Below, in pieces: positions 1 through 64,000 of a stretch of DNA of 64,000 nucleotides (positions are counted from its first letter, which is position 1; the number at the start of each line of letters is the position of its first letter). Origin of the DNA: an uncultured beta proteobacterium (lineage in GTDB: Bacteria; Pseudomonadota; Gammaproteobacteria; Burkholderiales; Burkholderiaceae_C); the NCBI GenBank assembly GCA_903938815.1, contig CAJAES010000039.1, forward strand, positions 1-64,000. Reading direction: 5' to 3'. Position numbers and translations under genes: made by a program. The notes below the pieces were generated by a model. It worked only from the letters and a program-made list of their open reading frames with translations, was not told the origin of the DNA and ran no database searches.

Positions 1-945
1 CGACGCGGCCAGCGCAGCCGCCCGCGCCGGGTCGGCCGCCTCCTGCGGGTGCTGCGTGAACCACCAGGCCGCACCCACCAGCACCACGGCGACGCCGACC
101 GCCGCCGCCACCCGGGGGCCCGTCTGCGGCGGCGTGCGGTCGTCGAAGACCTCGCGCGCGGCAGCGTCCACCATCGCGGCGTCCACTCCGGTGCGCCCGC
201 GTGCATAGGCGGCCAGCAGGGCGCGGTCGCACAGCAGGTTGATGCGCCGCGGCACGCCACGGGTGTGCCGGTGCACCCGCCGCAGGGCGCGCTCGTCGAA
301 GGGCAAGGTGCCGCGCAGCCCGGCCACCGAAAGCCGGTGCCGCACGTAGTGCGCCGACTCCGGCTCGGCCAGCGCCTCGAGGTGGTAGCGCGCGATCACG
401 CGCTGGGCCACCTGCTCCATGCCGGGTTCGGCCAGGCGGTCGCGCAGTTCGGGCTGGCCGATCAGGATGATCTGCAGCAGCTTGCGGGTGTCGGTTTCCA
501 GGTTCGTCAGCAGGCGCAGCTGCTCGAGCACGTCGGACGAGAGGTTCTGCGCCTCGTCGATGATGAGCACGCTGGTGCGGCCCGCCGCGTGGCTGTCGAG
601 CAGGAAGCGGTTCAGCGGGTCGACGTAGTCCTTGACGGAGCCGCCGGCCGGCACGGCGATGCCGAACTCCTCGCACACCGTGGCCAGCAGCTCGGGCACG
701 CTGAGCTTGGGGTTGAAGATGTAGGCCAGGTTGCAGGTGGGCGGCTTCTGCTCGAAGAAGCAGCGGCAGACCGTGGTCTTGCCGGCGCCCACCGCGCCCG
801 TCAGCAGCACGAAGCCGCCGCCGCCCTGCACCCCGTACAGCAGGTGCGCCAGCGCCTCCCGGTGGCGCTCGCTCATGTAGAGGAAACGCGGGTCGGGCGC
901 GATGGAGAACGGCTCCTGGGTCAGGCCGAACAGCGCGTTGTACAT
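1..945 (-). CDS. ExeA/GspA-like AAA ATPase (3' end outside window)
   Basis: The reading frame opens at the ATG at 943-945 and runs off the left edge, giving about 315 codons without a stop. The protein starts MYNALFGLTQEPFSIAPDPR, typical of ExeA/GspA-type ATPases. A Walker A motif (GAVGAGKT, near residue 50) and a Walker B motif (SVLIIDEAQ, near residue 130) are visible. A single hydrophobic segment (VAAAVGVAVVLVGAAWW) lies near residue 290, so a cytoplasmic AAA domain followed by a transmembrane anchor is likely. Family members assist secretin/type II secretion assembly or act as general membrane-linked ATPases. The C-terminal, often peptidoglycan-binding, part is not in the window. It is convergent with nothing visible; a LysR gene lies 13 bp upstream of its start on the same strand. 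Confidence 0.85.
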   Translation of the reverse strand, partial: MYNALFGLTQEPFSIAPDPRFLYMSERHREALAHLLYGVQGGGGFVLLTGAVGAGKTTVCRCFFEQKPPTCNLAYIFNPKLSVPELLATVCEEFGIAVPAGGSVKDYVDPLNRFLLDSHAAGRTSVLIIDEAQNLSSDVLEQLRLLTNLETDTRKLLQIILIGQPELRDRLAEPGMEQVAQRVIARYHLEALAEPESAHYVRHRLSVAGLRGTLPFDERALRRVHRHTRGVPRRINLLCDRALLAAYARGRTGVDAAMVDAAAREVFDDRTPPQTGPRVAAAVGVAVVLVGAAWWFTQHPQEAADPARAAALAAS

Positions 946-958
946 GGCCCGAGGATAC

Positions 959-1903
959 CTATCGGGGCGATCTAAGCGCAGGCGGGGCCCCGGATGCCAG
1001 CTCGTGCGCCAGCATCAGCTCGCGCAGCAGATCGGTGGACTGCTCGATGAGCGGCCCGCGCGGCCGCTGCGCCGACGTGGCGATCCACTGCGTCGTGACC
1101 AGCGGCGGGCCCTTCCCGGGCTGGATGGGCCGCACGTGGAAGGCGTCTTCCGGCACATGGCTGCGCACGCCGGTCAGCGTCAGCACGCCGTGCAGGCCCT
1201 GGTGCTGCACCAGGGCCAGGATGGCCGGCACGCTCTCGATCTCGATGCCCACGCGCGCCCGGCAGCCTTCGGCGATCAGTGCGGTCTCCAGCAGCATGCG
1301 GATGGAATGCGGCCGGCTCGGCATCACGAGCTCGAGCTTGCCGAGGTCGCGCACCGGGATCGGCTCGCCCATCAGAGGCTGCCCCGCCTGGCGTGCCACC
1401 ACGAGGTACAGGGTCTCGTCGAGCACGGGCAGCAGATCGATCACCGGCGACGGCGCCACGTTGTAGACCACGGCGCAATCGATGCGCCCGATCTGCAGCC
1501 ACTCCAGCATGTAGGCCGACAGGCCTTCGACCACGGTCAGCGTCGCCCGCGGGAACCGCTGCCGGAAGGCCGCCACCAGGGGCGCTGTCAGGGTGCGGCT
1601 GACACTGGGCGGCAGGCCGACCGCCAGGTGGCCGCTCGCGGCGCCGCGCTGGTCTTCCATGTCCTGCCGCGCGCGGTCCACCTGCTGCAGGATGCCGCGG
1701 CCGTGGGCCAGCAGCCGCTTGCCTGCCTCGGTGAGTGTCACGCCGCGGCCGTTGCGGTCGAACAAGGTCTGGCGAAGTTCCACCTCCAGCGTGCGGATCT
1801 GCCGGCTCAGGGCCGGCTGCGCCACCTGCAGGAAGCCCGAGGCACGCGTGAAGCTGCCGAGCTCGGCCACATGCACGAAGTACTCCAGCTGTTTCAGGTC
1901 CAT
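959..1903 (-). CDS. LysR-family transcriptional regulator, likely regulator of the adjacent protocatechuate operon
   Basis: A 314-residue LysR regulator of normal family length. The N-terminal winged HTH (MDLKQLEYFVHVAELGSFTR, then QPALSRQIRTLE) occupies about residues 1-60. A periplasmic-binding-type effector domain follows, with GHLAVGLPPSVSRTL near residue 92, resembling the NAC/Cbl branch. It diverges from the + strand aromatic operon that starts at 2007, leaving about 100 bp for shared promoters and operators. This arrangement is the classic LysR layout, so it probably senses protocatechuate or a ring-cleavage product. That regulatory assignment is inferred from position; the fold is read from sequence. 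Confidence 0.9.
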   Translation of the reverse strand: MDLKQLEYFVHVAELGSFTRASGFLQVAQPALSRQIRTLEVELRQTLFDRNGRGVTLTEAGKRLLAHGRGILQQVDRARQDMEDQRGAASGHLAVGLPPSVSRTLTAPLVAAFRQRFPRATLTVVEGLSAYMLEWLQIGRIDCAVVYNVAPSPVIDLLPVLDETLYLVVARQAGQPLMGEPIPVRDLGKLELVMPSRPHSIRMLLETALIAEGCRARVGIEIESVPAILALVQHQGLHGVLTLTGVRSHVPEDAFHVRPIQPGKGPPLVTTQWIATSAQRPRGPLIEQSTDLLRELMLAHELASGAPPALRSPR

Positions 1904-2006
1904 GCGGGCATTGTCATGCCGATCCGGCCTGACAGCTAGTTCGGAAATCGCATTGATGCATGGCTCGTGCTGGCCAAGAATGGCAGCCTCAGCTCACGGA
2001 GACCCC

Positions 2007-2696
2007 ATGACCGCCCGCATCACCGGCATCTCGTCGATGGCGACCCGGCAAGTCCTTGCCGAACTGCTGGGTGCGTTCGAGCGCCGCACCGACTTCCGCG
2101 TCACCCTCGAGTCCGTTGGCGGCGTGGACGCCGCCCGGCGCGTCCAGGCAGGGGAAGCCTTCGACGTGGTGATCCTCGCGTCCGACGCCATCGAGCGGCT
2201 CATCGCCTCGGGCCACGCGGTGGCGGGCAGCCGGGTCGACCTGGTGAACTCGCCCGTGGCAGTCGCCGTGCGGCACGGCGCGAAGCGGCCCGACATCTCG
2301 TCCGAAGCCGCCCTGCGCGAAGCCGTGCTGGGCGCAGGCAGCATCAGCTATTCCACCGGGCCCAGCGGCACCCACCTCACGCGGCTGTTCGAGCGCTGGG
2401 GCATGACGGACACCCTGCGCGATCGCATCGTGCAGCCGCCGCCGGGCGTACCGGTGGGCAGCCTGGTGGCCCGGGGCGAGGTCGAGCTCGGTTTCCAGCA
2501 ACTCAGCGAGCTGATGCACCTGGAGGGCATCGAAGTCGTCGGCACGCTGCCGCCCGAAGTCGCGTTCATCACCACATTCTCCGGCGCACTGTGCGCGAGC
2601 TCTTCGCTGGCCGGGCCGGTACGGACCCTGCTCGAATTCATGGCGTCTCCCGAAGCCGACCCCGCCAAGCAGCGCCACGGCATGACGCCGGCCTGA
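2007..2696 (+). CDS. ModA-like periplasmic substrate-binding domain protein
   Basis: The ATG at 2007 follows a purine-rich ACGGAG. The 229-residue product resembles type 2 periplasmic-binding proteins of the molybdate/sulfate type: ITGISSMATRQVLAELLGAF at the N-terminus, DVVILASDAIERL, then YSTGPSGTHLTRLFERWG and PVGSLVARGEVELGFQQLSE. No convincing signal peptide is visible, so it may be cytoplasmic or the real start may lie upstream. It is the first gene of the protocatechuate 4,5-cleavage operon, 22 bp before ligJ. No ABC permease or ATPase is nearby, so an orphan ligand-binding role, for example aromatic acid sensing or uptake, is a guess. Molybdate itself is unlikely from context. Confidence 0.75.
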   Translation: MTARITGISSMATRQVLAELLGAFERRTDFRVTLESVGGVDAARRVQAGEAFDVVILASDAIERLIASGHAVAGSRVDLVNSPVAVAVRHGAKRPDISSEAALREAVLGAGSISYSTGPSGTHLTRLFERWGMTDTLRDRIVQPPPGVPVGSLVARGEVELGFQQLSELMHLEGIEVVGTLPPEVAFITTFSGALCASSSLAGPVRTLLEFMASPEADPAKQRHGMTPA

Positions 2697-2718
2697 CCAC
2701 CCACCTCAAGGAACCCTC

Positions 2719-3747
2719 GTGATCATCGACATCCACGGCCACTACACCACCGCCCCCGCAGCGCTCGGCGCCTGGCGCGACGCCCAGGTCGCCGGCATCC
2801 AGGACCCCTCGAAGATGCCCCGGGTCGCCGACCTGAAGATCAGCGACGACGACCTGCGCGAGACGATCGAGGCCAACCAGCTCAAGCTGATGAAGCAGCG
2901 CGGCTCCGACCTCACCGTCTTCAGCCCGCGCGCCAGCTTCATGGCGCACCACATCGGCGACTTCCAGGTCTCCAGCACCTGGGCGGCCATCTGCAACGAG
3001 CTGTGCTTCCGCGTCAGCGAGCTGTTCCCGGACTACTTCATCCCGGCGGCGATGCTGCCGCAGAGCCCCGGCGTGGACCCGGCCACCTGCATCCCCGAAC
3101 TGGTGAAGTGCGTGGAGCAGTACGGCAACGTGGCCCTGAACCTGAACCCCGACCCCTCCGGCGGCCACTGGACCAGCCCGCCGCTGAGCGACCGTCACTG
3201 GTACCCCATCTACGAGAAGATGGTCGAGTACGACATCCCGGCGATGGTGCACGTGAGCACGAGCTGCAACGCCTGCTTCCACACCACCGGCGCGCACTAC
3301 ATCAACGCCGACACCACGGCCTTCATGCAGCTGCTGCAGGCCGACCTGTTCAAGGATTTCCCGACGCTGAAGTTCGTCATCCCGCACGGCGGCGGCGCGG
3401 CGCCCTACCACTGGGGCCGCTACCGCGGCCTGGCGCAGGAGCTGAAGAAGCCGCTGCTGCAGGACCACCTTCTGAACAACGTGTTCTTCGACACCTGCGT
3501 GTACCACCAGCCGGGCATCGACCTGCTGACCAAGGTGATCCCGGTGGACAACATCCTGTTCGCCAGCGAGATGATCGGCGCCGTGCGCGGCATCGACCCG
3601 GAAACCGGCTTCAACTACGACGACACCAAGCGCTACATCGAGGCGTCCACCCAGCTGAGCGCGGACGAGAAACACAAGATCTACGAAGGCAACGCCCGGC
3701 GCGTGTACCCGCGCCTGGATGCCGCACTGAAGGCAAAGGGGCTCTGA
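2719..3747 (+). CDS. ligJ: 4-oxalomesaconate hydratase (amidohydrolase family)
   Basis: The 342-residue product begins at a GTG preceded by AAGGAA at good spacing. It belongs to the amidohydrolase/ACMSD-like superfamily: the N-terminal metal motif is IDIHGHYTT, with a further His-rich [13 protein letters not shown] near residue 225 and ILFASEMIG near residue 280. In the protocatechuate 4,5-cleavage pathway LigJ (PmdE in Comamonas) hydrates 4-oxalomesaconate to 4-carboxy-4-hydroxy-2-oxoadipate. Length and context fit that enzyme: the aldolase gene ligK follows two bases after its stop codon, and ligI, ligA, ligB and ligC are downstream in the same operon. Confidence 0.93.
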
Positions 3748-3749
3748 CC

Positions 3750-4433
3750 ATGCATGAACTGGGCGTCGTCTATCGCAACATCACCCGCGCCGACCGCGTG
3801 GCCGCCGACAACCTGGGCCGATTCGGCTCGGCCACCGTGCACGAGGCCATGGGCCGCGTGGGCCTGATGAAACCCTACATGCGGCCCATCTACCCGGGCG
3901 CACGCGTCTCGGGCACCGCCGTCACGGTGCTGCTGCACCCCGGCGACAACTGGATGATGCACGTCGTGGCGGAGCAGATCCAGGAAGGCGACATCGTCGT
4001 CGCGGCCATCACGGCCGACTGCACCGACGGCTACTTCGGCGACCTGCTCGCCACGTCCTTCATGGCGCGCGGCGCGCGGGCGCTCGTCATCGACGGCGGC
4101 GTGCGCGACGTGCGGGACCTCACCGAGATGGGCTTCCCCGTCTGGAGCAAGGCCATCAGCAGCAAGGGCACGATCAAGGCCACGCTGGGCTCGGTGAACA
4201 TTCCCGTGGTGTGCGCCGGCATGCTGGTGAACCCGGGCGACGTGGTCGTGGCCGACGACGACGGCGTGGTGGTCGTGCCAGCCGCGCTGGCCGTGAAGAC
4301 GGCCGAGGCTGCCGCCACGCGCGAGGCCAACGAAACCGAGAAGCGGGCCAAGCTGGGCGCCGGCGTGCTGGGCCTGGACATGTACAAGATGCGCGAGCCG
4401 CTGGCCAAGGCCGGCCTGCGCTACATCGACTGA
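3750..4433 (+). CDS. ligK: 4-carboxy-4-hydroxy-2-oxoadipate aldolase
   Basis: A 227-residue class II aldolase of the RraA/HMG-aldolase fold. Characteristic elements are [14 protein letters not shown] near residue 25, the [13 protein letters not shown] loop, the IDGGVRD motif near residue 115 that includes the catalytic Arg-Asp pair, and [16 protein letters not shown]. LigK (PmdF) splits 4-carboxy-4-hydroxy-2-oxoadipate into pyruvate and oxaloacetate, the last step of protocatechuate 4,5-cleavage. The ATG lies two bases after the ligJ stop, so translation is probably coupled. The same enzyme can also decarboxylate oxaloacetate in characterised relatives. Confidence 0.93.
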
Positions 4434-4479
4434 TGTCCATGCGCGCCCGCTCGTGCGCCACGCGCCCGGAGGAAACGAA

Positions 4480-5388
4480 ATGACGAAGATCGCCCTCATC
4501 GGCTACGGCGAGGTCGGCCGCATCCTGGCCGAGGACCTGCGCGCGCAGGGCCACGTCGTCGCGGCCTATGACCTGAAGCTGCGCGGCGAGCTGGGTGAAA
4601 CGCTGCGCCAGCACGGGCTGGAGTTCGGCGTCACGCTCGCGGCCTCGCACGCGCAGGCCGTGGCAGGCGCCGAGATCGTGGTCTCTGCCGTCACGGCGCC
4701 GCAGGCCGTGCCGGTGGCGCAGGCCTGCGCGCCCGGGCTGGTGGAGGGCACGTTCTTCCTGGACTTCAACTCGGCCTCGCCGGGCGCCAAGATCCACGCG
4801 GCCGAGATCGTCGACGCTGCCGGCGGGCGCTATGTCGAGGGTGCGGTGATGACCTCGGTGCCGCCCTACCGCATCGCCGTGCCGCTGCTGCTGGGCGGGC
4901 CGCACGCGAAGGCGCTCGAGCCGCGGCTCGCCGCGCTGGGCTTCAAGCCCCGCGTGGCCGACGAGCGGCTGGGCGTGGCCTCGGCCACCAAGATGTGCCG
5001 CAGCGTGATGATCAAGGGCCTGGAAGCCATGGTCATCGAGAGCTTCACCACCGCGCGCCACTACGGCGTCGAGGACCAGGTGATCGCATCGCTGAAGGAA
5101 ACCTTCCCCGGCATCGACTGGGAGAAGCAGGCCGCCTACTTCTTCCAGCGCGTGATCGAGCACGGCCGCCGCCGCAGCGAGGAAGTGCGCGAAGTGGCGC
5201 AGACCGTGCGCGAGGCCGGCCTGGAACCCTTCAGCGCCGCCGGCACCGCCGAGCGGCAGGCCTGGGTGGCCGATCTCGCCGAAGCCGGCCTCTTCGGCGC
5301 CCGCGGCGAGCCCGGCTTCGCCCGCAGCCCCGACTGGCGCACCGAGGCCGACCGCCTGCTGGCCTCATTGAACAGAAACAAGGATTGA
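4480..5388 (+). CDS. NAD(P)-dependent dehydrogenase with DUF1932 C-terminal domain
   Basis: The ATG at 4480 follows a strong GGAGGAA, which decides the start over an upstream GTG. The 302-residue protein has an N-terminal Rossmann fold (IALIGYGEVGRILAEDL, residues 4-20) of the 6-phosphogluconate/beta-hydroxyacid dehydrogenase type and a helical DUF1932 C-terminal part (KMCRSVMIKGLEAMVIES, near residue 172). Its substrate is not defined by sequence. It sits between ligK and ligI, so it probably works on a pathway intermediate or feeds a lignin-derived substrate into the operon. The CHMS dehydrogenase role belongs to the ligC gene further downstream. The stop is one base before the ligI start. 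Confidence 0.85.
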   Translation: MTKIALIGYGEVGRILAEDLRAQGHVVAAYDLKLRGELGETLRQHGLEFGVTLAASHAQAVAGAEIVVSAVTAPQAVPVAQACAPGLVEGTFFLDFNSASPGAKIHAAEIVDAAGGRYVEGAVMTSVPPYRIAVPLLLGGPHAKALEPRLAALGFKPRVADERLGVASATKMCRSVMIKGLEAMVIESFTTARHYGVEDQVIASLKETFPGIDWEKQAAYFFQRVIEHGRRRSEEVREVAQTVREAGLEPFSAAGTAERQAWVADLAEAGLFGARGEPGFARSPDWRTEADRLLASLNRNKD

Positions 5389-5389
5389 G

Positions 5390-6307
5390 ATGAGCTTCGA
5401 GAAGACCCCCGGCTGGCTGGACTGGTACACCGGCCCCGCCAAGCCTCGCTTCCAGGTGCCGCCCGGCAGCGTGGACGCGCATTGCCATGTCTTCGGGCCC
5501 GGCGACGAATTCCCCTTCGCACCGGAGCGCAAGTACACGCCCTGCGACGCCAGCAAGGCACAGCTCTTCGCGCTGCGCGACCACCTCGGCTTCGCGCGCA
5601 ACGTGGTCGTGCAGGCCACCTGCCACGGCGCCGACAACCGCGCCATGGTGGACGCCTGCATCGCCTCGGGCGGCCGGGCGCGCGGCGTGGCCACCGTGCG
5701 CCGCAGCATCACCGACGACGAACTGCAGCAGCTGCACGCAGCCGGCGTGCGCGGCGTGCGCTTCAACTTCGTCAAGCGCCTGGTCGACTTCACGCCCAAG
5801 GACGAGCTGATGGAGATCGCCGCGCGCATCGGCCAGCTCGGCTGGCATGTGGTGATCTACTTCGAGGCGGTGGACCTGCCCGAGCTGTGGGACTTCTTCA
5901 CCGCGCTGCCGACCACCGTGGTGGTGGACCACATGGGCCGCCCCGATGTGGGCAAGCCCGTCGACGGACCGGAGTTCGAGCTCTTCGTGAAGTTCATGCG
6001 CGAGCACGGCAACGTCTGGAGCAAGGTCAGCTGCCCCGAGCGCCTGAGCGCGACGGGCCCGAAGGCTCTCAACGGCGAGCAGGCCGCGTACCGCGACGTG
6101 GTGCCCTTCGCGCGCCGCATCGTCGAGACCTTCCCGGACCGGGTACTCTGGGGCACCGACTGGCCCCACCCGAACCTGAAGGACCACATGCCCGACGATG
6201 GCCTGCTGGTCGATTTCATCCCGCACATCGCCACCACACCCGAGCTGCAGAAGAAGCTGCTCGTCACGAACCCGATGCGCCTGTACTGGCCCGAGGAGAC
6301 CGCATGA
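5390..6307 (+). CDS. ligI: 2-pyrone-4,6-dicarboxylate hydrolase (PDC lactonase)
   Basis: The 305-residue protein is an amidohydrolase of the LigI/PmdD family. Its N-terminus has the expected VDAHCHVFGPG motif (residues 27-37), and near the C-terminus VLWGTDWPHPN carries the catalytic Asp. LigI opens the lactone ring of 2-pyrone-4,6-dicarboxylate to 4-oxalomesaconate, the step between LigC and LigJ. The length matches the characterised enzymes. The gene starts one base after the previous stop and overlaps the next gene at ATGATGATG around 6304, so tight translational coupling is expected. Confidence 0.94.
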   Translation: MSFEKTPGWLDWYTGPAKPRFQVPPGSVDAHCHVFGPGDEFPFAPERKYTPCDASKAQLFALRDHLGFARNVVVQATCHGADNRAMVDACIASGGRARGVATVRRSITDDELQQLHAAGVRGVRFNFVKRLVDFTPKDELMEIAARIGQLGWHVVIYFEAVDLPELWDFFTALPTTVVVDHMGRPDVGKPVDGPEFELFVKFMREHGNVWSKVSCPERLSATGPKALNGEQAAYRDVVPFARRIVETFPDRVLWGTDWPHPNLKDHMPDDGLLVDFIPHIATTPELQKKLLVTNPMRLYWPEETA

Positions 6308-7977
6308 TGATGAATACCCAGACCCTGCTGCTGCTGGCCTGCGCCGCCGTGGCCGCCGGTTGCTCGCAGGCGCCGCTGCGCGCCGACAACGCCGCCGCCG
6401 GCTGCGCCGGCCTGACCGGGCCCGTCTCGGCCTCGGCCATCGGCCTGCCCAGCGGTAGTGCCACCATCACCTCGGCCACGCTCGTCGCCGCAGCGCCGCT
6501 GAGAGTCGCCGAGCGCGGGCCGACGCCGGCCGCGACCATCACGCCGGCCACGCCCGAGTACTGCAAGGTCCTGGGCCGCATCGCGCCGGTGGACCCCGCC
6601 GCGCCCGCCATCCAGTTCCAGGTGAACCTGCCCACGAACTGGAACGGCCGCTCCGTGCAGTACGGCGGCGGCGGATTCAACGGCGTTCTGATCACGGGCC
6701 TTTCGCTGCTGCCGGCCGCACGCTTCGAGCAGACCGCGCCGCTGGCGCAGGGCTTCGTCACGGTCGGCACCGACTCGGGCCACCAGAACGTGCCGGGCCA
6801 GCCGCCGCAGACCTTCGCGCTGAACGACGAGGCCCTGCTCAACTTCGCCCACGCCTCCTACAAGAAGGTGCGCGACGTCTCGGTCGCACTGATGCAGCGC
6901 GCCTACGGCCGGGCGCCCTCGAAGCTGTACTTCGCGGGCAGTTCGGAAGGCGGCCGCGAGGGCCTGACGATGGCGCAGCGCTACCCCGCCGACTTCGACG
7001 GCATCTTCAGCCGCGTGCCCGTGATCCACTGGACAGGGCTGCAGCACGCCGGCCTGCGCGACGGCCTGGCCTTGGTGGGAGAGGGCTGGATCCCACCGGC
7101 CAAGGTGAAGCTGGTGCACGAAGCCGTGCTGGCCGCCTGCGACGGCGCCGACGGGGTGGCGGACGGCGTGGTGTCCGACCCCGTGGGCTGCCGCGCGCGC
7201 TTCGACGTCGCGAAACTCCAGTGCACGGGCGCCGACGCGCCGACCTGCCTGAACGCCGCGCAAGTCAATGCCGTGCGCACGCTGCACAGCCCGCTGCGCT
7301 TCAATTTCGAGCTCGCCAACGGCCTGCGCGAGTACCCCGGGCGCGGCCCCAGCGCCGAAGGGCTGCCGTCCTTCGGGCCCACCGGCGGCTGGCAGTCGTG
7401 GTGGACGGGTGCTTCGGCGCCCGCCTTCCCGCCCCGGTCCGACAACGGCATCGCGTGGTTCTACGGCGCGGGCGCGATCCAGTACTTCTATGCGAAGAAC
7501 CCGAACGCCGACCTGAAGGCCTACCGCCCGCAGGACCACCTGCCGCGCCTGCGGGAGGTCTCGGCGCTGATGGACTCCACCAGCCCCGATCTCTCTGCCT
7601 TCCACGCGCGCGGCGGCAAGCTGATCCTGCTGGAGAACCTGGGCGACTACGCGCAGAGCCCGTATGCGGGCATCCAGTACTTCGAATCGGTGCAGAAGCG
7701 CCTGGGCGCCGAGCGCACGGCCAGCTTCGCGCGCCTGTACACAGCGCCCGGCGTGGACCACGTGGGCACCGGCGGGCCGGCGAATGCCGACTTCCTGGGC
7801 GCGCTCGTGGCCTGGGTCGAAGGCGGACAGGCGCCCACCGGGCTGCAACTGGTGGAGCAGAGCGCGAAGCCGCCCTTCACGGTGCAGCGCGCGCGCCCGC
7901 TGTGCGAATGGCCGCTGTGGCCGCGTTACCGGGGTGGCGATGCCGCCGCCGCCGCCAGCTTCGAGTGCACCCGCTGA
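6304..7977 (+). CDS. Tannase/feruloyl esterase family lipoprotein
   Basis: Three in-frame ATGs (6304, 6307, 6310) overlap the ligI stop. The about 557-residue product starts with a lipoprotein-like signal (LLLLACAAVAAGC, Cys near 19), so it is probably exported and lipidated. The nucleophile elbow is FAGSSEGGREG (near residue 207), and the acid and base are likely the Asp of LGDYAQSP and the His of PGVDHVGTGG. These place it in the tannase/feruloyl esterase family (PF07519). Classical members carry a Cys just before the Ser and just after the His (the CS-D-HC motif); both are missing here. It likely cleaves esters of hydroxylated benzoates or cinnamates outside the cytoplasm to feed this operon. 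Confidence 0.88.
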   Translation: MMMNTQTLLLLACAAVAAGCSQAPLRADNAAAGCAGLTGPVSASAIGLPSGSATITSATLVAAAPLRVAERGPTPAATITPATPEYCKVLGRIAPVDPAAPAIQFQVNLPTNWNGRSVQYGGGGFNGVLITGLSLLPAARFEQTAPLAQGFVTVGTDSGHQNVPGQPPQTFALNDEALLNFAHASYKKVRDVSVALMQRAYGRAPSKLYFAGSSEGGREGLTMAQRYPADFDGIFSRVPVIHWTGLQHAGLRDGLALVGEGWIPPAKVKLVHEAVLAACDGADGVADGVVSDPVGCRARFDVAKLQCTGADAPTCLNAAQVNAVRTLHSPLRFNFELANGLREYPGRGPSAEGLPSFGPTGGWQSWWTGASAPAFPPRSDNGIAWFYGAGAIQYFYAKNPNADLKAYRPQDHLPRLREVSALMDSTSPDLSAFHARGGKLILLENLGDYAQSPYAGIQYFESVQKRLGAERTASFARLYTAPGVDHVGTGGPANADFLGALVAWVEGGQAPTGLQLVEQSAKPPFTVQRARPLCEWPLWPRYRGGDAAAAASFECTR

Positions 7978-7990
7978 GAAAGAGACACCC

Positions 7991-10221
<2,231 letters not shown>

Positions 10222-10225
<4 letters not shown>

Positions 10226-11208
10226 AGAACCGCCGGATCGCCAGCCTGGAGGTCGCGCCCATCGGGCTCGGCTGCATGAACCTCAGCCACGCCTACGGCA
10301 CGCCGCCGTCCACCGAGGACTCGGTGGCGCTGCTGCTGGAGGCGCTGGACCTGGGCGTCACGCTCTTCGACACCGCCGCGCTCTACGGCTTCGGCACCAA
10401 CGAGACGCTGGTGGGGCAGGCGCTGGCGCCGCACCGCGACCGCTTCGTGCTGGCCAGCAAGTGCGGCCTGCACGGCGTGGACGGCAAGCGCGTCATCGAC
10501 GGCCGGCCCGAGACCATCAAAGCCTCGTGCGAAGCCAGCCTGCAGCGCCTGAAGACCGACCGCATCGACCTCTTCTACCTGCACCGCTGGGACAAGACCG
10601 TGCCCATCGAGGACAGCGTGGGCGCGATGGCCGACCTGGTGCGTGCGGGCAAGGTGCGCCAGCTCGGCCTGTCGGAGGTGTCGGCGCGCACGCTGCGCAA
10701 GGCGCACGCGGTGCACCCGATCAGCGCGGTGCAGACCGAGTACTCGCTCTGGACGCGCGAGCCGGAGATCGCCGTGCTGGACGCCTGCCGCGAGATCGGC
10801 GCCGCCTTCGTGGCCTTCAGCCCACTGGCGCGCGCGTTCCTCACCGCCACGCTGCAGGACGTGGGCACGCTGGAGCCCAAGGACATCCGCCGCGGCATGC
10901 CGCGCTTCGAGCCGGAAACCTACGCGCGCAACCTGGCGCTGCTGCCCGCCTACGAGGCACTGGCGCGGGAGGCCGGCTGCACGCCGGCCCAACTGGCGCT
11001 GGCCTGGCTGCTGGGCCGGGGCGACGACATCATCCCGATCCCCGGCACGCGCAGCAGCGCCCACCTGCGCGAGAACCTCGGCGCGCTGCACGTGACACTG
11101 GCGCCGGACCTCGTGCAACGCCTGGAGGCGCTGATCAACCAGCACACGGTGAGCGGCCCGCGCTACAACGCGGTCAGCACCTCGGAGATCGACACCGAGC
11201 TGTTCTGA
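10222..11208 (+). CDS. Aldo/keto reductase
   Basis: A 328-residue aldo/keto reductase. The catalytic tetrad is recognisable: Asp and Tyr in LFDTAALYGFG, Lys in VLASKCG and His in LFYLHRWD. The C-terminal cofactor motif IPIPGTRSSAHLREN indicates NADPH use. Start ATG overlaps the ligC stop by four bases, making this the last gene of the protocatechuate operon. The substrate is unknown; a role in reducing an aromatic aldehyde or detoxifying a semialdehyde intermediate is inferred. A short GC hairpin without a T tract follows at 11215-11228. Confidence 0.88.
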
Positions 11209-11242
11209 ACCCCGCCCGCGGCTGCGGGCACGGCGCCTCGCG

Positions 11243-11995
11243 TCAGGCCATGGGCGACAGCGCCGCCTCGATGCGGCGCAGTTCCTGCAGCGGGGGAATG
11301 GTGTCGAACATGTGCGGGTCGAGCAGATCCCACAGGATGCCGCAGGTCGGCTTGTGCGGGCGATCCACCTCGATGGTGCGGGTGGGCGTGAAGATGACAT
11401 CGGCCACGGTGTCGAAGACCTCGGGGTACAGGGTCTCGCTCAGCACCTGGCAATCGTGCACCAGCGCCGCCGCCGGCGTCTCGGCGGAGATCTTGCCGAT
11501 GCGGAACAGCATGCCCCACTCGGCATCGAAGAACCCATGGCCCTTGCCGAAGCGCACGCCCTGCTCGTTGATGGCGCCGGTTCCGGTGACCATGTAGTCC
11601 AGGCGGGGCAGCCGCTCGCGGATGTCCTGCAGCGTCATCGGCACCGCGTGCCGCTCCATGCCGTCGAGCGTGGACGCATACAGCAGCCGGTCGGGCGGAA
11701 TGCGCGCCGGGTCCAGCAGCCAGAAGCCGCGCTTGATGGAGTAGGTGGTGAGCAGCACCAGCTTGCCCTCGCACAGCGCCCGGTAACGCAGTTCCTCCAG
11801 GCAGTTGTCGGGCGTGATGAACAGGCACTTCGCGTCGCGGTAGTGGCGGTGCGCCATCAGCCGGTCGGTGGCCGCGCTGCTGCCCTGGAAGTCGGCGATG
11901 AACTCACCGAAATCGAAGTGGAAGCGGCTGTCGGGGTGGGCCACCTTGCGCAGTTCGCTGAAGACGCGCTCGCGCACGTCGCTCTTGTGGGTCAT
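11243..11995 (-). CDS. 5-formyltetrahydrofolate cyclo-ligase family paralog
   Basis: A 250-residue protein of the 5-FCL (COG0212) family. The C-terminal half has the family signature in altered form (FGKGHGFFDAEW in place of a GxGxGYYD-type loop), followed by TPAAALVHDCQVL and DVIFTPTRTIEV. The N-terminal ATP-binding Lys/Arg cluster of genuine cyclo-ligases is not obvious. It is the distal gene of a five-gene - strand cluster that also encodes an ABC importer and a second paralog (15440-16225). Comparative genomics has linked COG0212 paralogs to thiamin metabolism, and the NMT1/THI5-like binding protein here would fit. True folate activity is uncertain. Confidence 0.8.
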   Translation of the reverse strand: MTHKSDVRERVFSELRKVAHPDSRFHFDFGEFIADFQGSSAATDRLMAHRHYRDAKCLFITPDNCLEELRYRALCEGKLVLLTTYSIKRGFWLLDPARIPPDRLLYASTLDGMERHAVPMTLQDIRERLPRLDYMVTGTGAINEQGVRFGKGHGFFDAEWGMLFRIGKISAETPAAALVHDCQVLSETLYPEVFDTVADVIFTPTRTIEVDRPHKPTCGILWDLLDPHMFDTIPPLQELRRIEAALSPMA

Positions 11996-12031
11996 GGTCT
12001 TCCTTTTCCGTTCATGCAGGCGTCGCAGTCG

Positions 12032-13630
12032 TCAGTCCGGTGCGGTCATGGCAAGGCGCCCGAGCACGCCGCGCTCGAGCAGTGCCACCAGGGCATTGAG
12101 GCCGACCGCGATGGCGATCGCCGCCACGGCCACGCTCCAGATCATTCCGAAATCCATCTGGCCCCGGGACTCGTTGAGCAGGTTGCCCACCCCGGTCCCG
12201 GTTGCCAGCCACTCGGCGATCATCACGCCCAGGAAGGCACGTGGCGCGGCCAGGCGCGCAGCCGCGAACAGGTAGGGCACGGACCACGGCACGGCGACAC
12301 GCCGCAGCACCTGCCACTGGCCGCCGCCATAAGCCCGAACCAGGTCGCGCACCGTGTCCGGCACCAGCGCCAGGCCCTGGGCGATGGTCACGAACGCGGG
12401 AAAGAAGGTCACCGACACCGTTACCACCAGGATGCTGGCGTCGCCCCGGCCCGCCACCAGCACCACCAGGGGCGTCAACGCCACCAGCGGCATGGATTGG
12501 CTGACCAGCGACACCGGCAGCAGGGTGCGCGCCAGGCCGGGCCAGACAACCCCGAGGATCGCCAGGGCGAAGGCCACGGCCAGGCCGGCCATCATGCCCG
12601 CCACGGTGTAGGGCAGCGTCTGGGCGAGCGCCTGCCCCAGACGGGCCAGGTGCTCGGCCGACCCGTCCGAGAGCAGCAGGTACTCGAACACACCCAGCGG
12701 AGAACGCAGCACGATCTCCGACACACCCATGGATTCGAGCAGCAGGACGCAGCCCCACCAGAATGCGAAGGGCATCGCCGCCGCCCCCAGCGCCAGCGCA
12801 ACGGACGAAAGCCCTCCGCCACGGGCGACCGCGCCTGCCTGCGTGCCCACCGGTGTCGATGGCCCCAGCGTGTTGCCGGCGAAGCGCCGCCCGACCCAGC
12901 CGACGATGAAGTACGCCAGGCCGCTGATGGCGGTGGCGGCCAGGCCGATGCCCCACAGGCGCGCGGGGTCGGCCCGCCCGAGCGACCCGATCAGGTACGT
13001 GCCGAGCCCGGCACTCCCGCCGCTGCCGAACTCGGCCAGCAGGGAGCCCAGCACCGCCGCGGGCGCGGCCACGCGCAGGCCGGCCAGCAGCGTGGGAAGG
13101 CCGCTGCGCAGGCGCACGCGCCACAGGATGGACCAGCGGCCGCCGCCGTACACACGCACCAGGTCGCAGAGCCGGTCGTCGACGCGGGTCAGGCCCAGCA
13201 CCGTGGCCACCATGGTCGGGTAGTAGACCGAGATCGCCGCCAGCACCACGCGCGGTGCATCGCCATCGAGCGCGATCACCAGGATGGGCACCAGCGCGAT
13301 CGCCGGCATGGCGAACAGCGCGACATTGACACCCGCCATCAGCCGCAGCGACGGCCGCCACAGCACGAACAGGGCGCCCAGCGACACCGCCGCCAGATTG
13401 CCGATGACGAAGCCGGCGAACGACGTGCGCACCGTGCCCCACAGATGGGCCGGGTAGTCGCCACGGTCCAGCCAGGCTTGCGCCAGCACCTCGGTGGGCG
13501 CCGGCAGCGCACCGTCCCCCACCCAGCGCATCCGGCCGACCAGTTCCCAGGCGAGCAGCAGCACGAGCAGCCCCCAGTGCGGGACCGCGCCGTCGCGCCG
13601 CGACGGGCGCGCTTCAGCCACGCGCGGCAC
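12032..13630 (-). CDS. ABC transporter permease, two permease domains fused
   Basis: The 532-residue protein contains two copies of the BPD_transp_1 permease domain in tandem. Each copy has its EAA-like cytoplasmic loop: VRVYGGGRWSILWRVRLRSG near residue 160 and VRAYGGGQWQVLRRVAVPWS near residue 430. About twelve transmembrane segments are predicted. Single-domain relatives (SsuC/TauC/ThiX type) act as homodimers, so this gene encodes a whole translocation path in one chain. It overlaps the ATPase gene by 17 bp and is followed by a cyclo-ligase paralog. Substrate is not determined by sequence; the binding protein resembles the NMT1/THI5 class. Confidence 0.88.
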   Translation of the reverse strand: MPRVAEARPSRRDGAVPHWGLLVLLLAWELVGRMRWVGDGALPAPTEVLAQAWLDRGDYPAHLWGTVRTSFAGFVIGNLAAVSLGALFVLWRPSLRLMAGVNVALFAMPAIALVPILVIALDGDAPRVVLAAISVYYPTMVATVLGLTRVDDRLCDLVRVYGGGRWSILWRVRLRSGLPTLLAGLRVAAPAAVLGSLLAEFGSGGSAGLGTYLIGSLGRADPARLWGIGLAATAISGLAYFIVGWVGRRFAGNTLGPSTPVGTQAGAVARGGGLSSVALALGAAAMPFAFWWGCVLLLESMGVSEIVLRSPLGVFEYLLLSDGSAEHLARLGQALAQTLPYTVAGMMAGLAVAFALAILGVVWPGLARTLLPVSLVSQSMPLVALTPLVVLVAGRGDASILVVTVSVTFFPAFVTIAQGLALVPDTVRDLVRAYGGGQWQVLRRVAVPWSVPYLFAAARLAAPRAFLGVMIAEWLATGTGVGNLLNESRGQMDFGMIWSVAVAAIAIAVGLNALVALLERGVLGRLAMTAPD

Positions 13631-14396
13631 CGCCGTAGAGCACCGAACCGACGTGATCCTGCAGGTCGCGAAAGGCAGGGGATGCGAACAGGGCCGGCGA
13701 GCGGGGGCGCTCGAAGGGCACGTCGATCACCTGGGCGATGCGCCCCGGGCTGCTGTGCATGACGGCCACCTGATCGGCGAGGAAGAGAGCCTCGTCGACA
13801 CCGTGCGTCACCAGCAGGGTGGTGGTCGGGCGCTCCATCCAGATGCGCTGCAGCTCCACGTTCATCGCGCGCCGCAGGATCTGGTCAAGCGCGCCGAAGG
13901 GCTCGTCGAGCAGCAGCACGTCGGGCTGCGTCACCAGCGCGCGGGCGATCGCGACCCGCTGGCGCATGCCGCCCGAGAGTTGACCGGGCAGCGAGTGCTC
14001 GAACCCGCTCAGGCCGACCAGCGCCACCAGTTCGCGGACACGGGCCAGGTCGGCCGCGGAAGCGCCCCCCGCGATGTCGAGCGGCAGGCGCACGTTCTCC
14101 AGCACGGACCGCCAGGGCAGCAGGGCGGCGTCCTGGAACGCGATCCCGAGCCGGCCACGGCGCTGCAGCGCCTCGGGCGGCTCGCCGCCGATCGACAAAC
14201 TGCCGCCGTCCGGCCGGTCCAGGCCGGCCACCAGGCGCAGCAGCGTGGACTTGCCGCAGCCCGAAGGGCCGATCAGGGCCGTGAAGGAACCCGTGGGGCA
14301 GACCAGCGAGACACGGTCCAGCGCGACGAAGGACGCCGCTCCAGGCACCGCGAACTCCCGACTGGCCTGCTCGATCCGGAGTTCGCGATCCGGCAC
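13614..14396 (-). CDS. ABC transporter ATP-binding protein
   Basis: A 260-residue nucleotide-binding subunit of the SsuB/TauB/ThiZ class. Motifs in order: Walker A GPSGCGKSTLL (near residue 43), Q-loop AFQDAALLPW, signature LSGGMRQRVAIARAL and Walker B VLLLDEPFGALD, with the H-loop His in LLVTHGVDEAL. The gene starts one base before the binding-protein stop region and overlaps the permease downstream, so the importer subunits form one operon. It would power uptake of the small molecule captured by the adjacent binding protein. Confidence 0.93.
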   Translation of the reverse strand: MPDRELRIEQASREFAVPGAASFVALDRVSLVCPTGSFTALIGPSGCGKSTLLRLVAGLDRPDGGSLSIGGEPPEALQRRGRLGIAFQDAALLPWRSVLENVRLPLDIAGGASAADLARVRELVALVGLSGFEHSLPGQLSGGMRQRVAIARALVTQPDVLLLDEPFGALDQILRRAMNVELQRIWMERPTTTLLVTHGVDEALFLADQVAVMHSSPGRIAQVIDVPFERPRSPALFASPAFRDLQDHVGSVLYGGAARG

Positions 14397-14397
14397 G

Positions 14398-15363
14398 TCA
14401 GATCTCTTTGAGCAGGCTGGTGTCGAAGTGCGCCTTGGTGGCCTTCACATTGACCGCGTTGAGCGCCTCGATGCACTTGCCGATGCTGTCGTCGGTCATG
14501 GAGAACACGCCCGACGGGTGATCCATCAGGGCCTTCTGCGCCTGGTTGAAGTACAGCTCGTTCTCGACGGTGCGGCCGGTGCCCTTGAACCAGGTGTCCT
14601 TGAACTTCGGCGGGTAGGCGGCCGTGTCCTTGAAGTTCTCGACCCAACCCTTGCGGCTGGCGCGCAGGAAGGCGACGAGGTCCTTGCGCCGGTTCTTGAG
14701 GGTGTCCTGGGTCACCACCACCACGTCGTTGAACAGCGGCAGCTTGAAGTCAGCCAGCAGGAAGCTGACGGCGTCCTTGCCCTTGCTCTTGATCGTGAAG
14801 GGGACGTTGGTCGTGAAATCGAGCGAGCCGTCGATCTCGCCCTTGATCAGCGGGGTCGGGTCGTAGGCGTAGGGCACGATCCTGACCTTGCTCTTGTCGA
14901 TGCCGTTGAGCTTGAGCATGGCCTCCACGGTGAGGCGGTTCACCGGCGGCACCGCGATGGTCTTGCCGACCAGATCCGCCGGCGTCTTCAGCGGCTTGCT
15001 GGCCAGGCTGACGATGCCGACCGGGTTCTTCTGGTACTGCGCCCCGATGATGACCAGCGGCGCCTTCTGGTCGGTGATCGCCTTGATCGCGGTCTCCACG
15101 GTGGTCAGGGCCACGTCGGCCTTCCTGGACAGCAGCGACGCCTCGGGAATCACATCGGGGCCGCCGGAGAGGTACCTGACGTCGAGGCCCTCGGCCTTGT
15201 AGTAGCCGTTGTCCAGCGCGATGAAGTAGCCCATGAACTCGGCGTCGTTCACCCAGGCCGCCTGCAGGGTGAGCTTGGCGCCGGCCTGGCTGCGGGCGAG
15301 CAGGGGCGACGCGGCGCCGAGAACGGCAGCGGTCTGCAGAAAGGAGCGACGGGTGGAGGACAT
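14398..15363 (-). CDS. NMT1/THI5-like ABC substrate-binding protein
   Basis: The 321-residue protein starts with a twin-arginine-like signal (MSSTRRSFLQTAAVLGAAS) and so is probably exported. The mature part has the NMT1/THI5 layout: LQAAWVNDAEFMGYFIALDN, YYKAEGLDVRYLSGGPDV, then LLSRKADVALTTVETAIKA and LVGKTIAVPPVNRL. Relatives bind thiamin pyrimidine precursors, nitrate, sulfonates or nucleobases. The ligand cannot be read from sequence. Flanking 5-FCL paralogs suggest a pyrimidine-, pterin- or thiamin-related compound. It is the first transporter gene, 76 bp after the upstream cyclo-ligase paralog. Confidence 0.88.
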   Translation of the reverse strand: MSSTRRSFLQTAAVLGAASPLLARSQAGAKLTLQAAWVNDAEFMGYFIALDNGYYKAEGLDVRYLSGGPDVIPEASLLSRKADVALTTVETAIKAITDQKAPLVIIGAQYQKNPVGIVSLASKPLKTPADLVGKTIAVPPVNRLTVEAMLKLNGIDKSKVRIVPYAYDPTPLIKGEIDGSLDFTTNVPFTIKSKGKDAVSFLLADFKLPLFNDVVVVTQDTLKNRRKDLVAFLRASRKGWVENFKDTAAYPPKFKDTWFKGTGRTVENELYFNQAQKALMDHPSGVFSMTDDSIGKCIEALNAVNVKATKAHFDTSLLKEI

Positions 15364-15439
15364 GGGGTTTCCTTGGAAAGGGTGGGGTTGGTTGACGCGG
15401 GGATCGGAAAGGGACGGGACGGGATCAGGTTGCCCGGGC

Positions 15440-16225
15440 TCAGGCCAACCCGACAGAACGGGCGAGTTCGGACAGGGCCGGCATGGCTGCGATCTGCTCG
15501 GGCGTGACGTCCTCCCAGCGGATGCCGCGGGGACGGGGCGTGTCGCGCGCCACCTGCAAGGTGCGGGTGGGCGTGCAGATGCAGTCCACGAGCACGTCGT
15601 CCGGGCCCGGAAACAGGCGCTGCTCCAGCACCTGGACGTCGTGCACCACGGTGGCCAGCGGGGTGCGCTCGGTCACCAGCCCCAGGTCGCTGAAGATGCG
15701 CCACTCGAGATCGAAGAACCCGTGCCCCCGGCCGAAGCGCACGCCCGAGGTCGCGACGGCAGAGGCGCCTGTGACGACGCAGTCGAAGGGGCCCAGCGTG
15801 GACAGTTCCTGCAGGCTCAGTGGCTGGCCGAAGTGCTCCAGCCCGTCCAGCCATGCGGCATACAGCTCATGCCCCGGCGGCACTGCGCCCGGGCGCAGCA
15901 GGTAGAAGCCCCGCGCCATGTTGTAGCTCGACACCACCATCGTCGCGCCGGCCAGCAGCAGGCGGTGGCGCAACCCGGTCAGGCTGTTGTCCGGCGTGAC
16001 GAACACATGGCGGGCGCCGGAGAACCGGGGCAGATCGCACAGCCGGGCGATCGCATCGCCCGAGCCCTCGAAGTCCGGAATGAACTCGGAAAACCGCAGG
16101 TGGAAGCGGGAATCCGGCAGCGCGACCGCCGGGAGCTCGCCCCGCACCTGTCTGCGTGCATTTGAAACACTGGACAATGAAGACCCCGGTTCGCGGCGGC
16201 GGGCAGCGCGCTGGCGCGGTACCAT
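15440..16225 (-). CDS. 5-formyltetrahydrofolate cyclo-ligase family paralog (second copy)
   Basis: A 261-residue COG0212-type protein related throughout to the product of 11243-11995. It shares the PDSRFHxxFxEFIxDF N-terminal block, a VTPDNSLTGLRHRLLLAG block, FGRGHGFFDLEW in the nucleotide/folate loop, and ICTPTRTLQV. As in the other copy, the canonical GYYD is replaced by GFFD. The ATG at 16225 is used here; the first 25 residues are basic and poorly conserved relative to the paralog, so an internal GTG start is possible. It is the first gene of the importer cluster and diverges from the RpiR regulator. Confidence 0.78.
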   Translation of the reverse strand: MVPRQRAARRREPGSSLSSVSNARRQVRGELPAVALPDSRFHLRFSEFIPDFEGSGDAIARLCDLPRFSGARHVFVTPDNSLTGLRHRLLLAGATMVVSSYNMARGFYLLRPGAVPPGHELYAAWLDGLEHFGQPLSLQELSTLGPFDCVVTGASAVATSGVRFGRGHGFFDLEWRIFSDLGLVTERTPLATVVHDVQVLEQRLFPGPDDVLVDCICTPTRTLQVARDTPRPRGIRWEDVTPEQIAAMPALSELARSVGLA

Positions 16226-16240
16226 CGGCGCGTTACATTC

Positions 16241-16276
16241 GTTTCAATGGTCATGCTAGCACGAAACACACGTTTC
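16241..16276. promoter_or_regulatory. Candidate RpiR operator: GTTTC/GAAAC inverted half-sites
   Basis: In the 137-bp gap between the divergent cyclo-ligase/importer cluster and rpiR-like gene, GAAAC (16263-16267) and GTTTC (16272-16276) form an inverted repeat with a 4-bp spacer. Another GTTTC lies at 16241-16245 and a GAAAC at 16164-16168. The spacing suggests dimeric binding by the adjacent RpiR regulator. The link is inferred from position and symmetry only. Confidence 0.5.
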
Positions 16277-16362
16277 ACTCACCGGGCTGCAACCGGGTCC
16301 GGGCCTGGCCGCCAACCCCGCTTGCGCCGTGTCTGCGGCCTCGCCAGGTCGGCGCTCGCGGC

Positions 16363-17202
16363 ATGACCACACGGCTCACCCTGGCGATCCAGGAGCACCT
16401 GGACCAGTTGTCCCCCAGCGAGCGCAAGCTGGCCACGCTGCTGCTGGACCGGGCCGACGATCTGCTGACCTATTCCGCCACCGAACTCGCGGCCATGGCC
16501 GAGGTGTCCAAGGCCACGGCCGCCCGGCTGTTCCGCAGCCTGGGCTACGCGGATTTCAACGAGGTCCGCCTGCAGGCGCGCGAAGAGCGCGACCTGAGCG
16601 CGCCATTCGCCAAGGCGCCAGCAGCGGCGCCGGCGCGCCAGCGCACCATCGCACACCACCTGCACCACGAGATCGACAGCCTGTCGCGCACCTTCGAATC
16701 CCTGCGCAGCGACACCCTGCAGACGGCCGTCCATCACCTGGCCCGCGCGCCCCGGGTCTGGCTGCTGGGGCTGGGGCTGGACGAAGGCCTGGCGCGTCAT
16801 GTTCGGCCGCAGCTGGCGCGCATCCGTCCGGACGTGCATTGCCTTGGTACCCAGAGCGGCGCCTGGGCGGAGGACCTGGCCATGAGCGCGCCGCGTGACG
16901 CACTGCTGCTGGTCATGACCCAGGCGAGGTCGCCCTGGATGGATCGTCTGGTGAGCCACGCCGCGACCACCCGGGTGGACATCGTGTCGGTGGTGGACGT
17001 CCGGCACAGCGCGTGGGCGCGCCGGATTTCCCGGGCTGTCCTGCCCTGCTACGGCGGCCACGGCATGGCCGGGGCTTCAGCCATGGCGGCCGCCAGCATG
17101 CTGCACCTGCTGGTGGACGCCGTAGCCGACAACATCGGCAAGCGGGCAGCGCAGCGTCAGCAGATGGTGGCGGATCTGCGCCAGGAGCTCGAGGGCGACT
17201 GA
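16363..17202 (+). CDS. RpiR-family regulator (HTH plus SIS domain)
   Basis: A 279-residue regulator. Residues 1-80 form the RpiR HTH (LSPSERKLATLLLDRADDLL, then MAEVSKATAARLFRSLGYAD). The rest is a SIS domain (APRVWLLGLGLDEGLARHVR near residue 128, DALLLVMTQARSPWMDRLV) of the kind that binds phosphosugars or related ligands. It is transcribed away from the ABC importer/cyclo-ligase cluster and probably controls it through the GTTTC/GAAAC sites in the shared gap. RpiR relatives also regulate non-sugar uptake, so the ligand is unknown. About 80 bp follow before the next, convergent, gene. Confidence 0.88.
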   Translation: MTTRLTLAIQEHLDQLSPSERKLATLLLDRADDLLTYSATELAAMAEVSKATAARLFRSLGYADFNEVRLQAREERDLSAPFAKAPAAAPARQRTIAHHLHHEIDSLSRTFESLRSDTLQTAVHHLARAPRVWLLGLGLDEGLARHVRPQLARIRPDVHCLGTQSGAWAEDLAMSAPRDALLLVMTQARSPWMDRLVSHAATTRVDIVSVVDVRHSAWARRISRAVLPCYGGHGMAGASAMAAASMLHLLVDAVADNIGKRAAQRQQMVADLRQELEGD

Positions 17203-17284
17203 GCCTGCCGCGCGGCCGCTTCAGTGCGGCGCGGTGCGAAGGTCCGGGATCGGCCCAGGCGATTCCGGCGCAGTGACGCCGGGC

Positions 17285-17908
17285 CTACTTCAGCCCGCTG
17301 AGGTAAGACGCCACCGCCTTCAGCTCCAGCTCGGTGAGCTTGGACGCGACGGTGTGCATGACCATGTTGTCGTTCGTGCGAGCGCGCGAGTTGAACTCCC
17401 GCAACTGCTTCTCGGTGTACTGCGCATGCTGCCCCGCCACGCGCGGCAGGTTGTTGGTGCCGTAGCCGTTGGGCCCATGGCACCCGGCGCAGGCGGCGAC
17501 GCCGGAAAACGCGTTGCCGCGCTTGTAGATGAAGGCACCCACCTGCGACAGCTCGCTGTCGTCCACCTGGTGCAGGTGGGTGGGACGGCTCGCGAAGTAG
17601 CGGCCCAGCGCCACGAAATCCTCGTCGCTCAGCGCGGCCACCATGGGCTGCATCGCCGAGCTGACCCGCTTGCCGCTGCGGTAGTCGCGCAGCTGGCGTG
17701 CGACATAGGCTTCGTTCTGGCCGGCCAGCCGCGGGAAGATCGGGCTCGAGCTCTCGCCGTCCACGCCGTGGCAGATGAAGCACTGGCCCTGCACGATCTC
17801 CTCGGCGCGGGCGTGCTCGTTGGCCAGGGCGGCCTGGCCGAGCAGGCACGGGCCCAGCAACGCCAGAAAGCGCCACAACAGACGCCACGGCAGACGGAAC
17901 CGGTTCAT
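17285..17908 (-). CDS. Diheme c-type cytochrome (c4-like)
   Basis: The 207-residue protein has an N-terminal signal peptide (MNRFRLPWRLLWRFLALLG... cleaved near ALA-NE) and two heme-binding motifs, CFICH and CAGCH, each followed by its own cytochrome domain. The tandem layout matches cytochrome c4-type electron carriers in the periplasm. It is the last gene of the sox-associated unit and its ATG overlaps the stop of the YeeE/YedE gene by four bases. It probably accepts electrons from the Sox enzymes and passes them to a terminal oxidase; the partner is inferred. Confidence 0.88.
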   Translation of the reverse strand: MNRFRLPWRLLWRFLALLGPCLLGQAALANEHARAEEIVQGQCFICHGVDGESSSPIFPRLAGQNEAYVARQLRDYRSGKRVSSAMQPMVAALSDEDFVALGRYFASRPTHLHQVDDSELSQVGAFIYKRGNAFSGVAACAGCHGPNGYGTNNLPRVAGQHAQYTEKQLREFNSRARTNDNMVMHTVASKLTELELKAVASYLSGLK

Positions 17909-19002
17909 GCGGAAGACTCCTTGAGCGGGCCCGGGAAGGGCTGGTCCGGCGCCACGGCCGGGCGTTGGTCGATCAGACGGTCGGTGAGCGTGGCGGCGGC
18001 CCACATGGCGGTGAGCGTGACCCAGGCGGTCATCGTGAACACCGCGGCACCCGAGAGGCCGGCGCCCACGGCGCAACCGCCCGCGGTCATGCCGCCGAAG
18101 CCCATCAGCACCGCGCCGACGATGTAGCGCCGCATGCTCGCCCCGCCCTCGAAGCCCTCGAGCTTGAGGTCGCCGAACAGCGCGGCCCCGAGGAACGCGC
18201 CGATGATCACGCCGGGCATCAGGCCCATGTCGAAGTTGGGCGGCTTGTCGCTGACGAAGAGCACGCGCGTCAGCACCTCGGCCGAGGGGCCGGTGAAGCT
18301 GAGCGCCTGAACGGGGTGAGGATCGAAGGCCACGGTGGACATCGCATAGGTGAGCCACCAGGCGGCCGTGATGCTGAGCCCGACGCCGATGGCGCCCGCC
18401 CAGCCCCAGGCGGGCACGCGCTGGCGCCGCGCCCAGAACACCGCAGCCGCCAGCCACACGAGCCCGAAGGCCAGCGCGCCGCCGTGGCCGATGCCGGTGC
18501 GGGCGATCAGATCGCGGGCGGCGCCGCCGTCCACGGTCCAGAAGCCGGAAATGGCCTCGCGCAGCGGCGAGAGCGCGCCTGTCCAGGCCGACTGGGCGGC
18601 CACGGCGAAGATCAGGCCCGACATCACCGAGCGCAGGTTGCCCTGGGCAGCCAGCACCAGCAGCCGGCTCGAGCAGCCGCGCGCCAGGATCATGCCGATG
18701 CCGAACAAGGCGCCACCGACGGCCGCGCCCGACAGGCTGCCGCGCGCCGCTATCTGCCGTGCGCCGCTGGCGTCGAAGAAACCGAGCAGCGCCAGCGCCT
18801 GCGTTGCCACGACCGCCGTGGCGAAGGCGAACAGCCACACGGTGAGCTTGCCGCCGCGCTGCCCGCGCGCGAACTCGATGACCGCGGACCGCAGGCAGAA
18901 GCGCGAGCGCTGCGCGAAGAAGCCGAACCCGATGCCGATCAGCAGGCCGCCGAGTGCCAGCGTCCAGGGCTCGCCGAAACGGTCGATTGCAGCCTGCAGC
19001 AT
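17905..19002 (-). CDS. YeeE/YedE-family sulfur transporter
   Basis: The ATG at 19002 (MLQAAIDRFGEPW) is chosen; an upstream start would overlap the DsrE gene heavily. The 365-residue protein is very hydrophobic, with about nine or ten membrane segments, and carries the conserved Cys motifs of the family: ILARGCSSRLLV near residue 113 and GGMTAGGCAVGAGLSG near residue 310. YeeE/YedE proteins carry thiosulfate or related sulfur species across the inner membrane. It lies between a DsrE-like gene and a cytochrome in the sox region, so it probably moves sulfur between periplasmic Sox proteins and the cytoplasm. Confidence 0.87.
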   Translation of the reverse strand: MLQAAIDRFGEPWTLALGGLLIGIGFGFFAQRSRFCLRSAVIEFARGQRGGKLTVWLFAFATAVVATQALALLGFFDASGARQIAARGSLSGAAVGGALFGIGMILARGCSSRLLVLAAQGNLRSVMSGLIFAVAAQSAWTGALSPLREAISGFWTVDGGAARDLIARTGIGHGGALAFGLVWLAAAVFWARRQRVPAWGWAGAIGVGLSITAAWWLTYAMSTVAFDPHPVQALSFTGPSAEVLTRVLFVSDKPPNFDMGLMPGVIIGAFLGAALFGDLKLEGFEGGASMRRYIVGAVLMGFGGMTAGGCAVGAGLSGAAVFTMTAWVTLTAMWAAATLTDRLIDQRPAVAPDQPFPGPLKESSA

Positions 19003-19006
19003 GCGA

Positions 19007-19414
19007 TCACGGCTTGATGTAAGCCGCCCCTTCCTTCTGGAGCTTGGCCACCCGGACGACGCCGGACGGGGTGAAGTCGGCATCCTGCGTGAACTGCTCC
19101 TTCTTCAGGTTGCGGTTCTTCAACGTGATCTCGCAGATCTCGAAACGCACGCCACGCGCCTTCAGCGCGCTGACCAGCGGCGCGAACTCGGTGCCGTTGG
19201 CGGCCTTCGCGTCTTCCATCAGGAAGTCCACGCCCTCGGCGTGCGACACCGCAGTCAGCTTGGCCGCCGGGTCGACATCCAGATGGTTGCGCATGTTGCG
19301 CAGGCCCTTGAGCGCCTGAGCCGCAGAGTTGTCGAAGTGATAGACGACGCGGTCCTGGGCCTGGGCGGCCAGGCTGGTGCCGGCGATGAGCAAGGCGGCG
19401 ATGAAGTGGCGCAT
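19007..19414 (-). CDS. Periplasmic DsrE-like protein
   Basis: A 135-residue protein with a clear signal peptide (MRHFIAALLIAGTSLAAQAQ) followed by a DsrE/DsrF-type fold: VVYHFDNSAAQALKGLRNMR, LTAVSHAEGVDFLMEDA, and a C-terminal block GVVRVAKLQKEGAAYIKP. The single Cys is in GVRFEICEITL, placed as in sulfur-relay DsrE family members. Such exported DsrE proteins are frequent in sox loci, where a sulfur-binding role is suspected but not established. It lies four bases from the YeeE/YedE gene and 37 bp after soxB. Confidence 0.83.
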   Translation of the reverse strand: MRHFIAALLIAGTSLAAQAQDRVVYHFDNSAAQALKGLRNMRNHLDVDPAAKLTAVSHAEGVDFLMEDAKAANGTEFAPLVSALKARGVRFEICEITLKNRNLKKEQFTQDADFTPSGVVRVAKLQKEGAAYIKP

Positions 19415-19451
19415 GTTGAATCTCCTGGGACTGGGTGCTAGAGGACCGGGA

Positions 19452-21191
19452 CTATGCCAGCCCCGGATTTCCCTGCACGCCGATCAGGCGCGGCAGGTTG
19501 GGCTTGCGCGGCGTGACCCGGCCCTGGGCCTTCAGCCACTGCTCCACCACGTCCCAGATCATCTTGTTGCCGGCGCTGCGAGCCTCCTCGGCCACGGGCG
19601 CCCAGCCGGCCACCTTGTAGGTCTTGTTCGCCTGGATGGGCTGGCCCTTCAGACGCATGTCCTGGATGCGCTTGCCCATCGCGGCGCCCGGCTCGCAGGC
19701 ATAGGTGAGGCCACCGATGCGCACCATGTCGCCGCCCTGCTGGTAGTAGGGGTCGGGGTTGAAGAGGTTGTCGCAGACGTCTTCCAGCACCGTCTTGATC
19801 ATCTCGCCCGACATCTCGGTGACGGTGGCGTAGGAGTAGGTGGTGGCCACCTGGTCCATCAGCAGTTCACGCGTGATCACGTCGCCCGCCAGCAGGCTCG
19901 TGCCCCAGCGGAAGCCGGGCGAAAACGCGATGTCGGCGCCCTGCACTGCCATCATGGCGTCGCACAGCAACTGGTCCCAGCTGCCGTTGAAGTTGCCGCG
20001 GCGGTACAGCAGGCCGTCGGTGATGGCCAGTTTCTCGGCCAGCTTGCCTTCGTAGGGGGCGCGGATCTTGCGGATGATCGCGTCCATCTCGGGGTCGGCC
20101 TTGAGCATGTTGCTGAAGACCGGCAGCAGCTTGTACTGCCACCGCGCGAGCTTGCCGTCCTTGACCTCGAAATCCATCACGCCCAGGAACTTGCCGTTGC
20201 TGCCGGCGTTGGTGACGAGCGTGGTGCCGCCCGGATTCTGCACCGGGATCGCAAGCGGCACGCCGTCGTGCGTGTGGCCGCCGAAGATGGCGTCGATGCC
20301 GCGCACGCGGCTGGCCATCTTCAGGTCGACGTCCATGCCGTTGTGGCTGAGCACGACGACGAGCTTCGCGCCCTTTCCGCGCACCTCGTCGACCATCTTC
20401 TGGAGGTTGTCGTCCTGGATGCCGAAGGTCCAGTCGGCCACCATGTAGCGCGGGTTGGCAATGGGCGTGTACGGGAATGCCTGGCCGATGATGGCCACCG
20501 TCACGCCGTTGATCTCGCGCAGCGTGTAGGGCTTGAAGACCGCGTCGCCGAAGTCGTTGGTCTTCACGTTCTGCGCGACGAAATCGAGCTTGCCGGCGAA
20601 ATCCTTCTCGACGATCTCCTGCACGCGCTTCATGCCGAGCGTGAATTCCCAGTGGCCGGTCATCACGTCGACGGTCAGGGCCTTGCAGGCGTCGACCATG
20701 TCCTGGCCGTTCGTCCACAGCGCGGTGGCGCTGCCCTGCCAGGTGTCGCCGCCGTCGAGCAGCAGCGCGCCCGGCCGGCTGGCCTTCATGCGCTTGACCA
20801 GCGTGGCTAGGTGCGCAAAGCCGCCCACCTTGCCGTAGCGGCGGGCCGCCTTCTCGAAATCGATGTAGGTGAAGGCGTGCGCCAGCGCCGTGCCGGGCTT
20901 GACGCCCGCGAGCTTGAGCAGGCGCTCGCCCACCAGGTGCGGCGCCTGACCCTGCATCGCGCCGATGCCAAGGTTCACGCTGGGCTCGCGGAAATGGATG
21001 GGCTGCAACTGCGCATGGCAGTCCGTCATGTGCAGCAGCGAGACATGGCCGTTGCCGGTGCCCATGGGCGGCAGGTCGTACAGCGCCTGCTCGGCGGTCG
21101 CCGCATCGGCATCGGCCCAGCGGGAGAGGCCCATGCCGGCCACCGATGCGGCGGAGAGGACCTGAAGGAACTCGCGCTTGCTCAGACTCAT
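19452..21191 (-). CDS. soxB: Thiosulfohydrolase SoxB
   Basis: A 579-residue protein of standard SoxB length with a Tat-like signal (MSLSKREFLQVLSAASVAGMG). The dimanganese metallophosphatase motifs are present in order: LLHMTDCHAQLQP, LLLDGGDTWQGS, DVMTGHWEFTLG, VVVLSHNGMDVD and FGGHTHDGVP. SoxB hydrolyses the sulfate group from the SoxY-bound cysteine S-thiosulfonate. Unusually, an intrinsic terminator separates it from soxX upstream, so SoxB, the DsrE protein, the transporter and the cytochrome may be expressed partly from their own promoter. Confidence 0.96.
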   Translation of the reverse strand: MSLSKREFLQVLSAASVAGMGLSRWADADAATAEQALYDLPPMGTGNGHVSLLHMTDCHAQLQPIHFREPSVNLGIGAMQGQAPHLVGERLLKLAGVKPGTALAHAFTYIDFEKAARRYGKVGGFAHLATLVKRMKASRPGALLLDGGDTWQGSATALWTNGQDMVDACKALTVDVMTGHWEFTLGMKRVQEIVEKDFAGKLDFVAQNVKTNDFGDAVFKPYTLREINGVTVAIIGQAFPYTPIANPRYMVADWTFGIQDDNLQKMVDEVRGKGAKLVVVLSHNGMDVDLKMASRVRGIDAIFGGHTHDGVPLAIPVQNPGGTTLVTNAGSNGKFLGVMDFEVKDGKLARWQYKLLPVFSNMLKADPEMDAIIRKIRAPYEGKLAEKLAITDGLLYRRGNFNGSWDQLLCDAMMAVQGADIAFSPGFRWGTSLLAGDVITRELLMDQVATTYSYATVTEMSGEMIKTVLEDVCDNLFNPDPYYQQGGDMVRIGGLTYACEPGAAMGKRIQDMRLKGQPIQANKTYKVAGWAPVAEEARSAGNKMIWDVVEQWLKAQGRVTPRKPNLPRLIGVQGNPGLA

Positions 21192-21220
21192 GATAAGTGG
21201 ATGCTTATGTTTGCGGCCGC

Positions 21221-21242
21221 AAAAAGCCCGCCGAAGCGGGCT
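21221..21242 (-). terminator. Intrinsic terminator between soxX and soxB
   Basis: Read on the - strand, AGCCCGC-TTCG-GCGGGCT (a perfect 7-bp stem with a stable UUCG tetraloop) is followed by a run of T. It lies 10 bp beyond the soxX stop and about 30 bp before the soxB start, so it should end or reduce transcription coming from soxCDYZAX. Confidence 0.9.
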
Positions 21243-21251
21243 GGTGCGACG

Positions 21252-21887
21252 TCACTGGTTGACGGGCGACTTGGGGTCGAGCAGAAGGGCCATCACGTCG
21301 CGGATCTGCTGTTCATTGAGCAGGCCCTTGTGGCCGAAGCGCGGCATGTTGGAGCAGGCGGCGTAGGCCTTGCTGTTCCAGAGCTTGCCCCAGGTGTACT
21401 GCACGACGGCAGCCGCAGCGGGGTCGGCGGGATCCTTCACGCCGCGCAGCTTGCCGTAGTTCCACAGGCTCGGGCCGATCGTGCCGTAGGAGATCTCGGC
21501 CTTGTCGATCTGGTGGCAGTTGTAGCACTGGGCGCCGTTGGCCTTGGGGTCGGCGGTGCTGTCGGTCCAGGTCATGCCACGGCCGTTCTGGGCCAGACGC
21601 TCGCCGACCTTCCAGTCGCCGATGTACTGGCCGCCCGTGGGCCACTTCACCGTGGCCATGGATTCGGCCTCGACCCGGCGGGCCACCTCGTCGGTGGGCT
21701 GCTTGTCGGATGAGCACGCGGCCTGGCCGAGATCCTGCTGGATGCGGTCGAGCTTGGCGATGCCCTGTTCGCGGAAGCCGGCCTTGATCATCGCCGCGGC
21801 TTGCGCGTCGAGTTCCTGGGGCGTCGGGGCGGTGGCGCAGCCGGCCAGTGCGAGCACGGCGGTCGGGAGGATGAACTTGATCTGCAT
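21252..21887 (-). CDS. soxX: Monoheme c-type cytochrome SoxX
   Basis: The 211-residue protein starts with a lipoprotein-like signal (ILPTAVLALAGC), so it may be membrane-anchored. It has one heme motif, CYNCH, near residue 120, and a plausible axial Met in CSNMPRFGHKGLL. It is longer than the minimal SoxX because of an about 60-residue insert before the heme. SoxAX joins thiosulfate oxidatively to SoxY. The gene lies 15 bp downstream of soxA and the intrinsic terminator at 21221-21242 follows its stop. Confidence 0.93.
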   Translation of the reverse strand: MQIKFILPTAVLALAGCATAPTPQELDAQAAAMIKAGFREQGIAKLDRIQQDLGQAACSSDKQPTDEVARRVEAESMATVKWPTGGQYIGDWKVGERLAQNGRGMTWTDSTADPKANGAQCYNCHQIDKAEISYGTIGPSLWNYGKLRGVKDPADPAAAAVVQYTWGKLWNSKAYAACSNMPRFGHKGLLNEQQIRDVMALLLDPKSPVNQ

Positions 21888-21902
21888 GTGGTGTCTCCCG
21901 GG

Positions 21903-22709
21903 TCAGCGCTTGATGGCCGGCGCGATGGACTGCGCGCCCTTGGCGTTCACGCCCATGTAGCTGCCCAGTGCAATGGTGACGTCCGACGCGAAGCCCGGGT
22001 ACGGGAAGCGCTGCTGGCGGAAACAGTCGTTCAGGCGCAGCTGCATGCTCCACATCTGGCCGTTGCTCACACGGTAGGCAGGCCAGGCGGCGAAGCCGAT
22101 GCCGTCGCCGGGGTTCTTGGTGAGGTTGGGAAGATCCTGCAGGCGGATGCGCTTGTCGTCCTCGCCGTGGCACGAAGCGCAGGAAAAGTCCATCGGCCCG
22201 CCACGGAAGTAGAAGGCGCGCTTGCCCAGTTCGTAGAAGCGCCGCTCCTCGCTGTGCGCCACAGGCAGGTTGAACTTCATGCCGCGCGACGAGGCCGCGA
22301 CCCAGGTGGCCAGGGCCGTCACGTTGGCCATCTCGCCACGCCCGAAGGCGGTGCCTGCGATGGCCTTGGGGTCGAAGCCCTGCAGCGTGGCCATGCAGGT
22401 CACGAGGCGGTCCTCGAGATCCTGGACCCTGCCCGTGTCGGCGAACCAGCGGGGCAGCTCGACGAAGGCGCCCTTGACCACGCCCGGGCCCTTGCCCAGG
22501 TCACACGCCTCTAGGGAAACACTCTTCGGGCCGCGCTTCTGTTTCCAGAGGTCTTCACCCTTGGCTTCGAACAGGTCGGCGGGGTTGCCGTCCTCGAGCA
22601 TCTTGCGGTACTCGGCGATGCCGTCGGCGGCCGATTTCGGTTGGGCAAACGCGGTGCCGGCCAGTGTGGCCAGCGCCGCGACGGCGCACCAGGCGAGTCG
22701 CTTCATCAT
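21903..22709 (-). CDS. soxA: Cytochrome SoxA
   Basis: A 268-residue protein with a signal peptide ending near AFA-QP. It has a single heme motif, CASCH, near residue 178, and the active-site Cys in RLNDCFRQQRFPYPG near residue 228, whose persulfide normally ligates the heme. An isolated Cys in SLEACDLG occupies the region where diheme SoxA proteins carry their first heme; the CxxCH is absent, so this is the monoheme type. With SoxX it forms the SoxAX complex that attaches thiosulfate to SoxYZ. Two start codons (22709 and 22706) are adjacent. Confidence 0.94.
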   Translation of the reverse strand: MMKRLAWCAVAALATLAGTAFAQPKSAADGIAEYRKMLEDGNPADLFEAKGEDLWKQKRGPKSVSLEACDLGKGPGVVKGAFVELPRWFADTGRVQDLEDRLVTCMATLQGFDPKAIAGTAFGRGEMANVTALATWVAASSRGMKFNLPVAHSEERRFYELGKRAFYFRGGPMDFSCASCHGEDDKRIRLQDLPNLTKNPGDGIGFAAWPAYRVSNGQMWSMQLRLNDCFRQQRFPYPGFASDVTIALGSYMGVNAKGAQSIAPAIKR

Positions 22710-22758
22710 CGTGGTCTGTCTCCGTTGTCGTGGTCGTCAGCGATCTTCGTGCCCTGTG

Positions 22759-23070
22759 TCAGGACACCGTCGCTTCGTCAGTGCGCTTGTCGCCCTTGTT
22801 GTCGACCCAGGTGACCGCGATCTTGTCGCCGGCCTTGGCGCCCTTGACGCTCAGCTGCAGGAACGGGTTCTTCGCAACCGAAGGGCCCCACTGGGCGGTC
22901 ATCACCGCAGCGCCGTTGTGGGCGACAGTCACTTCCTGGATGAACCAGGCGGGAATGGTCTTGCCAGCGGAATCCTTGCGCTGGCCGGTTTCCATCTCGT
23001 GGCTCATGAGCACGCGCACGGTGGCCTTGTCACCGGCGGCTTGAGCGCGAATGCGCATCGGGTCTGCCAT
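22759..23070 (-). CDS. soxZ: Sulfur-compound chelating protein SoxZ
   Basis: A 103-residue protein starting MADPMRIRAQAAGDKATVRV with no signal peptide, as usual for SoxZ, which is exported with SoxY. The sequence matches the immunoglobulin-like SoxZ fold: IPAWFIQEVTVAHNGAAVMT and PFLQLSVKGAKAGDKIAVTW. SoxZ pairs with SoxY and presents its swinging arm to the other Sox enzymes. The ATG has a strong AAGGAG at good spacing, and the gene lies 21 bp after soxY. Confidence 0.95.
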   Translation of the reverse strand: MADPMRIRAQAAGDKATVRVLMSHEMETGQRKDSAGKTIPAWFIQEVTVAHNGAAVMTAQWGPSVAKNPFLQLSVKGAKAGDKIAVTWVDNKGDKRTDEATVS

Positions 23071-23091
23071 GTTCTTTCTCCTTGAGTTCGA

Positions 23092-23553
23092 TCAGCCGCC
23101 GCAGCCGCCGAGCGTGACCTTGATTTCCTTCTGCGCGAACAGCACCTTGCCGTCGCCCATCATCGCCACCGCGTACACGTTGGACGATTGACCCATCTTC
23201 ACGCGCGTGGCGATGTTGGCGTCGATCTTGTCGGTGACGTCGAAGGTCGCGGCGAGCGCGCTGGGGTTCTTCTCGACGAGCAGCAGCAGGCGCTTGACGC
23301 CCGCCAGCGAACTCGACGCACCCACCGGGACGACAGCGCCGTTCTCGGCGATGTCCGGGCCGGTGATGGTGACGTCCTTGCTCTCGACCGGCGCGCCGCC
23401 GCCCATGGCCTTCACGGCCTCGGCCAGCGTCTTGGCGGCGAAGGCGCCTTCGTTCCAGGCGGCCTGGGCAGCCGTGGGCAACAGACCGGCCGCTGCCATC
23501 AGGCCGGCGACGGTGGCGCTGTGCGCCAGCATCTCTCGACGGGTTTGCATCAT
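23092..23553 (-). CDS. soxY: Sulfur carrier SoxY
   Basis: The 153-residue protein has a Tat-like signal (MQTRREMLAHSATVAGLMAA) and ends in the diagnostic swinging arm GGCGG, whose Cys carries sulfur intermediates. Two ATGs stand in tandem (23553 and 23550). The ribosome-binding site AAGGAG lies only 3 nt before the first but 6 nt before the second, so the second is slightly favoured. SoxYZ carries the substrate through the Sox cycle. An 84-bp gap separates it from soxD upstream, so a secondary promoter here is possible. Confidence 0.96.
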   Translation of the reverse strand: MMQTRREMLAHSATVAGLMAAAGLLPTAAQAAWNEGAFAAKTLAEAVKAMGGGAPVESKDVTITGPDIAENGAVVPVGASSSLAGVKRLLLLVEKNPSALAATFDVTDKIDANIATRVKMGQSSNVYAVAMMGDGKVLFAQKEIKVTLGGCGG

Positions 23554-23637
23554 TAGCTCCTTATATAAGCAGTATCTTCTATCGATCCGCGCTCGGCGGG
23601 TACGGGACATACCCTCAGGGGGTTCCGCCCCGATCCT

Positions 23638-24711
23638 TCACTTCTTCGCACCCTGGGCCAGCCAGGCGGCGATCTTCTGGGCCTCGGCAGCCGACAGCGT
23701 CTGCGCCGGCATGGCGATGGCGCCCCAGACACCCACGCCACCGGCAACCACCTTGCCTGCAAGATAGGCCTCACGGTCAGCCCGAGCCGCGTATTTTCGC
23801 GCGATCTCGGCAAAACCGGGGCCCACGAGCTTGGTCTCCATGCCGTGGCAGGCCGTGCAGGCGTACTGTGCCAGCAGCGCGGTCGGCGCGCCACCGGCGG
23901 CGGCCGGCTTGGGCGCGGCCGGCGCGGCCGGTGCGGCCGGTGAAGAAGGCGCCGCACCCGGTGGCCGCGTGGTGTCGGCGCCATGCTGGGCGCCCACCAT
24001 GCGGTTCTGCTCGGCCAGGTTGCCGTGCGCGTTGCGGGCGAAGTCAGGCAGGAAGGACGCGACCTTGGCCTCGCCGGCGCAATCCTTCATGCAGGCCACG
24101 GCCTTCACGTCGGCCTTGCCGCCGTTGCCCAGGCCCTTGCCGGGCCAGAGGTGGTGGTCGGTCGTCATGCCGTTGCGGTTGGGCATGCGCTGCTGCACCT
24201 CAGCGATGTTCTTGTCCGAGAGCACGAAGTTCTCGGGCAGGACCTCGGCCATGTTCAGCAGGTAGGCCGTGACGGCATAGACCTCTTCTGTGCTGAGCGA
24301 CTTCGGCGCGTTCCAGGGCATCGCGCGGTTGATGTAGTCCCACAGCGTCGAGACAGTGGGCACCTTCATCAGCGTGGTGCGGCCCGGGTAGCCGGCATCG
24401 TTCAGGCGCGCCACGCGGCCCGTGCGGATGTCGTCCTTCGTGGTGCCGCCGACCAGCGGCGAGAAAACCTCGTTGCTCTCGCCGAAGACGCCGTGGCACG
24501 AGGCGCACTTGGCCTCCCAGACGTCCATGCCCTTCGTGACCGAGCCGGACCCCGCGGGGAGGCCCTTGAAGTCGGGGCGGACGTCGATGTCCCAGGCAGC
24601 CACTTCCTTGGGCGTGGCCGCGCGGCCGATGCCAGGAAAACCCTGCGACCAAGCCGCGCCGGCCGTGGCCAGGGCGGCAGCGGTGATCAATGCCTTACGA
24701 AAGCTGGACAT
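23638..24711 (-). CDS. soxD: Sulfane dehydrogenase diheme subunit SoxD
   Basis: A 357-residue periplasmic protein with a signal peptide ending near AWS-QG and two heme motifs: CASCH near residue 70 and CTACH near residue 291. The two cytochrome domains are joined by a long Ala/Pro-rich linker (near residues 255-280). SoxD takes electrons from the molybdenum subunit SoxC during oxidation of SoxY-bound sulfane sulfur. The start at 24711 overlaps the soxC stop by 17 bp. Presence of soxCD predicts complete oxidation of thiosulfate to sulfate without stored sulfur. Confidence 0.94.
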   Translation of the reverse strand: MSSFRKALITAAALATAGAAWSQGFPGIGRAATPKEVAAWDIDVRPDFKGLPAGSGSVTKGMDVWEAKCASCHGVFGESNEVFSPLVGGTTKDDIRTGRVARLNDAGYPGRTTLMKVPTVSTLWDYINRAMPWNAPKSLSTEEVYAVTAYLLNMAEVLPENFVLSDKNIAEVQQRMPNRNGMTTDHHLWPGKGLGNGGKADVKAVACMKDCAGEAKVASFLPDFARNAHGNLAEQNRMVGAQHGADTTRPPGAAPSSPAAPAAPAAPKPAAAGGAPTALLAQYACTACHGMETKLVGPGFAEIARKYAARADREAYLAGKVVAGGVGVWGAIAMPAQTLSAAEAQKIAAWLAQGAKK

Positions 24712-26071
24712 TCTTGACCTCCCCGCTCTCCTGCACCAGCCAGGTCTGGATGGAGTGGTTGTGATAAATCGAGCGCGAGCCGCGCACCTTGCGAAGCTGC
24801 GCATAGGTGGGTTGCACGTAGCCGGTGTCGTCGGTCGCCCGCGACTGGATCAGTGCCGGCTTGCCGTCCCAGACCCAGTCGATGTTGAAGCGCGTGAGGC
24901 TGCGGTCCATGACGGGCGATTCCAGGCGCGCCGTGCGCCAGTTGCGGCCGCCGTCCACCGACACGTCCACCCGCTTGACCTTGCCGCGGCCGGACCACGC
25001 CAACCCGCTGATGTTGTAGAAACCGCGGTCCAGCAGCACCTGCCCGCCTGACGGCGTGGTCACGACGCTCTTGCATTCCTGGATGCTGCTGTACTGCCGG
25101 TGCTGCCCGCCGGGCATCAGGTCGACGTAGTGGACGGCCTCGTCCTTGGCGCCCCAGGGCTTGTCGCCCACCTCGATGCGGCGCAGGTACTTCACCCAGC
25201 TGACGCCCTGCACGCCCGGCACCACCAGGCGCAGGGGGTAGCCGTTCTCGGGGCGCAGCATCTCGCCGTTCTGGCCGTAGGCCACCAGCACCTGCCCGCT
25301 CTCGACCATTTCCATCGGGATGGTGCGGGTCATCGACGAACCGTCGGCGCCCTCGGCCAGCAGGTAGCGGCCGCGCTTGTAGTCGACGCCGCACATGTCG
25401 AGCAGGATCTTCAGCGGCACGCCAGTGAATTCGCTGCAACTGATCATGCCGTGCGTGTACTGGCAGGTGGGCACGGCGACGTTGCCCCACTCCATGCCGG
25501 TGTTGGCACCGCACTCGATGAAGTGGAATCGGCTCACCGACGGCAGCCGCATGATCTCGTCCATCGTGAAGACCTTGGGGGTCTTCACCATCTTCTCGTC
25601 CGAGCCGTTCACCATCAGGCGGTGCTTGGACGGGTCGACGTCCCACCAGCCCTGGTGGTGGCGCTCGAAGTGCAGGCCGCTGGGCGTGACGATGCCGAAC
25701 AGGCTCTGCAGCGGCGCGAACGACACGCTGGACTGCGCCGTCTGCGTGAGCCCCGGGCTCTGCCGGCGCTGCACGTTGGCCTCGTACTTCGAGGGCTTGC
25801 CGTAACCGTCCGTGGCCACGGCCTGGCCTAGGCCGGTGCTGTGGCCCGGCAGGGTCAGGATGTTGGCGTCGCCGCCTTCGGTCGGCACCGGGTTGGACTG
25901 AGCCAGGGCCGCAGGCACGGCCGCGCCTGCGGCGGCGGTGACGAAGGCGCGGCGGATGAAGTCACGCCGACCGGATTTGGCTTCGGACCAGACCGTGCGG
26001 ACACCGTCGCGGTCCAGGAAGGACTCCGGAGCCTTCTGCAGGCGGCCGGTGGGGGTGTTGGGTTCGGACAA
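24695..26071 (-). CDS. soxC: Sulfane dehydrogenase molybdenum subunit SoxC
   Basis: A sulfite-oxidase-type molybdoprotein with a Tat signal (GRRDFIRRAFVTAAAGAAV). The molybdenum-binding Cys is in FIECGANTGMEW, and SCSEFTGVPLKILLDMCG follows. The start is placed at a TTG (26071) because it has GGAGGAG six bases upstream, while the ATG at 26095 has no ribosome-binding site and would put that site inside the gene. The product is then 458 residues and begins MSEPNTPTGRLQKAPESFL, in keeping with other SoxC proteins. It is the first gene of the sox operon. Confidence 0.94.
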   Translation of the reverse strand: MSEPNTPTGRLQKAPESFLDRDGVRTVWSEAKSGRRDFIRRAFVTAAAGAAVPAALAQSNPVPTEGGDANILTLPGHSTGLGQAVATDGYGKPSKYEANVQRRQSPGLTQTAQSSVSFAPLQSLFGIVTPSGLHFERHHQGWWDVDPSKHRLMVNGSDEKMVKTPKVFTMDEIMRLPSVSRFHFIECGANTGMEWGNVAVPTCQYTHGMISCSEFTGVPLKILLDMCGVDYKRGRYLLAEGADGSSMTRTIPMEMVESGQVLVAYGQNGEMLRPENGYPLRLVVPGVQGVSWVKYLRRIEVGDKPWGAKDEAVHYVDLMPGGQHRQYSSIQECKSVVTTPSGGQVLLDRGFYNISGLAWSGRGKVKRVDVSVDGGRNWRTARLESPVMDRSLTRFNIDWVWDGKPALIQSRATDDTGYVQPTYAQLRKVRGSRSIYHNHSIQTWLVQESGEVKNVQLS

Positions 26072-26096
26072 GACAGTCTCCTCCAGTGAGGACATC

Positions 26097-26122
26097 TATT
26101 TGAATATCAGCAACCACAAATA
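26097..26122. promoter_or_regulatory. Candidate sox operator: TATTTG-N14-CAAATA inverted repeat
   Basis: In the 200-bp gap upstream of soxC, TATTTG (26097-26102) and CAAATA (26117-26122) are inverted with a 14-bp spacer, in an AT-rich patch that contrasts with the surrounding GC-rich DNA. It lies about 26 bp before the chosen soxC start. Persulfide-sensing ArsR-type repressors of sulfur operons use AT-rich sites of this general look; no such regulator gene is in the window. Confidence 0.45.
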
Positions 26123-26281
26123 TACAGATCGCAGCTGACGCCGAACTTAGGGAAACCCCTGAATGAGTGCGCCAACCCGCGCAGGCGACGCAACGCATCG
26201 CGGTCGACACGCATGAGGATGCGCGACCGCGGTGTCTCCTGAGGCGGACAGATCCCAAGGGAGCGCGCCAGCCCGGGCATC

Positions 26282-27721
26282 ATGCGTCCCATGCCCGAAC
26301 TCCAGCGCCGACACATCCTGGCCGCAGCCCTGCTGCCGCTCTCCAAGACCCTGCGCGCGGCAGACCTCTCGTCGGACCTTCCGCTGCTGCGCCACGCGCT
26401 CACGGCCCTGCACCCGGGGCTGCTGCGGTATCAGTCGATGGCCGACTTCGACCGGCGGTTCGCAGCGCTGCAGGCGCAATGGCGCGGCGACGTTCCGGCC
26501 GGGAACGCCTACCTGGCGCTGGCCCGGTTTCTGGCCACGCTGCGCTGCGGCCACAGCTACGCGAACTTCTACAACCAGAAGGCCTCGGTGCGCGACAGCC
26601 TGATCCTGTCCGCGCCGCGTCTGCCATTGCAGTTCCGCTGGCTAGGCCCGCGCATGGTGGTCACGCGCGGGCAGCCCGGCCTGCCGCCCGGTAGTGAGGT
26701 GCTGGCCCTGAACGGCGTGCGCGCGGCCCGGGTGCTCGCCGCCCTGGCGCCTTGCGTGCGGGTGGACGGGCACAACGAGGCGATGCGGGCGTCACTGCTG
26801 TCGGTCGAGGGCATCGACGGTATCGAGACCTTCGACGTCTTCCATCCGCTGGTCTTCGGCCCGAGCCCTCGCTGGACGGTGCAGGCGCGCCTGCCCGACG
26901 GGCGCGAGAGGCGGGTCGAACTCGAAGCCATCGATGCCGCGCAGCGCCAGGCCGAGCGCCGCGTGCCGGCGCAGGCCAGCGACGACACCCCGCTGTGGCC
27001 CGTCGACTGGCGCGCCGACGGCACGGCGGTGCTGCGCATGCCTGGCTGGGCGGTCTACAACACACGCTGGGACTGGCGCGCCTACCTGGGCCGCACGTTC
27101 GAGCGCCTGGCCGGCGAAGGCCGACGCGGCCTGGTGATCGACCTGCGCAACAACGAAGGCGGCCTGGACTGCGGCGACGAGATCATCGCGCGGCTGATCG
27201 ACGCACCGATTCCGTACTACACGCACATGCGCCGCACGCGCTACCAGCGCGTGCCGGCGGCATTGAACCCCTTGCTGGACACCTGGGACGACGGCTTCCG
27301 GGACTGGGGAGATGCCGTGGTGCCCGACGGCCCGGGATGGTGGCGCTTTCCCGCCGACGCGGACCGGCGCATCGAGCCGCGCGGGCCGCGCTTCCGGGGC
27401 CGCGTCGCGGTCATCGTGGACAGCGGCAACAGTTCCGCCACGCTGCGCTTCGCAGACATGATGCAATCACGCCGGCTTGGCGTGCTGGTGGGCGACACCA
27501 CGGGCGGCAGCCAGCGGGGCATCAACGGCGGGGCGTTCTTCTTCACGCGCCTGCCGAACAGCGGACTGGAATTCGACCTGCCTCTCGTCGGAACGTTCGC
27601 GCGCGGCTGGCGCCCGCCGACGGGCCTGAGGCCGGACATCGCCGTCCCGCTGCGGCCGGCCGACCTGGCGGGCGAAACCGACCCGGTGCTGGCCCGGGCG
27701 CTGGTGGCCGTTCAGCCCTGA
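26282..27721 (+). CDS. S41-family peptidase-like exported protein
   Basis: A 479-residue protein with a possible twin-arginine or Sec signal (LQRRHILAAALLPLSKTLRA). The C-terminal half matches the S41 tail-specific protease fold: GLVIDLRNNEGGLDCGDEII, then VAVIVDSGNSSATLRFADMM, where the Ser of GNSSAT corresponds to the S41 nucleophile, and GDTTGGSQRGINGG. A PDZ-like stretch (RMVVTRGQPGLPPGSEVLAL) lies near residue 130. Its role is unknown; it diverges from soxC and converges with the BLUF gene, overlapping it by 10 bp at the 3' ends. An alternative start is the ATG at 26291. Confidence 0.8.
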   Translation: MRPMPELQRRHILAAALLPLSKTLRAADLSSDLPLLRHALTALHPGLLRYQSMADFDRRFAALQAQWRGDVPAGNAYLALARFLATLRCGHSYANFYNQKASVRDSLILSAPRLPLQFRWLGPRMVVTRGQPGLPPGSEVLALNGVRAARVLAALAPCVRVDGHNEAMRASLLSVEGIDGIETFDVFHPLVFGPSPRWTVQARLPDGRERRVELEAIDAAQRQAERRVPAQASDDTPLWPVDWRADGTAVLRMPGWAVYNTRWDWRAYLGRTFERLAGEGRRGLVIDLRNNEGGLDCGDEIIARLIDAPIPYYTHMRRTRYQRVPAALNPLLDTWDDGFRDWGDAVVPDGPGWWRFPADADRRIEPRGPRFRGRVAVIVDSGNSSATLRFADMMQSRRLGVLVGDTTGGSQRGINGGAFFFTRLPNSGLEFDLPLVGTFARGWRPPTGLRPDIAVPLRPADLAGETDPVLARALVAVQP

Positions 27722-28137
27722 CCGACGATGGACGCGGTGGCGACCAGTTCCTCGAACAGCGACATCGACACGTCGCCTGACACCGAGAACGGGTCGAGCG
27801 TGGCGGTGGCGGAGTACTTGAGCAGCAGGGCGCGGTTCAGGCGCGCCATGTTGACCTGGCCCATGGACCAGCCGGCGAATCGGCGCTCACCGATCTCGCT
27901 GTAGGTCATCAGCTCGACCTGCGTGTGGCGCGTGTCGGCGACGATGCGGTTGTAGAGCGCGTTGACCGCACTGCGGCCACCCTCGAGCACCTGCAGGAAG
28001 ATGCCGTCGGAGTAGCACAGCACGCCGGTGATGCCCTGCTCCGGGTTGCGGTTCTTGCACTGGCGCAGGATGGCGAGCAGCGCTTCCTGGTCGACCGTGG
28101 GCAGGGCACGGCTGGCATACATGAGGCGGACGAGCAT
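27712..28137 (-). CDS. BLUF-domain blue-light sensor
   Basis: A 141-residue single-domain BLUF protein. The flavin-contacting residues are in place: the Tyr of LVRLMYASRA (residue 7), the Gln of IFLQVLEGG (near residue 49), and the Trp/Met pair of RFAGWSMGQVN (near residue 91). The C-terminal about 40 residues form the capping helices; there is no fused output domain, so it must signal through a partner protein. It lies 18 bp downstream of folE on the same strand, suggesting co-transcription. The ATG has AGGAAAG upstream. Confidence 0.92.
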   Translation of the reverse strand: MLVRLMYASRALPTVDQEALLAILRQCKNRNPEQGITGVLCYSDGIFLQVLEGGRSAVNALYNRIVADTRHTQVELMTYSEIGERRFAGWSMGQVNMARLNRALLLKYSATATLDPFSVSGDVSMSLFEELVATASIVGQG

Positions 28138-28155
28138 GGCGGGCTTTCCTGGAAC

Positions 28156-28908
28156 TCAGGTGTTCTTGCGGGGCAACAGCGACAGGAACTCGCGGCGCAG
28201 GTTGGGGTCCTTCAGGAAGGCGCCGCGCATGACGCTGTTCACCATCGCGCTGTCGGTGTCCTTGACGCCGCGCCAGTGCATGCAGAAGTGGTCGGCTTCC
28301 ATCACGATGGCGAGGCCGTCGGGCTGCACGCGCTCCTGAAGCTCGTTGGCGAGCATGGTCACGGCTTCTTCCTGGATCTGAGGGCGGCTCATGATCCAGT
28401 CGCAGATGCGCGCGTACTTGCTCAGGCCGATGAGGTTGGAGTGCTCGTTGGGCAGCAGACCGATCCAGACCTTGCCGAAGATGGGGCACAGGTGGTGCGA
28501 GCAGGCGCTGCGCACGGTGATCGGCCCGACGATCATCAGCTCGTTCAGGCGCTCGGCGTTCGGGAACTCGGTCACCGAAGGCATCGGGTGGTAGCGGCCG
28601 CGGAAGACCTCGTCGATGTACATCTTGGCCACGCGCTTGGCCGTCTCGTTGGTGTTGTGATCGCTCTCGGTGTCGATCACGAGCACCTGGAGCAGGTCCT
28701 GCAGCTTGGCCTGCACCTCGGCCTTGAGCTCGGTGAGCTCGCCGTCGCGCACGAAGGCGGAGATGTTGTCGTTGGCGTGATGGCGCCGCCCGGCCGTGAC
28801 CAGGCGGTAGCGGATGCGCTCGGAAGCCGGCAGGGCCGCGAGTTCCTCTTCGCTGCGGAAGATCCGGGCCGACGCCTCCGGGACCTTGCTCAACGCAGGC
28901 TTGTTCAT
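28156..28908 (-). CDS. folE: GTP cyclohydrolase I
   Basis: The 250-residue enzyme converts GTP to dihydroneopterin triphosphate, the first step of tetrahydrofolate/biopterin synthesis. Zinc ligands are in VRSACSHHLCPIFGKVWIG (Cys and His) with a second Cys in ADHFCMHWRGVKD; the GTP-binding RPQIQEE region is intact. The start MNKPALSKVPE (28908) has GGAG eight bases upstream; an alternative ATG 12 bases earlier (28920) lacks this. The N-terminal extension of about 60 residues is longer than in E. coli FolE. A BLUF gene follows in the same direction. Confidence 0.93.
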   Translation of the reverse strand: MNKPALSKVPEASARIFRSEEELAALPASERIRYRLVTAGRRHHANDNISAFVRDGELTELKAEVQAKLQDLLQVLVIDTESDHNTNETAKRVAKMYIDEVFRGRYHPMPSVTEFPNAERLNELMIVGPITVRSACSHHLCPIFGKVWIGLLPNEHSNLIGLSKYARICDWIMSRPQIQEEAVTMLANELQERVQPDGLAIVMEADHFCMHWRGVKDTDSAMVNSVMRGAFLKDPNLRREFLSLLPRKNT

Positions 28909-28985
28909 GTCTGTCTCCATTGACACCTGCGGGCATTGTGCCGTCTGACAGTCGCCCCGGCGCGGGCAAGGGCTAGACTGCCCTG

Positions 28986-30299
28986 GTGACGTCACCCTCC
29001 CCCCCACTTTCCCGGCTGCTCGACCTGACCGCCGACGCCGTCCAGGCCGTGCGTGACGGCCGCTCGCTGAACGACCTGCTGGCCCGCGTGCCGGCCGATG
29101 CGCGGCCCGGCGTGCAGTCGCTGTCGTTCCACGTGCTGCGCTGGCTGGGCGGCGCGCAGGAGGTGCGCAACATCGTCGCGCCCAAGGTGCCGCCGCCGAA
29201 CGTCGACGCGCTGCTCGTCACGGCACTGGCGCTGCTGTGGCCCACCGGCGAGGAGCCGCCCTACCCCGACCACACGCTGGTCGACCAGGCCGTGAACTGC
29301 GCGCGGCAGCGCACGCCGGCGGCCGCGGGCTTCATCAACGCCGTGCTGCGCCGCTTCGTGCGCGAGCGCGAGGCGCTGGTCGCCAAGGCCCGGCACGCCC
29401 CCGTGGGTGCGTACAACCACCCGCTCTGGTGGATCGAGCGCATCAAGCAGGACTGGCCCCGCCACTGGCAGGCGCTGCTGGAGCAGGCCAACCGGCGCCC
29501 GCCCATGACGCTGCGCGTGAATGCCGGCCGGGGCACCGGCGCGGCCTATGTCGAGCGGCTGGCGGCCCAGGGCCAGGGCGCGCGCGTGCTGGCCGACCCG
29601 CTGCTGGGCGGGCAGGCCGTGATGCTGGACAAGCCCTGCCCCGTGACCGCCCTGCCGGGCTTCGCGGCGGGCGAGGTGTCGGTACAGGACGCGGCGGCGC
29701 AGCGGGCCGCGCCGCTGCTGCTGGGCGGCACGACGCTGCGCGAGGGTGCGCACGTGCTGGATGCCTGCGCGGCGCCCGGCGGCAAGACCGCCCACCTGCT
29801 GGAGATGCGCCCCGACCTCGACCTGCTGGCCCTGGACAGCGACCCGCTGCGCCTGGCGCGCGTCCAGGACACCCTGAACCGCCTGCAACTGCAGGCCCGC
29901 CTGACCGCCGCCGATGCGCGCGACACCGCGCGCTGGTGGGACGGCCGGCCGTTCGACGCCATCCTGCTCGACGCCCCCTGCAGCGCCTCGGGCATCGTGC
30001 GCCGCCACCCGGACGTGCGCTGGCTGCGCCGCCCCGACGACATCGTCAACCTGTCGCGGCTGCAGAGCGAGATGCTCGCCGCGCTGTGGCCGCTGCTGGC
30101 CCCGGGCGGGCGGTTGCTTTACGTTACCTGTTCGCTCTTCAAGGCCGAGGGCGAGCAGCGGATCGACGCATTTTTGCAACGCATGGGCGCCGAGTCGGTG
30201 CAGCGCGACCCGGCGGCGCCCGGCCACCTGTTGCCCCTGGCCGACAATGGCACAGCGCCCGAAGACGGCTTCTTTTACGCACTGCTGACCAAACCCTAG
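28986..30299 (+). CDS. rsmB: 16S rRNA (cytosine-967-C5)-methyltransferase-like (RsmB family)
   Basis: The 437-residue protein starts at a GTG and has two parts: an N-terminal NusB-like RNA-binding domain (ALALLWPTGEEPPYPDHTLV, AAAGFINAVLRRFVRER) and a C-terminal SAM-dependent methyltransferase domain. The SAM motif is VLDACAAPGGKTAHLLE (near residue 258), with the two catalytic Cys regions ILLDAPCSASGIVRRHPDVR and LLYVTCSLFKAEGE. It methylates a cytosine in 16S rRNA. The stop codon abuts the next start (DUF4390), and the NtrY/X pair follows, a common betaproteobacterial arrangement. Confidence 0.93.
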   Translation: MTSPSPPLSRLLDLTADAVQAVRDGRSLNDLLARVPADARPGVQSLSFHVLRWLGGAQEVRNIVAPKVPPPNVDALLVTALALLWPTGEEPPYPDHTLVDQAVNCARQRTPAAAGFINAVLRRFVREREALVAKARHAPVGAYNHPLWWIERIKQDWPRHWQALLEQANRRPPMTLRVNAGRGTGAAYVERLAAQGQGARVLADPLLGGQAVMLDKPCPVTALPGFAAGEVSVQDAAAQRAAPLLLGGTTLREGAHVLDACAAPGGKTAHLLEMRPDLDLLALDSDPLRLARVQDTLNRLQLQARLTAADARDTARWWDGRPFDAILLDAPCSASGIVRRHPDVRWLRRPDDIVNLSRLQSEMLAALWPLLAPGGRLLYVTCSLFKAEGEQRIDAFLQRMGAESVQRDPAAPGHLLPLADNGTAPEDGFFYALLTKP

Positions 30300-30863
30300 A
30301 TGCGCCGCCGACACCTGCTGCCCGGCCTGCTGCTCGCGCCGTGGTGGCTCGGGGGACTGGTGCCGCGCGCAGCCCATGCGCAGACCGTGGAGCTGTCCAC
30401 GCTGAAGCTGCAGCGTGACGAAGGCGCCCTGATGCTCGAGTTCGCCGTCCGCATCGCGCTGTCACGCTCGGTCGAGGACGCCCTGCAGCGCGGCGTGCCC
30501 ATGTACTTCATGGCGGAGGCCGAACTGTTCAGCCGCCGCTGGTACTGGCGCGACGAGCGCGTCGCCCGCGTCCGGCGCAGCTGGCGCCTGGCCTTCCAGC
30601 CGCTCACGGCCACCTGGCGCGTCAGCCTGGGGGCGCTGACCCAGACCTACGCCACGCTGCCCGAGGCGATGTCCGCGCTTTCGGGCGCGGGCCGCTGGAA
30701 GATCACCGACCTCTCGGAACTCGACCCCGAGACCCGCCACTACGTGGAGTTCAGCTACCGGCTCGACACCACGCAGCTTCCGAGCCCGATGCAGATCGGC
30801 CTGGGCGGGCAGCCGGACTGGGTGATCCGCATCGACCGCGAGCTGAACGTGCCGCCGCCATGA
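30300..30863 (+). CDS. DUF4390 exported protein
   Basis: A 187-residue protein with a signal peptide (LLPGLLLAPWWLGGLVPRAAHA). The mature part matches DUF4390: LKLQRDEGALMLEFAVRIALSR, YFMAEAELFSRRWYWRDERVA, and a C-terminal QPDWVIRIDRELNV. Its function is not known; it is nearly always found between rsmB and an NtrY-like kinase in betaproteobacteria, hinting at a role in envelope sensing. It starts immediately after rsmB and its stop overlaps the kinase start by four bases. Confidence 0.88.
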   Translation: MRRRHLLPGLLLAPWWLGGLVPRAAHAQTVELSTLKLQRDEGALMLEFAVRIALSRSVEDALQRGVPMYFMAEAELFSRRWYWRDERVARVRRSWRLAFQPLTATWRVSLGALTQTYATLPEAMSALSGAGRWKITDLSELDPETRHYVEFSYRLDTTQLPSPMQIGLGGQPDWVIRIDRELNVPPP

Positions 30864-33145
30864 CGAAGTCGGCCCGCTGGACCTGGTTCGTGTCGGTGAT
30901 CGCTGTCGTCGGCGTGGCGCTGGTGCTGGCCTTCGTGCTGTCGCTGGCCACGCGCGGCGGCGTCTTCTACGAGCGCCACTTCGAGTGGCTGTTCTGGGTC
31001 AACGCCGGTGTCGCGGCCCTGCTGCTGCTGGTCGTCGCCACGGCTGCAGTGCGCCTGGCCACGCGCCTGAAGCGCGGCAAGTTCGGCAGCCGGCTGCTCA
31101 TCAAGCTGGCGGGCATCTTCGCGCTGGTGGGGCTGCTGCCGGGCATGATGATCTACACGGTGTCCTACCAGTTCGTCTCGCGCAGCATCGAGGCCTGGTT
31201 CGACGTGCGCGTCGCCGGTGCGCTGGACGCCGGCCTGGGCCTGGGCAAGAGCACGCTCGACGCGCTGGGCAACGACGTCGCCAACAAGGCTCAGCTGGCG
31301 GCGGAGCGGCTGTCGGACACCCGCGGCAGCGGCTTGCCGCTGGCACTGGAGCGCCTGCGCGAACAGATGTCGGCGCGCGAGGTTTCGGTCGTCAATGCCA
31401 GCGGGCAGGTGCTGGTGACGGCGGGCGGCAGCGCCGGCGCCATCACGCCCGAACGCCCGAGCCCGCTGCTGCTGCGCCAGGCGCGCGCCAGCGGCGTGGG
31501 GCAGCAGATCGAGGGCCTGGACGAGGAATCGCTCGCGCCCACCGCGCTGGCCTCGCCGCGCATCCGCGCGCTGGTGCCGCTGCCCAGCACCGAGATCCGG
31601 CTGCAGGGCGCCGAGGAGCGCTTCCTGCTCGTGACGGTGCCGCTGCCGCGCGCGCTGGCTGCCAACGCGCTGGCCGTGCAGGCGGCCTACAGCGAGTACC
31701 AGCAGCGCGCGCTGGCGCGCGACGGCTTGCGCCGCATGTACATCGGCACGCTGACGCTGGCGCTGGTGCTGGCCGTCTTCGGCGCCGTGCTGCTGGCGCT
31801 GATGCTCGGCATCCAGCTCGTGAAACCCTTGCTGCTGCTGGCCGACGGCGTGCGCCAGGTGGCCGCCGGCGACCTGACCGCCAAACCCGTCTTCGCGTCC
31901 AACGACGAGCTCGGCGGCCTCACGCGCAGCTTCGCCGACATGACCCAGCAGCTCTCGGACGCGCGCTCGCAGGTGCAACGCGGCGTCTCCCAGCTCGAGG
32001 GTGCGCGCACCCGGCTGCAGACCATCCTGGACAACCTCACGGCCGGCGTGATGCTGTTCGACCGCGAAGGCCGCATCGACAGCGTGAACCCGGGCGCCAC
32101 TCGCATCCTGCGGCTGCCGCTGTCGGCCTGGCGCGGCCAGCGGCTGGCCGACCGGCCCGAATTGCAGGACTTCGCCAAGCTGGTGGACCAGCGTTTCGAA
32201 CTGCTGATCACCAGCCCCGAGGCCGGCGAGCGCGAGCACTGGCAGGATTCGCTGGAACGCCGCAGCGGCGAACACGGCCAGACGCTGCTGCTGCGCGGCG
32301 CCACGCTGCCGGGCGACGCGCGGCTGCTGGTGTTCGACGACATCACCGAGGTCGTCTCGGCCCAGCGATCGCAGGCATGGGCCGAGGTGGCGCGCCGCCT
32401 GGCGCACGAGATCAAGAACCCGCTGACGCCCATCCAGCTCTCGGCCGAACGCATGCAGTTCAAGCTCGAATCCAAGCTCGAAGGCGCGGACCAGTCGCTG
32501 CTCGTGCGTTCGGTCGCCACCATCGTCAGCCAGGTGCAGGCGATGCAGCAACTCGTCAACGAGTTCCGCGACTACGCGCGCCTGCCGGCCGCGCAGATGA
32601 AGCCGCTGGACCTCAACGAACTGGTCACCGAGGTGCTGGCCCTCTACGGCCACGCCCTCGACCGCGGGCAGCTCACCACCACGCTCGCGCCGCAACTGCC
32701 CGCCCTGCTGGGCGACGCCACGCAGTTGCGCCAGGTGATCCACAACCTCGTGCAGAACGGCCTGGACGCCGTGGCCGACCGCCCCGATGGCCGCGTGAGC
32801 GTGCAGACTTCCACCGCGCTGGGCGAGGACGGCCGCCTGCGCGCCGTGCGGCTCACGGTGCTGGACAATGGCCCCGGTTTTGCGGACAACGTGCTCAAGC
32901 GCGCCTTCGAACCCTACGTCACCACCAAGCCCCGGGGCACGGGCCTGGGCCTGGCCGTGGTGAAGAAGATCGCCGACGAACACCGTGCCCGCCTGCGAGT
33001 GGCAAACGTGCACGAAGGCGACGACCCGGACCTCCCGGTGGCGGGCGCGCGGGTTTCGCTATCATTTTCCGATTTCGCGCCTGCGACGCCCCCGGCGGAT
33101 GCAGGCCCCGCACCGGCCCCAGGACAGGCCCGGCCGGTGCACTGA
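30860..33145 (+). CDS. NtrY-like membrane sensor histidine kinase
   Basis: A 761-residue kinase. Three membrane segments lie in the first 115 residues and a fourth near 295-320, enclosing an about 180-residue extracytoplasmic sensor region. HAMP (LVKPLLLLADGVRQVAAGDL), PAS (TILDNLTAGVMLFDREGRID), HisKA with the phosphoacceptor His (RRLAHEIKNPLTP) and HATPase domains (NLVQNGLDAV, FEPYVTTKPRGTGLGLAVV) follow. This is the NtrY architecture. It is translationally coupled to DUF4390 and paired with the response regulator 24 bp downstream. The signal sensed is not known. Confidence 0.92.
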   Translation: MTKSARWTWFVSVIAVVGVALVLAFVLSLATRGGVFYERHFEWLFWVNAGVAALLLLVVATAAVRLATRLKRGKFGSRLLIKLAGIFALVGLLPGMMIYTVSYQFVSRSIEAWFDVRVAGALDAGLGLGKSTLDALGNDVANKAQLAAERLSDTRGSGLPLALERLREQMSAREVSVVNASGQVLVTAGGSAGAITPERPSPLLLRQARASGVGQQIEGLDEESLAPTALASPRIRALVPLPSTEIRLQGAEERFLLVTVPLPRALAANALAVQAAYSEYQQRALARDGLRRMYIGTLTLALVLAVFGAVLLALMLGIQLVKPLLLLADGVRQVAAGDLTAKPVFASNDELGGLTRSFADMTQQLSDARSQVQRGVSQLEGARTRLQTILDNLTAGVMLFDREGRIDSVNPGATRILRLPLSAWRGQRLADRPELQDFAKLVDQRFELLITSPEAGEREHWQDSLERRSGEHGQTLLLRGATLPGDARLLVFDDITEVVSAQRSQAWAEVARRLAHEIKNPLTPIQLSAERMQFKLESKLEGADQSLLVRSVATIVSQVQAMQQLVNEFRDYARLPAAQMKPLDLNELVTEVLALYGHALDRGQLTTTLAPQLPALLGDATQLRQVIHNLVQNGLDAVADRPDGRVSVQTSTALGEDGRLRAVRLTVLDNGPGFADNVLKRAFEPYVTTKPRGTGLGLAVVKKIADEHRARLRVANVHEGDDPDLPVAGARVSLSFSDFAPATPPADAGPAPAPGQARPVH

Positions 33146-33169
33146 ACGCGTGGACAGAAGAACGCCCGG

Positions 33170-33850
33170 ATGGCCATCATTCTTGTAGTCGTCGACGAGC
33201 TGGGCATACGCGCCCTGCTGTCCGAGATCCTGACCGACGAAGGGCACACCATCGAGTTGGCCGAGAACGCCGCGCAGGCGCGCTCGGTGCGCGAGCGCCT
33301 GAAGCCCGACCTCGTCCTGCTCGACATCTGGATGCCCGATGTCGACGGCATCTCGCTGCTGAAGGAGTGGGGCGCGACCGGCCTGCTGTCGATGCCCGTG
33401 ATCATGATGAGCGGCCACGGCACCATCGACACCGCCGTCGAGGCCACGAAGTTCGGCGCGCTCGCCTTCCTGGAAAAGCCCATCACGCTGCAGAAGCTGC
33501 TGCGCGCGGTCGAGCAGGGCCTGGCCCGGCCGGCATCGCGCCCCGGCCCCGGCGCGCTGGACGCCCCGGCCCCGATGCTGGCGGGCGCAGGCCCGATGGC
33601 GCTGGTGGGCGGCGCCATGCCCGTGGCCGTGCCCGCCGGCCCGCAGCCGCAGCAGATCTTCGACCTGGACCGCCCGCTGCGCGAAGCGCGCGACGCCTTC
33701 GAGAAGAGCTACTTCGAATTCCACCTCGCCAAGGAAGGCGGCTCCATGACCCGCGTGGCCGAGAAAACCGGCCTGGAACGCACCCACCTGTACCGCAAGC
33801 TCAAGCAACTTGGCGTGGACCTTTCGCGGAACAAGCGAGGCGGGTTATAA
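33170..33850 (+). CDS. Short NtrX-like response regulator (receiver plus Fis-type HTH, no AAA+ domain)
   Basis: A 226-residue regulator. The receiver spans residues 1-120 with phosphoacceptor Asp in VLLDIWMPDVDG, Ser in MMSGHGTID and Lys in FLEKPI. After a Pro/Ala/Gly linker, a Fis-type HTH closes the protein (SMTRVAEKTGLERTHLYRKL). The sigma-54 AAA+ domain of true NtrX is missing, so it likely activates like RegA/PrrA-type proteins. The acidic pocket normally begins with two Asp (VVDDE); here it reads VVVDE, so the first Asp is Val. Its stop codon overlaps the -10 box of the tRNA-Phe promoter. Confidence 0.88.
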   Translation: MAIILVVVDELGIRALLSEILTDEGHTIELAENAAQARSVRERLKPDLVLLDIWMPDVDGISLLKEWGATGLLSMPVIMMSGHGTIDTAVEATKFGALAFLEKPITLQKLLRAVEQGLARPASRPGPGALDAPAPMLAGAGPMALVGGAMPVAVPAGPQPQQIFDLDRPLREARDAFEKSYFEFHLAKEGGSMTRVAEKTGLERTHLYRKLKQLGVDLSRNKRGGL

Positions 33851-33851
33851 T
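33822..33851 (+). promoter_or_regulatory. tRNA-Phe promoter
   Basis: A perfect -10 TATAAT (33846-33851) lies 12 bp before the tRNA 5' end, with a weak -35 candidate TTTCGC (33822-33827) at 18 bp spacing. It sits inside the last codons and stop of the response regulator gene. Confidence 0.65.
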
Positions 33852-33863
33852 TTTCGGCTCGAT

Positions 33864-33939
33864 GGCCTGGTAGCTCAGTTGGTAGAGCAGCGGATTGAAA
33901 ATCCGCGTGTCGGTGGTTCGATTCCGCCCCAGGCCACCA
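33864..33939 (+). tRNA. tRNA-Phe (anticodon GAA)
   Basis: The 76-nt sequence folds as a complete tRNA: the acceptor GGCCTGG pairs with CCAGGCC, the D arm is GCTC...GAGC, the anticodon arm GCGGA TTGAAAA TCCGC carries GAA, the T arm is GGTGG TTCGATT CCGCC, and CCA is encoded. It delivers phenylalanine. It forms the left edge of the accessory region, and tRNA-Phe genes are frequent integration sites; an integrase remnant lies 1.4 kb downstream. Confidence 0.97.
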
Positions 33940-33965
33940 AAATTCCCTTCGTAGATCAAGAACTT

Positions 33966-33994
33966 AGCCCAGCCTTCACCGGTTGGGCTTTTCT
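33966..33994 (+). terminator. Intrinsic terminator after tRNA-Phe
   Basis: AGCCCAGCC (33966-33974) pairs with GGTTGGGCT (33981-33989) across a 6-nt loop, a 9-bp stem with one G-U pair, followed by TTTCT. It lies 26 bp after the tRNA 3' end in the same orientation. Confidence 0.85.
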
Positions 33995-34384
33995 ACTATT
34001 CGGGGGTGTTTTCTACAATTCGGCCGGTCTCGGCCCGAAGACACAGGCTCTCCGGGGCGCGGCTGTCGCCGGTTGGACGCCCACACCGCGCCCGCGTCGG
34101 CACCCGGCGGCCGTAGCGTCGCTACCGCTGGCAGTCTTGAGTCACGATGGCTTTCCATGGGACTGCGCCCCATACCGCACAGCGGCTAGGCCAGTTGCAG
34201 TGCCGCTCAACACCGTCGAACACGGGAGGAAAGGCTTGAGTTCGCGATGTACGAACCTTTTCGGTTCTCCCGCTCTTGCGGATCGCGAGCCTCGCTGTTC
34301 GGTTTGTGTCGGCTGTCGTCAGGACGCCAGTCGTAGGGCGCCGGGTGATCAGTCTGGCCGACTAAAGGTCGTTCGTGGCTTAGG
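33995..34384. other. Gene-poor stretch at the start of the island
   Basis: About 390 bp with no convincing gene on either strand. Base composition is visibly less GC-rich than the flanking chromosome, and open frames here lack start signals. It probably holds decayed DNA left by integration next to tRNA-Phe. I see no copy of the tRNA 3' end in it. Confidence 0.5.
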
Positions 34385-34831
34385 TCAGCGTTTTGCAGAT
34401 CGATCGGTCTTCGCCGGACGATGCTCTTCTGAAGGCTGTCTCGAGGTAGGCGTTGGTTGTCGGCCGCTCACGAGGACGGTAACAATTCCCACAAGAGTTC
34501 CGCCGCCGAGGACGCTAGCCACCCACGGCTGTCCGTTCAACGCAACATATGCAGCAACGCCGAGACCCAGGGCCGCGATCAGCGCACCGCAGACCAAGCC
34601 ACCTATTCGCTCTGCCAGAACGAACCCATCAACTCGGAGTTGCCTAGTTCGCCGAAAGTCGGCTTCTCTTTCTGTCTGACCCTTAACCCAATCGACCAGA
34701 TCGGGGCGGAATTCGTGCAGTTGTTGCAGTTGCGCAACAGGAAGTATTGGACTATCGGTTTCGTGCGCCGTTAGCTGAAGGCTATCTCCGTTATGCGACT
34801 GAGCGCGGACGTGCGTTTGACGGTTGCCCAT
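34385..34831 (-). CDS. DUF2335-like small membrane protein
   Basis: A 148-residue protein. The N-terminal half is polar and helical (LQQLHEFRPDLVDWVKGQTE, then READFRRTRQLRVDGFVLAE) and the C-terminal half has two close membrane segments (IGGLVCGALIAALGLGVAAY and VASVLGGGTLVGIVTVLV). This matches the DUF2335 family of predicted membrane proteins, which are common in mobile elements and of unknown function. It overlaps the small gene upstream by 41 bp, so the two are probably one transcript. Confidence 0.65.
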   Translation of the reverse strand: MGNRQTHVRAQSHNGDSLQLTAHETDSPILPVAQLQQLHEFRPDLVDWVKGQTEREADFRRTRQLRVDGFVLAERIGGLVCGALIAALGLGVAAYVALNGQPWVASVLGGGTLVGIVTVLVSGRQPTPTSRQPSEEHRPAKTDRSAKR

Positions 34832-35018
34832 TTGCCCTGACTTTTTGCTCTTCTAGAGCAGACTTTACATCGTTGCCCACAACTCGCACGTCACCCTTGA
34901 GAGCCGCAGCATCAGCCGCGAACCCCCCGGAGATCCTTTTCTCATACTTGCGCGGGTTTGCGTAGACATCTCTCGTCACCGCGAACCCGTCCAACAAAGT
35001 CATCAGCAAAAGCTTCAT
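34791..35018 (-). CDS. Small unknown protein upstream of the DUF2335-like gene
   Basis: The 75-residue product starts at an ATG with GAGGGAG nine bases upstream, which supports translation. It begins MKLLLMTLLDGFAVTRDVYA and continues with an Asp/Lys-rich helical stretch (ADAAALKGDVRVVGNDVKSA). I do not recognise a family. It overlaps the following membrane protein gene by 41 bp on the same strand, which suggests a two-gene unit; the coding status rests on the ribosome-binding site and this coupling. Confidence 0.5.
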   Translation of the reverse strand: MKLLLMTLLDGFAVTRDVYANPRKYEKRISGGFAADAAALKGDVRVVGNDVKSALEEQKVRANGQPSNARPRSVA

Positions 35019-35310
35019 ACAGTCTCCCTCTTCCGCTCGCACCTAAGGGGCACAGGCAAAAGACCTTGTTTCCATCGATCACTAGCGTCCTTCGACATCA
35101 TTGAATCGATGTTGGTTCCAAATTGCTGCTAAGCAATCAGACTTTACGCCGGCCAGCGCACGTCCGAACGCAGGAACCGAAATGCCCTTGTGGTGCATCT
35201 TGAGGTGATCGTGTTGATCTTGACGAATTTCCGACCTAACTGCAGGGTTTTCCACCGTCGAGACCACGTTCGACCAAGTCGCCGGAACTGTCTGAACTCT
35301 TTATCGGCTT

Positions 35311-35655
35311 TCAGCGAAGCGGCTTGACGCGCTGGCCGATGTGCTGGCGCACATAGTGCTCGGTCATGTCCCGGTTCTTGTGCCCCAGCAACACCTGCGA
35401 GTGCGCGAAGTCGCCGGTGTCGCTCGCGATCTTGGCGCGGATATCGCGGAACTGGAACGCAACGCCGGCCGCCTTGCGGGCCTTGTCGAAGCGCCCGCGC
35501 AGGGCCAGCATGCTCAAGGGCCGGCCGTTGTCGTCTTGGATCAGGTAGGCGCTCAGGCGCTCGCGCGGTCGGGCATTGATGCGCTCAATCACCTGCGCCA
35601 GCTCGCCCACGATCTCAATCGCACGCTTTGCCCCGGTCTTGTTCTGCGCGACGAA
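35311..35655 (-). pseudogene. Truncated tyrosine-type integrase (C-terminal remnant)
   Basis: The frame is open for 114 codons after a TGA at 35656-35658 and reads as the C-terminal catalytic domain of a phage-type tyrosine recombinase: FVAQNKTGAKRAIEIVGEL, FQFRDIRAKIASDTGDFAHS (box II region with the second Arg), LLGHKNRDMTEHYVR with the conserved His and the Tyr nucleophile. The N-terminal DNA-binding part and the first catalytic Arg are gone, and no start with a ribosome-binding site precedes it. It is therefore a dead relic, probably of the element that inserted near tRNA-Phe. Confidence 0.85.
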
Positions 35656-35859
35656 TCAACAGCGGTAGTCGCCGCCGCCGCTTCATCGGTGCCGCTGGCC
35701 CACCAACAGGCGCGGGAAATCTGCGAACTTTGCGCACAAACGCCGGCCGACACTCTCACGCAGCGCGCACCCGGCACGCTGCCCCGCTTCCAACGCAGGC
35801 GACCGATCAGGATCTGCCCGTCCAGACGCGCCGCGCGCGATGAGCGTGCCGCCTTCGTC

Positions 35860-36882
35860 TTACGCCAGGCCCAGCCGCTGCCTCACATCGGCGAAGTCGG
35901 GCGCTTCGGCATACAGCCTCTCGAACGCCTGCCGGGCCTGCGGGCGCCGCCCCTGGCGTTCGTACAGGACGGCGCGCTCGTAGCGGATCTGACGCAGCAA
36001 GGCGGGCGGCCGGTCGGCGCGCCGACGCAGCGCCAGCGTGAAGACGTCCTGCGCTGCCGCATCGAGGCCCAGTTGCACCAGCGCACGGCCGCGGTACAGC
36101 AGCAGCGCCGTGTGCACAGGGGTCTCGTTCTCGACGTCCGCCGTCAGCGCGACGATGCGCTCCAGGGAGGGCCGGTCCTGTCCTTGCCGATCCAGAACCA
36201 GCTCGGCGAAGGACGCCTGCACCACTGCATCGGCGCGCGCGAGGGTCAGCAAACGCTCCAGATGCGCCATGGCCCCGTCCGTGCGCTGCTCGATCTGCGC
36301 GATCTCCACCAGGGCAAGCCTTGCGCCGTACTCGGACGGGCGCGCGTGGGCTATGACGTCCGGGGCCACCGGGAACGTCACCGCCAGGGACAAACCGTAC
36401 TTGTCCAGCGTTGACCCCAGAAGCCCGGACCCGGCCAGCGCAGACTGCAGGTGCGTGCGGGCGGCCGTGAGGTCCTCAAGCTTGAGCCGCAGGATTCCGG
36501 CCAGCCAGGCCGCGTCGGGCAGCGCGCCTGCCTGCTCGAGCGCCGCCAGCGCGGCGGCCTCGCCGCCGTCGTCCAGGGCCAGCAGGCCGTCCACGAACGA
36601 GCGTTCGGCCGCCGGCATCAGCAGCCGGCGCAGGAACCCCAGGTCGAGGCGTTCCCGCGCCGTGGGCGCGGGCGGCGAACGCCGGCTGCCCTGCTGGCCG
36701 TGCGGCGCGTGCACCGAGTAGAACAGCCCGCTGCCCGGCAGCCCGGCCGTGATGCGATGACCGCTGGGGCCGATCGTGTACTTGGCACCCGGTGGTCCGA
36801 AGGACAGGGAGGCGGACGACTTGGACAGATTCAGCGTGACCCAGGGGGCCAGGCGGATGCGTTGCCAGAAGCGAAAAGACAC
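35860..36882 (-). CDS. DUF4236-domain protein with TPR-like repeats
   Basis: The 340-residue protein starts at a GTG with GGAGGAA upstream. Residues 1-55 are a DUF4236 domain (MSFRFWQRIRLAPWVTLNLS, GPPGAKYTIGPSGHRITAG). The remainder is helical and Ala/Leu-rich with tetratricopeptide-like units (GAMAHLERLLTLARADAVVQ, RQARQAFERLYAEAPDFADV). DUF4236 proteins are widespread in plasmids and prophages; the function is unknown. It lies between the integrase relic and the CRISPR array, with 277 bp of apparently non-coding DNA upstream. Confidence 0.8.
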   Translation of the reverse strand: MSFRFWQRIRLAPWVTLNLSKSSASLSFGPPGAKYTIGPSGHRITAGLPGSGLFYSVHAPHGQQGSRRSPPAPTARERLDLGFLRRLLMPAAERSFVDGLLALDDGGEAAALAALEQAGALPDAAWLAGILRLKLEDLTAARTHLQSALAGSGLLGSTLDKYGLSLAVTFPVAPDVIAHARPSEYGARLALVEIAQIEQRTDGAMAHLERLLTLARADAVVQASFAELVLDRQGQDRPSLERIVALTADVENETPVHTALLLYRGRALVQLGLDAAAQDVFTLALRRRADRPPALLRQIRYERAVLYERQGRRPQARQAFERLYAEAPDFADVRQRLGLA

Positions 36883-37159
36883 GGTTCCTCCGGAAGTCGG
36901 TGTTCAGACGGCCCGTCGGGCAGCGGCTGGGCCGGGGCGGCGCACGCATGGCCCTTTGCCGGGCTCCATCGCGCACACGGGCAGTGCGTCCATCAAGGTA
37001 ATTGTGTCGACCAGGGTCTGGGTGTCCGCAAGCGCGCAGTGAAATCCTGACGCACGAGTGCACGCGGCGAATCAGTCCCACATGGGAAAGAGCTGCACTT
37101 GTGCTTTGTGAAACCCTCAAGCTCGATCCTGTGGCGGCGCCAGCGGTCGGGCAAGATCT

Positions 37160-37393
37160 GTAACAGTAGCCAACCCAACCCGGGGCGGCTTGCCCAATCG
37201 CCAGGCTGGGCCGGCTCATCACCTAGTTTCAGTAACCACCCCAACCAGAGGCGGCTTGCACCCCCAACCTGGCCGGCTACAAGACCATGCTCTTCCAGTA
37301 ACCGCCCAATCCAGAGGCGGCTTGCACGCAGTGGGACGCGATCACGCGCGCCGTCAACTTCCAGTAACCGCCCAAACCAAAGGCGGCTTGCAC
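37160..37393 (-). CRISPR. Mini CRISPR array: four 36-bp repeats, three 30-bp spacers
   Basis: Repeats lie at 37160-37195, 37226-37261, 37292-37327 and 37358-37393, an exact 66-bp period; spacers are 37196-37225, 37262-37291 and 37328-37357. On the - strand the repeat starts GTGCAAGCCGCC and ends GGCGGTTACTGGAAG (or ...TGAAAC), and the GCCGCC/GGCGGT arms form a hairpin suited to Cas6. The two repeats nearest csf4 differ by 2 bases, the next by 5, and the last by a further 7, so decay grows away from csf4; the outermost is the trailer. The array starts 10 bp after the csf4 stop, so it may be read through from the cas operon. Confidence 0.88.
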
Positions 37394-37402
37394 CGAACTC
37401 AC

Positions 37403-39010
37403 TCAAGTCATTGATTCGCTTGCATAAACCTTGCTTTCGACCTCTGGAAAACCCTCCGCCCTCATGCGGAAATGAGCCTCGGCATGGTGGTTCTTGCAGA
37501 GCACTTGCAAGTCGTCCAGCGTCGTCGTCCGGGCGCCATGAGCCAGCGGGACAGCATGGTGCACATCCAGCAGGTGAAGGGCTGTGACGTCGCAATCCGG
37601 CCACTGGCACCGATGGCCGTGGTGACGCAGCGCCATGTTGCGCAGGCTGGTTCGCTCCCGCTTGAAGTGGGCCACCCACTCGGGGGTGCCCTCCAGGGCC
37701 GAGACCGCATCGTCCCAGTCGACGCTGAAGCGCGCGGGGATCGCCTCACGCAGTTCCGGGCGGCCAGAGCGCGGGTCGAGCAGCAGCAGCAGGCACTGGG
37801 CGTCCGGCGTGCGCAGCCCACGGTGCAGGCCCTGGTCGGTGCGCCGGACAGCCACCACGCGGCTGTCGACGTAGTGGCTGATGAAGCGGCCGGCCAAGAT
37901 CAACGGCGCGCCGTAGGGCGCTTTCGGCAGAGCCACCGTCTTCCATCGAAGTCGTGGCTCATCCAGGCCCGACCAGGCGCCTGCGGCCACCAGGATGCCG
38001 TCGTCACGACAGCGGTCTACAGCCGACTGCAAGGGCTCCCGCCCATCTCGGAGCACGGCGCCTGGCAGCAGTGCGCCCAGGGCCTGGGTGTCGGCGTGGC
38101 TGGTGGTCAGGACCAGGGCAGGCCTGGGCGCCTGCAGGATGCGATGCACTTTCTGCTCGTCGCTCATGGCCTTGAGCGCCACCTCGACCCTCAGACGACC
38201 GTGCGCCTTGGGATCGATGTGGCGGCTGGCCGGGTCCACAACGGGCAGGCCGAGGCTGCCGACGAAGTGATCGAAGCGCCCCGCAACCTGCAAGGTGCCG
38301 CTGGTGAAAATGGCCCTGGGCAACTCGCGCAACAGCGGCCTCAGCATGCGTCCCGGCATGCGGTGCTTCAGCGCCAGATCGCCTTCCTCGGTCCAACCGA
38401 CGGCCTTGTACCAGGCCGGGTGGGCCAGCGCGTGCAGGATGGCCGCCGCGCAGGCTCTGTCCTCTGCTTCGCGGGCATGCAGCTTCACACGCTCCGCGGC
38501 GCGGCGCGGGTCGGTCTCTCCGGGCGCCACGTCGTCGAAAGTCTTCGCACCGACGACAAAGGTGCCCCGCAGATCGGCCGCGTCGGCCAGCAGGTCCGCC
38601 TCGTCGAACAGCACGACCTCGCGCGCGCGCAGCCCGGCGTAGCCCGGGTTCAGGCTGTCGATCAGCGCCGCCGCATGCGTCAGCACGAGGACCTGGGCGC
38701 GCAGGGCGCGTTCGCGGTGCTCGCGATGCGCGCGGTCGGATTCGAAGGCTTGCCGAGGTTGCAGCGCTTCCACGGTGGCATCGACGCCCTGCCGCGCTGC
38801 CGTCAACGCAGCACTCGACAGGTACTGCTCGATCAACTGCCGCGTGCTCATCGCAATGGCCACGCGGCGCCCAGAGCGCAAGAGCGGGATGCTGTAGCCG
38901 TGGGTCTTGCCCAGGCCCGCCGCAGCGCCGGCCAGCAGCGGGGCGCCGGGCGCCAAGGCGCCCTCGATCAACCTCGCATAGGCTGCCTGCTCTGCGCTGC
39001 GGTAGATCAT
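37403..39010 (-). CDS. csf4: Csf4/CasDinG helicase with C-terminal HNH nuclease domain (type IV CRISPR)
   Basis: The ATG at 39010 overlaps the csf2 stop (ATGA), which fixes the start of this 535-residue protein. Residues 1-about 420 are a DinG/XPD-like superfamily 2 helicase: Walker A AGAAAGLGKTHG (Lys35), DEAD box at 136-139 and the AIFTSGTLQVAG motif. No cysteines lie between Walker A and DEAD, so no iron-sulfur cluster. Residues 463-515 are an HNH domain: CQWPDC (Cys468, Cys473), VHH (His484, His485) and VLCKNHH (Cys505, His508, His509). CasDinG unwinds target DNA with the Csf complex; the HNH would add cleavage. An HNH-fused DinG variant of type IV has been reported, so this is a rare known form. 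Confidence 0.92.
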   Translation of the reverse strand: MIYRSAEQAAYARLIEGALAPGAPLLAGAAAGLGKTHGYSIPLLRSGRRVAIAMSTRQLIEQYLSSAALTAARQGVDATVEALQPRQAFESDRAHREHRERALRAQVLVLTHAAALIDSLNPGYAGLRAREVVLFDEADLLADAADLRGTFVVGAKTFDDVAPGETDPRRAAERVKLHAREAEDRACAAAILHALAHPAWYKAVGWTEEGDLALKHRMPGRMLRPLLRELPRAIFTSGTLQVAGRFDHFVGSLGLPVVDPASRHIDPKAHGRLRVEVALKAMSDEQKVHRILQAPRPALVLTTSHADTQALGALLPGAVLRDGREPLQSAVDRCRDDGILVAAGAWSGLDEPRLRWKTVALPKAPYGAPLILAGRFISHYVDSRVVAVRRTDQGLHRGLRTPDAQCLLLLLDPRSGRPELREAIPARFSVDWDDAVSALEGTPEWVAHFKRERTSLRNMALRHHGHRCQWPDCDVTALHLLDVHHAVPLAHGARTTTLDDLQVLCKNHHAEAHFRMRAEGFPEVESKVYASESMT

Positions 39011-39990
39011 GCGGCGGCGGGTTCCTGGATGTAGGTGCGGCCGACATCCGTCCATTGCACTGTGGCCGGCCGATAGTTGCCAAAGCCCACGACGACGAGC
39101 ACCTCGCCGTCGTCCTTGGTGAAGGTGACATTGCCGGCAACCTCGCCGAAGCCGCGCGCCAGGTGCGCACCCAGCACCGGCTTGCGGCTGATGCGCTCGA
39201 AGGCCCCGACCAGGATGCCGAGGTCGCGGGGTCGGGCCCGATGCACGACGAGCTTGCCCGTGAGGTCGATGCCCGCGGGGATGGCCTGGATCTGGAGCAG
39301 GTGCTTGGTGTTCTCGGAGACGTCGTCGCCCTTGGCAACCTTCTTCTGGGCTTTCAGCTCTTCGAGCTTGACTTCCATCTCCTCGGCCTGCTGCGACTTG
39401 TTGGCGCGCTTGGCCTTCATCAGCTCCCGCTGGGTGACCTTGATCATGTTCTCGACCTTCGAGGCGGAGGCTTGCCGGTCGCGTCGAGCGTAGAGCGCGT
39501 CATGCTCATCATCGCCCAGCAGGTCCATGATGTCGCGGTTGGCATCGAGGTCGCGGCGGATGACGCTGAAGGACTCGGCGGCCACGTTGACCGCGGGCAT
39601 CAGGTGCGAAACGAGCAGGCGGCTGGCCATCTTCCAGGTGCCGAAGAGGTCCAGCAGCGGCTGGCTGTCACGCAGGGCCTGCTGCTCGGCCATGCGCACC
39701 TGTTCGATCTCCGTGTCCTCCTCCGGGCGCAGGTCCTGGCCCAGCGCGGCCATGTACGCCACCTCGAGCTTGACCTTCCGGCCACCACGCTCGAACTCGT
39801 CGGCGGCTGCTTCGTGGCGGATGCGGCCACGCAGCTGGGAGGCCGGGACGAAGACGGTGCGCTGATGCCGGCCGTCGGCGTCGACCCCGCGGGTCATCAG
39901 GGGCAGGCCCTCGATGCTGTGATGCGTGAAGCTGACCGGGTTCAAGGTGCGCAAGGTGATGACGCCGAAGAGGAAAGGGCTGGAGTTCAT
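39007..39990 (-). CDS. csf2: Csf2, Cas7-like backbone subunit of the type IV complex
   Basis: A 327-residue RAMP-type protein. It has the features of Csf2: FLFGVITLRTLNPVSFTHHS at the start, a basic VPASQLRGRIRHEAAADEF segment typical of Cas7-like backbones, a central Lys/Glu-rich helical insert (KRANKSQQAEEMEVKLEEL) and the C-terminal GILVGAFERISRKPVLGAHL. Multiple copies should coat the spacer part of the crRNA. The ATG has GGAG upstream; the stop overlaps the csf4 start, and cas6 ends 13 bp before its start. Confidence 0.9.
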   Translation of the reverse strand: MNSSPFLFGVITLRTLNPVSFTHHSIEGLPLMTRGVDADGRHQRTVFVPASQLRGRIRHEAAADEFERGGRKVKLEVAYMAALGQDLRPEEDTEIEQVRMAEQQALRDSQPLLDLFGTWKMASRLLVSHLMPAVNVAAESFSVIRRDLDANRDIMDLLGDDEHDALYARRDRQASASKVENMIKVTQRELMKAKRANKSQQAEEMEVKLEELKAQKKVAKGDDVSENTKHLLQIQAIPAGIDLTGKLVVHRARPRDLGILVGAFERISRKPVLGAHLARGFGEVAGNVTFTKDDGEVLVVVGFGNYRPATVQWTDVGRTYIQEPAAA

Positions 39991-40003
39991 GTCGGCTCCC
40001 TGG

Positions 40004-40486
40004 TTACTGGACGATCAGCAGGTTGAGTCCAAAGGCCTTTCCGACGCGACCGATGCCGTTGACGAGACAGCGCGCGAAAGAGTCCGGCTCGGTCACGCGC
40101 AGCAGGCCGGTGAACTCGCTGGCGTCGACGGTGAAGCGGCGGCCGTCGTGGGTCTGCACCTCTTGCATACGGCCCGAGACATGCACGCCCACGACCTCGA
40201 AACCGTGCTTGGCGCCCTCCTTGTGCAGCCAGTCGCTGCGGCCGCGCCAATCGGCCACGGGCAGATAGCGGTGACGCCTGCCGTCGCGCAGGGCCACGCA
40301 GGCGGTGGTGGTGAATGCCAGCAACTTGCCCGCCGGATGAAACGGGGGCTGGGCCTCGCTGGGCCGGATGCGCAGTTGAGTGCCCTCATCAGCCCACAGC
40401 GCGGGCCTGCCCTGGCAGAACTGCTCGACGATGCGATGCAACGCGTAGCCGCGCACACGCGGTGGTTTGTCGATCAGGATGTCCAT
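40004..40486 (-). CDS. Cas6e-like crRNA endonuclease (Csf5 position)
   Basis: The 160-residue protein has the Cas6 hallmarks. An N-terminal VRGYALHRIVEQF (His17) matches the catalytic YxxHR pattern of Cas6e, and the C-terminal Gly-rich loop is NGIGRVGKAFGLNLLIV. It should cut the repeat at the 3' base of the GCCGCC/GGCGGT hairpin and may stay bound to the crRNA. In type IV-A loci this slot is called csf5. The ATG follows AAGGAAAA and overlaps the csf1-like gene by 13 bp. The name Cas6 is used for the fold and residues; the subtype label is inferred from context. Confidence 0.85.
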   Translation of the reverse strand: MDILIDKPPRVRGYALHRIVEQFCQGRPALWADEGTQLRIRPSEAQPPFHPAGKLLAFTTTACVALRDGRRHRYLPVADWRGRSDWLHKEGAKHGFEVVGVHVSGRMQEVQTHDGRRFTVDASEFTGLLRVTEPDSFARCLVNGIGRVGKAFGLNLLIVQ

Positions 40487-40884
40487 GACTTTTCCTTGGT
40501 CGCGTCGTAGGTCTTGGTGTGTCCCTGGCTGCACTCCCGCGCAGCCATGGGGTGGTAGGTGACGAACAGGTCCCGCGCGGTCATCGTTCGCTTTCCGAGC
40601 GCCAGGAGCATGCAGGGCTCGCCGGACTTCAGCGCCGCCAGGATGGCGGTCTTGCGATCTATCGCGATGTCGAAGCCAGCAGACAGCACGGCCTTGAAGC
40701 TTGTGGCCACGCCGTGCGGCGTGATGACCATCCAGCACGATGACAACCTGAGGAACTTGCCCGTGTACTGCGGCAGGCTGATGCTCATCACGGTGTTGGC
40801 GTCGTCCACGGCGTCGCCCGTGACCAACTCGCGCGGCAGCAGGCGGTAGCCCGAGTAGCGCATGAAGAACTCGGCGCCGTTCAT
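40474..40884 (-). CDS. Csf1-like subunit of the type IV complex (small form, tentative)
   Basis: A 136-residue protein starting MNGAEFFMRYSGYRLLPREL whose ATG overlaps the csf3 stop (ATGA). The body is mixed alpha/beta with IAIDRKTAILAALKSGEPCM and LLALGKRTMTARDLFVTYHP. It is the only gene left to fill the Csf1 (large-subunit-like) slot. Canonical Csf1 proteins are longer and have an N-terminal CxxC zinc finger, which is absent here: only three isolated Cys are seen. It is either a reduced Csf1 or a replacement subunit. Assignment is by operon position more than by sequence. Confidence 0.6.
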   Translation of the reverse strand: MNGAEFFMRYSGYRLLPRELVTGDAVDDANTVMSISLPQYTGKFLRLSSCWMVITPHGVATSFKAVLSAGFDIAIDRKTAILAALKSGEPCMLLALGKRTMTARDLFVTYHPMAARECSQGHTKTYDATKEKSWTS

Positions 40885-41507
40885 GCAGTCATCGTTGGCA
40901 CGAAGCAGCAGGTGCGGTTTCGGACGTCCCAGTAGGGCGCCTTCCAGGCAGCCTCCATGGGAATCCAGTCGCCACCAGCCGTCCAACGCTCGGTGGGCAC
41001 GGGACGCAGCGGCTCGCCCAGGTAGCCGATCAGCCCGTCGAGATCGTCGTGCTGCGCATGCCAGTGCTCCACTTCGCCGTAACCTGCAGAGCGCTTCTTG
41101 CCGATGAACGAGACACTCTGCACGACAGCCAGCACTGCATCCATGTGCCCGGTGGCATACCACTCGACCGCACGCGCCGTGCTGGCTGTGTAGGCGTTGA
41201 GCACGTTGCCGCCCTCGCGGCGACGCGCGAGGCCGATCTGGACGTCGCCATCCTTTGTGTTGGGCTGGATGACATGACCCCAGCAGGGCGTGTGCTCGGG
41301 CCGCATGCTGGCGACAAAGGAGGCGGGCGACTGACCGATCACGTCGACCGGGAATCCCGCGCTGGCGTAGTACAGGCCGTCGACGCAGTGCAGCAAGTCC
41401 GTGACGTCGCCCCGGCCGAGTACGGCCATCAGCAGGGCGTCGAGGGTCGAGTAGCCGCGCTGGATGACGGGTGAGCGCAACCGCGCCCTCAGGACGAACG
41501 TGTCCAC
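40881..41507 (-). CDS. csf3: Csf3, Cas5-like subunit of the type IV complex
   Basis: A 208-residue RAMP protein in the Csf3 family: VDTFVLRARLRSPVIQRGYS, STLDALLMAVLGRGDVTDLL, the Gly-rich loop SVSFIGKKRSAGYGEVEHW and LRPVPTERWTAGGDW. Csf3 caps the 5' handle of the crRNA. The GTG at 41507 is chosen because AGGG precedes it by five bases; a TTG at 41543 would add 12 residues but has no ribosome-binding site. It is the first clearly CRISPR-related gene of the operon, 141 bp after a membrane protein gene. Confidence 0.88.
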   Translation of the reverse strand: MDTFVLRARLRSPVIQRGYSTLDALLMAVLGRGDVTDLLHCVDGLYYASAGFPVDVIGQSPASFVASMRPEHTPCWGHVIQPNTKDGDVQIGLARRREGGNVLNAYTASTARAVEWYATGHMDAVLAVVQSVSFIGKKRSAGYGEVEHWHAQHDDLDGLIGYLGEPLRPVPTERWTAGGDWIPMEAAWKAPYWDVRNRTCCFVPTMTA

Positions 41508-41648
41508 GATGACCCTGCCAACGGACGAAGCGATATGCAGCAAGCCAGGGGCGCGAGGCGTGACTCCGTAACCAAGACCACCCGCATCTCGCCCGGGCGG
41601 CTGTGCATCGCTGCACTCGAATCACGATGGCGGACACCGCGCAAGGTT

Positions 41649-42536
41649 CTACTGCCTGGCATTGCCGGAACCCGTCGCGCGAGTTGATGGTGACGCCACC
41701 GGATCGTCGAACGGGCCGGCGGTAGTCGGGGCAGCACCGGGCCTCTCTGGGTCGCGTTGCGGAGCCAGTGGTCCTTCAGCCGCTCCATCCTGGATCTGGC
41801 CAAATTGGGGGCTCGTGGAGGGGGCCTGGTCGATCGGTTCTCGCCGGGTGCTAAACAGTTCGTCGTCGGACAGTAGGCGCCCTGCTGCAGGACCGAATTG
41901 CGCAGTGCCCTGAAGTGAAGAAGCGCCGTAACGTGCCTGGTCCTGCATCCAGACGAACGCGCCGACCAGGAGCACGCCTGCGATGACAAGCACCACTGAC
42001 AGACTGATTCGGCGCGTCAGGGATGGCCCCACCTTGCCACTGACCTCGCTGGAGACCTTTTGGTAGTGCCACTGCAAGATGGCTGCATACACGAGCAAGG
42101 CAGCGCCGCTGGCCGCGATCAAATTGAGTATCGCCCGATACCTGTCCTCCTCGATCACGGCGCGGTAAACGACGAATATCGTGAGCAGCGCGAGCCAGGA
42201 CCGGCTGCGCCGGAACGCCTCACGCATTGGCGACGCCACGGGGTCTGTCCCGACTTCAACTGAAGAAGGCTGCCGGTCGGCGGCAAGAACGAAGAGTAGG
42301 GCTGCGACGATCCCAAAGCCAATTAGCTGCATCAGCAATTGGCCTACGGCGACCATCCCCACACGGGCGCCTGCTCGCTCTGACTGCGGCGGCGTCCCAA
42401 TGAAGCTGTACCCCTCGAAGAAGACGGCACCACCCGGAAGATGAAGAGCGAACGGCGGGAAGAGGGTCATGCTGGCCACGACGGCGGCTGAGACCGTCAG
42501 GATCCCCCTTTGGCGTTGATTCATGGTGAACCCCAT
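41649..42536 (-). CDS. Unknown four-segment membrane protein upstream of the csf genes
   Basis: A 295-residue protein with four likely membrane segments (ILTVSAAVVASMTLFPPFAL, VGQLLMQLIGFGIVAALLFV, LALLTIFVVYRAVIEED with NLIAASGAALLVYAAIL, and ISLSVVLVIAGVLLVGAFVW). The last 90 residues are Pro/Ser/Gly-rich and probably disordered and extracytoplasmic or cytosolic. I do not recognise a family. It is on the csf strand and 141 bp before csf3, so it could share the operon. The start may be 42536 or the ATG at 42524 (MNQRQRG), which has GGGG upstream. Confidence 0.6.
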   Translation of the reverse strand: MGFTMNQRQRGILTVSAAVVASMTLFPPFALHLPGGAVFFEGYSFIGTPPQSERAGARVGMVAVGQLLMQLIGFGIVAALLFVLAADRQPSSVEVGTDPVASPMREAFRRSRSWLALLTIFVVYRAVIEEDRYRAILNLIAASGAALLVYAAILQWHYQKVSSEVSGKVGPSLTRRISLSVVLVIAGVLLVGAFVWMQDQARYGASSLQGTAQFGPAAGRLLSDDELFSTRREPIDQAPSTSPQFGQIQDGAAEGPLAPQRDPERPGAAPTTAGPFDDPVASPSTRATGSGNARQ

Positions 42537-42542
42537 TCAGCG

Positions 42543-42776
42543 TCAAGGGAAGTCGGAGCGGATGCAGTTCAACAGCAGGCGCAGACTGCGAACGCAAGCC
42601 GTCACCGCCTTCTTGGCTCCACTGCGTCGCCTCGCCCACTGGCGGCCTGCCGCGGCGGTCCAGCGCTCGAACATGAACGGGACACCGCCACTAACGATGG
42701 CCTGCAGGAGGTAGCTGAACTGGATACCGGTCGCTGCGCCAGCCGGTGCGGCGTACATGACGGAGGGGGTGTGCAC
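42543..42776 (-). CDS. Small hydrophobic/basic unknown protein
   Basis: A 77-codon frame starting at GTG with GGGAG 11 bases upstream, or ATG at 42758 (MYAAPAGAATGIQFSYLLQA). The first half is hydrophobic and the second half strongly basic (RQWARRRSGAKKAVTACVRS). It ends six bases before the membrane protein start and follows the AT-rich promoter region directly. Coding status is uncertain; no family recognised. Confidence 0.4.
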   Translation of the reverse strand: MHTPSVMYAAPAGAATGIQFSYLLQAIVSGGVPFMFERWTAAAGRQWARRRSGAKKAVTACVRSLRLLLNCIRSDFP

Positions 42777-42794
42777 GTGACCGGAGTCTCCCTG

Positions 42795-42845
42795 TGATGA
42801 AATAACTTTTTATAGCAGTATTATTGTTTTGCACAATATACCGGC
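42795..42845 (-). promoter_or_regulatory. AT-rich promoter region for the csf operon
   Basis: This is the most AT-rich patch of the island. On the - strand TTGTGC and TATAAA are separated by 16 bp, a possible -35/-10 pair, just upstream of the small gene and the csf genes. No other promoter-like region is seen before csf3. The wider gap 42777-43054 holds no convincing gene. Confidence 0.45.
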
Positions 42846-43054
42846 ATAGCACAGGCGAGACAACCGAGTCCGACGGCCAGGGGGTGTTCGTCGACTGCAC
42901 GCATGCTCGGATCAAGTCGGCCACCCGCATGCGAGCCAAGCATCCACCAACCTAGGCGCAAGGCCTGACTCCTGAAAGCCGCGCAGCGGTGAATCGCGAG
43001 TCGAGCTGTGTCGCGAGGCCAGAGGAGCAGTCTCGCGCGCGGGAGCGCAACAGG

Positions 43055-43564
43055 CTACTGACCGTCTGCGCCCGCTTCGTCACCCACGCCCCAGACACCA
43101 GACGCGATGGACACGATGTCGCCGGCATCCAGCAATCCGTTTTCGTTCTGCCAGTGGAAGCGGTCGAGTTCGTCGTCCCACGCGTTCGTCCAGTAGTCGC
43201 GCAGGATCAACCGTGCGGCCGCATCGGCATCCAGGCCAGCGCGCGGCCCGGTGGCCACCGCGTGTGGATCCATCCAGCGGCTCCAGTTGTCGTCGTAGCC
43301 CTTGATCCACAGCACCCAGTGACGGTGGTGCGTGCACATCGACAGGTAGTAGGCGTCGATGCGCATGTGCATCGGCGACCAAGCCCATTCCACCTGGGCG
43401 ATGTAGCGGGCCGATCTCGGCATCGCAGGCGGGGCCAAATCTTCGACTTCCTTGCCGAACTTTGTCGACCAGTTCGCCGGCCGCTCGGGCAGCCCCTTGA
43501 CGAGGTAGAGCCGCTGCTGAGGCAGTTCGGTGGGGAGCATCGGGATGCGGGGCTTGCGTGCCAT
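43055..43564 (-). CDS. Unknown protein, last gene of the MoxR/VWA/MetK operon
   Basis: A 169-residue, Trp- and His-rich acidic protein starting MARKPRIPMLPTELPQQRLY with an excellent GGAGGAA ribosome-binding site. Its middle contains ARYIAQVEWAWSPMHMRIDA and MCTHHRHWVLWIKGYDDNW. I do not recognise a domain. It follows the S-adenosylmethionine synthetase-like gene by 64 bp on the same strand, so it probably belongs to that operon. Confidence 0.65.
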   Translation of the reverse strand: MARKPRIPMLPTELPQQRLYLVKGLPERPANWSTKFGKEVEDLAPPAMPRSARYIAQVEWAWSPMHMRIDAYYLSMCTHHRHWVLWIKGYDDNWSRWMDPHAVATGPRAGLDADAAARLILRDYWTNAWDDELDRFHWQNENGLLDAGDIVSIASGVWGVGDEAGADGQ

Positions 43565-43628
43565 ATCGGTTCCTCCGTTCAATGGGTATTCATCAGGGGA
43601 CGACGCGTCCGGGGACCCATCGCTTCGC

Positions 43629-44741
43629 TCACCGCAGGCCCAGCGCTTCCCACGGCGCCGGGCGGCCGAACCAGCCCCAGCGCGCGCCGTCGACCAGGTC
43701 GAGTTCGCTCGACCAGGAGGCCGCGCGTTCAAAGCGGCAGTCGACGAGGTCGAGCCAGCGCCGAGCATCCGGCAGTTCAACTTCAGGGGTCGTGATGCGG
43801 ACGAACCGGGGCGCCTCGTCGCCAGGAAAGGCGATGAACTGCACCGTGGCTTCGCTGGCCACGCCGGAGCGGACCACCGCCAGGGCCAGCCGGCGTGCCA
43901 GCAGCGTGCCTGCCCGGTCGGGCTTCCAGAAGTCCTTGCCGCTGAGGGCCGTGCCGCCGATCGGCACGCGCGGCCCGTAGTGGTCGAGCAGGAGCTTCTT
44001 TCCCGACAGCCCGTTGTCGCCTTCCGGCCCGCCCATCGTGAAGGTGCCGCTGCCGTTGACGGTGATGTCGCCGGGCATGGTGGGCCCGAAGCCGGGAAGC
44101 CTGGCGGCGAGGTCCTGGATCACCTCGCCCACGGCCTGCACGACGGTGCGCTGCAGTTCGATGTCCCCCGCCTTCGCCAGCAGCGAACACGAGACCGCAC
44201 GAAGCCGGCACTGCGGTCCGCTCTCCTCGAGCACCACGAGCACCTTGCCGTCCGGGCACAAGGCGATCGGCGAGCGCACCCGTTCGAAGAGTCGGCGTGC
44301 GATCTCCCTGGCCAGCCACTGCTCCGGCGGGATGAAGCCGAGCCCCGGCAGGTCGATGGCGTAGCCGGTGACGATCGACTGGTCGTCGCTGATGTGCCGG
44401 ATCCGCTCTTCTCCCGGGACCAGCGTGTCCAGGCAGAGGTTGCCGCCGGTCGTCACGTCGCCGGGCGCCGGCCGCCACGCCGCGCCATAGCCTGCGGACG
44501 CGTACACGCCCCGCACCAGGCCCTGCAGGTCCAGCGTGTCAGAGCCCGTGCAGGCGATCCGGCCCGTCAGGTAGACGGCATCCCGGTGGACCGCGACCTC
44601 GACGGCGCACAGCGCCTCCCGCTGCCGCTCCTGCGCGGCCTGCACCAGGGTGTCCGCGATGGCGTCGGCCAGCTTGTCGGGGTGTCCGGGCAGGACCCAT
44701 TCGGCGGGACGCAGGACGGTGGTGTTCATGGTCCGGCTCAT
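43629..44741 (-). CDS. Divergent S-adenosylmethionine synthetase-like protein
   Basis: A 370-residue MetK-family protein. The ATP/Met-site loops are recognisable: VLPGHPDKLADAIADTLV (GHPDK kept), ISDDQSIVTGYA, FTMGGPEGDNGLSGKKLLLD and ALSGKDFWKPDRAGTLLARR. It is shorter and more divergent than housekeeping MetK, which expects for example GDQG in the second loop. Its place between a VWA/peptidase-like gene and an unknown gene suggests a specialised SAM source or a repurposed enzyme. The ATG at 44741 has AAGGAC upstream; an ATG at 44756 would give an ATGA overlap with the previous gene. Confidence 0.82.
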   Translation of the reverse strand: MSRTMNTTVLRPAEWVLPGHPDKLADAIADTLVQAAQERQREALCAVEVAVHRDAVYLTGRIACTGSDTLDLQGLVRGVYASAGYGAAWRPAPGDVTTGGNLCLDTLVPGEERIRHISDDQSIVTGYAIDLPGLGFIPPEQWLAREIARRLFERVRSPIALCPDGKVLVVLEESGPQCRLRAVSCSLLAKAGDIELQRTVVQAVGEVIQDLAARLPGFGPTMPGDITVNGSGTFTMGGPEGDNGLSGKKLLLDHYGPRVPIGGTALSGKDFWKPDRAGTLLARRLALAVVRSGVASEATVQFIAFPGDEAPRFVRITTPEVELPDARRWLDLVDCRFERAASWSSELDLVDGARWGWFGRPAPWEALGLR

Positions 44742-44752
44742 GGCGATGTCCT

Positions 44753-46105
44753 TCATGCGTCGAGGTCGAGCGTGATCGATGCATCGGCGTGGCGTTCGAG
44801 CGGATCCCGGCTGATGTGCGCGCCGATGTAGGCCACGCCGAGGCGGGCGCGGCCCAGCGTCTCGCACCCTGCCGTGTCGGCTGCGCCCACGAAGCCGTCG
44901 GTCAGCAGAACGGCGCGCCGCACGCGATGGCGTTCCATGTGCCGGGTCACGCAGCGGATGTCGGTGCCACCGGTGCTCCTGCACATCCCGGCCCGCAGCT
45001 GCGCCGGCGTGACCTCGGCCACCTGCGTCGAGAACAGGTGCACCTGCGGGTGAACGAGTGCCTCGCAGTCCAGCACGGCGCCGTAGAGCGCGCCCTTGAT
45101 GCCTTCCATGCTGCCGGAGACATCGACATAGATGTGCACGCGCTCCTGCGCGGGCACGGACTGCCGGGCCTGCAGCGGGGTGCGGTACAGCAGCGGCGTT
45201 CCGCCCAGCGCGCGGCTGACCATCGCGCGGCGGTCGGCGCAGGGCACCGGCGACTCGATCTGGATCCCGGACGGCATCGGACGCCGGGCTCCGCGGCCCG
45301 TGCCGGAGGCTCGGGCGACCTTGCCGATCAGCTCGCGCAACTGCCGCCGGCGGCTGGGCGCGCGTGCAACATGCAGCCGCGAGTCGCGCAGCAACTCGTT
45401 CATCGACAGCCCCCGCAGCGGCTCGGGCGGCGACGGCCAGTGGCGGACGATGTCCTGGACGGCGCCGGCCAGCACGTTGCCGCTGGCGGTGGCCTGGCCA
45501 TGCGCGGAGCCTTCGTGGTCGCCCAGCAGCGTGACGGTGCTCAGCACCTTCTCGCGGCGCGCCAGGAAGGCCCGCAGCACGTTGCGGATGTCCTCGTAGC
45601 TCGCGCCCTCCTTCGAGTACAGCGACTGGTAGACCTGCCGCGCCGGCCCGTAGCCCCTGCCGGCCAGGGCCGGCGGCACCGGCACCTTGCGGATGGCAGG
45701 GTTCCAGTCGAGCGGGGGCCGCAGCAGGCAGGCCGGGAAGACGTCGTCGGGATAGAAGTCGCGGAACAGCGCCGTGTACGCCGGCTGCGGGAACATGCGG
45801 CACAGCAGCGCGTTGATGACGCAGTCGAAGACGAAGTTGTCCGCGGGCGCCGAGCCGGACAGGCGCCGCGTGTGGCCGAGCAGCACGTGGTGGATCTCGT
45901 GCAGCACCAGCATCATCAGCTTCTCGGGCGTGCCGGCGTGCTCTGCCACGAAGGCCGGGTTGATGAGCAGCCGGGGCTGTGCGTGGCACTCCACGGCGGC
46001 GGTCGGTACGGCGTCGGTCTCGACGATGTCCACCAGCCGCAGCAGGCCGGCCAGCGCGTAGCGGCCGGCAGGCAGGCAGTCGAAGAGTTGGTCCTTGAGG
46101 TTCAT
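44753..46105 (-). CDS. Metallopeptidase-like and VWA-domain protein (DUF2201 type)
   Basis: The 450-residue protein has two recognisable parts. The N-terminal part has a zinc-peptidase-like motif MMLVLHEIHHVLLGHTRR (HExxH at 69-73). The C-terminal part is a von Willebrand A-like domain with an intact MIDAS motif (VHIYVDVSGSMEGIKGAL), GGTDIRCV and AVLLTDGF. This combination is the DUF2201/VWA-like family, often encoded beside MoxR ATPases that act as their remodelling partners. The start is chosen at MNLKDQLF, preceded by AAGGAC. The stop lies just before the MetK-like gene. Confidence 0.88.
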   Translation of the reverse strand: MNLKDQLFDCLPAGRYALAGLLRLVDIVETDAVPTAAVECHAQPRLLINPAFVAEHAGTPEKLMMLVLHEIHHVLLGHTRRLSGSAPADNFVFDCVINALLCRMFPQPAYTALFRDFYPDDVFPACLLRPPLDWNPAIRKVPVPPALAGRGYGPARQVYQSLYSKEGASYEDIRNVLRAFLARREKVLSTVTLLGDHEGSAHGQATASGNVLAGAVQDIVRHWPSPPEPLRGLSMNELLRDSRLHVARAPSRRRQLRELIGKVARASGTGRGARRPMPSGIQIESPVPCADRRAMVSRALGGTPLLYRTPLQARQSVPAQERVHIYVDVSGSMEGIKGALYGAVLDCEALVHPQVHLFSTQVAEVTPAQLRAGMCRSTGGTDIRCVTRHMERHRVRRAVLLTDGFVGAADTAGCETLGRARLGVAYIGAHISRDPLERHADASITLDLDA

Positions 46106-46143
46106 GTCCTTGTCCTTGTTCTTGAGAGGAAGGGCCGGCCGGT

Positions 46144-46761
46144 TCAGCCGATCGGGTTCGGGCGCCAGGTCTTCTGCGGCTTGGCCTGCTCCATGGCGAG
46201 GCTCAGCAGTCCTTCCGGAATGCCGTCCGGAAACCACAGCGTCTGTTTCCAGAGAACGCCCCGCATCGGCGTGCTCCCAGGCTCGATCAGGGTGGGTGCG
46301 TGAAGAGGCGCCAGGCGCGGCACCCTGTCCCGCATCCACAGGCTTCCGGTCGACTTCGACAGCGCGACGAAGGTCGTCGGCGCGTGGTCCAGCGTCACCT
46401 GTTGATCGCGCCGGCCGCCGGCTGCGCCGACCATCAGGCATCGCGGCCAGTCCAGACGCTCCGTGTGCTCCTCGATCCGTTCGACGAGACACCGCGTGGC
46501 CGCGGTCTCGCCGAGCGCGTGTGCCGGCTCCAGCAGGCGCAAGAGGGCGCCCGCCGTATTCCAGTCGCGTTGGTAGCGCCCATTGGCCTGACCGATCGAC
46601 AGCGTCAGGTGCAGCCAGGTGCCGCGCCGGCGGGCGACTTCGATGCGCTCGGCATCGTCTGCCAGCGGGCCTCGCCCGAAACCGCGCCACAGGATGCTGG
46701 CGCGTGGCGGGCCGCCGATGTTGTGCAGCAGGCCCGGCGTCTCTTCCATGGCGCGGCTCAT
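46144..46761 (-). CDS. Unknown protein between MoxR and VWA genes
   Basis: A 205-residue protein starting MSRAMEETPGLLHNIGGPPR, whose ATG overlaps the MoxR stop by four bases. It contains RRGTWLHLTLSIGQANGRYQ and ALSKSTGSLWMRDRVPRLAP and ends in WRPNPIG. I do not recognise a domain. Tight coupling to the MoxR gene and a 38-bp gap to the VWA gene indicate that it is a real component of this operon, perhaps an adaptor between the ATPase and the VWA protein; that role is a guess. Confidence 0.7.
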   Translation of the reverse strand: MSRAMEETPGLLHNIGGPPRASILWRGFGRGPLADDAERIEVARRRGTWLHLTLSIGQANGRYQRDWNTAGALLRLLEPAHALGETAATRCLVERIEEHTERLDWPRCLMVGAAGGRRDQQVTLDHAPTTFVALSKSTGSLWMRDRVPRLAPLHAPTLIEPGSTPMRGVLWKQTLWFPDGIPEGLLSLAMEQAKPQKTWRPNPIG

Positions 46762-48230
46762 GCCGTGGCCGTTCCCAGGCGGGACTGAACGTCCACGTAC
46801 CGTTGCAGCACGGTGTGCACGTCCTCTTCCGCACCCAGCCGGTTCGCAGCGAACAGGGAAGCCAGCAGATTGCCCTTGCGCTCGGTCAGCGGTGTGGCGG
46901 GCTCCGCGCCCAGCCGCTGCTGCAAGGTCTTCCAGATGCGGTGCCGCAGGCCGTTCGGCGAGACCTGTTCCGACACCTCCTGCACGCAGGCCACGTCGCG
47001 GTAGACCTCGGCCACGGCGTCGGCCGCCACGGTCGACAGGCGCGCCACGGTGCCGCTCTCGAAGAGCCACTCCGCCAGGGCGTGCCGGGCGCCGTCCGCC
47101 GCGCCGGTGAGCGCGTCGGTGAGGATGGTGGTGAGTTCGCCGTCGGGCAGCCCCGTGGCGGCCAGCGCCAGCCGGACCCGTGTGACCGGGTCACGCTCGG
47201 CCAGGATGCGCCCCATGGGGTCGTCGGCCTTGGCCGCGGCCTGCCGCCAGGCCTCGCGGTGGCAGGCCAGGAGCCGGCCTTCATCGAACTTCTGCCCCGC
47301 AGCCGCGAACGGCATGCTGTTCAACGCGGCGATCCATGCCGAGTCGTCGATCCGGGCATCCGTGTCGGCGGACAGGCGCGCCGCGTGGACGGCGGCCAGG
47401 TTGCGCGACACCATGCCGGCGCGCCGCGCGCTCAGTTGCAGGCCCGCCGCGCCGAGCAGTGAAGCCAGGATGCGCACGTAGCGGGCGATCGATGCGCCCC
47501 ACTGTGCGTCCACCATCGGCAGCAGCTCGCCGGTCCGTGCGATGGCCGCCGTCCACAGGGTGCCGGCCAGAGGGTCCGCAGGCACCTGTTCGGCCCGGAT
47601 GACCGCTTCCTGCTGTGCTGCGTCGAAACCCTGCCAGTCCGGCATTCGCGCCTGCAATGCGAACCGGTCCGACAGCGCGATGTCCAGCGGCTGGCTGCCG
47701 AGGTAGGCGTTGTCCTCGTCGTCGTCCTGCACCGGCGGGTTCATCGCCGCCCAGCGGTGCTTGAGGTCGGGCAGCGGCAGGCCCTGCACGCGCCGCTCGT
47801 GGATGATGGGGAACAGCCTGTTCTGCACGTCCAGCCGGGCGCGCGAGATCTCGTCGATGAAGACGGCCTGCGCACCCCACACGGACGCGGGCGTCTCGAC
47901 AAAGCGCAGCTTGCCTTGCGCGTCGGGCAGGGGGTAGCCCACGAGATCGTCGAAGTTGACGAGCGCGGCGTTGTAGTGCCGCCAGCGCAGGCCGAGCGCA
48001 TCGGCCAGGCGCTCGAGCAGCAGCGACTTGGCGGACCCGTGCGGGCCGATCAGCAGCAGCGGCGACTGCGTGGCCAGCGAGGCCAGCACCACCGGCTCCA
48101 GCGCGCCGAGGCCGATGAGCCCGAGCCTGGAGATCAGGTCACGGCGGCTCGGTGGCGGCGCGGCACTGGCGTCAATGTTGGGCTGCGGCGACTTGCCGGC
48201 AGCCTTCTTCGGGGCGAGGGATTTCGCCAT
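46758..48230 (-). CDS. MoxR-type AAA+ ATPase
   Basis: A 490-residue MoxR/RavA-like ATPase. Motifs: Walker A LLLIGPHGSAKSLLLERLA (near residue 62), Walker B AVFIDEISRARLDVQN and sensor region KHRWAAMNPP. About 220 residues of helical C-terminal part follow the AAA core. The start at 48230 (MAKSLAPKKAAG) has GGAG eight bases upstream. MoxR proteins act as chaperones for VWA proteins, and one lies two genes downstream. It is the first gene of the operon; its promoter must lie in 48246-48350. Confidence 0.9.
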   Translation of the reverse strand: MAKSLAPKKAAGKSPQPNIDASAAPPPSRRDLISRLGLIGLGALEPVVLASLATQSPLLLIGPHGSAKSLLLERLADALGLRWRHYNAALVNFDDLVGYPLPDAQGKLRFVETPASVWGAQAVFIDEISRARLDVQNRLFPIIHERRVQGLPLPDLKHRWAAMNPPVQDDDEDNAYLGSQPLDIALSDRFALQARMPDWQGFDAAQQEAVIRAEQVPADPLAGTLWTAAIARTGELLPMVDAQWGASIARYVRILASLLGAAGLQLSARRAGMVSRNLAAVHAARLSADTDARIDDSAWIAALNSMPFAAAGQKFDEGRLLACHREAWRQAAAKADDPMGRILAERDPVTRVRLALAATGLPDGELTTILTDALTGAADGARHALAEWLFESGTVARLSTVAADAVAEVYRDVACVQEVSEQVSPNGLRHRIWKTLQQRLGAEPATPLTERKGNLLASLFAANRLGAEEDVHTVLQRYVDVQSRLGTATA

Positions 48231-48358
48231 GGGAATGCACTCCAACCGTCCGGAACCGCAGGCGCGGCTGCGCCGGACGGGTGTGGCGCAACCGACGCTT
48301 TAGCAGGATTTGTGAATCGCCCTGCAATTTGTCGAGTAAATCGGCGATGAAATGAAAA

Positions 48359-48382
48359 CGGCCCTCGAGAGTCCGAGGGCCG
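48359..48382 (-). terminator. Strong intrinsic terminator upstream of the MoxR operon
   Basis: CGGCCCTCG (48359-48367) pairs perfectly with CGAGGGCCG (48374-48382) around a 6-nt loop. Read on the - strand, TTTTCATTTC follows. No obvious - strand gene precedes it, so it either insulates the operon from antisense readthrough or ends a small, unseen transcript. Confidence 0.7.
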
Positions 48383-48889
48383 CTTGCCTGCTGTTGTTGC
48401 GCACGTTCTTGCGAACTGCGCCTCATCTCCGAATCGCTTCGGATGCCACCTTGCCGCAGGACGGCAGGTTGGCGACAGGCAGGCGGCCTGTACTCTTGAT
48501 GTCAGCTTGAATTCTAGGCCTGGGAGCCGTGAGGCGCAATGCAATTCGCAGCGCGCCGCGCCCCGTTCGACGGCCTGCGGCACGCTCGTCGCAGCGTCTG
48601 CGGACACATTCAAGCTGCTGCAGGAACAGCACATCTTGACGTGATGGGCGCTGCCCATCGGGAGCCACGCCTTCAGCGGCCAGGCCCGAGTCGAGGCAAC
48701 CGACACGCTGCCTCATGCGATCAGATTTCCCGATCATCCCCCGCCAATCCCTATGCTTACGTTGCACCGATCGGCCTCTACCATCGCCTCGTTCGACGCA
48801 CCCGACCCCCTGCCCGCAGGCCAGGTCGGCGCGATCGACGAGCCGCCGGCGCCTGCCGCAATGCCCGGCGCCCAACCAGAAGGACGCCG
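48383..48889. other. Non-coding stretch before the Rieske oxygenase gene
   Basis: About 500 bp without a convincing gene. Long frames exist on both strands but lack ribosome-binding sites and look like high-GC artefacts. It likely contains the + strand promoter for the oxygenase and dehydrogenase genes and the right edge of the island. No tRNA fragment or direct repeat of the tRNA-Phe end is visible. Confidence 0.5.
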
Positions 48890-49918
48890 ATGTTTGTCAA
48901 GAACGCCTGGTACGTGGCGGCAACCGCCATCGAGGTGCTGGGCAAGCCCCTGGCCCGGACCCTGCTGAACGAGCGGGTGGTGCTCTTTCGCGGGGCGGAC
49001 GGCCGCGCCGTGGCGCTGGAGGACCGCTGCTGCCACCGGCTGGCGCCCTTGTCGCTGGGTGACGTCGAGCCGGGCGGCATACGTTGCCGCTATCACGGCC
49101 TGAAGTTCGACGGTGCCGGCCAGTGCGTCGAGATCCCGGGGCAGGACGCCATCCCGGCGGGCATGTGCGTGCGGGCCTTTCCGCTGGTGGAACGTCACGG
49201 GCTGCTGTGGATCTGGCTGGGGCCGCCGGCCCTGGCCCAGGCGGACGAGATCGTCGATGTCCACTGGAACGGCGCGCCCGGCTGGCCGACGGCCACGGGC
49301 TACATCCACTACAAGGCGAACTACCAGCTGATCGCGGACAACCTGCTGGACTTCTCGCACCTGGCCTTCGTGCACCGCACCACGCTGGCCAACAGCGCTC
49401 TCGTCAACGCGCGCCCGGAGATCACCTCGTTCGAACGCGGCATCCGGCTGAACCGCGTCATCGTCGACTGCGATCCATCGCCCCTGCACGCGATGGCGGG
49501 CCAGTTCACGGGCAAGGTCGATTTCTGGAACCGGCAGGCGTGGTGGCTGCCGTCCGTCTTCGAGAACTGGGCGGGGTCGGTGCCCACCGGCGGCGAGGGC
49601 CAGGCCCACGAACGTGCCGGCGGGCTGCACCTGCGGCACTTCTCGCTGCTCACGCCCGAGACCGAGCGCTCCACCCACTACTTCTGGGTCCAACCCTGCC
49701 AGTTCCCGCATGACGACCCGGGCATGATCGAGCGGGTGCAGACCGGCATCGACACCGCCTTCGCCGAAGACCGCTGGATCATCGAAGCGCAGCAGGAGGT
49801 GATCAACGCCTCACCGGACATCAAGCCGAAGGCGATCCGCAGCGACGCCGCGCTGGGAAGGGTCCGGTTCATGATCGAGCAACTGCTCGAACAAGAGCGC
49901 AAGGCGGCCGGAGAATGA
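48890..49918 (+). CDS. Rieske-type aromatic O-demethylase/oxygenase (VanA-like)
   Basis: A 342-residue oxygenase component. The Rieske cluster is bound by DRCCHRLAPLSLG (Cys-x-His) and GIRCRYHGLKF (Cys-x2-His) in the first 80 residues. The mononuclear iron site is DNLLDFSHLAFVH near residue 155. This is the layout of vanillate O-demethylase oxygenase and related enzymes, which remove methyl groups from methoxybenzoates. No reductase (vanB) is adjacent, so electrons come from elsewhere. The start is ATG with AAGGACG upstream. It would feed protocatechuate-type products to the operon at the left of the window. Confidence 0.86.
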   Translation: MFVKNAWYVAATAIEVLGKPLARTLLNERVVLFRGADGRAVALEDRCCHRLAPLSLGDVEPGGIRCRYHGLKFDGAGQCVEIPGQDAIPAGMCVRAFPLVERHGLLWIWLGPPALAQADEIVDVHWNGAPGWPTATGYIHYKANYQLIADNLLDFSHLAFVHRTTLANSALVNARPEITSFERGIRLNRVIVDCDPSPLHAMAGQFTGKVDFWNRQAWWLPSVFENWAGSVPTGGEGQAHERAGGLHLRHFSLLTPETERSTHYFWVQPCQFPHDDPGMIERVQTGIDTAFAEDRWIIEAQQEVINASPDIKPKAIRSDAALGRVRFMIEQLLEQERKAAGE

Positions 49919-49994
49919 GCCTGCAGTGCCGCCCCAGAGGCGAATGCCGGCGTGCGCCGCACGAAGGCAAGTCAGTCAGAACACAGGTGACCCC

Positions 49995-51122
49995 ATGAAC
50001 ACTTCCTTGACCGTCCAGGCAGCGGTGCTCGACGCACCGGGCGGGCTGCTCTCGCTCCAGACGCTGGAGCTCGAAGCGCCGCGTGACCACGAGATCCGCG
50101 TCCGGGTCGTGGCCAGCGGCGTCTGCCACACCGACATCGCGGTCATGGGGCGCCCGTTCCCGGTGGACCGCCCCATCGTTCTGGGGCACGAGGGGGCGGG
50201 CGTCGTCGAGTCCGTCGGTCGCGCGGTCACCAAGGTCCGGCCCGGCGACCGGGTGGTCATGAGCTACAACTTCTGCGGCGCCTGCCCGAGCTGCCTGGCC
50301 AGGGCGCCCAGCTATTGCCACTACTTCTTCGGTTCGAACTTCCTGGGCCAGCGCGCTGACGGCAGCACCGCCCTGTCGCGCCAGGACGGGCCGGTGCGCC
50401 ACCACTTCTTCGGCCAGTCGTCGTTCGCCACCCATTGCCTGTGCACCGAACGCAACGTGGTCAAGGTGCCGGACAGCGTGCCCGATGCGCTGTTCGAGAT
50501 CCTCGGTCCGCTGGGCTGCGGTATGCAGACAGGCGCCGGCGCCATCGTCAACGTGCTGCGGCCGGGCCTGGGCGAATCGGTGGTGGTGTTCGGCACGGGC
50601 GCCGTCGGGCTGGCGGGCATCATGGCCGCGCACGCCATCGGCGCAGGGCCGGTGATCGCCGTGGACCGGGTGCGGTCGCGACTGGATCTGGCGCTGGAAA
50701 TCGGCGCAACCCACACCCTCCTGGCGGACGGCCAGACGGACCTGGCCGCGGAAATCCGCAAGATCTGCCCGCACGGCGCCAACGTGAGCCTGGACACGAC
50801 CGCCGTGAGCTCCGTGCTGCGGCAGGCCATCGATTGCCTGGGGCCTCTGGGGCGCTGCGGGTTCGTCGGCGGCGCGCCACTGGGCAGCACGCTCGAAGTG
50901 GATGTGCGCGACATGATGCTGCACGGCAAGTCGCTGCGCGGGATCGTGGAGGGCGACTCGAACGCGGACGTGTTCATCCCCGAGCTGATCCGCATGCAGG
51001 CGCAGGGGCGGTTTCCTTTCGAGAAGCTGGTCCGGCGCTACCCGCTGAGCGAGATCCAGGCCGCCATCGACGATTCCCGGGCCGGGCGAACCATCAAGCC
51101 CGTGGTCATGATGCCGGGCTGA
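49995..51122 (+). CDS. Zinc-dependent aryl/benzyl-type alcohol dehydrogenase
   Basis: A 375-residue medium-chain dehydrogenase. The catalytic zinc motifs are SGVCHTDIAVMG and VLGHEGAGVVESVGRA; the structural zinc is bound by NFCGACPSCLARAPSYC. The NAD-binding loop is VVVFGTGAVGLAG. It is close to aryl-alcohol dehydrogenases such as XylB. Encoded 76 bp after the Rieske oxygenase in the same direction and followed by a LysR gene, it probably oxidises an aromatic alcohol in the same catabolic route. Substrate remains inferred. Confidence 0.87.
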   Translation: MNTSLTVQAAVLDAPGGLLSLQTLELEAPRDHEIRVRVVASGVCHTDIAVMGRPFPVDRPIVLGHEGAGVVESVGRAVTKVRPGDRVVMSYNFCGACPSCLARAPSYCHYFFGSNFLGQRADGSTALSRQDGPVRHHFFGQSSFATHCLCTERNVVKVPDSVPDALFEILGPLGCGMQTGAGAIVNVLRPGLGESVVVFGTGAVGLAGIMAAHAIGAGPVIAVDRVRSRLDLALEIGATHTLLADGQTDLAAEIRKICPHGANVSLDTTAVSSVLRQAIDCLGPLGRCGFVGGAPLGSTLEVDVRDMMLHGKSLRGIVEGDSNADVFIPELIRMQAQGRFPFEKLVRRYPLSEIQAAIDDSRAGRTIKPVVMMPG

Positions 51123-51196
51123 GACCGCCCCGCCGTGAGGCCTGCGCCAGACTTTCGAAACTATGATGGACGCTCCCGAGCACCAGAGCGTCCCGC

Positions 51197-52090
51197 GTGA
51201 AACTCCAGACTCTCCAGGCTCTTCTGTGCATCGAAGCGGTCGGGAGCCTGCGCGCGGCGGCACAGCAGTTGCACACCTCGCAGCCGGCGCTGAGCGCGGC
51301 CATCCAGCAGCTCGAGACGGAACTCTGCGCGCCACTGCTCGTGCGCACCCGGCGCGGCGTGACGCTGACCACGTTCGGGCAGGCCTTCATCAAGCGCGCC
51401 CGGCTGATCGTGGCCGAGAGCCAGCGCGCCCACGACGAGATCCGGCAACTGCGGGGGCACTGGGAGGGCCAGGTCTCGTTCTCGACCTCGCCGGCCGTCG
51501 GGTTGCAGGTGCTGCCGAAGGCGCTGGCCAGTTTCGCGCATGAATTTCCGAAGGTGACGGTCAGGGTCCGCGACGGCCTGTTTCCGGCCGTGGCGGCTGG
51601 CATGCGCGACGGCAGCCTGGACTTCGCGCTCACGGCGGCCAACCGGCACGACATCGACGAAGACCTCGAGTGCGAGGCGCTGTTCGTGAGCGAGGTCGTG
51701 ATCGTGGCCCGCAAGGGCCACCCCCTGAGCCACGCCAGGCATCTGCACGAACTGCAGGACTGCGCCTGGGTGTATTCCAGTGCGCCGCGCGGCCCCGGCG
51801 CGGTGATCGAGGAAGCCTTTCGCAGCCACGCCCTTCCACCCGCGAAGTTCGCCATGGCGTGCGAATCGTTCCTGGTGCTGCCGGGGATCATTTCGCAAAC
51901 GGACTGGCTCACCACCATGCCGCTGGCCATGTACGAGCGCAACGCGCTTCAGGATGGCCTGTGCCGCATCGAGGTCGAGGAACCCCTGCGCAACCTCACC
52001 ATCTACGCGCTGCGCCGGCACGACATGCCGCTGACGCCGGCGTCCGAATCGCTGATCCGATGGGTGCGGCACTTTGCCGCGCAGCGGTAA
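51197..52090 (+). CDS. LysR-family transcriptional regulator
   Basis: A 297-residue LysR regulator starting at GTG. The winged HTH is MKLQTLQALLCIEAVGSLRA with HTSQPALSAAIQQLE, and the effector domain follows from GQVSFSTSPAVGLQVLPK. It lies 74 bp downstream of the alcohol dehydrogenase in the same orientation, so it may be co-transcribed and regulate the oxygenase/dehydrogenase pair. Nothing in the flanking gaps identifies a specific operator. Confidence 0.88.
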   Translation: MKLQTLQALLCIEAVGSLRAAAQQLHTSQPALSAAIQQLETELCAPLLVRTRRGVTLTTFGQAFIKRARLIVAESQRAHDEIRQLRGHWEGQVSFSTSPAVGLQVLPKALASFAHEFPKVTVRVRDGLFPAVAAGMRDGSLDFALTAANRHDIDEDLECEALFVSEVVIVARKGHPLSHARHLHELQDCAWVYSSAPRGPGAVIEEAFRSHALPPAKFAMACESFLVLPGIISQTDWLTTMPLAMYERNALQDGLCRIEVEEPLRNLTIYALRRHDMPLTPASESLIRWVRHFAAQR

Positions 52091-52217
52091 CTGGGTGCGG
52101 CTGGCAGAGCCCGCGTGCTGTGGACCACAGAGGCGGCGCACCCACGGGCCACGGGCGCCGAGCCGCCCCCCCAACCTGAAGACCCCTCGACGCAGCCTCG
52201 GCGCGTACGATGAATTC

Positions 52218-53468
52218 ATGGCCCCGGCGATGTCGCTCGATGACTTTCCCGCGCTGCGCTGGATACACGATCAGCTGTACGGGACCACGCGTGCGGCGTT
52301 CCTGCGCACGCCGGTCCGGGACCCGCAGTGTCGCGCGCACTTCGACCTCGACCTGATGGTCTTCGGCCCGGTGGAGGGCTTTCTGCCGGAGCGCGTGCAC
52401 GCACCCGACGGGACGCCGGTCGATCTGGCCTGGTACCCGCAGGGCCTGCTGTCCGCGCCCGAGGTGCTGGCCCGCTCGGGCCTGGCGGCGCATCGCATGA
52501 AGAGCTCCACGCTCGTCTGGGACCGCATGGGCGATGCCGCGGCGCAGCGCGGGCGATTCGACCTCTGCATGGCGCAGCCCGAAGTGCAGGCCGAGCGCAT
52601 CGGCGTGTTCCTCGACATGGCGCGCCTGACCGTGCGCGAGATCGGCGTGACCTGGGATTTCCCGTCGCTGGCGCTCTTCTGGCTGCAGATGTCGCACGCG
52701 GCCTGCGTGGCCGCGCTGGCGGACGCGGCCGGGCTGGCGTGCCCCAACGTGTACACGCGGCCCTTCGCCCACCTGGCGGAGGTGGAGCGCCTTGAAGGCC
52801 TGACGCTGCAGCCCGCCATGCGCCGCACGTTGCGGCTCGATGCCGACGTGGGCGCCTGCGTCGATGCCCTGCGCCGCATGCACGCGGCGGTGTGGGCGGG
52901 GTTTGCGGAGCCGGCATGGCCGGCAGGCATGCGGCAGGCCACGCGGGCCGAGTACGCGTACTCGCTGTCGCCTTCGGAGCTGGCGTGGCGCATCGGCGTG
53001 GCGCAGGGGATGGCGCGTAACGGGCAGGCGCACGCCGCCGTGTACTACCTTCGTTTCTGGGGCTACACGGTGGCGCGCCTGCCCATGGTCTGGCAATGCG
53101 CGGCCGACGGAAGGGACATCGCGTTCCTGCGGCCGGAGCAGGCCATGCGGCCGGCGCTGCAACGCATCTGCCCCCACATCCTGCACGACTTCGACACCCT
53201 TCTGGGGGGCCCGCTGCGGGTCGACGAAATCGTGCAGGGGCTGCACGATCTCAATGCGTTGAGACGGATCCTGTCGGACCTTGTGCGGGTGCGGGGAATC
53301 CCGATCGCACAGACACCCGAGTGGCAGCCGTTCCAGGCGCCGGATCGCAACGAACCCACCCAGAGGAGAACGCCATGGCCCAGATGCCCGTCGTCTGCAC
53401 TACCTGCAGTGCCCCCGTCAACGCCGTCTTCGACCCCACCTCCGGCAGCCGCAGCAGCATCACGCTGA
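52218..53468 (+). CDS. Unknown protein, possibly nucleotidyltransferase-like
   Basis: A 416-residue protein (start ATG 52218 or 52230). Its N-terminal third has a pattern that resembles minimal nucleotidyltransferases: YGTTRAAFL, then HFDLDLMVFGPV with a D-x-D pair, and later PVDLAWYPQ with a third Asp. The rest is helical and not recognised. The last 31 codons overlap the next gene in another frame by 94 bp, which is long; those residues are low-complexity Pro/Ser and probably not functional. The gene heads a three-gene unit of unfamiliar content. Confidence 0.6.
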   Translation: MAPAMSLDDFPALRWIHDQLYGTTRAAFLRTPVRDPQCRAHFDLDLMVFGPVEGFLPERVHAPDGTPVDLAWYPQGLLSAPEVLARSGLAAHRMKSSTLVWDRMGDAAAQRGRFDLCMAQPEVQAERIGVFLDMARLTVREIGVTWDFPSLALFWLQMSHAACVAALADAAGLACPNVYTRPFAHLAEVERLEGLTLQPAMRRTLRLDADVGACVDALRRMHAAVWAGFAEPAWPAGMRQATRAEYAYSLSPSELAWRIGVAQGMARNGQAHAAVYYLRFWGYTVARLPMVWQCAADGRDIAFLRPEQAMRPALQRICPHILHDFDTLLGGPLRVDEIVQGLHDLNALRRILSDLVRVRGIPIAQTPEWQPFQAPDRNEPTQRRTPWPRCPSSALPAVPPSTPSSTPPPAAAAASR

Positions 53469-54805
53469 GCAGCCACCTCACGGTCACGGATCGCTGCTTC
53501 GTTCACGACACCATCGTGTTCCACCAGGGCGGCGGCATCATCTTCGCGCCCGCCGGGGAAAAGAAGACATATCACGACAGCTACAGCGTCATCTGCCGAC
53601 GGCTCGTCGTCATCGGGGGTGGCCAGCCGCCGCGGGGCAACCCCTGTGGCGCAGACGACCCGGGCTCGACCTACAAGAACCTCAACGTCATCACCTGGGC
53701 GGGCCGGCTGCGCGCGGCGCCTGATGGTGCCAACTACGCCGGCTCGGCGCCCGATGGCGGCAACGGGCCCGGAGAGACCCCGTTCGATCGAGACGAGTGG
53801 GCCGATCTTGGCCAGGGCAACAATGGCAGCAAGGGTCACCGCGGCCACGACGGCCAGAAAGGGGCGGCGGGTGGCACCGGCATGAATACGCTCGGGTTCT
53901 CCGCCAACCAGATGAAGGAAATCCGGCCCGTGCTGAACATCGTGGCGCTTGAGGTCGAGTTCGACACCGCCGGCAGCCACCTGATCATCGACTGGGACGG
54001 GCAGGCCGCCGGCAGCGGCGGGCGTGGGCAGAACGGCGGGCGCGGCGGCGCCGGCATGGGCGGCCGGGACGGCAGCACCGACGACAGCGTCTGGGGCGAC
54101 AGCTGCGAGCGCGGCCCGGGCAATGGCGGCGACGCCGGCGATGGCGGCAACGGCGGGGCCGGTGGCGACGGCGGGATAGGCGGCGCCGCGGGCGACATCC
54201 ACGTCATCAGCGTGGCGGCGAATCTCGTTCCCGGCGGGCCCCTGTTCGGTTCGCAGGTCAGCTACGTGAATGGCGGCGGCCAGGGCGGCGACCCCGGCGA
54301 AGGCGGCCGAGGGGGCAAGGGTGGCACGCAGTTCGGGCGAGCGGGCAAGAAGAGCAGCGCCTGCGAGGAAGCGCAGAACGGCGAATCCGGCTTCGACGGT
54401 TCGCCGGAGCCCGGCACCACCGGCGGCACCACACCAGGCACGGCCGGCATGCCCGGCGCGGCCGGCCCACCGCCCTTCTTCGAGCCGATCGACCCCCCGA
54501 GAACGCGCACCTGCGCCGACCTGATTCCTCCTGCGCTCACCATCGCCAGCATCGCCCCCCCCACCGGCGCACGCAACACGACCGTGCCGGTCGTCATCAC
54601 CGGAGTCGGCTTCGATTCCGCAGCACCACAGCAGGTGACGGTGAGCGGGGCCGGCATCACCGTCGGTCCCCTGACCGTGACGCCCACCACCATCCAGTGC
54701 GATTTCGTGATCGGGCAACTGGCGCCGCAGAACGCGCGCGACGTCACCGTGACCGTGGGCCTGACGACCTCGGTCACCTCGACCGGCGGGTTCACGGTTG
54801 TCTGA
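53375..54805 (+). CDS. Glycine-rich repeat protein with C-terminal IPT/TIG domain
   Basis: The 476-residue protein starts at an ATG with AGAGGAGA upstream. After a short N-terminal part with a CTTC pair, residues about 120-350 are collagen-like and Gly/Asp/Asn-rich (GGRGQNGGRGGAGMGGRDG, NGGDAGDGGNGGAGGDGGIG). The final 90 residues form an IPT/TIG-type immunoglobulin domain (TIASIAPPTGARNTTVPVVI, VTVSGAGITVGPLTVTPTT). No clear signal peptide is present. Function is unknown; it may be a structural or surface protein. The next gene starts four bases after its stop. Confidence 0.75.
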   Translation: MAQMPVVCTTCSAPVNAVFDPTSGSRSSITLSSHLTVTDRCFVHDTIVFHQGGGIIFAPAGEKKTYHDSYSVICRRLVVIGGGQPPRGNPCGADDPGSTYKNLNVITWAGRLRAAPDGANYAGSAPDGGNGPGETPFDRDEWADLGQGNNGSKGHRGHDGQKGAAGGTGMNTLGFSANQMKEIRPVLNIVALEVEFDTAGSHLIIDWDGQAAGSGGRGQNGGRGGAGMGGRDGSTDDSVWGDSCERGPGNGGDAGDGGNGGAGGDGGIGGAAGDIHVISVAANLVPGGPLFGSQVSYVNGGGQGGDPGEGGRGGKGGTQFGRAGKKSSACEEAQNGESGFDGSPEPGTTGGTTPGTAGMPGAAGPPPFFEPIDPPRTRTCADLIPPALTIASIAPPTGARNTTVPVVITGVGFDSAAPQQVTVSGAGITVGPLTVTPTTIQCDFVIGQLAPQNARDVTVTVGLTTSVTSTGGFTVV

Positions 54806-54809
54806 GCGG

Positions 54810-55895
54810 ATGGCACCCGAGCCGGGCGTCGATCGGGAGGTCGGGCAGGTGAGCCGCCATGTGGACGGTCAGGCTGACGGTCAGGCGGACGGCCTGGCCA
54901 TCGAGCAGGCGGTGGCGCGCGCCCGCGCGTTCCTGATCGATGCGGCGGCAGGCGGCTTCGCGGAGGCCCGGCACGACATGACCTTCCCGCATGCGCTGGG
55001 CTTCACCGGCGCGCAGGAACGCCAGCAAGGCGACATCTTCTCGCGCGCGGTGCTGGGCGCCTGGCTGCTCGACATCGCCGAGGCCCGGGGCGGCGACGCC
55101 AGGCTCGAAGGCATCGCGGCAGCGCAGGCAGATCATGTCGCGGGGCAGCGGCTGGCGGATTGCGAAGGAGGCTGGAGCTACTTTCCCGGCCTGCCCGAAC
55201 TGCCGCCGGACCTCGACACGCTGGGCGCCACCATCGAGCTGTTTGCCCGCGCGGCGCCGCAGCACCTGCCGCTGTGCGAAGGCCCCATCCGGCTGGCGCT
55301 GTCGCAGCGCGCGGCGGACGGCAGCATCCGCACCTTCCTGATCGGCGACGGCGACCCGGCCGTCCGGCGCCAGGCCATGCTGCGCGGCGTCGAGCTGTAC
55401 TGGGGCCACACCGCCGATGCGGACGCGATGGCGCGCTTTCATCTCGGCCTGCTGCGGCTGGACCCTGCACGCTACGCGCCTGCTGCCCCGCTGGACTGGC
55501 TGGCCGCGCAACAGGACGCAGACGGCGCCTGGCGCGTGCCCTGGTACGAGGGCGCCACCTACGGAACGCAGCTGTGCGCGGCGCTCTTCGAAAGGCTCGC
55601 GCCCGATCACCCGGCTGCGGTGAAGGCGGCGCACTTCCTGACCGGGCCGCCGCAGCCGCCCGCCACCGCCACAACCAACGCCATGACACTGGCGCTGTCG
55701 GGCATCGGCGCGGCCGCACGGGCGGCACGGGCCAGCACGCTGGCCGCACTGCAGGAACCCGATGGCTCCTGGGCGCCATCGCCGTGGATCCGCATGCCGA
55801 TGGGCCGGCCGGGCGGCGCCGTCACGCGCGTGCTGACCTGGCAGAGCCGCACCATCACCACGGCGCTGTGTCTGCGCGCGCTCGTCGCCGGGTGA
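54810..55895 (+). CDS. Alpha/alpha-toroid (prenyltransferase/squalene-cyclase repeat) protein
   Basis: The 361-residue protein contains repeated helical units with the G-x-W motifs of terpene-cyclase-like toroids: CEGGWSYFPGLPELPPDLDT, QQDADGAWRVPWYEGATYGT, and LQEPDGSWAPSPWIRMPMGR. The Asp-rich DxDD of squalene-hopene cyclase is not seen, so it is probably not a classical cyclase. Downstream of an IPT/TIG protein, it might modify or bind that protein. An alternative TTG start (54798) overlaps the previous stop. Confidence 0.68.
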   Translation: MAPEPGVDREVGQVSRHVDGQADGQADGLAIEQAVARARAFLIDAAAGGFAEARHDMTFPHALGFTGAQERQQGDIFSRAVLGAWLLDIAEARGGDARLEGIAAAQADHVAGQRLADCEGGWSYFPGLPELPPDLDTLGATIELFARAAPQHLPLCEGPIRLALSQRAADGSIRTFLIGDGDPAVRRQAMLRGVELYWGHTADADAMARFHLGLLRLDPARYAPAAPLDWLAAQQDADGAWRVPWYEGATYGTQLCAALFERLAPDHPAAVKAAHFLTGPPQPPATATTNAMTLALSGIGAAARAARASTLAALQEPDGSWAPSPWIRMPMGRPGGAVTRVLTWQSRTITTALCLRALVAG

Positions 55896-55958
55896 CGCTA
55901 CCATTCCGGCCCGGCCGAACTCCATCGGCCACCCTACTCCGGAAAGCGCGTACAGCCC

Positions 55959-56186
55959 ATGCAGGTCGACAAGGAAATCGATGCGAGCGGCCTGGCCTGC
56001 CCGATGCCCATCGTGAAGACGAAGAAGGCGCTCGATGCCATGGCCAGCGGCCAGGTGCTGCGCGTGCTGGGCACCGACCCGGGCTCGCTGGACGACATGC
56101 CCGCCTTCGCACAAAGCGGGGGCCACACGCTGATTTCCGCCACCGAAGAAGGCGAACGCTTCGTCTTCCTCATCCGCAAGAAGTGA
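55959..56186 (+). CDS. TusA-family sulfurtransferase
   Basis: A 75-residue protein of the TusA/YedF fold. The sulfur-carrying Cys is in ASGLACPMPIVKTKKALD, near residue 14, with the expected CPxP motif. It relays persulfide sulfur between cytoplasmic enzymes. Two bases separate its stop from the possible GTG start of the YeeE/YedE transporter, and TusA-YeeE/YedE pairs are a known thiosulfate-uptake arrangement. It thus probably receives sulfur from the transporter. Confidence 0.9.
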   Translation: MQVDKEIDASGLACPMPIVKTKKALDAMASGQVLRVLGTDPGSLDDMPAFAQSGGHTLISATEEGERFVFLIRKK

Positions 56187-56190
56187 CGTG

Positions 56191-57297
56191 ATGGCCAGCG
56201 ACCCGAGCTCAATCGTCATCGGCGGCGGCTTCGTGCTGGCCTTCGTCTTCGGCGCCGTCGCGCAGAAGACGAACTTCTGCACCATGGGCGCCATCTCCGA
56301 CATCGTCAACATGGGGCACTGGGCCCGTATGCGCATGTGGATGCTGGCCGTGGCCGTGGCCGTGGTCGGCGCCGGCGCGCTCGATCTCGCCGGCCTGGTG
56401 GACCTGTCCAAGGCCGTCACGCAGCAACCCACGCTGCGCTGGCTGTCGCTGGTGCTGGGCGGCCTGGTGTTCGGCGTGGGCATGACGCTGTCGGGCGGCT
56501 GCGCCAACCGCAACCTGGTGCGCGCGGGCGGCGGCAGCCTGCGCTCGCTGGTGGTGCTGCTGGTGATGGCAGTGGCCGCCTATATGACGATGAAGGGCCT
56601 GTTCGCGCAGGGCCGCGCCAGCTGGCTCGACCCGGTGGCGCTGCCGCTCGGCGAATCGGGCTGGGCCGACCAGGGCCTGCCGACGGCCATCGCACGGCTG
56701 ACCGGCCTGGCCGAGCCCACGGCGCGGGGCCTCGCGATGGCGCTGGTGGCGCTGCCGCTGCTGGTCTTCGTCCTGGCCGACCGCGCGTTCCGGCGCAACA
56801 ACCCGCAGGCCATCGGCGGCGTGATCCTGGGGCTCGTCATCACGGCGGGCTTCTATCTCAGCGGCGCCATCGGCTTCGGCGAGAACCCCGAGACGCTCGA
56901 GGACGGCTTCTTCGCCACCAACTCGCGCGCGCTCGAATCGATGAGCTTCGTCGGGCCGCTGGCCTACGGGCTGGAACTGCTGATGCTCTGGACCGACGCC
57001 TCGCTGCACCTGACGCTGGGCATCGCCTCGGTGCTGGGCGTGGTGGCCGGCGCCGCCGTGGTGGCCCTGGCGACTGGGCGCTTCCGCTGGGAGGGCTTCG
57101 CGTCGGTGTCCGACCTGCGCCAGCAGCTCTTCGGCGCGGTGCTGATGGGCTTCGGCGGCGTCACGGCCATCGGCTGCACGGTCGGGCAGGGCATGACGGG
57201 CATCGCCACGCTCGCGCTGGGCTCGTTCATCGCGGTGGCCGCCATCGTGGCGGGCTGCTATGCCACGCTGAAGGTGCTGATCGCCCGCGAGGGCTGA
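56191..57297 (+). CDS. YeeE/YedE-family sulfur transporter (second copy)
   Basis: A 368-residue membrane protein with about nine segments and the conserved family Cys motifs: QKTNFCTMGAISDIVNMG near residue 28, MTLSGGCANRNLVRAGGG near residue 97 and VTAIGCTVGQGMTGIATL near residue 325. ATG at 56191 is used; GTG at 56188 is equally possible. Paired with TusA, it should import thiosulfate sulfur. It is a distant relative of the sox-linked transporter at 17905-19002, so the window carries two systems of this type. Confidence 0.88.
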   Translation: MASDPSSIVIGGGFVLAFVFGAVAQKTNFCTMGAISDIVNMGHWARMRMWMLAVAVAVVGAGALDLAGLVDLSKAVTQQPTLRWLSLVLGGLVFGVGMTLSGGCANRNLVRAGGGSLRSLVVLLVMAVAAYMTMKGLFAQGRASWLDPVALPLGESGWADQGLPTAIARLTGLAEPTARGLAMALVALPLLVFVLADRAFRRNNPQAIGGVILGLVITAGFYLSGAIGFGENPETLEDGFFATNSRALESMSFVGPLAYGLELLMLWTDASLHLTLGIASVLGVVAGAAVVALATGRFRWEGFASVSDLRQQLFGAVLMGFGGVTAIGCTVGQGMTGIATLALGSFIAVAAIVAGCYATLKVLIAREG

Positions 57298-57321
57298 ACC
57301 GGCGGGGCGTAGCCTGACGGC

Positions 57322-57377
<56 letters not shown>

Positions 57378-57388
57378 CGCAAGTCGCC

Positions 57389-58126
57389 TCAGGCCCGCGC
57401 GCCGAGCTGGCGCGAGAGCTCGGCCGCGCAGGCCTTGAGCGCGCGCGCCGGTGCGCCGTCGTCCCGCACGTCGAAGCTCGGCCCCGGCCCGATGGCCGTG
57501 AGGCTGAGCACCAGGTACCCGGCGGCGTCGAACACCGGCGCGGCCAGCGCACTGATGCCGGGCACGGCGGCGTCCACCGCGTGCGCGATGCCGGCGGCGC
57601 GGATGGCTTCCAGGTCGCGCTCGAATGCGGCGTCGAAGGGGGTGTCGGGGTCGCTTGCACGCACGGCGGCGCGCGGCAGCCAGGCCGCGAACAACTTGCC
57701 CGAAGCCGTGCCGCGCAGGCTCATGACAGTGCCGTGGCGCATGCCCACGTGCACGTGGGCCGGGCCCTCCTCGGTGCGCACGATGGTGGCGCCGCGGCTG
57801 CCCCAGACAGCGATGCCCACGGTCTGCCCCACGGCTTGGGCCAGCGCGGGCAGCTGCGCCGTGGCCATGCGCACCGGGTCGCTCTGCTGCAGGCTGATGA
57901 GGCCGAGCTGCATCGACAGCGGCCCGAGCCCGTAGCGGCCGCTGGATTCGTCCTGCGCGATCAGGCCCAGCTTGCCGAAGCTCACCAGGTACGGGTGGGC
58001 CTTGGCCGGCGCCATGCCGGCGGCCTGCGCCAGGTCCTTCAGCGCCATGGGCCGGCCTTCGTGCACCAGGGCCAGCAACAGCCGGCCACCGACCTCGACG
58101 CTCTGGATACCGCGCTGCGCCTTCAT
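57389..58126 (-). CDS. IclR-family regulator of the homogentisate operon
   Basis: A 245-residue IclR regulator. Winged [23 protein letters not shown] and [20 protein letters not shown]; effector domain from [20 protein letters not shown] with [20 protein letters not shown]. It diverges from the + strand homogentisate-type operon starting at 58231, and a long inverted repeat lies in the gap. It probably senses a phenylacetate-derived aromatic acid. Confidence 0.9.
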
Positions 58127-58144
58127 CTTGGGGTTTCTACTTGA

Positions 58145-58216
58145 TTGAACGAATTAGACAATATCGAATCTTTGACCTAAGATCAAGTCCAGTTCAGCAT
58201 AGACGAATTCGTTCAA
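58145..58216. promoter_or_regulatory. Candidate IclR operator: 11-bp inverted repeat
   Basis: TTGAACGAATT (58145-58155) and its exact reverse complement AATTCGTTCAA (58206-58216) lie 50 bp apart in the 104-bp gap between iclR-like and the MBL gene. Each arm is close to one of the two divergent starts. The perfect 11-bp match in GC-rich DNA suggests that IclR dimers bind both arms and control both directions. Confidence 0.7.
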
Positions 58217-58230
58217 CGTCAGGAGTCCCG

Positions 58231-59184
58231 ATGAGCAAAGCCTTCGCCAGCCAGGCGGACCTGGAAGAAAAGAAGGTCAGCTTCACGAAGCTGTCCGAGC
58301 ATGCCTACGCGTACACGGCCGAAGGCGACCCGAACACCGGCATCGTCATCGGCGACGAAGCGGTGATGGTCATCGACACGCAGGCCACGCCGGTGATGGC
58401 GCAGGACGTCATCCGCCGCATCCGCGAAGTGACCGACAAGCCCATCAAGTACGTCGTGCTGAGCCACTATCACGCGGTGCGCGTGCTGGGCGCCTCGGCC
58501 TACGAGCCCGAGCACATCCTGGCCAGCGAGGACACGCTCTCGCTCATCAAGGAGCGCGGCGAGCAGGACAAGGCCAGCGAGATCGGCCGCTTCCCGCGCC
58601 TGTTCCGCAACGTCGAGAGCGTGCCCGCCGGCCTCACCTGGCCCACCATGACCTTCACCGGCAAGATGACGCTGTGGCTCGGAAAGCTGGAAGTGCAGCT
58701 GCTGCAGCTGGGCCGTGGCCACACCAAGGGCGACACCGTCGTCTGGCTGCCGCAGGAGCGCATCCTGTTCAGCGGCGACCTGGTCGAGTTCGACGCCACG
58801 CCGTACGCCGGCGACGCCTACTTCAGCGACTGGCCGCAGACGCTGGACAACCTGGCCGCGCTGAAGCCCGAGAAGCTGGTGCCCGGCCGCGGCGCCGCAC
58901 TCGAGAACGAGGCGCAGGTGGCCGCCGGCCTGGCAGGCACGCGCGCCTTCATCGCCGACGTGTTCGCGTCGGTGAAGTCCGGCGCCGCCGCGGGCAAGGA
59001 CCTGAAGTCCGTCTACCGCGAGACGCTGGACACGGTGCGCCCGAAGTACGGCCACTGGGTCATCTTCGACCACTGCATGCCGTTCGACGTGACCCGCGCG
59101 TACGACGAGGCCACGCAGCACCGCGACCCCCGCATCTGGACCGCCGAGCGCGACATCGAGATGTGGAAAGCCCTGGAATCCTGA
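58231..59184 (+). CDS. Metallo-beta-lactamase-fold protein with altered metal site
   Basis: A 317-residue MBL-fold protein: IVIGDEAVMVIDTQATPV, VVLSHYHAVRVLGASAY, LQLGRGHTKGDTVVW and ILFSGDLVEFDATP. The canonical HxHxDH loop is here HYHAVR, so the Asp and His are replaced by Val and Arg, and the PGHG that would provide another ligand reads PGRG. Two His, the GHTKGD His and the SGD Asp remain. It is first in the homogentisate operon, with AGGAG before its ATG. A hydrolase role with an unusual or single metal is inferred. Confidence 0.85.
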   Translation: MSKAFASQADLEEKKVSFTKLSEHAYAYTAEGDPNTGIVIGDEAVMVIDTQATPVMAQDVIRRIREVTDKPIKYVVLSHYHAVRVLGASAYEPEHILASEDTLSLIKERGEQDKASEIGRFPRLFRNVESVPAGLTWPTMTFTGKMTLWLGKLEVQLLQLGRGHTKGDTVVWLPQERILFSGDLVEFDATPYAGDAYFSDWPQTLDNLAALKPEKLVPGRGAALENEAQVAAGLAGTRAFIADVFASVKSGAAAGKDLKSVYRETLDTVRPKYGHWVIFDHCMPFDVTRAYDEATQHRDPRIWTAERDIEMWKALES

Positions 59185-59198
59185 ACCGGAGGTCCGTC

Positions 59199-59738
59199 AT
59201 GGCCATCGAACGCATCCACCACGTGGCGTATCGCTGCCGCGACGCCAAGGAAACCGTGGCGTGGTACGGCCGGCACCTGGGCATGGGCTTCGTGCTCGCG
59301 ATCGCCGAGAACCAGGTGCCTTCCACGCACGCGCCCGACCCCTACATGCACGTGTTTCTCGATGCGGGCGCGGGCAACGTGCTGGCGTTCTTCGAGCTGC
59401 CCAACTCCCCGGAGATGGGCCGCGACGAAGCCACCCCGGCGTGGGTTCAGCACCTGGCCTTCAAGGTGGGCAGCCTGGAGGAACTGGAGCGCACGAAGGC
59501 CAGCCTCGAGGCCGCGGGCGTCGAGGTCATCGGCATCACGGACCACGCCATCTTCAAGTCGATCTACTTCTTCGACCCCAATGGCCACCGGCTCGAGCTC
59601 GCGGTGGACACCGCCACGCCCGAGATGAACCGCCAGCTCGATGACGTCAAGTGGGCGATGCTGGAGGAGTGGAGCCAGACGCGCCGCGCGCCCCAGCACG
59701 CCGCGTGGATGCACGAGCGGGAATTCGGCGCGCACTGA
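59199..59738 (+). CDS. VOC-family (glyoxalase/bleomycin-resistance fold) dioxygenase-like protein
   Basis: A 179-residue VOC-superfamily protein. The metal-ligand pattern is His in IERIHHVAYRC near residue 7, a second His in WVQHLAFKVG near residue 85, and Glu in NGHRLELAVDT near residue 130. Members include glyoxalases, epimerases and small dioxygenases. It is 14 bp after the MBL gene in the homogentisate operon, so it likely handles a catabolic intermediate; the exact reaction is not deducible. Confidence 0.85.
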   Translation: MAIERIHHVAYRCRDAKETVAWYGRHLGMGFVLAIAENQVPSTHAPDPYMHVFLDAGAGNVLAFFELPNSPEMGRDEATPAWVQHLAFKVGSLEELERTKASLEAAGVEVIGITDHAIFKSIYFFDPNGHRLELAVDTATPEMNRQLDDVKWAMLEEWSQTRRAPQHAAWMHEREFGAH

Positions 59739-59750
59739 AGCGCGCCCGGG

Positions 59751-59830
59751 TGCAGCTGGACGCACCTGGACGCACCCGGACGCACCTGGACGCGCCGATG
59801 GGCGCCGGAACGCACCGAAACGCACTGAGA
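59751..59830. repeat. Decamer tandem repeat (CGCACCTGGA-like) in intergenic DNA
   Basis: Consecutive 10-bp units (CGCACCTGGA, CGCACCCGGA, CGCACCTGGA and more degenerate copies such as CGCACCGAAA) fill the gap between the VOC gene and the monooxygenase gene. About eight units, the first four well conserved. It may affect spacing or mRNA structure before the monooxygenase; no function is evident. Confidence 0.75.
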
Positions 59831-59840
59831 GGCAGCTCCG

Positions 59841-61517
59841 ATGCTGAACACCTACAACTGGCCGCACTATGCGGTCCGCCCGGCGCCGGAAGTGGGCGCC
59901 GCCACCGTGCGGCGCGTGCCGCTGGTCATCGTGGGCGCCGGCCCGGTGGGCCTGAGCTCGGCCATCGACGCCGCGCAGCGCGGCCTGCCCGTGGTGCTGA
60001 TCGACGACGACGACACCGTCTCGGTGGGCTCGCGCGGCGTCTGCTACGCCAAGCGCACGCTCGAGATCCTCGACCGCCTGGGCATCGGGCAGCGCGTGGT
60101 GGACAAGGGCGTCACCTGGAACGTGGGCCGCACCTTCCACGGCGACGACGAAGTCTTCAGCTTCAACCTGCTGCCCGACCCCGGCCACCACCGTCCGGGC
60201 ATGGTGAACCTGCAGCAGTACTACCTCGAGGAATACCTGGTCGACCGCGCGCAGCAGCTGGGCTCGATCGACCTGCGCTGGAAGAACAAGCTCACCTCGG
60301 TGCAGAGCGACGACAACGGCGCCACGCTGCACATCGAGACCGCCGAGGGCCCCTACACGCTGCACGCCGACTGGCTGATCGTGGCCGACGGCGCGCGCAG
60401 CCCGGTGCGCCGCCAGATGGGCCTGGACATCGAGGGCCAGATCTTCCAGGACCGCTTCCTGATCGCCGACGTGGTGCTCGACGGCGAACTGTTCCCGCTC
60501 GACCGCACCGAACGCCGCTTCTGGTTCGACCCCACGTTCTTCGCAGGCCAGAGCGCGCTGATGCACCGGCAGGCCGACAACGTCTGGCGCGTCGATTTCC
60601 AGCTCGGCTGGGACGCCGACCCCGAAGCCGAAAAAACGCCCGAGCGCGTGTGCCCGCGCATCCGCAAGGCGCTGGACCAGCAGGGCTTCGCGCACATCGG
60701 CTTCGAGCTGGAATGGGTGAGCGTCTACACCTTCCAGTGCCGCCGCATGACCGACTTCCGCCACGGCCGCCTGCTCTTCGTGGGCGACTGCGCGCACCAG
60801 GTCTCGCCCTTCGGCGCGCGCGGTGCCAACTCCGGCATCCAGGACGCCGACAACCTGGTCTGGAAGCTGGCACTCGTGATCGGCGGGCAGGCGCCTGAAT
60901 CGCTGCTCGACAGCTACGCCAGCGAGCGCGGCGCCGCCGCCGACGAGAACCTGCTGAACTCCACGCGCTCCACCGACTTCATGACTCCGAAGAGCCGCGT
61001 GGCCAAGGCACTGCGCGATGCGGTGCTGTCGCTGGCGGCCGAGGTGCCGGCCGGGCGCGCGCTGGTCAACAGCGGGCGGCTGTCGGTGCCCACGGTGCTG
61101 AAGGACTCGCCGCTGAACACGCCCGACACCGAGCCCTTCGACGGCTGGATGCTGCCGGGCTCGCCGGTGGACGACGCGCCCGTGGGCGGCACGACGGCAC
61201 CCTGGCTGCTGCCGCATCTGGGCGAGGGCTTCACGCTGCTGTGCTTCGGCGCACCGGACGCAGCCCGCTGCGCGGTGCTGCAGACCCTGGCCACCGGCCC
61301 GCTGCCGCTGCACGCGCTCGTCGTGCGGCCGCCCGGCGGCGCGCCGCCCGAGGGCTTGGCCGGCCTGGAAGACACCGAGGGCCTGGTCTCGAAGCGCTTC
61401 GACGCCAGGGCCGGCACCACCTATCTGATCCGCCCCGACCAGCACGTGGCCGCGCGCTGGCGCACGCTGGACGCCGAGGCCGTGACGCGCGCGCTGCAGC
61501 GCGCCGCCGGCCACTGA
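59841..61517 (+). CDS. FAD-dependent aromatic hydroxylase (MhaA-like, probable 3-hydroxyphenylacetate 6-hydroxylase)
   Basis: A 558-residue group A flavin monooxygenase. It has the N-terminal dinucleotide motif LVIVGAGPVGLSSAIDAAQR, the WLIVADGARSPVR (DG) motif near residue 180 and LLFVGDCAHQVSPFGARGAN (GD motif) near residue 310. The C-terminal domain has a thioredoxin-like extension typical of the long PheA/MhpA type. In Pseudomonas putida a two-component 3-hydroxyphenylacetate 6-hydroxylase (MhaAB) feeds homogentisate. This gene lies directly before a small DUF2783 gene, hmgA and the fumarylacetoacetase gene, which matches that arrangement. Confidence 0.82.
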   Translation: MLNTYNWPHYAVRPAPEVGAATVRRVPLVIVGAGPVGLSSAIDAAQRGLPVVLIDDDDTVSVGSRGVCYAKRTLEILDRLGIGQRVVDKGVTWNVGRTFHGDDEVFSFNLLPDPGHHRPGMVNLQQYYLEEYLVDRAQQLGSIDLRWKNKLTSVQSDDNGATLHIETAEGPYTLHADWLIVADGARSPVRRQMGLDIEGQIFQDRFLIADVVLDGELFPLDRTERRFWFDPTFFAGQSALMHRQADNVWRVDFQLGWDADPEAEKTPERVCPRIRKALDQQGFAHIGFELEWVSVYTFQCRRMTDFRHGRLLFVGDCAHQVSPFGARGANSGIQDADNLVWKLALVIGGQAPESLLDSYASERGAAADENLLNSTRSTDFMTPKSRVAKALRDAVLSLAAEVPAGRALVNSGRLSVPTVLKDSPLNTPDTEPFDGWMLPGSPVDDAPVGGTTAPWLLPHLGEGFTLLCFGAPDAARCAVLQTLATGPLPLHALVVRPPGGAPPEGLAGLEDTEGLVSKRFDARAGTTYLIRPDQHVAARWRTLDAEAVTRALQRAAGH

Positions 61518-61528
61518 AGGAGCCTGCG

Positions 61529-61780
61529 ATGACACCCAAGCACCTGAACATCCAGCCGAACTTCGGCCTGCCCGGTGAACGCTACCGGCACCCCTACATG
61601 CCCGGCGACGCCTTCTACGACCGGCTCGTCAGCGCCCACCGCGGCCTGGACGACGCGCAGAGCGAAGCCATGCAGGCGCGCCTGGTGCTGCTGCTGGCCA
61701 ATCACATCGGCGACCTGCGCGTGCTCGACGAAGCCATCGCGCTCGCGCGGCAGGGCGTGGTGCCCGGGGAGGCCGCGTGA
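61529..61780 (+). CDS. DUF2783 small protein (MhaB-like coupling partner)
   Basis: An 83-residue protein starting [20 protein letters not shown], with [20 protein letters not shown] and [20 protein letters not shown]. It matches DUF2783. It lies between a flavin hydroxylase and hmgA, the position of the small coupling protein MhaB in the 3-hydroxyphenylacetate hydroxylase system. That role is inferred from position and size. Its stop overlaps the hmgA start by four bases; the ATG follows AAGGAG. Confidence 0.75.
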
Positions 61781-63054
61781 TCTACCAGTCCGGCTTCGGC
61801 AACCAGTTCGCCAGCGAGGCCGTACCCGGTACGCTGCCCGTGGGCCGCAACAGCCCGCAGCGCGTGGCGCACGGCCTGTACGCCGAGCTGCTGTCGGGCA
61901 GCGCCTTCACCGCGCCGCGCGCGGAGAACCGCCGCACCTGGCTGTACCGGCGCCAGCCCTCGGTGGTGGTGGGTGGTTATGAACGCCTCGCGCTGCCGCT
62001 GTGGACCACCGGTGCCGCCAGCGGTGTCGAGGTGCCACCCGACCCGCTGCGCTGGCACCCGCCGCCGATGCCTGCGGAATCGCTCGACTTCGTCGAAGGC
62101 CTGCGCACGATGGTCGTCAATGGCGATGCCGATGCGCAGACCGGCATCGCGGCGCACCTGGCCTTCGTCACGCGCTCGATGGGCCGGCGCGCCTGCGTCA
62201 ACGGCGACGGCGAACTGCTGCTCGTGCCGCAGGCCGGCACCCTGCACCTCACCACCGAGTGCGGCCGCCTGAGCGTGGGCCCCGGCGAGATCGCGCTGCT
62301 GCCGCGCGGCATGGCCTTCTCGGTGGACGTGGACGGCCCCTGCAGCGCGTATGTCTGCGAGAACTACGGCGCGCCCTTCCGCCTGCCCGAACTCGGGCCC
62401 ATCGGCAGCAACGGCCTGGCGAATGCGCGCGACTTCCTGGCACCGGTCGCCGCATTCGACGACACGCCCGGCGATTGGGAGATCGTGCGCAAGTCCGGCG
62501 GCGCCTTCTGGCGCGCGGCGCAGGGGCATTCGCCCTTCAACGTGGTCGCCTGGCACGGCAACCTGGTGCCGGTGAAGTACGACACGCGCCACTTCATGAC
62601 CATCGGCTCGATCAGCTTCGACCACCCCGACCCCAGCATCTTCACGGTGCTCACGAGCCCCAGCGACACGCCCGGCACCGCGAACTGCGATTTCGTGATT
62701 TTCCCGCCGCGCTGGCTGGTGGCCGAGGACACCTTCCGCCCGCCCTGGTACCACCGCAACCTCATGAGCGAGTTCATGGGGCTGGTGTACGGCCAGTACG
62801 ACGCCAAGCCGGAGGGCTTCCGGCCCGGCGGCGCGAGCCTGCACAACAGCATGGTGCCGCACGGCCCCGACACCGACGCCTTCGAGCGCGCGAGCGCCGC
62901 GCCGCTGGCGCCGCACAAGCTCGACCACACGCTGGCCTTCATGTTCGAAAGCCGCTGGCGCCTGCGCCCCACGGCCTGGGCGATGCGCGACGGCGCACGC
63001 GACCTGCGCTACGCTGACTGCTGGACCGGCCTCAAGGACCACTTCCAACCATGA
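61777..63054 (+). CDS. hmgA: Homogentisate 1,2-dioxygenase
   Basis: A 425-residue enzyme of normal length starting at GTG ([20 protein letters not shown]). It contains [20 protein letters not shown]-like [14 protein letters not shown] near residue 195 and the iron-ligand region [14 protein letters not shown] (His and Glu) with [12 protein letters not shown]. It opens homogentisate to maleylacetoacetate. It overlaps the DUF2783 gene by four bases and the fumarylacetoacetase gene by four bases, so the whole unit is translationally coupled. Confidence 0.95.
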
Positions 63055-64000
63055 ACCTGATCGACGCCACCCACGACCCCGCCCTCAAGAGCTGGGTCGA
63101 TTCGGCCAACGCGGCCGGCACCGACTTCACCATCCAGAACCTGCCCTTCGGCCGCTTCCGCCGGGCCGGCAGCGACGAGCCCTGGCGCATCGGCGTGGCC
63201 ATCGGCGACCAGGTGCTCGACCTGAAGCTCGCCGCGGCGCAGTGCCCCTGGGCCGACGGCGTGGCCGACCTTCTGCAGCCGCTGGCCGAAGGCGACCTGA
63301 ACGCCTTCATGGCCATGGGCTCTCAGGCCCGCAGCACGGTGCGGTCCGCACTCTCGGCTGCGCTGGCCGAGGGCAGCGACCAGGGGCCCTTTCTGGAGCT
63401 GTGCCTGGTGCCGCAGCGTGAAGCCGAGATGGCCCTGCCCTGCCGCATCGGCGACTACACCGACTTCTACACCGGCATCCACCACGCCACCACGGTGGGC
63501 AAGCTGTTCCGGCCCGACAACCCGCTGCTGCCGAACTACAAATGGGTGCCGATCGGCTATCACGGGCGCGTGTCGTCGATCGGCGTCAGCGGGCAGACGG
63601 TGCGCCGCCCGAGCGGCCAGACGCTGGCCCCGGGCGCCACGGAGCCGAGCTTCGGCCCCTGCAAGCGGCTGGACTACGAACTCGAGCTCGGCATCCTCGT
63701 CGGGCCCGGCAATGCGCTGGGCGAGCCCAAGACCATGGCGCAGGCCGAGGCCGACTGGTTCGGCCTGGTGCTGCTGAACGACTGGTCCGCACGCGACATC
63801 CAGGCCTGGGAATACCAGCCGCTGGGCCCGTTCCTGGCGAAGAATTTCGCGAGCACGATCTCGCCGTGGGTGGTGACGCAGGAGGCGCTGGCCCCGTATC
63901 GCGCGCCGTTCGCGCACCCGCAGGGTGACCCGCAGCCGCTGCCCTACCTGAGCTCGGAATTCAACAGCGCCGCCGGCGCCGTGGACGTGACGCTGGAGGT
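63051..64000 (+). CDS. fahA: Fumarylacetoacetase (3' end outside window)
   Basis: The first 316 codons of a fumarylacetoacetase; the frame is open to the window end. N-terminal domain: [20 protein letters not shown]. Catalytic domain: [20 protein letters not shown] (metal-binding Asp and the catalytic His), [36 protein letters not shown] and [20 protein letters not shown]. It cleaves fumarylacetoacetate to fumarate and acetoacetate, the last step of the homogentisate pathway. No separate maleylacetoacetate isomerase gene is in the window. Confidence 0.95.

Follow-up and report, generated by a model that had tools for sequence, protein, structure and literature searches.

Does a type IV CRISPR-Cas system whose CasDinG helicase carries an HNH nuclease domain unwind and cut the DNA marked by its crRNA, or does it bind and silence that DNA as ordinary type IV-A systems do? 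The question is raised by a locus at positions 37160..41507 of the window, the whole 64,000-nt stretch analyzed here. Five genes lie on the minus strand between 41507 and 37403, in the order cas5-cas8-cas6-cas7-casDinG: cas5 (csf3; 40881..41507; 208 aa, GTG start), cas8 (csf1-like; 40474..40884; 136 aa), the gene of a Cas6e-like crRNA endonuclease (40004..40486; 160 aa), cas7 (csf2; 39007..39990; 327 aa) and casDinG-HNH (37403..39010; 535 aa). The first-pass annotation had proposed a five-gene operon at this place, and all five ORFs are indeed open and intact there. Its description of the junctions as overlapping holds for three of the four, with overlaps of 4 nt at cas5/cas8 and cas7/casDinG and of 13 nt at cas8/cas6, but is slightly too strong because cas6 and cas7 are separated by a 13-nt gap. 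A promoter scan gave no match and carries little information, since 0.3 matches were expected by chance anyway.

Type IV models in PADLOC recover four of the five proteins: Cas5 (typeIV_Cas5, 4.7e-25), Cas6 (typeIV_Cas6, 2.8e-26; Pfam CRISPR_assoc, 9.6e-15), Cas7 (typeIV_Cas7, 3.1e-35) and CasDinG (typeIV_DinG, 2e-40; Pfam DEAD, 5.3e-8). The NCBIfam model cas7_csf2 also matches Cas7, at 3.4e-11, under its cut-off, and Cas6 contains a conserved GYALHR..V motif. The earlier placement of csf2, csf3 and cas6 within CRISPR families, which a profile search could have overturned, is thus borne out by type IV models for all three, as it is for DinG, while the csf1-like gene is without a model match. 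Neither the window Cas8 nor its two counterparts in related systems were matched by PADLOC, and the window protein has no convincing match to other HMMs either; its putative identification as a Cas8-like subunit follows from these counterparts, to which it is homologous and which occupy the place that papers call cas8 (blastp 47.4 bits, E 6e-12 in a two-sequence search, for the Rhodoferax protein; 30.4 bits for the alphaproteobacterial one).

The counterparts belong to two further five-gene DinG-HNH systems that we found, one in a Rhodoferax MAG and one in a probable alphaproteobacterium. The five proteins are common to all three systems at 26-44% identity. Compared with the two relatives, Cas5 is 39-40% identical, and their N-termini align close to the GTG start in the window; Cas6 is 42-44%, Cas7 32-34% and CasDinG-HNH 37-39% identical, the last with the same architecture. 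All three likewise have spacers of ~30 nt and repeats of ~36 nt, with a hairpin and 8 nt behind it. No relatives were found in viral_contigs (P0001 and P0002 scans and a search with a two-row alignment) or in genome_contigs (P0001 scan), and two genome draws aimed at Rhodobacterales were on target in 0 of 7 and 0 of 298 cases.

The mini-array that had been placed directly behind the operon begins 9 nt past the casDinG stop codon (37160..37393, minus strand). It comprises four diverged 36-nt repeats at 66-nt spacing, R1 to R4 (37358-37393, 37292-37327, 37226-37261 and 37160-37195), and three 30-nt spacers (37328-37357, 37262-37291 and 37196-37225). Within 3 mismatches, the repeat is present only in this array in the whole genome. 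R1 to R3 each form a stem with 8 nt behind it; of the six repeats for which a fold was computed, five show this arrangement, and the stem pairing is kept across species. The folds are little better than chance, with 17 (R1), 24 (R2), 8 (R3) and 80 (R4) of 200 shuffles at least as stable, and the stem covariation shows no clear excess over shuffled columns, which reached the same level in 36 of 500 cases, and in 143 of 500 when the pairs counted were those with both sides changed. No convincing protospacer was found for the array among phages (6 records, best E 0.2) or plasmids (39 records; best E 0.2 among the 30 listed), and the alphaproteobacterial array matched nothing better than E 0.3 in phages (2 records) or plasmids (3 records). 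The first 20 nt of spacer 1 occur exactly in three related contigs of viral_contigs (25, 25 and 24 of 30 nt matching), in what reads in translation as a UvrD-like helicase gene; spacers 2 and 3 have no such exact 20-nt match there. The flanks of the spacer 1 matches (CGC, CTC and TTC) do not fit 5' YCN, the PAM given for DinG-HNH (IV-A2), and the match is possibly due to chance. The check for self-targets of the spacers covered the window and the fetched loci, with up to 5 mismatches allowed.

Because the repeats are diverged and no cas1 match was found in the genome of the window, renewal of the array may have ceased. This raises the possibility of a decaying or frozen locus, in which the genes are intact and the array is a relic, or holds a few fixed guides that serve a single purpose, and gains no new spacers. 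The small number of spacers and an integrase fragment ~1.5 kb beyond the array are in line with such a locus. However, none of the five ORFs is broken and their junctions are tight, R1 to R3 retain both the stem and its trailing 8 nt, and type IV-A systems are usually without cas1 and cas2; we regard a decaying or frozen locus as rather unlikely. A tRNA-Phe gene lies ~3.2 kb beyond the array. A genomic island around the locus is not established: a search for another copy of the tRNA end, covering the window and the 20,000 bases that follow it, which is the whole contig up to its final 891 bases, gave none, and GC is only slightly lower in places.

CasDinG consists of a helicase core (residues 1-428) with an intact DEAD core and an HNH module (residues ~440-513). 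Walker A Lys35 and the DEAD box (D136-E137-A138-D139) are at the positions given in the first-pass annotation, and these residues, as well as motif VI (Q393/R397/R400), are invariant across the window, Rhodoferax and alphaproteobacterial proteins. The claim that the Fe-S cysteines are missing is likewise sustained, as the translation has no Cys in the stretch from Walker A to the DEAD box. Pfam Helicase_C_2 scores below its cut-off, and a full-length model from a two-row alignment has a pLDDT of 36. In six of six plasmid proteins compared, ordinary CasDinG ends 16-39 residues past the PxRF motif and has no nuclease domain, and its core is 175-256 residues longer than that of the window. In the core tree, the window groups with the two other compact CasDinG proteins (100/100), apart from the six ordinary ones, and is the deepest branch of the three DinG-HNH systems. 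The window Cas7 gave 458 plasmid records, with <30% identity among the matches listed.

The point of fusion is shared by all three type IV systems: the HNH domain follows the PxRF motif. The module of the window protein (residues 440-513; 37472..37693, minus strand) contains an EG...ER lead-in followed by C468-x4-C473, H484-H485, D500, C505-x2-H508, H509 and H513. The previously noted motifs CQWPDC, VHH and VLCKNHH lie within 463-515, and H484 and H485 are numbered correctly. C468, C473, H484, H485, D500, C505, H509 and H513 are invariant in the alignment of all three proteins; the HNH spacing in Rhodoferax was partly built into the DNA pattern used to find that protein, whereas the alphaproteobacterial protein was found by a protein search. 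The Pfam HNH model scores below its cut-off (16.6 versus 21.4 bits), so other evidence was required, and it came from alignments, profiles and structure prediction. The EcoKMcrA profile match was 8.2e-6 with the profile of three fused proteins and 1.7e-11 with the HNH set. The domain model has a beta-beta-alpha fold (pLDDT 79.7 overall, with blocks of 83-97 over the fold), and its best Foldseek match is EcoKMcrA (prob 0.98), at a modest E of 0.024, followed by a type I-E HNH Cascade; no match reached E 0.001. The C-terminus therefore models as the HNH fold that had been anticipated, and the contrary outcome, a model without that fold, did not arise. EcoKMcrA is a restriction-type enzyme. It and stand-alone McrA-like HNH proteins share the CxxC..HH..D..CxxC/H core, most rows also having the EG...ER..R lead-in, but the EcoKMcrA-like proteins are separate enzymes that are not fused to a helicase.

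In agreement with the first-pass annotation, a 2023 survey (PMC10910872) presents DinG-HNH as a rare form of type IV-A and includes a test of it; the 2025 classification (PMC12669027) lists it as IV-A2. The DinG-HNH literature (PMC10910872, PMC12669027, PMC11981726) presents one natural system studied by experiment, that of Sulfitobacter sp. JL08. As these papers describe it, JL08 has the same five-protein set and gene order, a compact CasDinG that lacks the Fe-S cysteines and ends in an HNH domain, and 30-nt spacers (the crRNA spacer is 30 nt; PMC10910872). Interference by JL08 needed all five proteins and was lost on mutation of D139/E140 or H497/D514/H523 (PMC10910872); H527 is a further HNH residue (PMC11981726). 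By residue numbers rather than by alignment, the spacing 514-523-527 in JL08 equals 500-509-513 in the window, and the interval from HH to D is two residues shorter in the window. The two systems differ in the position of the array, which follows casDinG in the window and precedes it in JL08, in its length, which in the window is only four diverged repeats, and in the knuckle, which is CCCH with C-x4-C in the window and is reported as four Cys in JL08. Addition of HNH to a class 1 effector is also known from Cas5-HNH (I-E2) and Cas8-HNH (I-F4) (PMC12669027); there, the HNH domain sits in the Cascade backbone among type I genes, and not in the helicase. Judged by its sequence, the window system belongs to the known IV-A2 variant as a new, distant natural example, as had been proposed, and is not a new class; its mechanism is already published for the JL08 homologue.

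On the evidence of alignments and the domain model, the C-terminus of CasDinG is a McrA-like HNH domain that keeps the catalytic positions reported for JL08 (H485, D500 and H509 in the window, with H484 and H513 in addition), and it is predicted to be active. The altered knuckle and the Pfam score below the cut-off would also suit a complex that binds and silences like ordinary IV-A, with an HNH domain that is weak or serves another purpose. We consider this improbable, since the reported catalytic positions are kept, Rhodoferax also has the CCCH knuckle, and residues 440-513 are conserved to about the same degree as the helicase core or to a greater one (54% versus 36% identity for window-Rhodoferax, 43% versus 40% for window-alphaproteobacterium and 51% versus 53% for Rhodoferax-alphaproteobacterium). 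That the domain is a stray mobile, homing-type nuclease that landed by chance in a helicase gene, unrelated to CRISPR, is a notion fed by the encoding of HNH nucleases typically by mobile elements (PMC12669027). Conservation of one and the same fusion across three divergent type IV systems, and the requirement for HNH in JL08 interference (PMC10910872), largely refute this notion, which hardly merits belief.

The HNH domains of the window and Rhodoferax share the unusual C-x4-C / C-x2-H knuckle. In the helicase cores, Rhodoferax groups with the alphaproteobacterium, whereas in the HNH domains it groups with the window; this conflict between the groupings points to a possible exchange of the HNH part. 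We tentatively suggest, while doubting it ourselves, that HNH is an exchangeable cassette and that the clade of compact helicases swapped or re-acquired McrA-like modules while the helicase and the other subunits followed a separate history.

We thus return to the preferred reading, a DinG-HNH system in which crRNA-marked DNA would be unwound and cut, which we hold to be highly probable. It is directly supported by the genes, the intact catalytic positions, the HNH fold, the array, the hairpin and the two homologous five-gene systems. By analogy with the Cas6e family, Cas6 would process the transcribed array by cutting at the base of every hairpin, yielding crRNAs with a predicted 8-nt 5' handle (ACUGGAAG or ACUGAAAC) and a guide of 30 nt. 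Cas5, Cas8 and Cas7 would assemble around the crRNA and scan DNA for the target. Once an R-loop has formed, we infer from the JL08 homologue that the helicase of CasDinG-HNH would load onto the displaced strand and travel 5' to 3', driven by ATP, and that the tethered HNH domain would cut both strands during this travel, a Cas3-like action made from other parts. Targets would then probably be shredded and not just silenced.

Together with its two relatives, the window locus provides three divergent sets of five genes, each with an array, which helps to separate constant features from variable ones. The HNH triad, the EG...ER lead-in, the compact core and the repeat stem with its 8 nt are kept; array position, the Zn knuckle and gene order vary. 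The three loci make it testable whether an otherwise silencing CRISPR type gained a nuclease once or repeatedly.

Five open frames of 208, 136, 160, 327 and 535 aa run from 41507 to 37403 on the minus strand, their junctions comprising three overlaps (4, 13 and 4 nt) and one 13-nt gap. A CRISPR array (37393–37160, minus strand) starts 9 nt past the last stop codon of this operon and consists of a 36-nt repeat occurring four times with a 66-nt period, plus three intervening 30-nt spacers. PADLOC models for Cas5 (4.7e-25), Cas6 (2.8e-26), Cas7 (3.1e-35) and type IV DinG (2e-40) match the locus, and none matches the 136-aa protein. Pfam adds DEAD (5.3e-8) and CRISPR_assoc (9.6e-15), and its HNH model reaches 16.6 bits in the 535-aa protein, under the cut-off of 21.4. 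The NCBIfam matches (Csf2, Csf3, Cse3 and Csf4) all fall below their cut-offs, which makes the locus a distant member. The first-pass annotation had proposed a type IV CRISPR-Cas locus whose DinG helicase carries an HNH nuclease domain; the locus is real and this interpretation is correct. One other DinG-like match, a weak one, is found on a different contig of the same genome.

Counted to its PxRF motif, the helicase core of the window protein spans 428 residues, versus 603–684 in six plasmid-borne CasDinG proteins. K35, D136-E137-A138-D139, Q393, R397 and R400 are all present, and the region from Walker A to the DEAD box lacks cysteine. The stretch beyond PxRF is 107 residues versus 16–39 in the same six proteins, and contains C468-x4-C473, H484-H485, D500, C505-x2-H508, H509 and H513. 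Against the PDB, a profile of three fused proteins (from the window, an uncultured Rhodoferax and a probable alphaproteobacterium) matched EcoKMcrA (8.2e-6) and a CasDinG-type helicase (8s35, 5.4e-16). EcoKMcrA was also matched (1.7e-11) by a 21-row HNH-domain alignment of the window and 20 of 37 pattern-scan loci; among the 17 omitted loci, L025, L026, L033, L035 and L041 also look HNH-like and the remainder do not. The HH, D, C, H and H columns are invariant because the DNA pattern required them, although CxxC and an EG...ER..R lead-in, required by no part of the pattern, are also common to the rows. Lead-in columns E13, G14 and R26 are nearly invariant (E440-G441 and E452-R453 are the window equivalents). 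The HNH domain model (mean pLDDT 79.7, with blocks of 83–97 across residues 31–90 of 108) has a helix-strand-strand-helix order. In Foldseek the best match was EcoKMcrA (E 0.024, prob 0.98), followed by the type I-E HNH Cascade, and no match attained E 0.001.

The DinG-HNH system of Sulfitobacter sp. JL08 was described as a type IV-A variant with a YCN PAM and 30-nt spacers; its interference cuts transformation by three orders of magnitude, requires all five components as well as D139/E140 and H497/D514/H523, and involves one-directional DNA cutting (Altae-Tran et al., 2023; PMC10910872). A 2025 review (PMC11981726) uses the name CasDinG-HNH and describes a compact Arch and a condensed Fe-S-like region, a four-Cys Zn knuckle, H527, a casDinG gene located downstream of the array and of cas5, cas8, cas6 and cas7, and an unusual homolog in Nordella. 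The HNH form is IV-A2 in the 2025 classification (PMC12669027), a label that also occurs in a 2024 paper (PMC11519345), and the JL08 HNH domain is reported to confer DNA cutting on another CasDinG (2025 engineering paper, PMC12714560). Among the open-access papers searched, none combines CasDinG, HNH and Burkholderiales, and six mention DinG-HNH.

The 535-aa protein (P0001) was searched against six draws of whole genomes, overlaps between draws being kept, at E limits of 1e-20, 1e-15, 1e-15 and then 1e-10. The first three draws returned only the window's own genome (1/399, 1/299 and 1/398), and the later three gave 0/7, 0/298 and 1/385, the last match being L067, in a class draw. Phage records gave no match. 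The only plasmid matches were two Alteromonas records, at 28.6% across 38% of the 535-aa protein; the one examined encodes a protein that stops 30 residues past PxRF, without the HNH part. A gapped DNA pattern modeled on the distance from PxRF to the HNH motifs hit 24 stretches of genome_contigs and 13 of viral_contigs; since it depends on a single codon choice (CGCTTC) and on fixed motifs, relatives may well have been missed. A full-length relative was present in one of the 37 stretches (L045, uncultured Rhodoferax MAG, E 3e-86), and two (L023 and L031) matched the HNH part only.

Contig L059 of the same Rhodoferax MAG carries cas6, cas7, cas5, cas8 and an array with the same repeat; L045 and L059 probably join at the array. 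Two adjacent array units at the end of L059 (1–121) share the same 55 nt, of which 18 belong to a spacer, and represent either a doubled spacer or an assembly artifact. L067 has the order cas5-cas8-cas6-cas7, a 17-repeat array and casDinG-HNH. Its source is probably an alphaproteobacterium, because the genome at the center of the draw carries the GTA family PF13547, and among 14 control genomes only Caulobacter matched that family.

With the HNH part removed, a core tree groups the three fused proteins against six ordinary CasDinG (100/100) and pairs Rhodoferax with the alphaproteobacterium (100/98); constraints joining the window protein to either gave p-AU of 0.005 and 0.007, respectively. 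In conflict with this, an HNH-only tree of 22 rows, in which the three fused domains group together (93/91), pairs the window with Rhodoferax (100/99) and rejects Rhodoferax plus alphaproteobacterium (p-AU 0.002). Without six long-branch rows the window-Rhodoferax pair has 100/98 and the alternative p-AU 0.060; with the Zn-binding knuckle masked too, the values are 97/92 and 0.070. The third knuckle position is H in the window and Rhodoferax; the alphaproteobacterial domain has C there, as do the 19 stand-alone HNH rows. The conflict, a lead that may reflect module exchange, replacement or uneven rates, concerns groups named post hoc, only three fused proteins and a short domain, and the program flagged the HNH tree for long branches and two core-tree rows for unusual composition.

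Between the array and an integrase fragment lies a DUF4236 and TPR protein (35860–36882, minus strand) with no PADLOC match. The fragment, a 99-aa frame (35311–35610, minus strand), matches the C-terminal region of a tyrosine integrase at 26 bits, slightly under the Pfam cut-off, and together with tRNA-Phe (33864–33939, plus strand) may mark an eroded integration site; neither the window nor the next 20,000 bases of the contig showed a second attachment copy. A SAM-I/IV riboswitch (48383–48507, minus strand, 47.4 bits) stands directly upstream of frames for a MoxR-like AAA ATPase, VWA/DUF2201 and an S-adenosylmethionine synthetase-like protein (43629–48245, minus strand), perhaps forming a SAM-controlled MoxR-VWA operon. 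A tandem 14-nt unit, CTGCCTACTGCCTA with near copies, occupies 57321–57375.

Over its first 20 nt, spacer 1 is an exact match, perhaps by chance, to a gene for a UvrD-like helicase on three related viral contigs (L068, L069 and L070), with 25, 25 and 24 of 30 positions agreeing overall and flanks CGC, CTC and TTC. That the array is frozen is a rather doubtful reading, compatible with a cutting system, neither excluding the other; the diverged repeats, the small number of spacers (three), the lack of a cas1 match in a host genome rated 100% complete and the lack of a known spacer target in the phage, plasmid and viral_contigs searches speak against full activity. The window locus is very probably a DinG-HNH system that cuts. 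Its components are established by sequence, and we infer their action from JL08: Cas6 would release crRNAs, the Cas5-Cas8-Cas7 complex would locate the target, and CasDinG-HNH would unwind from the R-loop and cut the DNA. The locus is a new, deeply branching example of the known, rare DinG-HNH kind.
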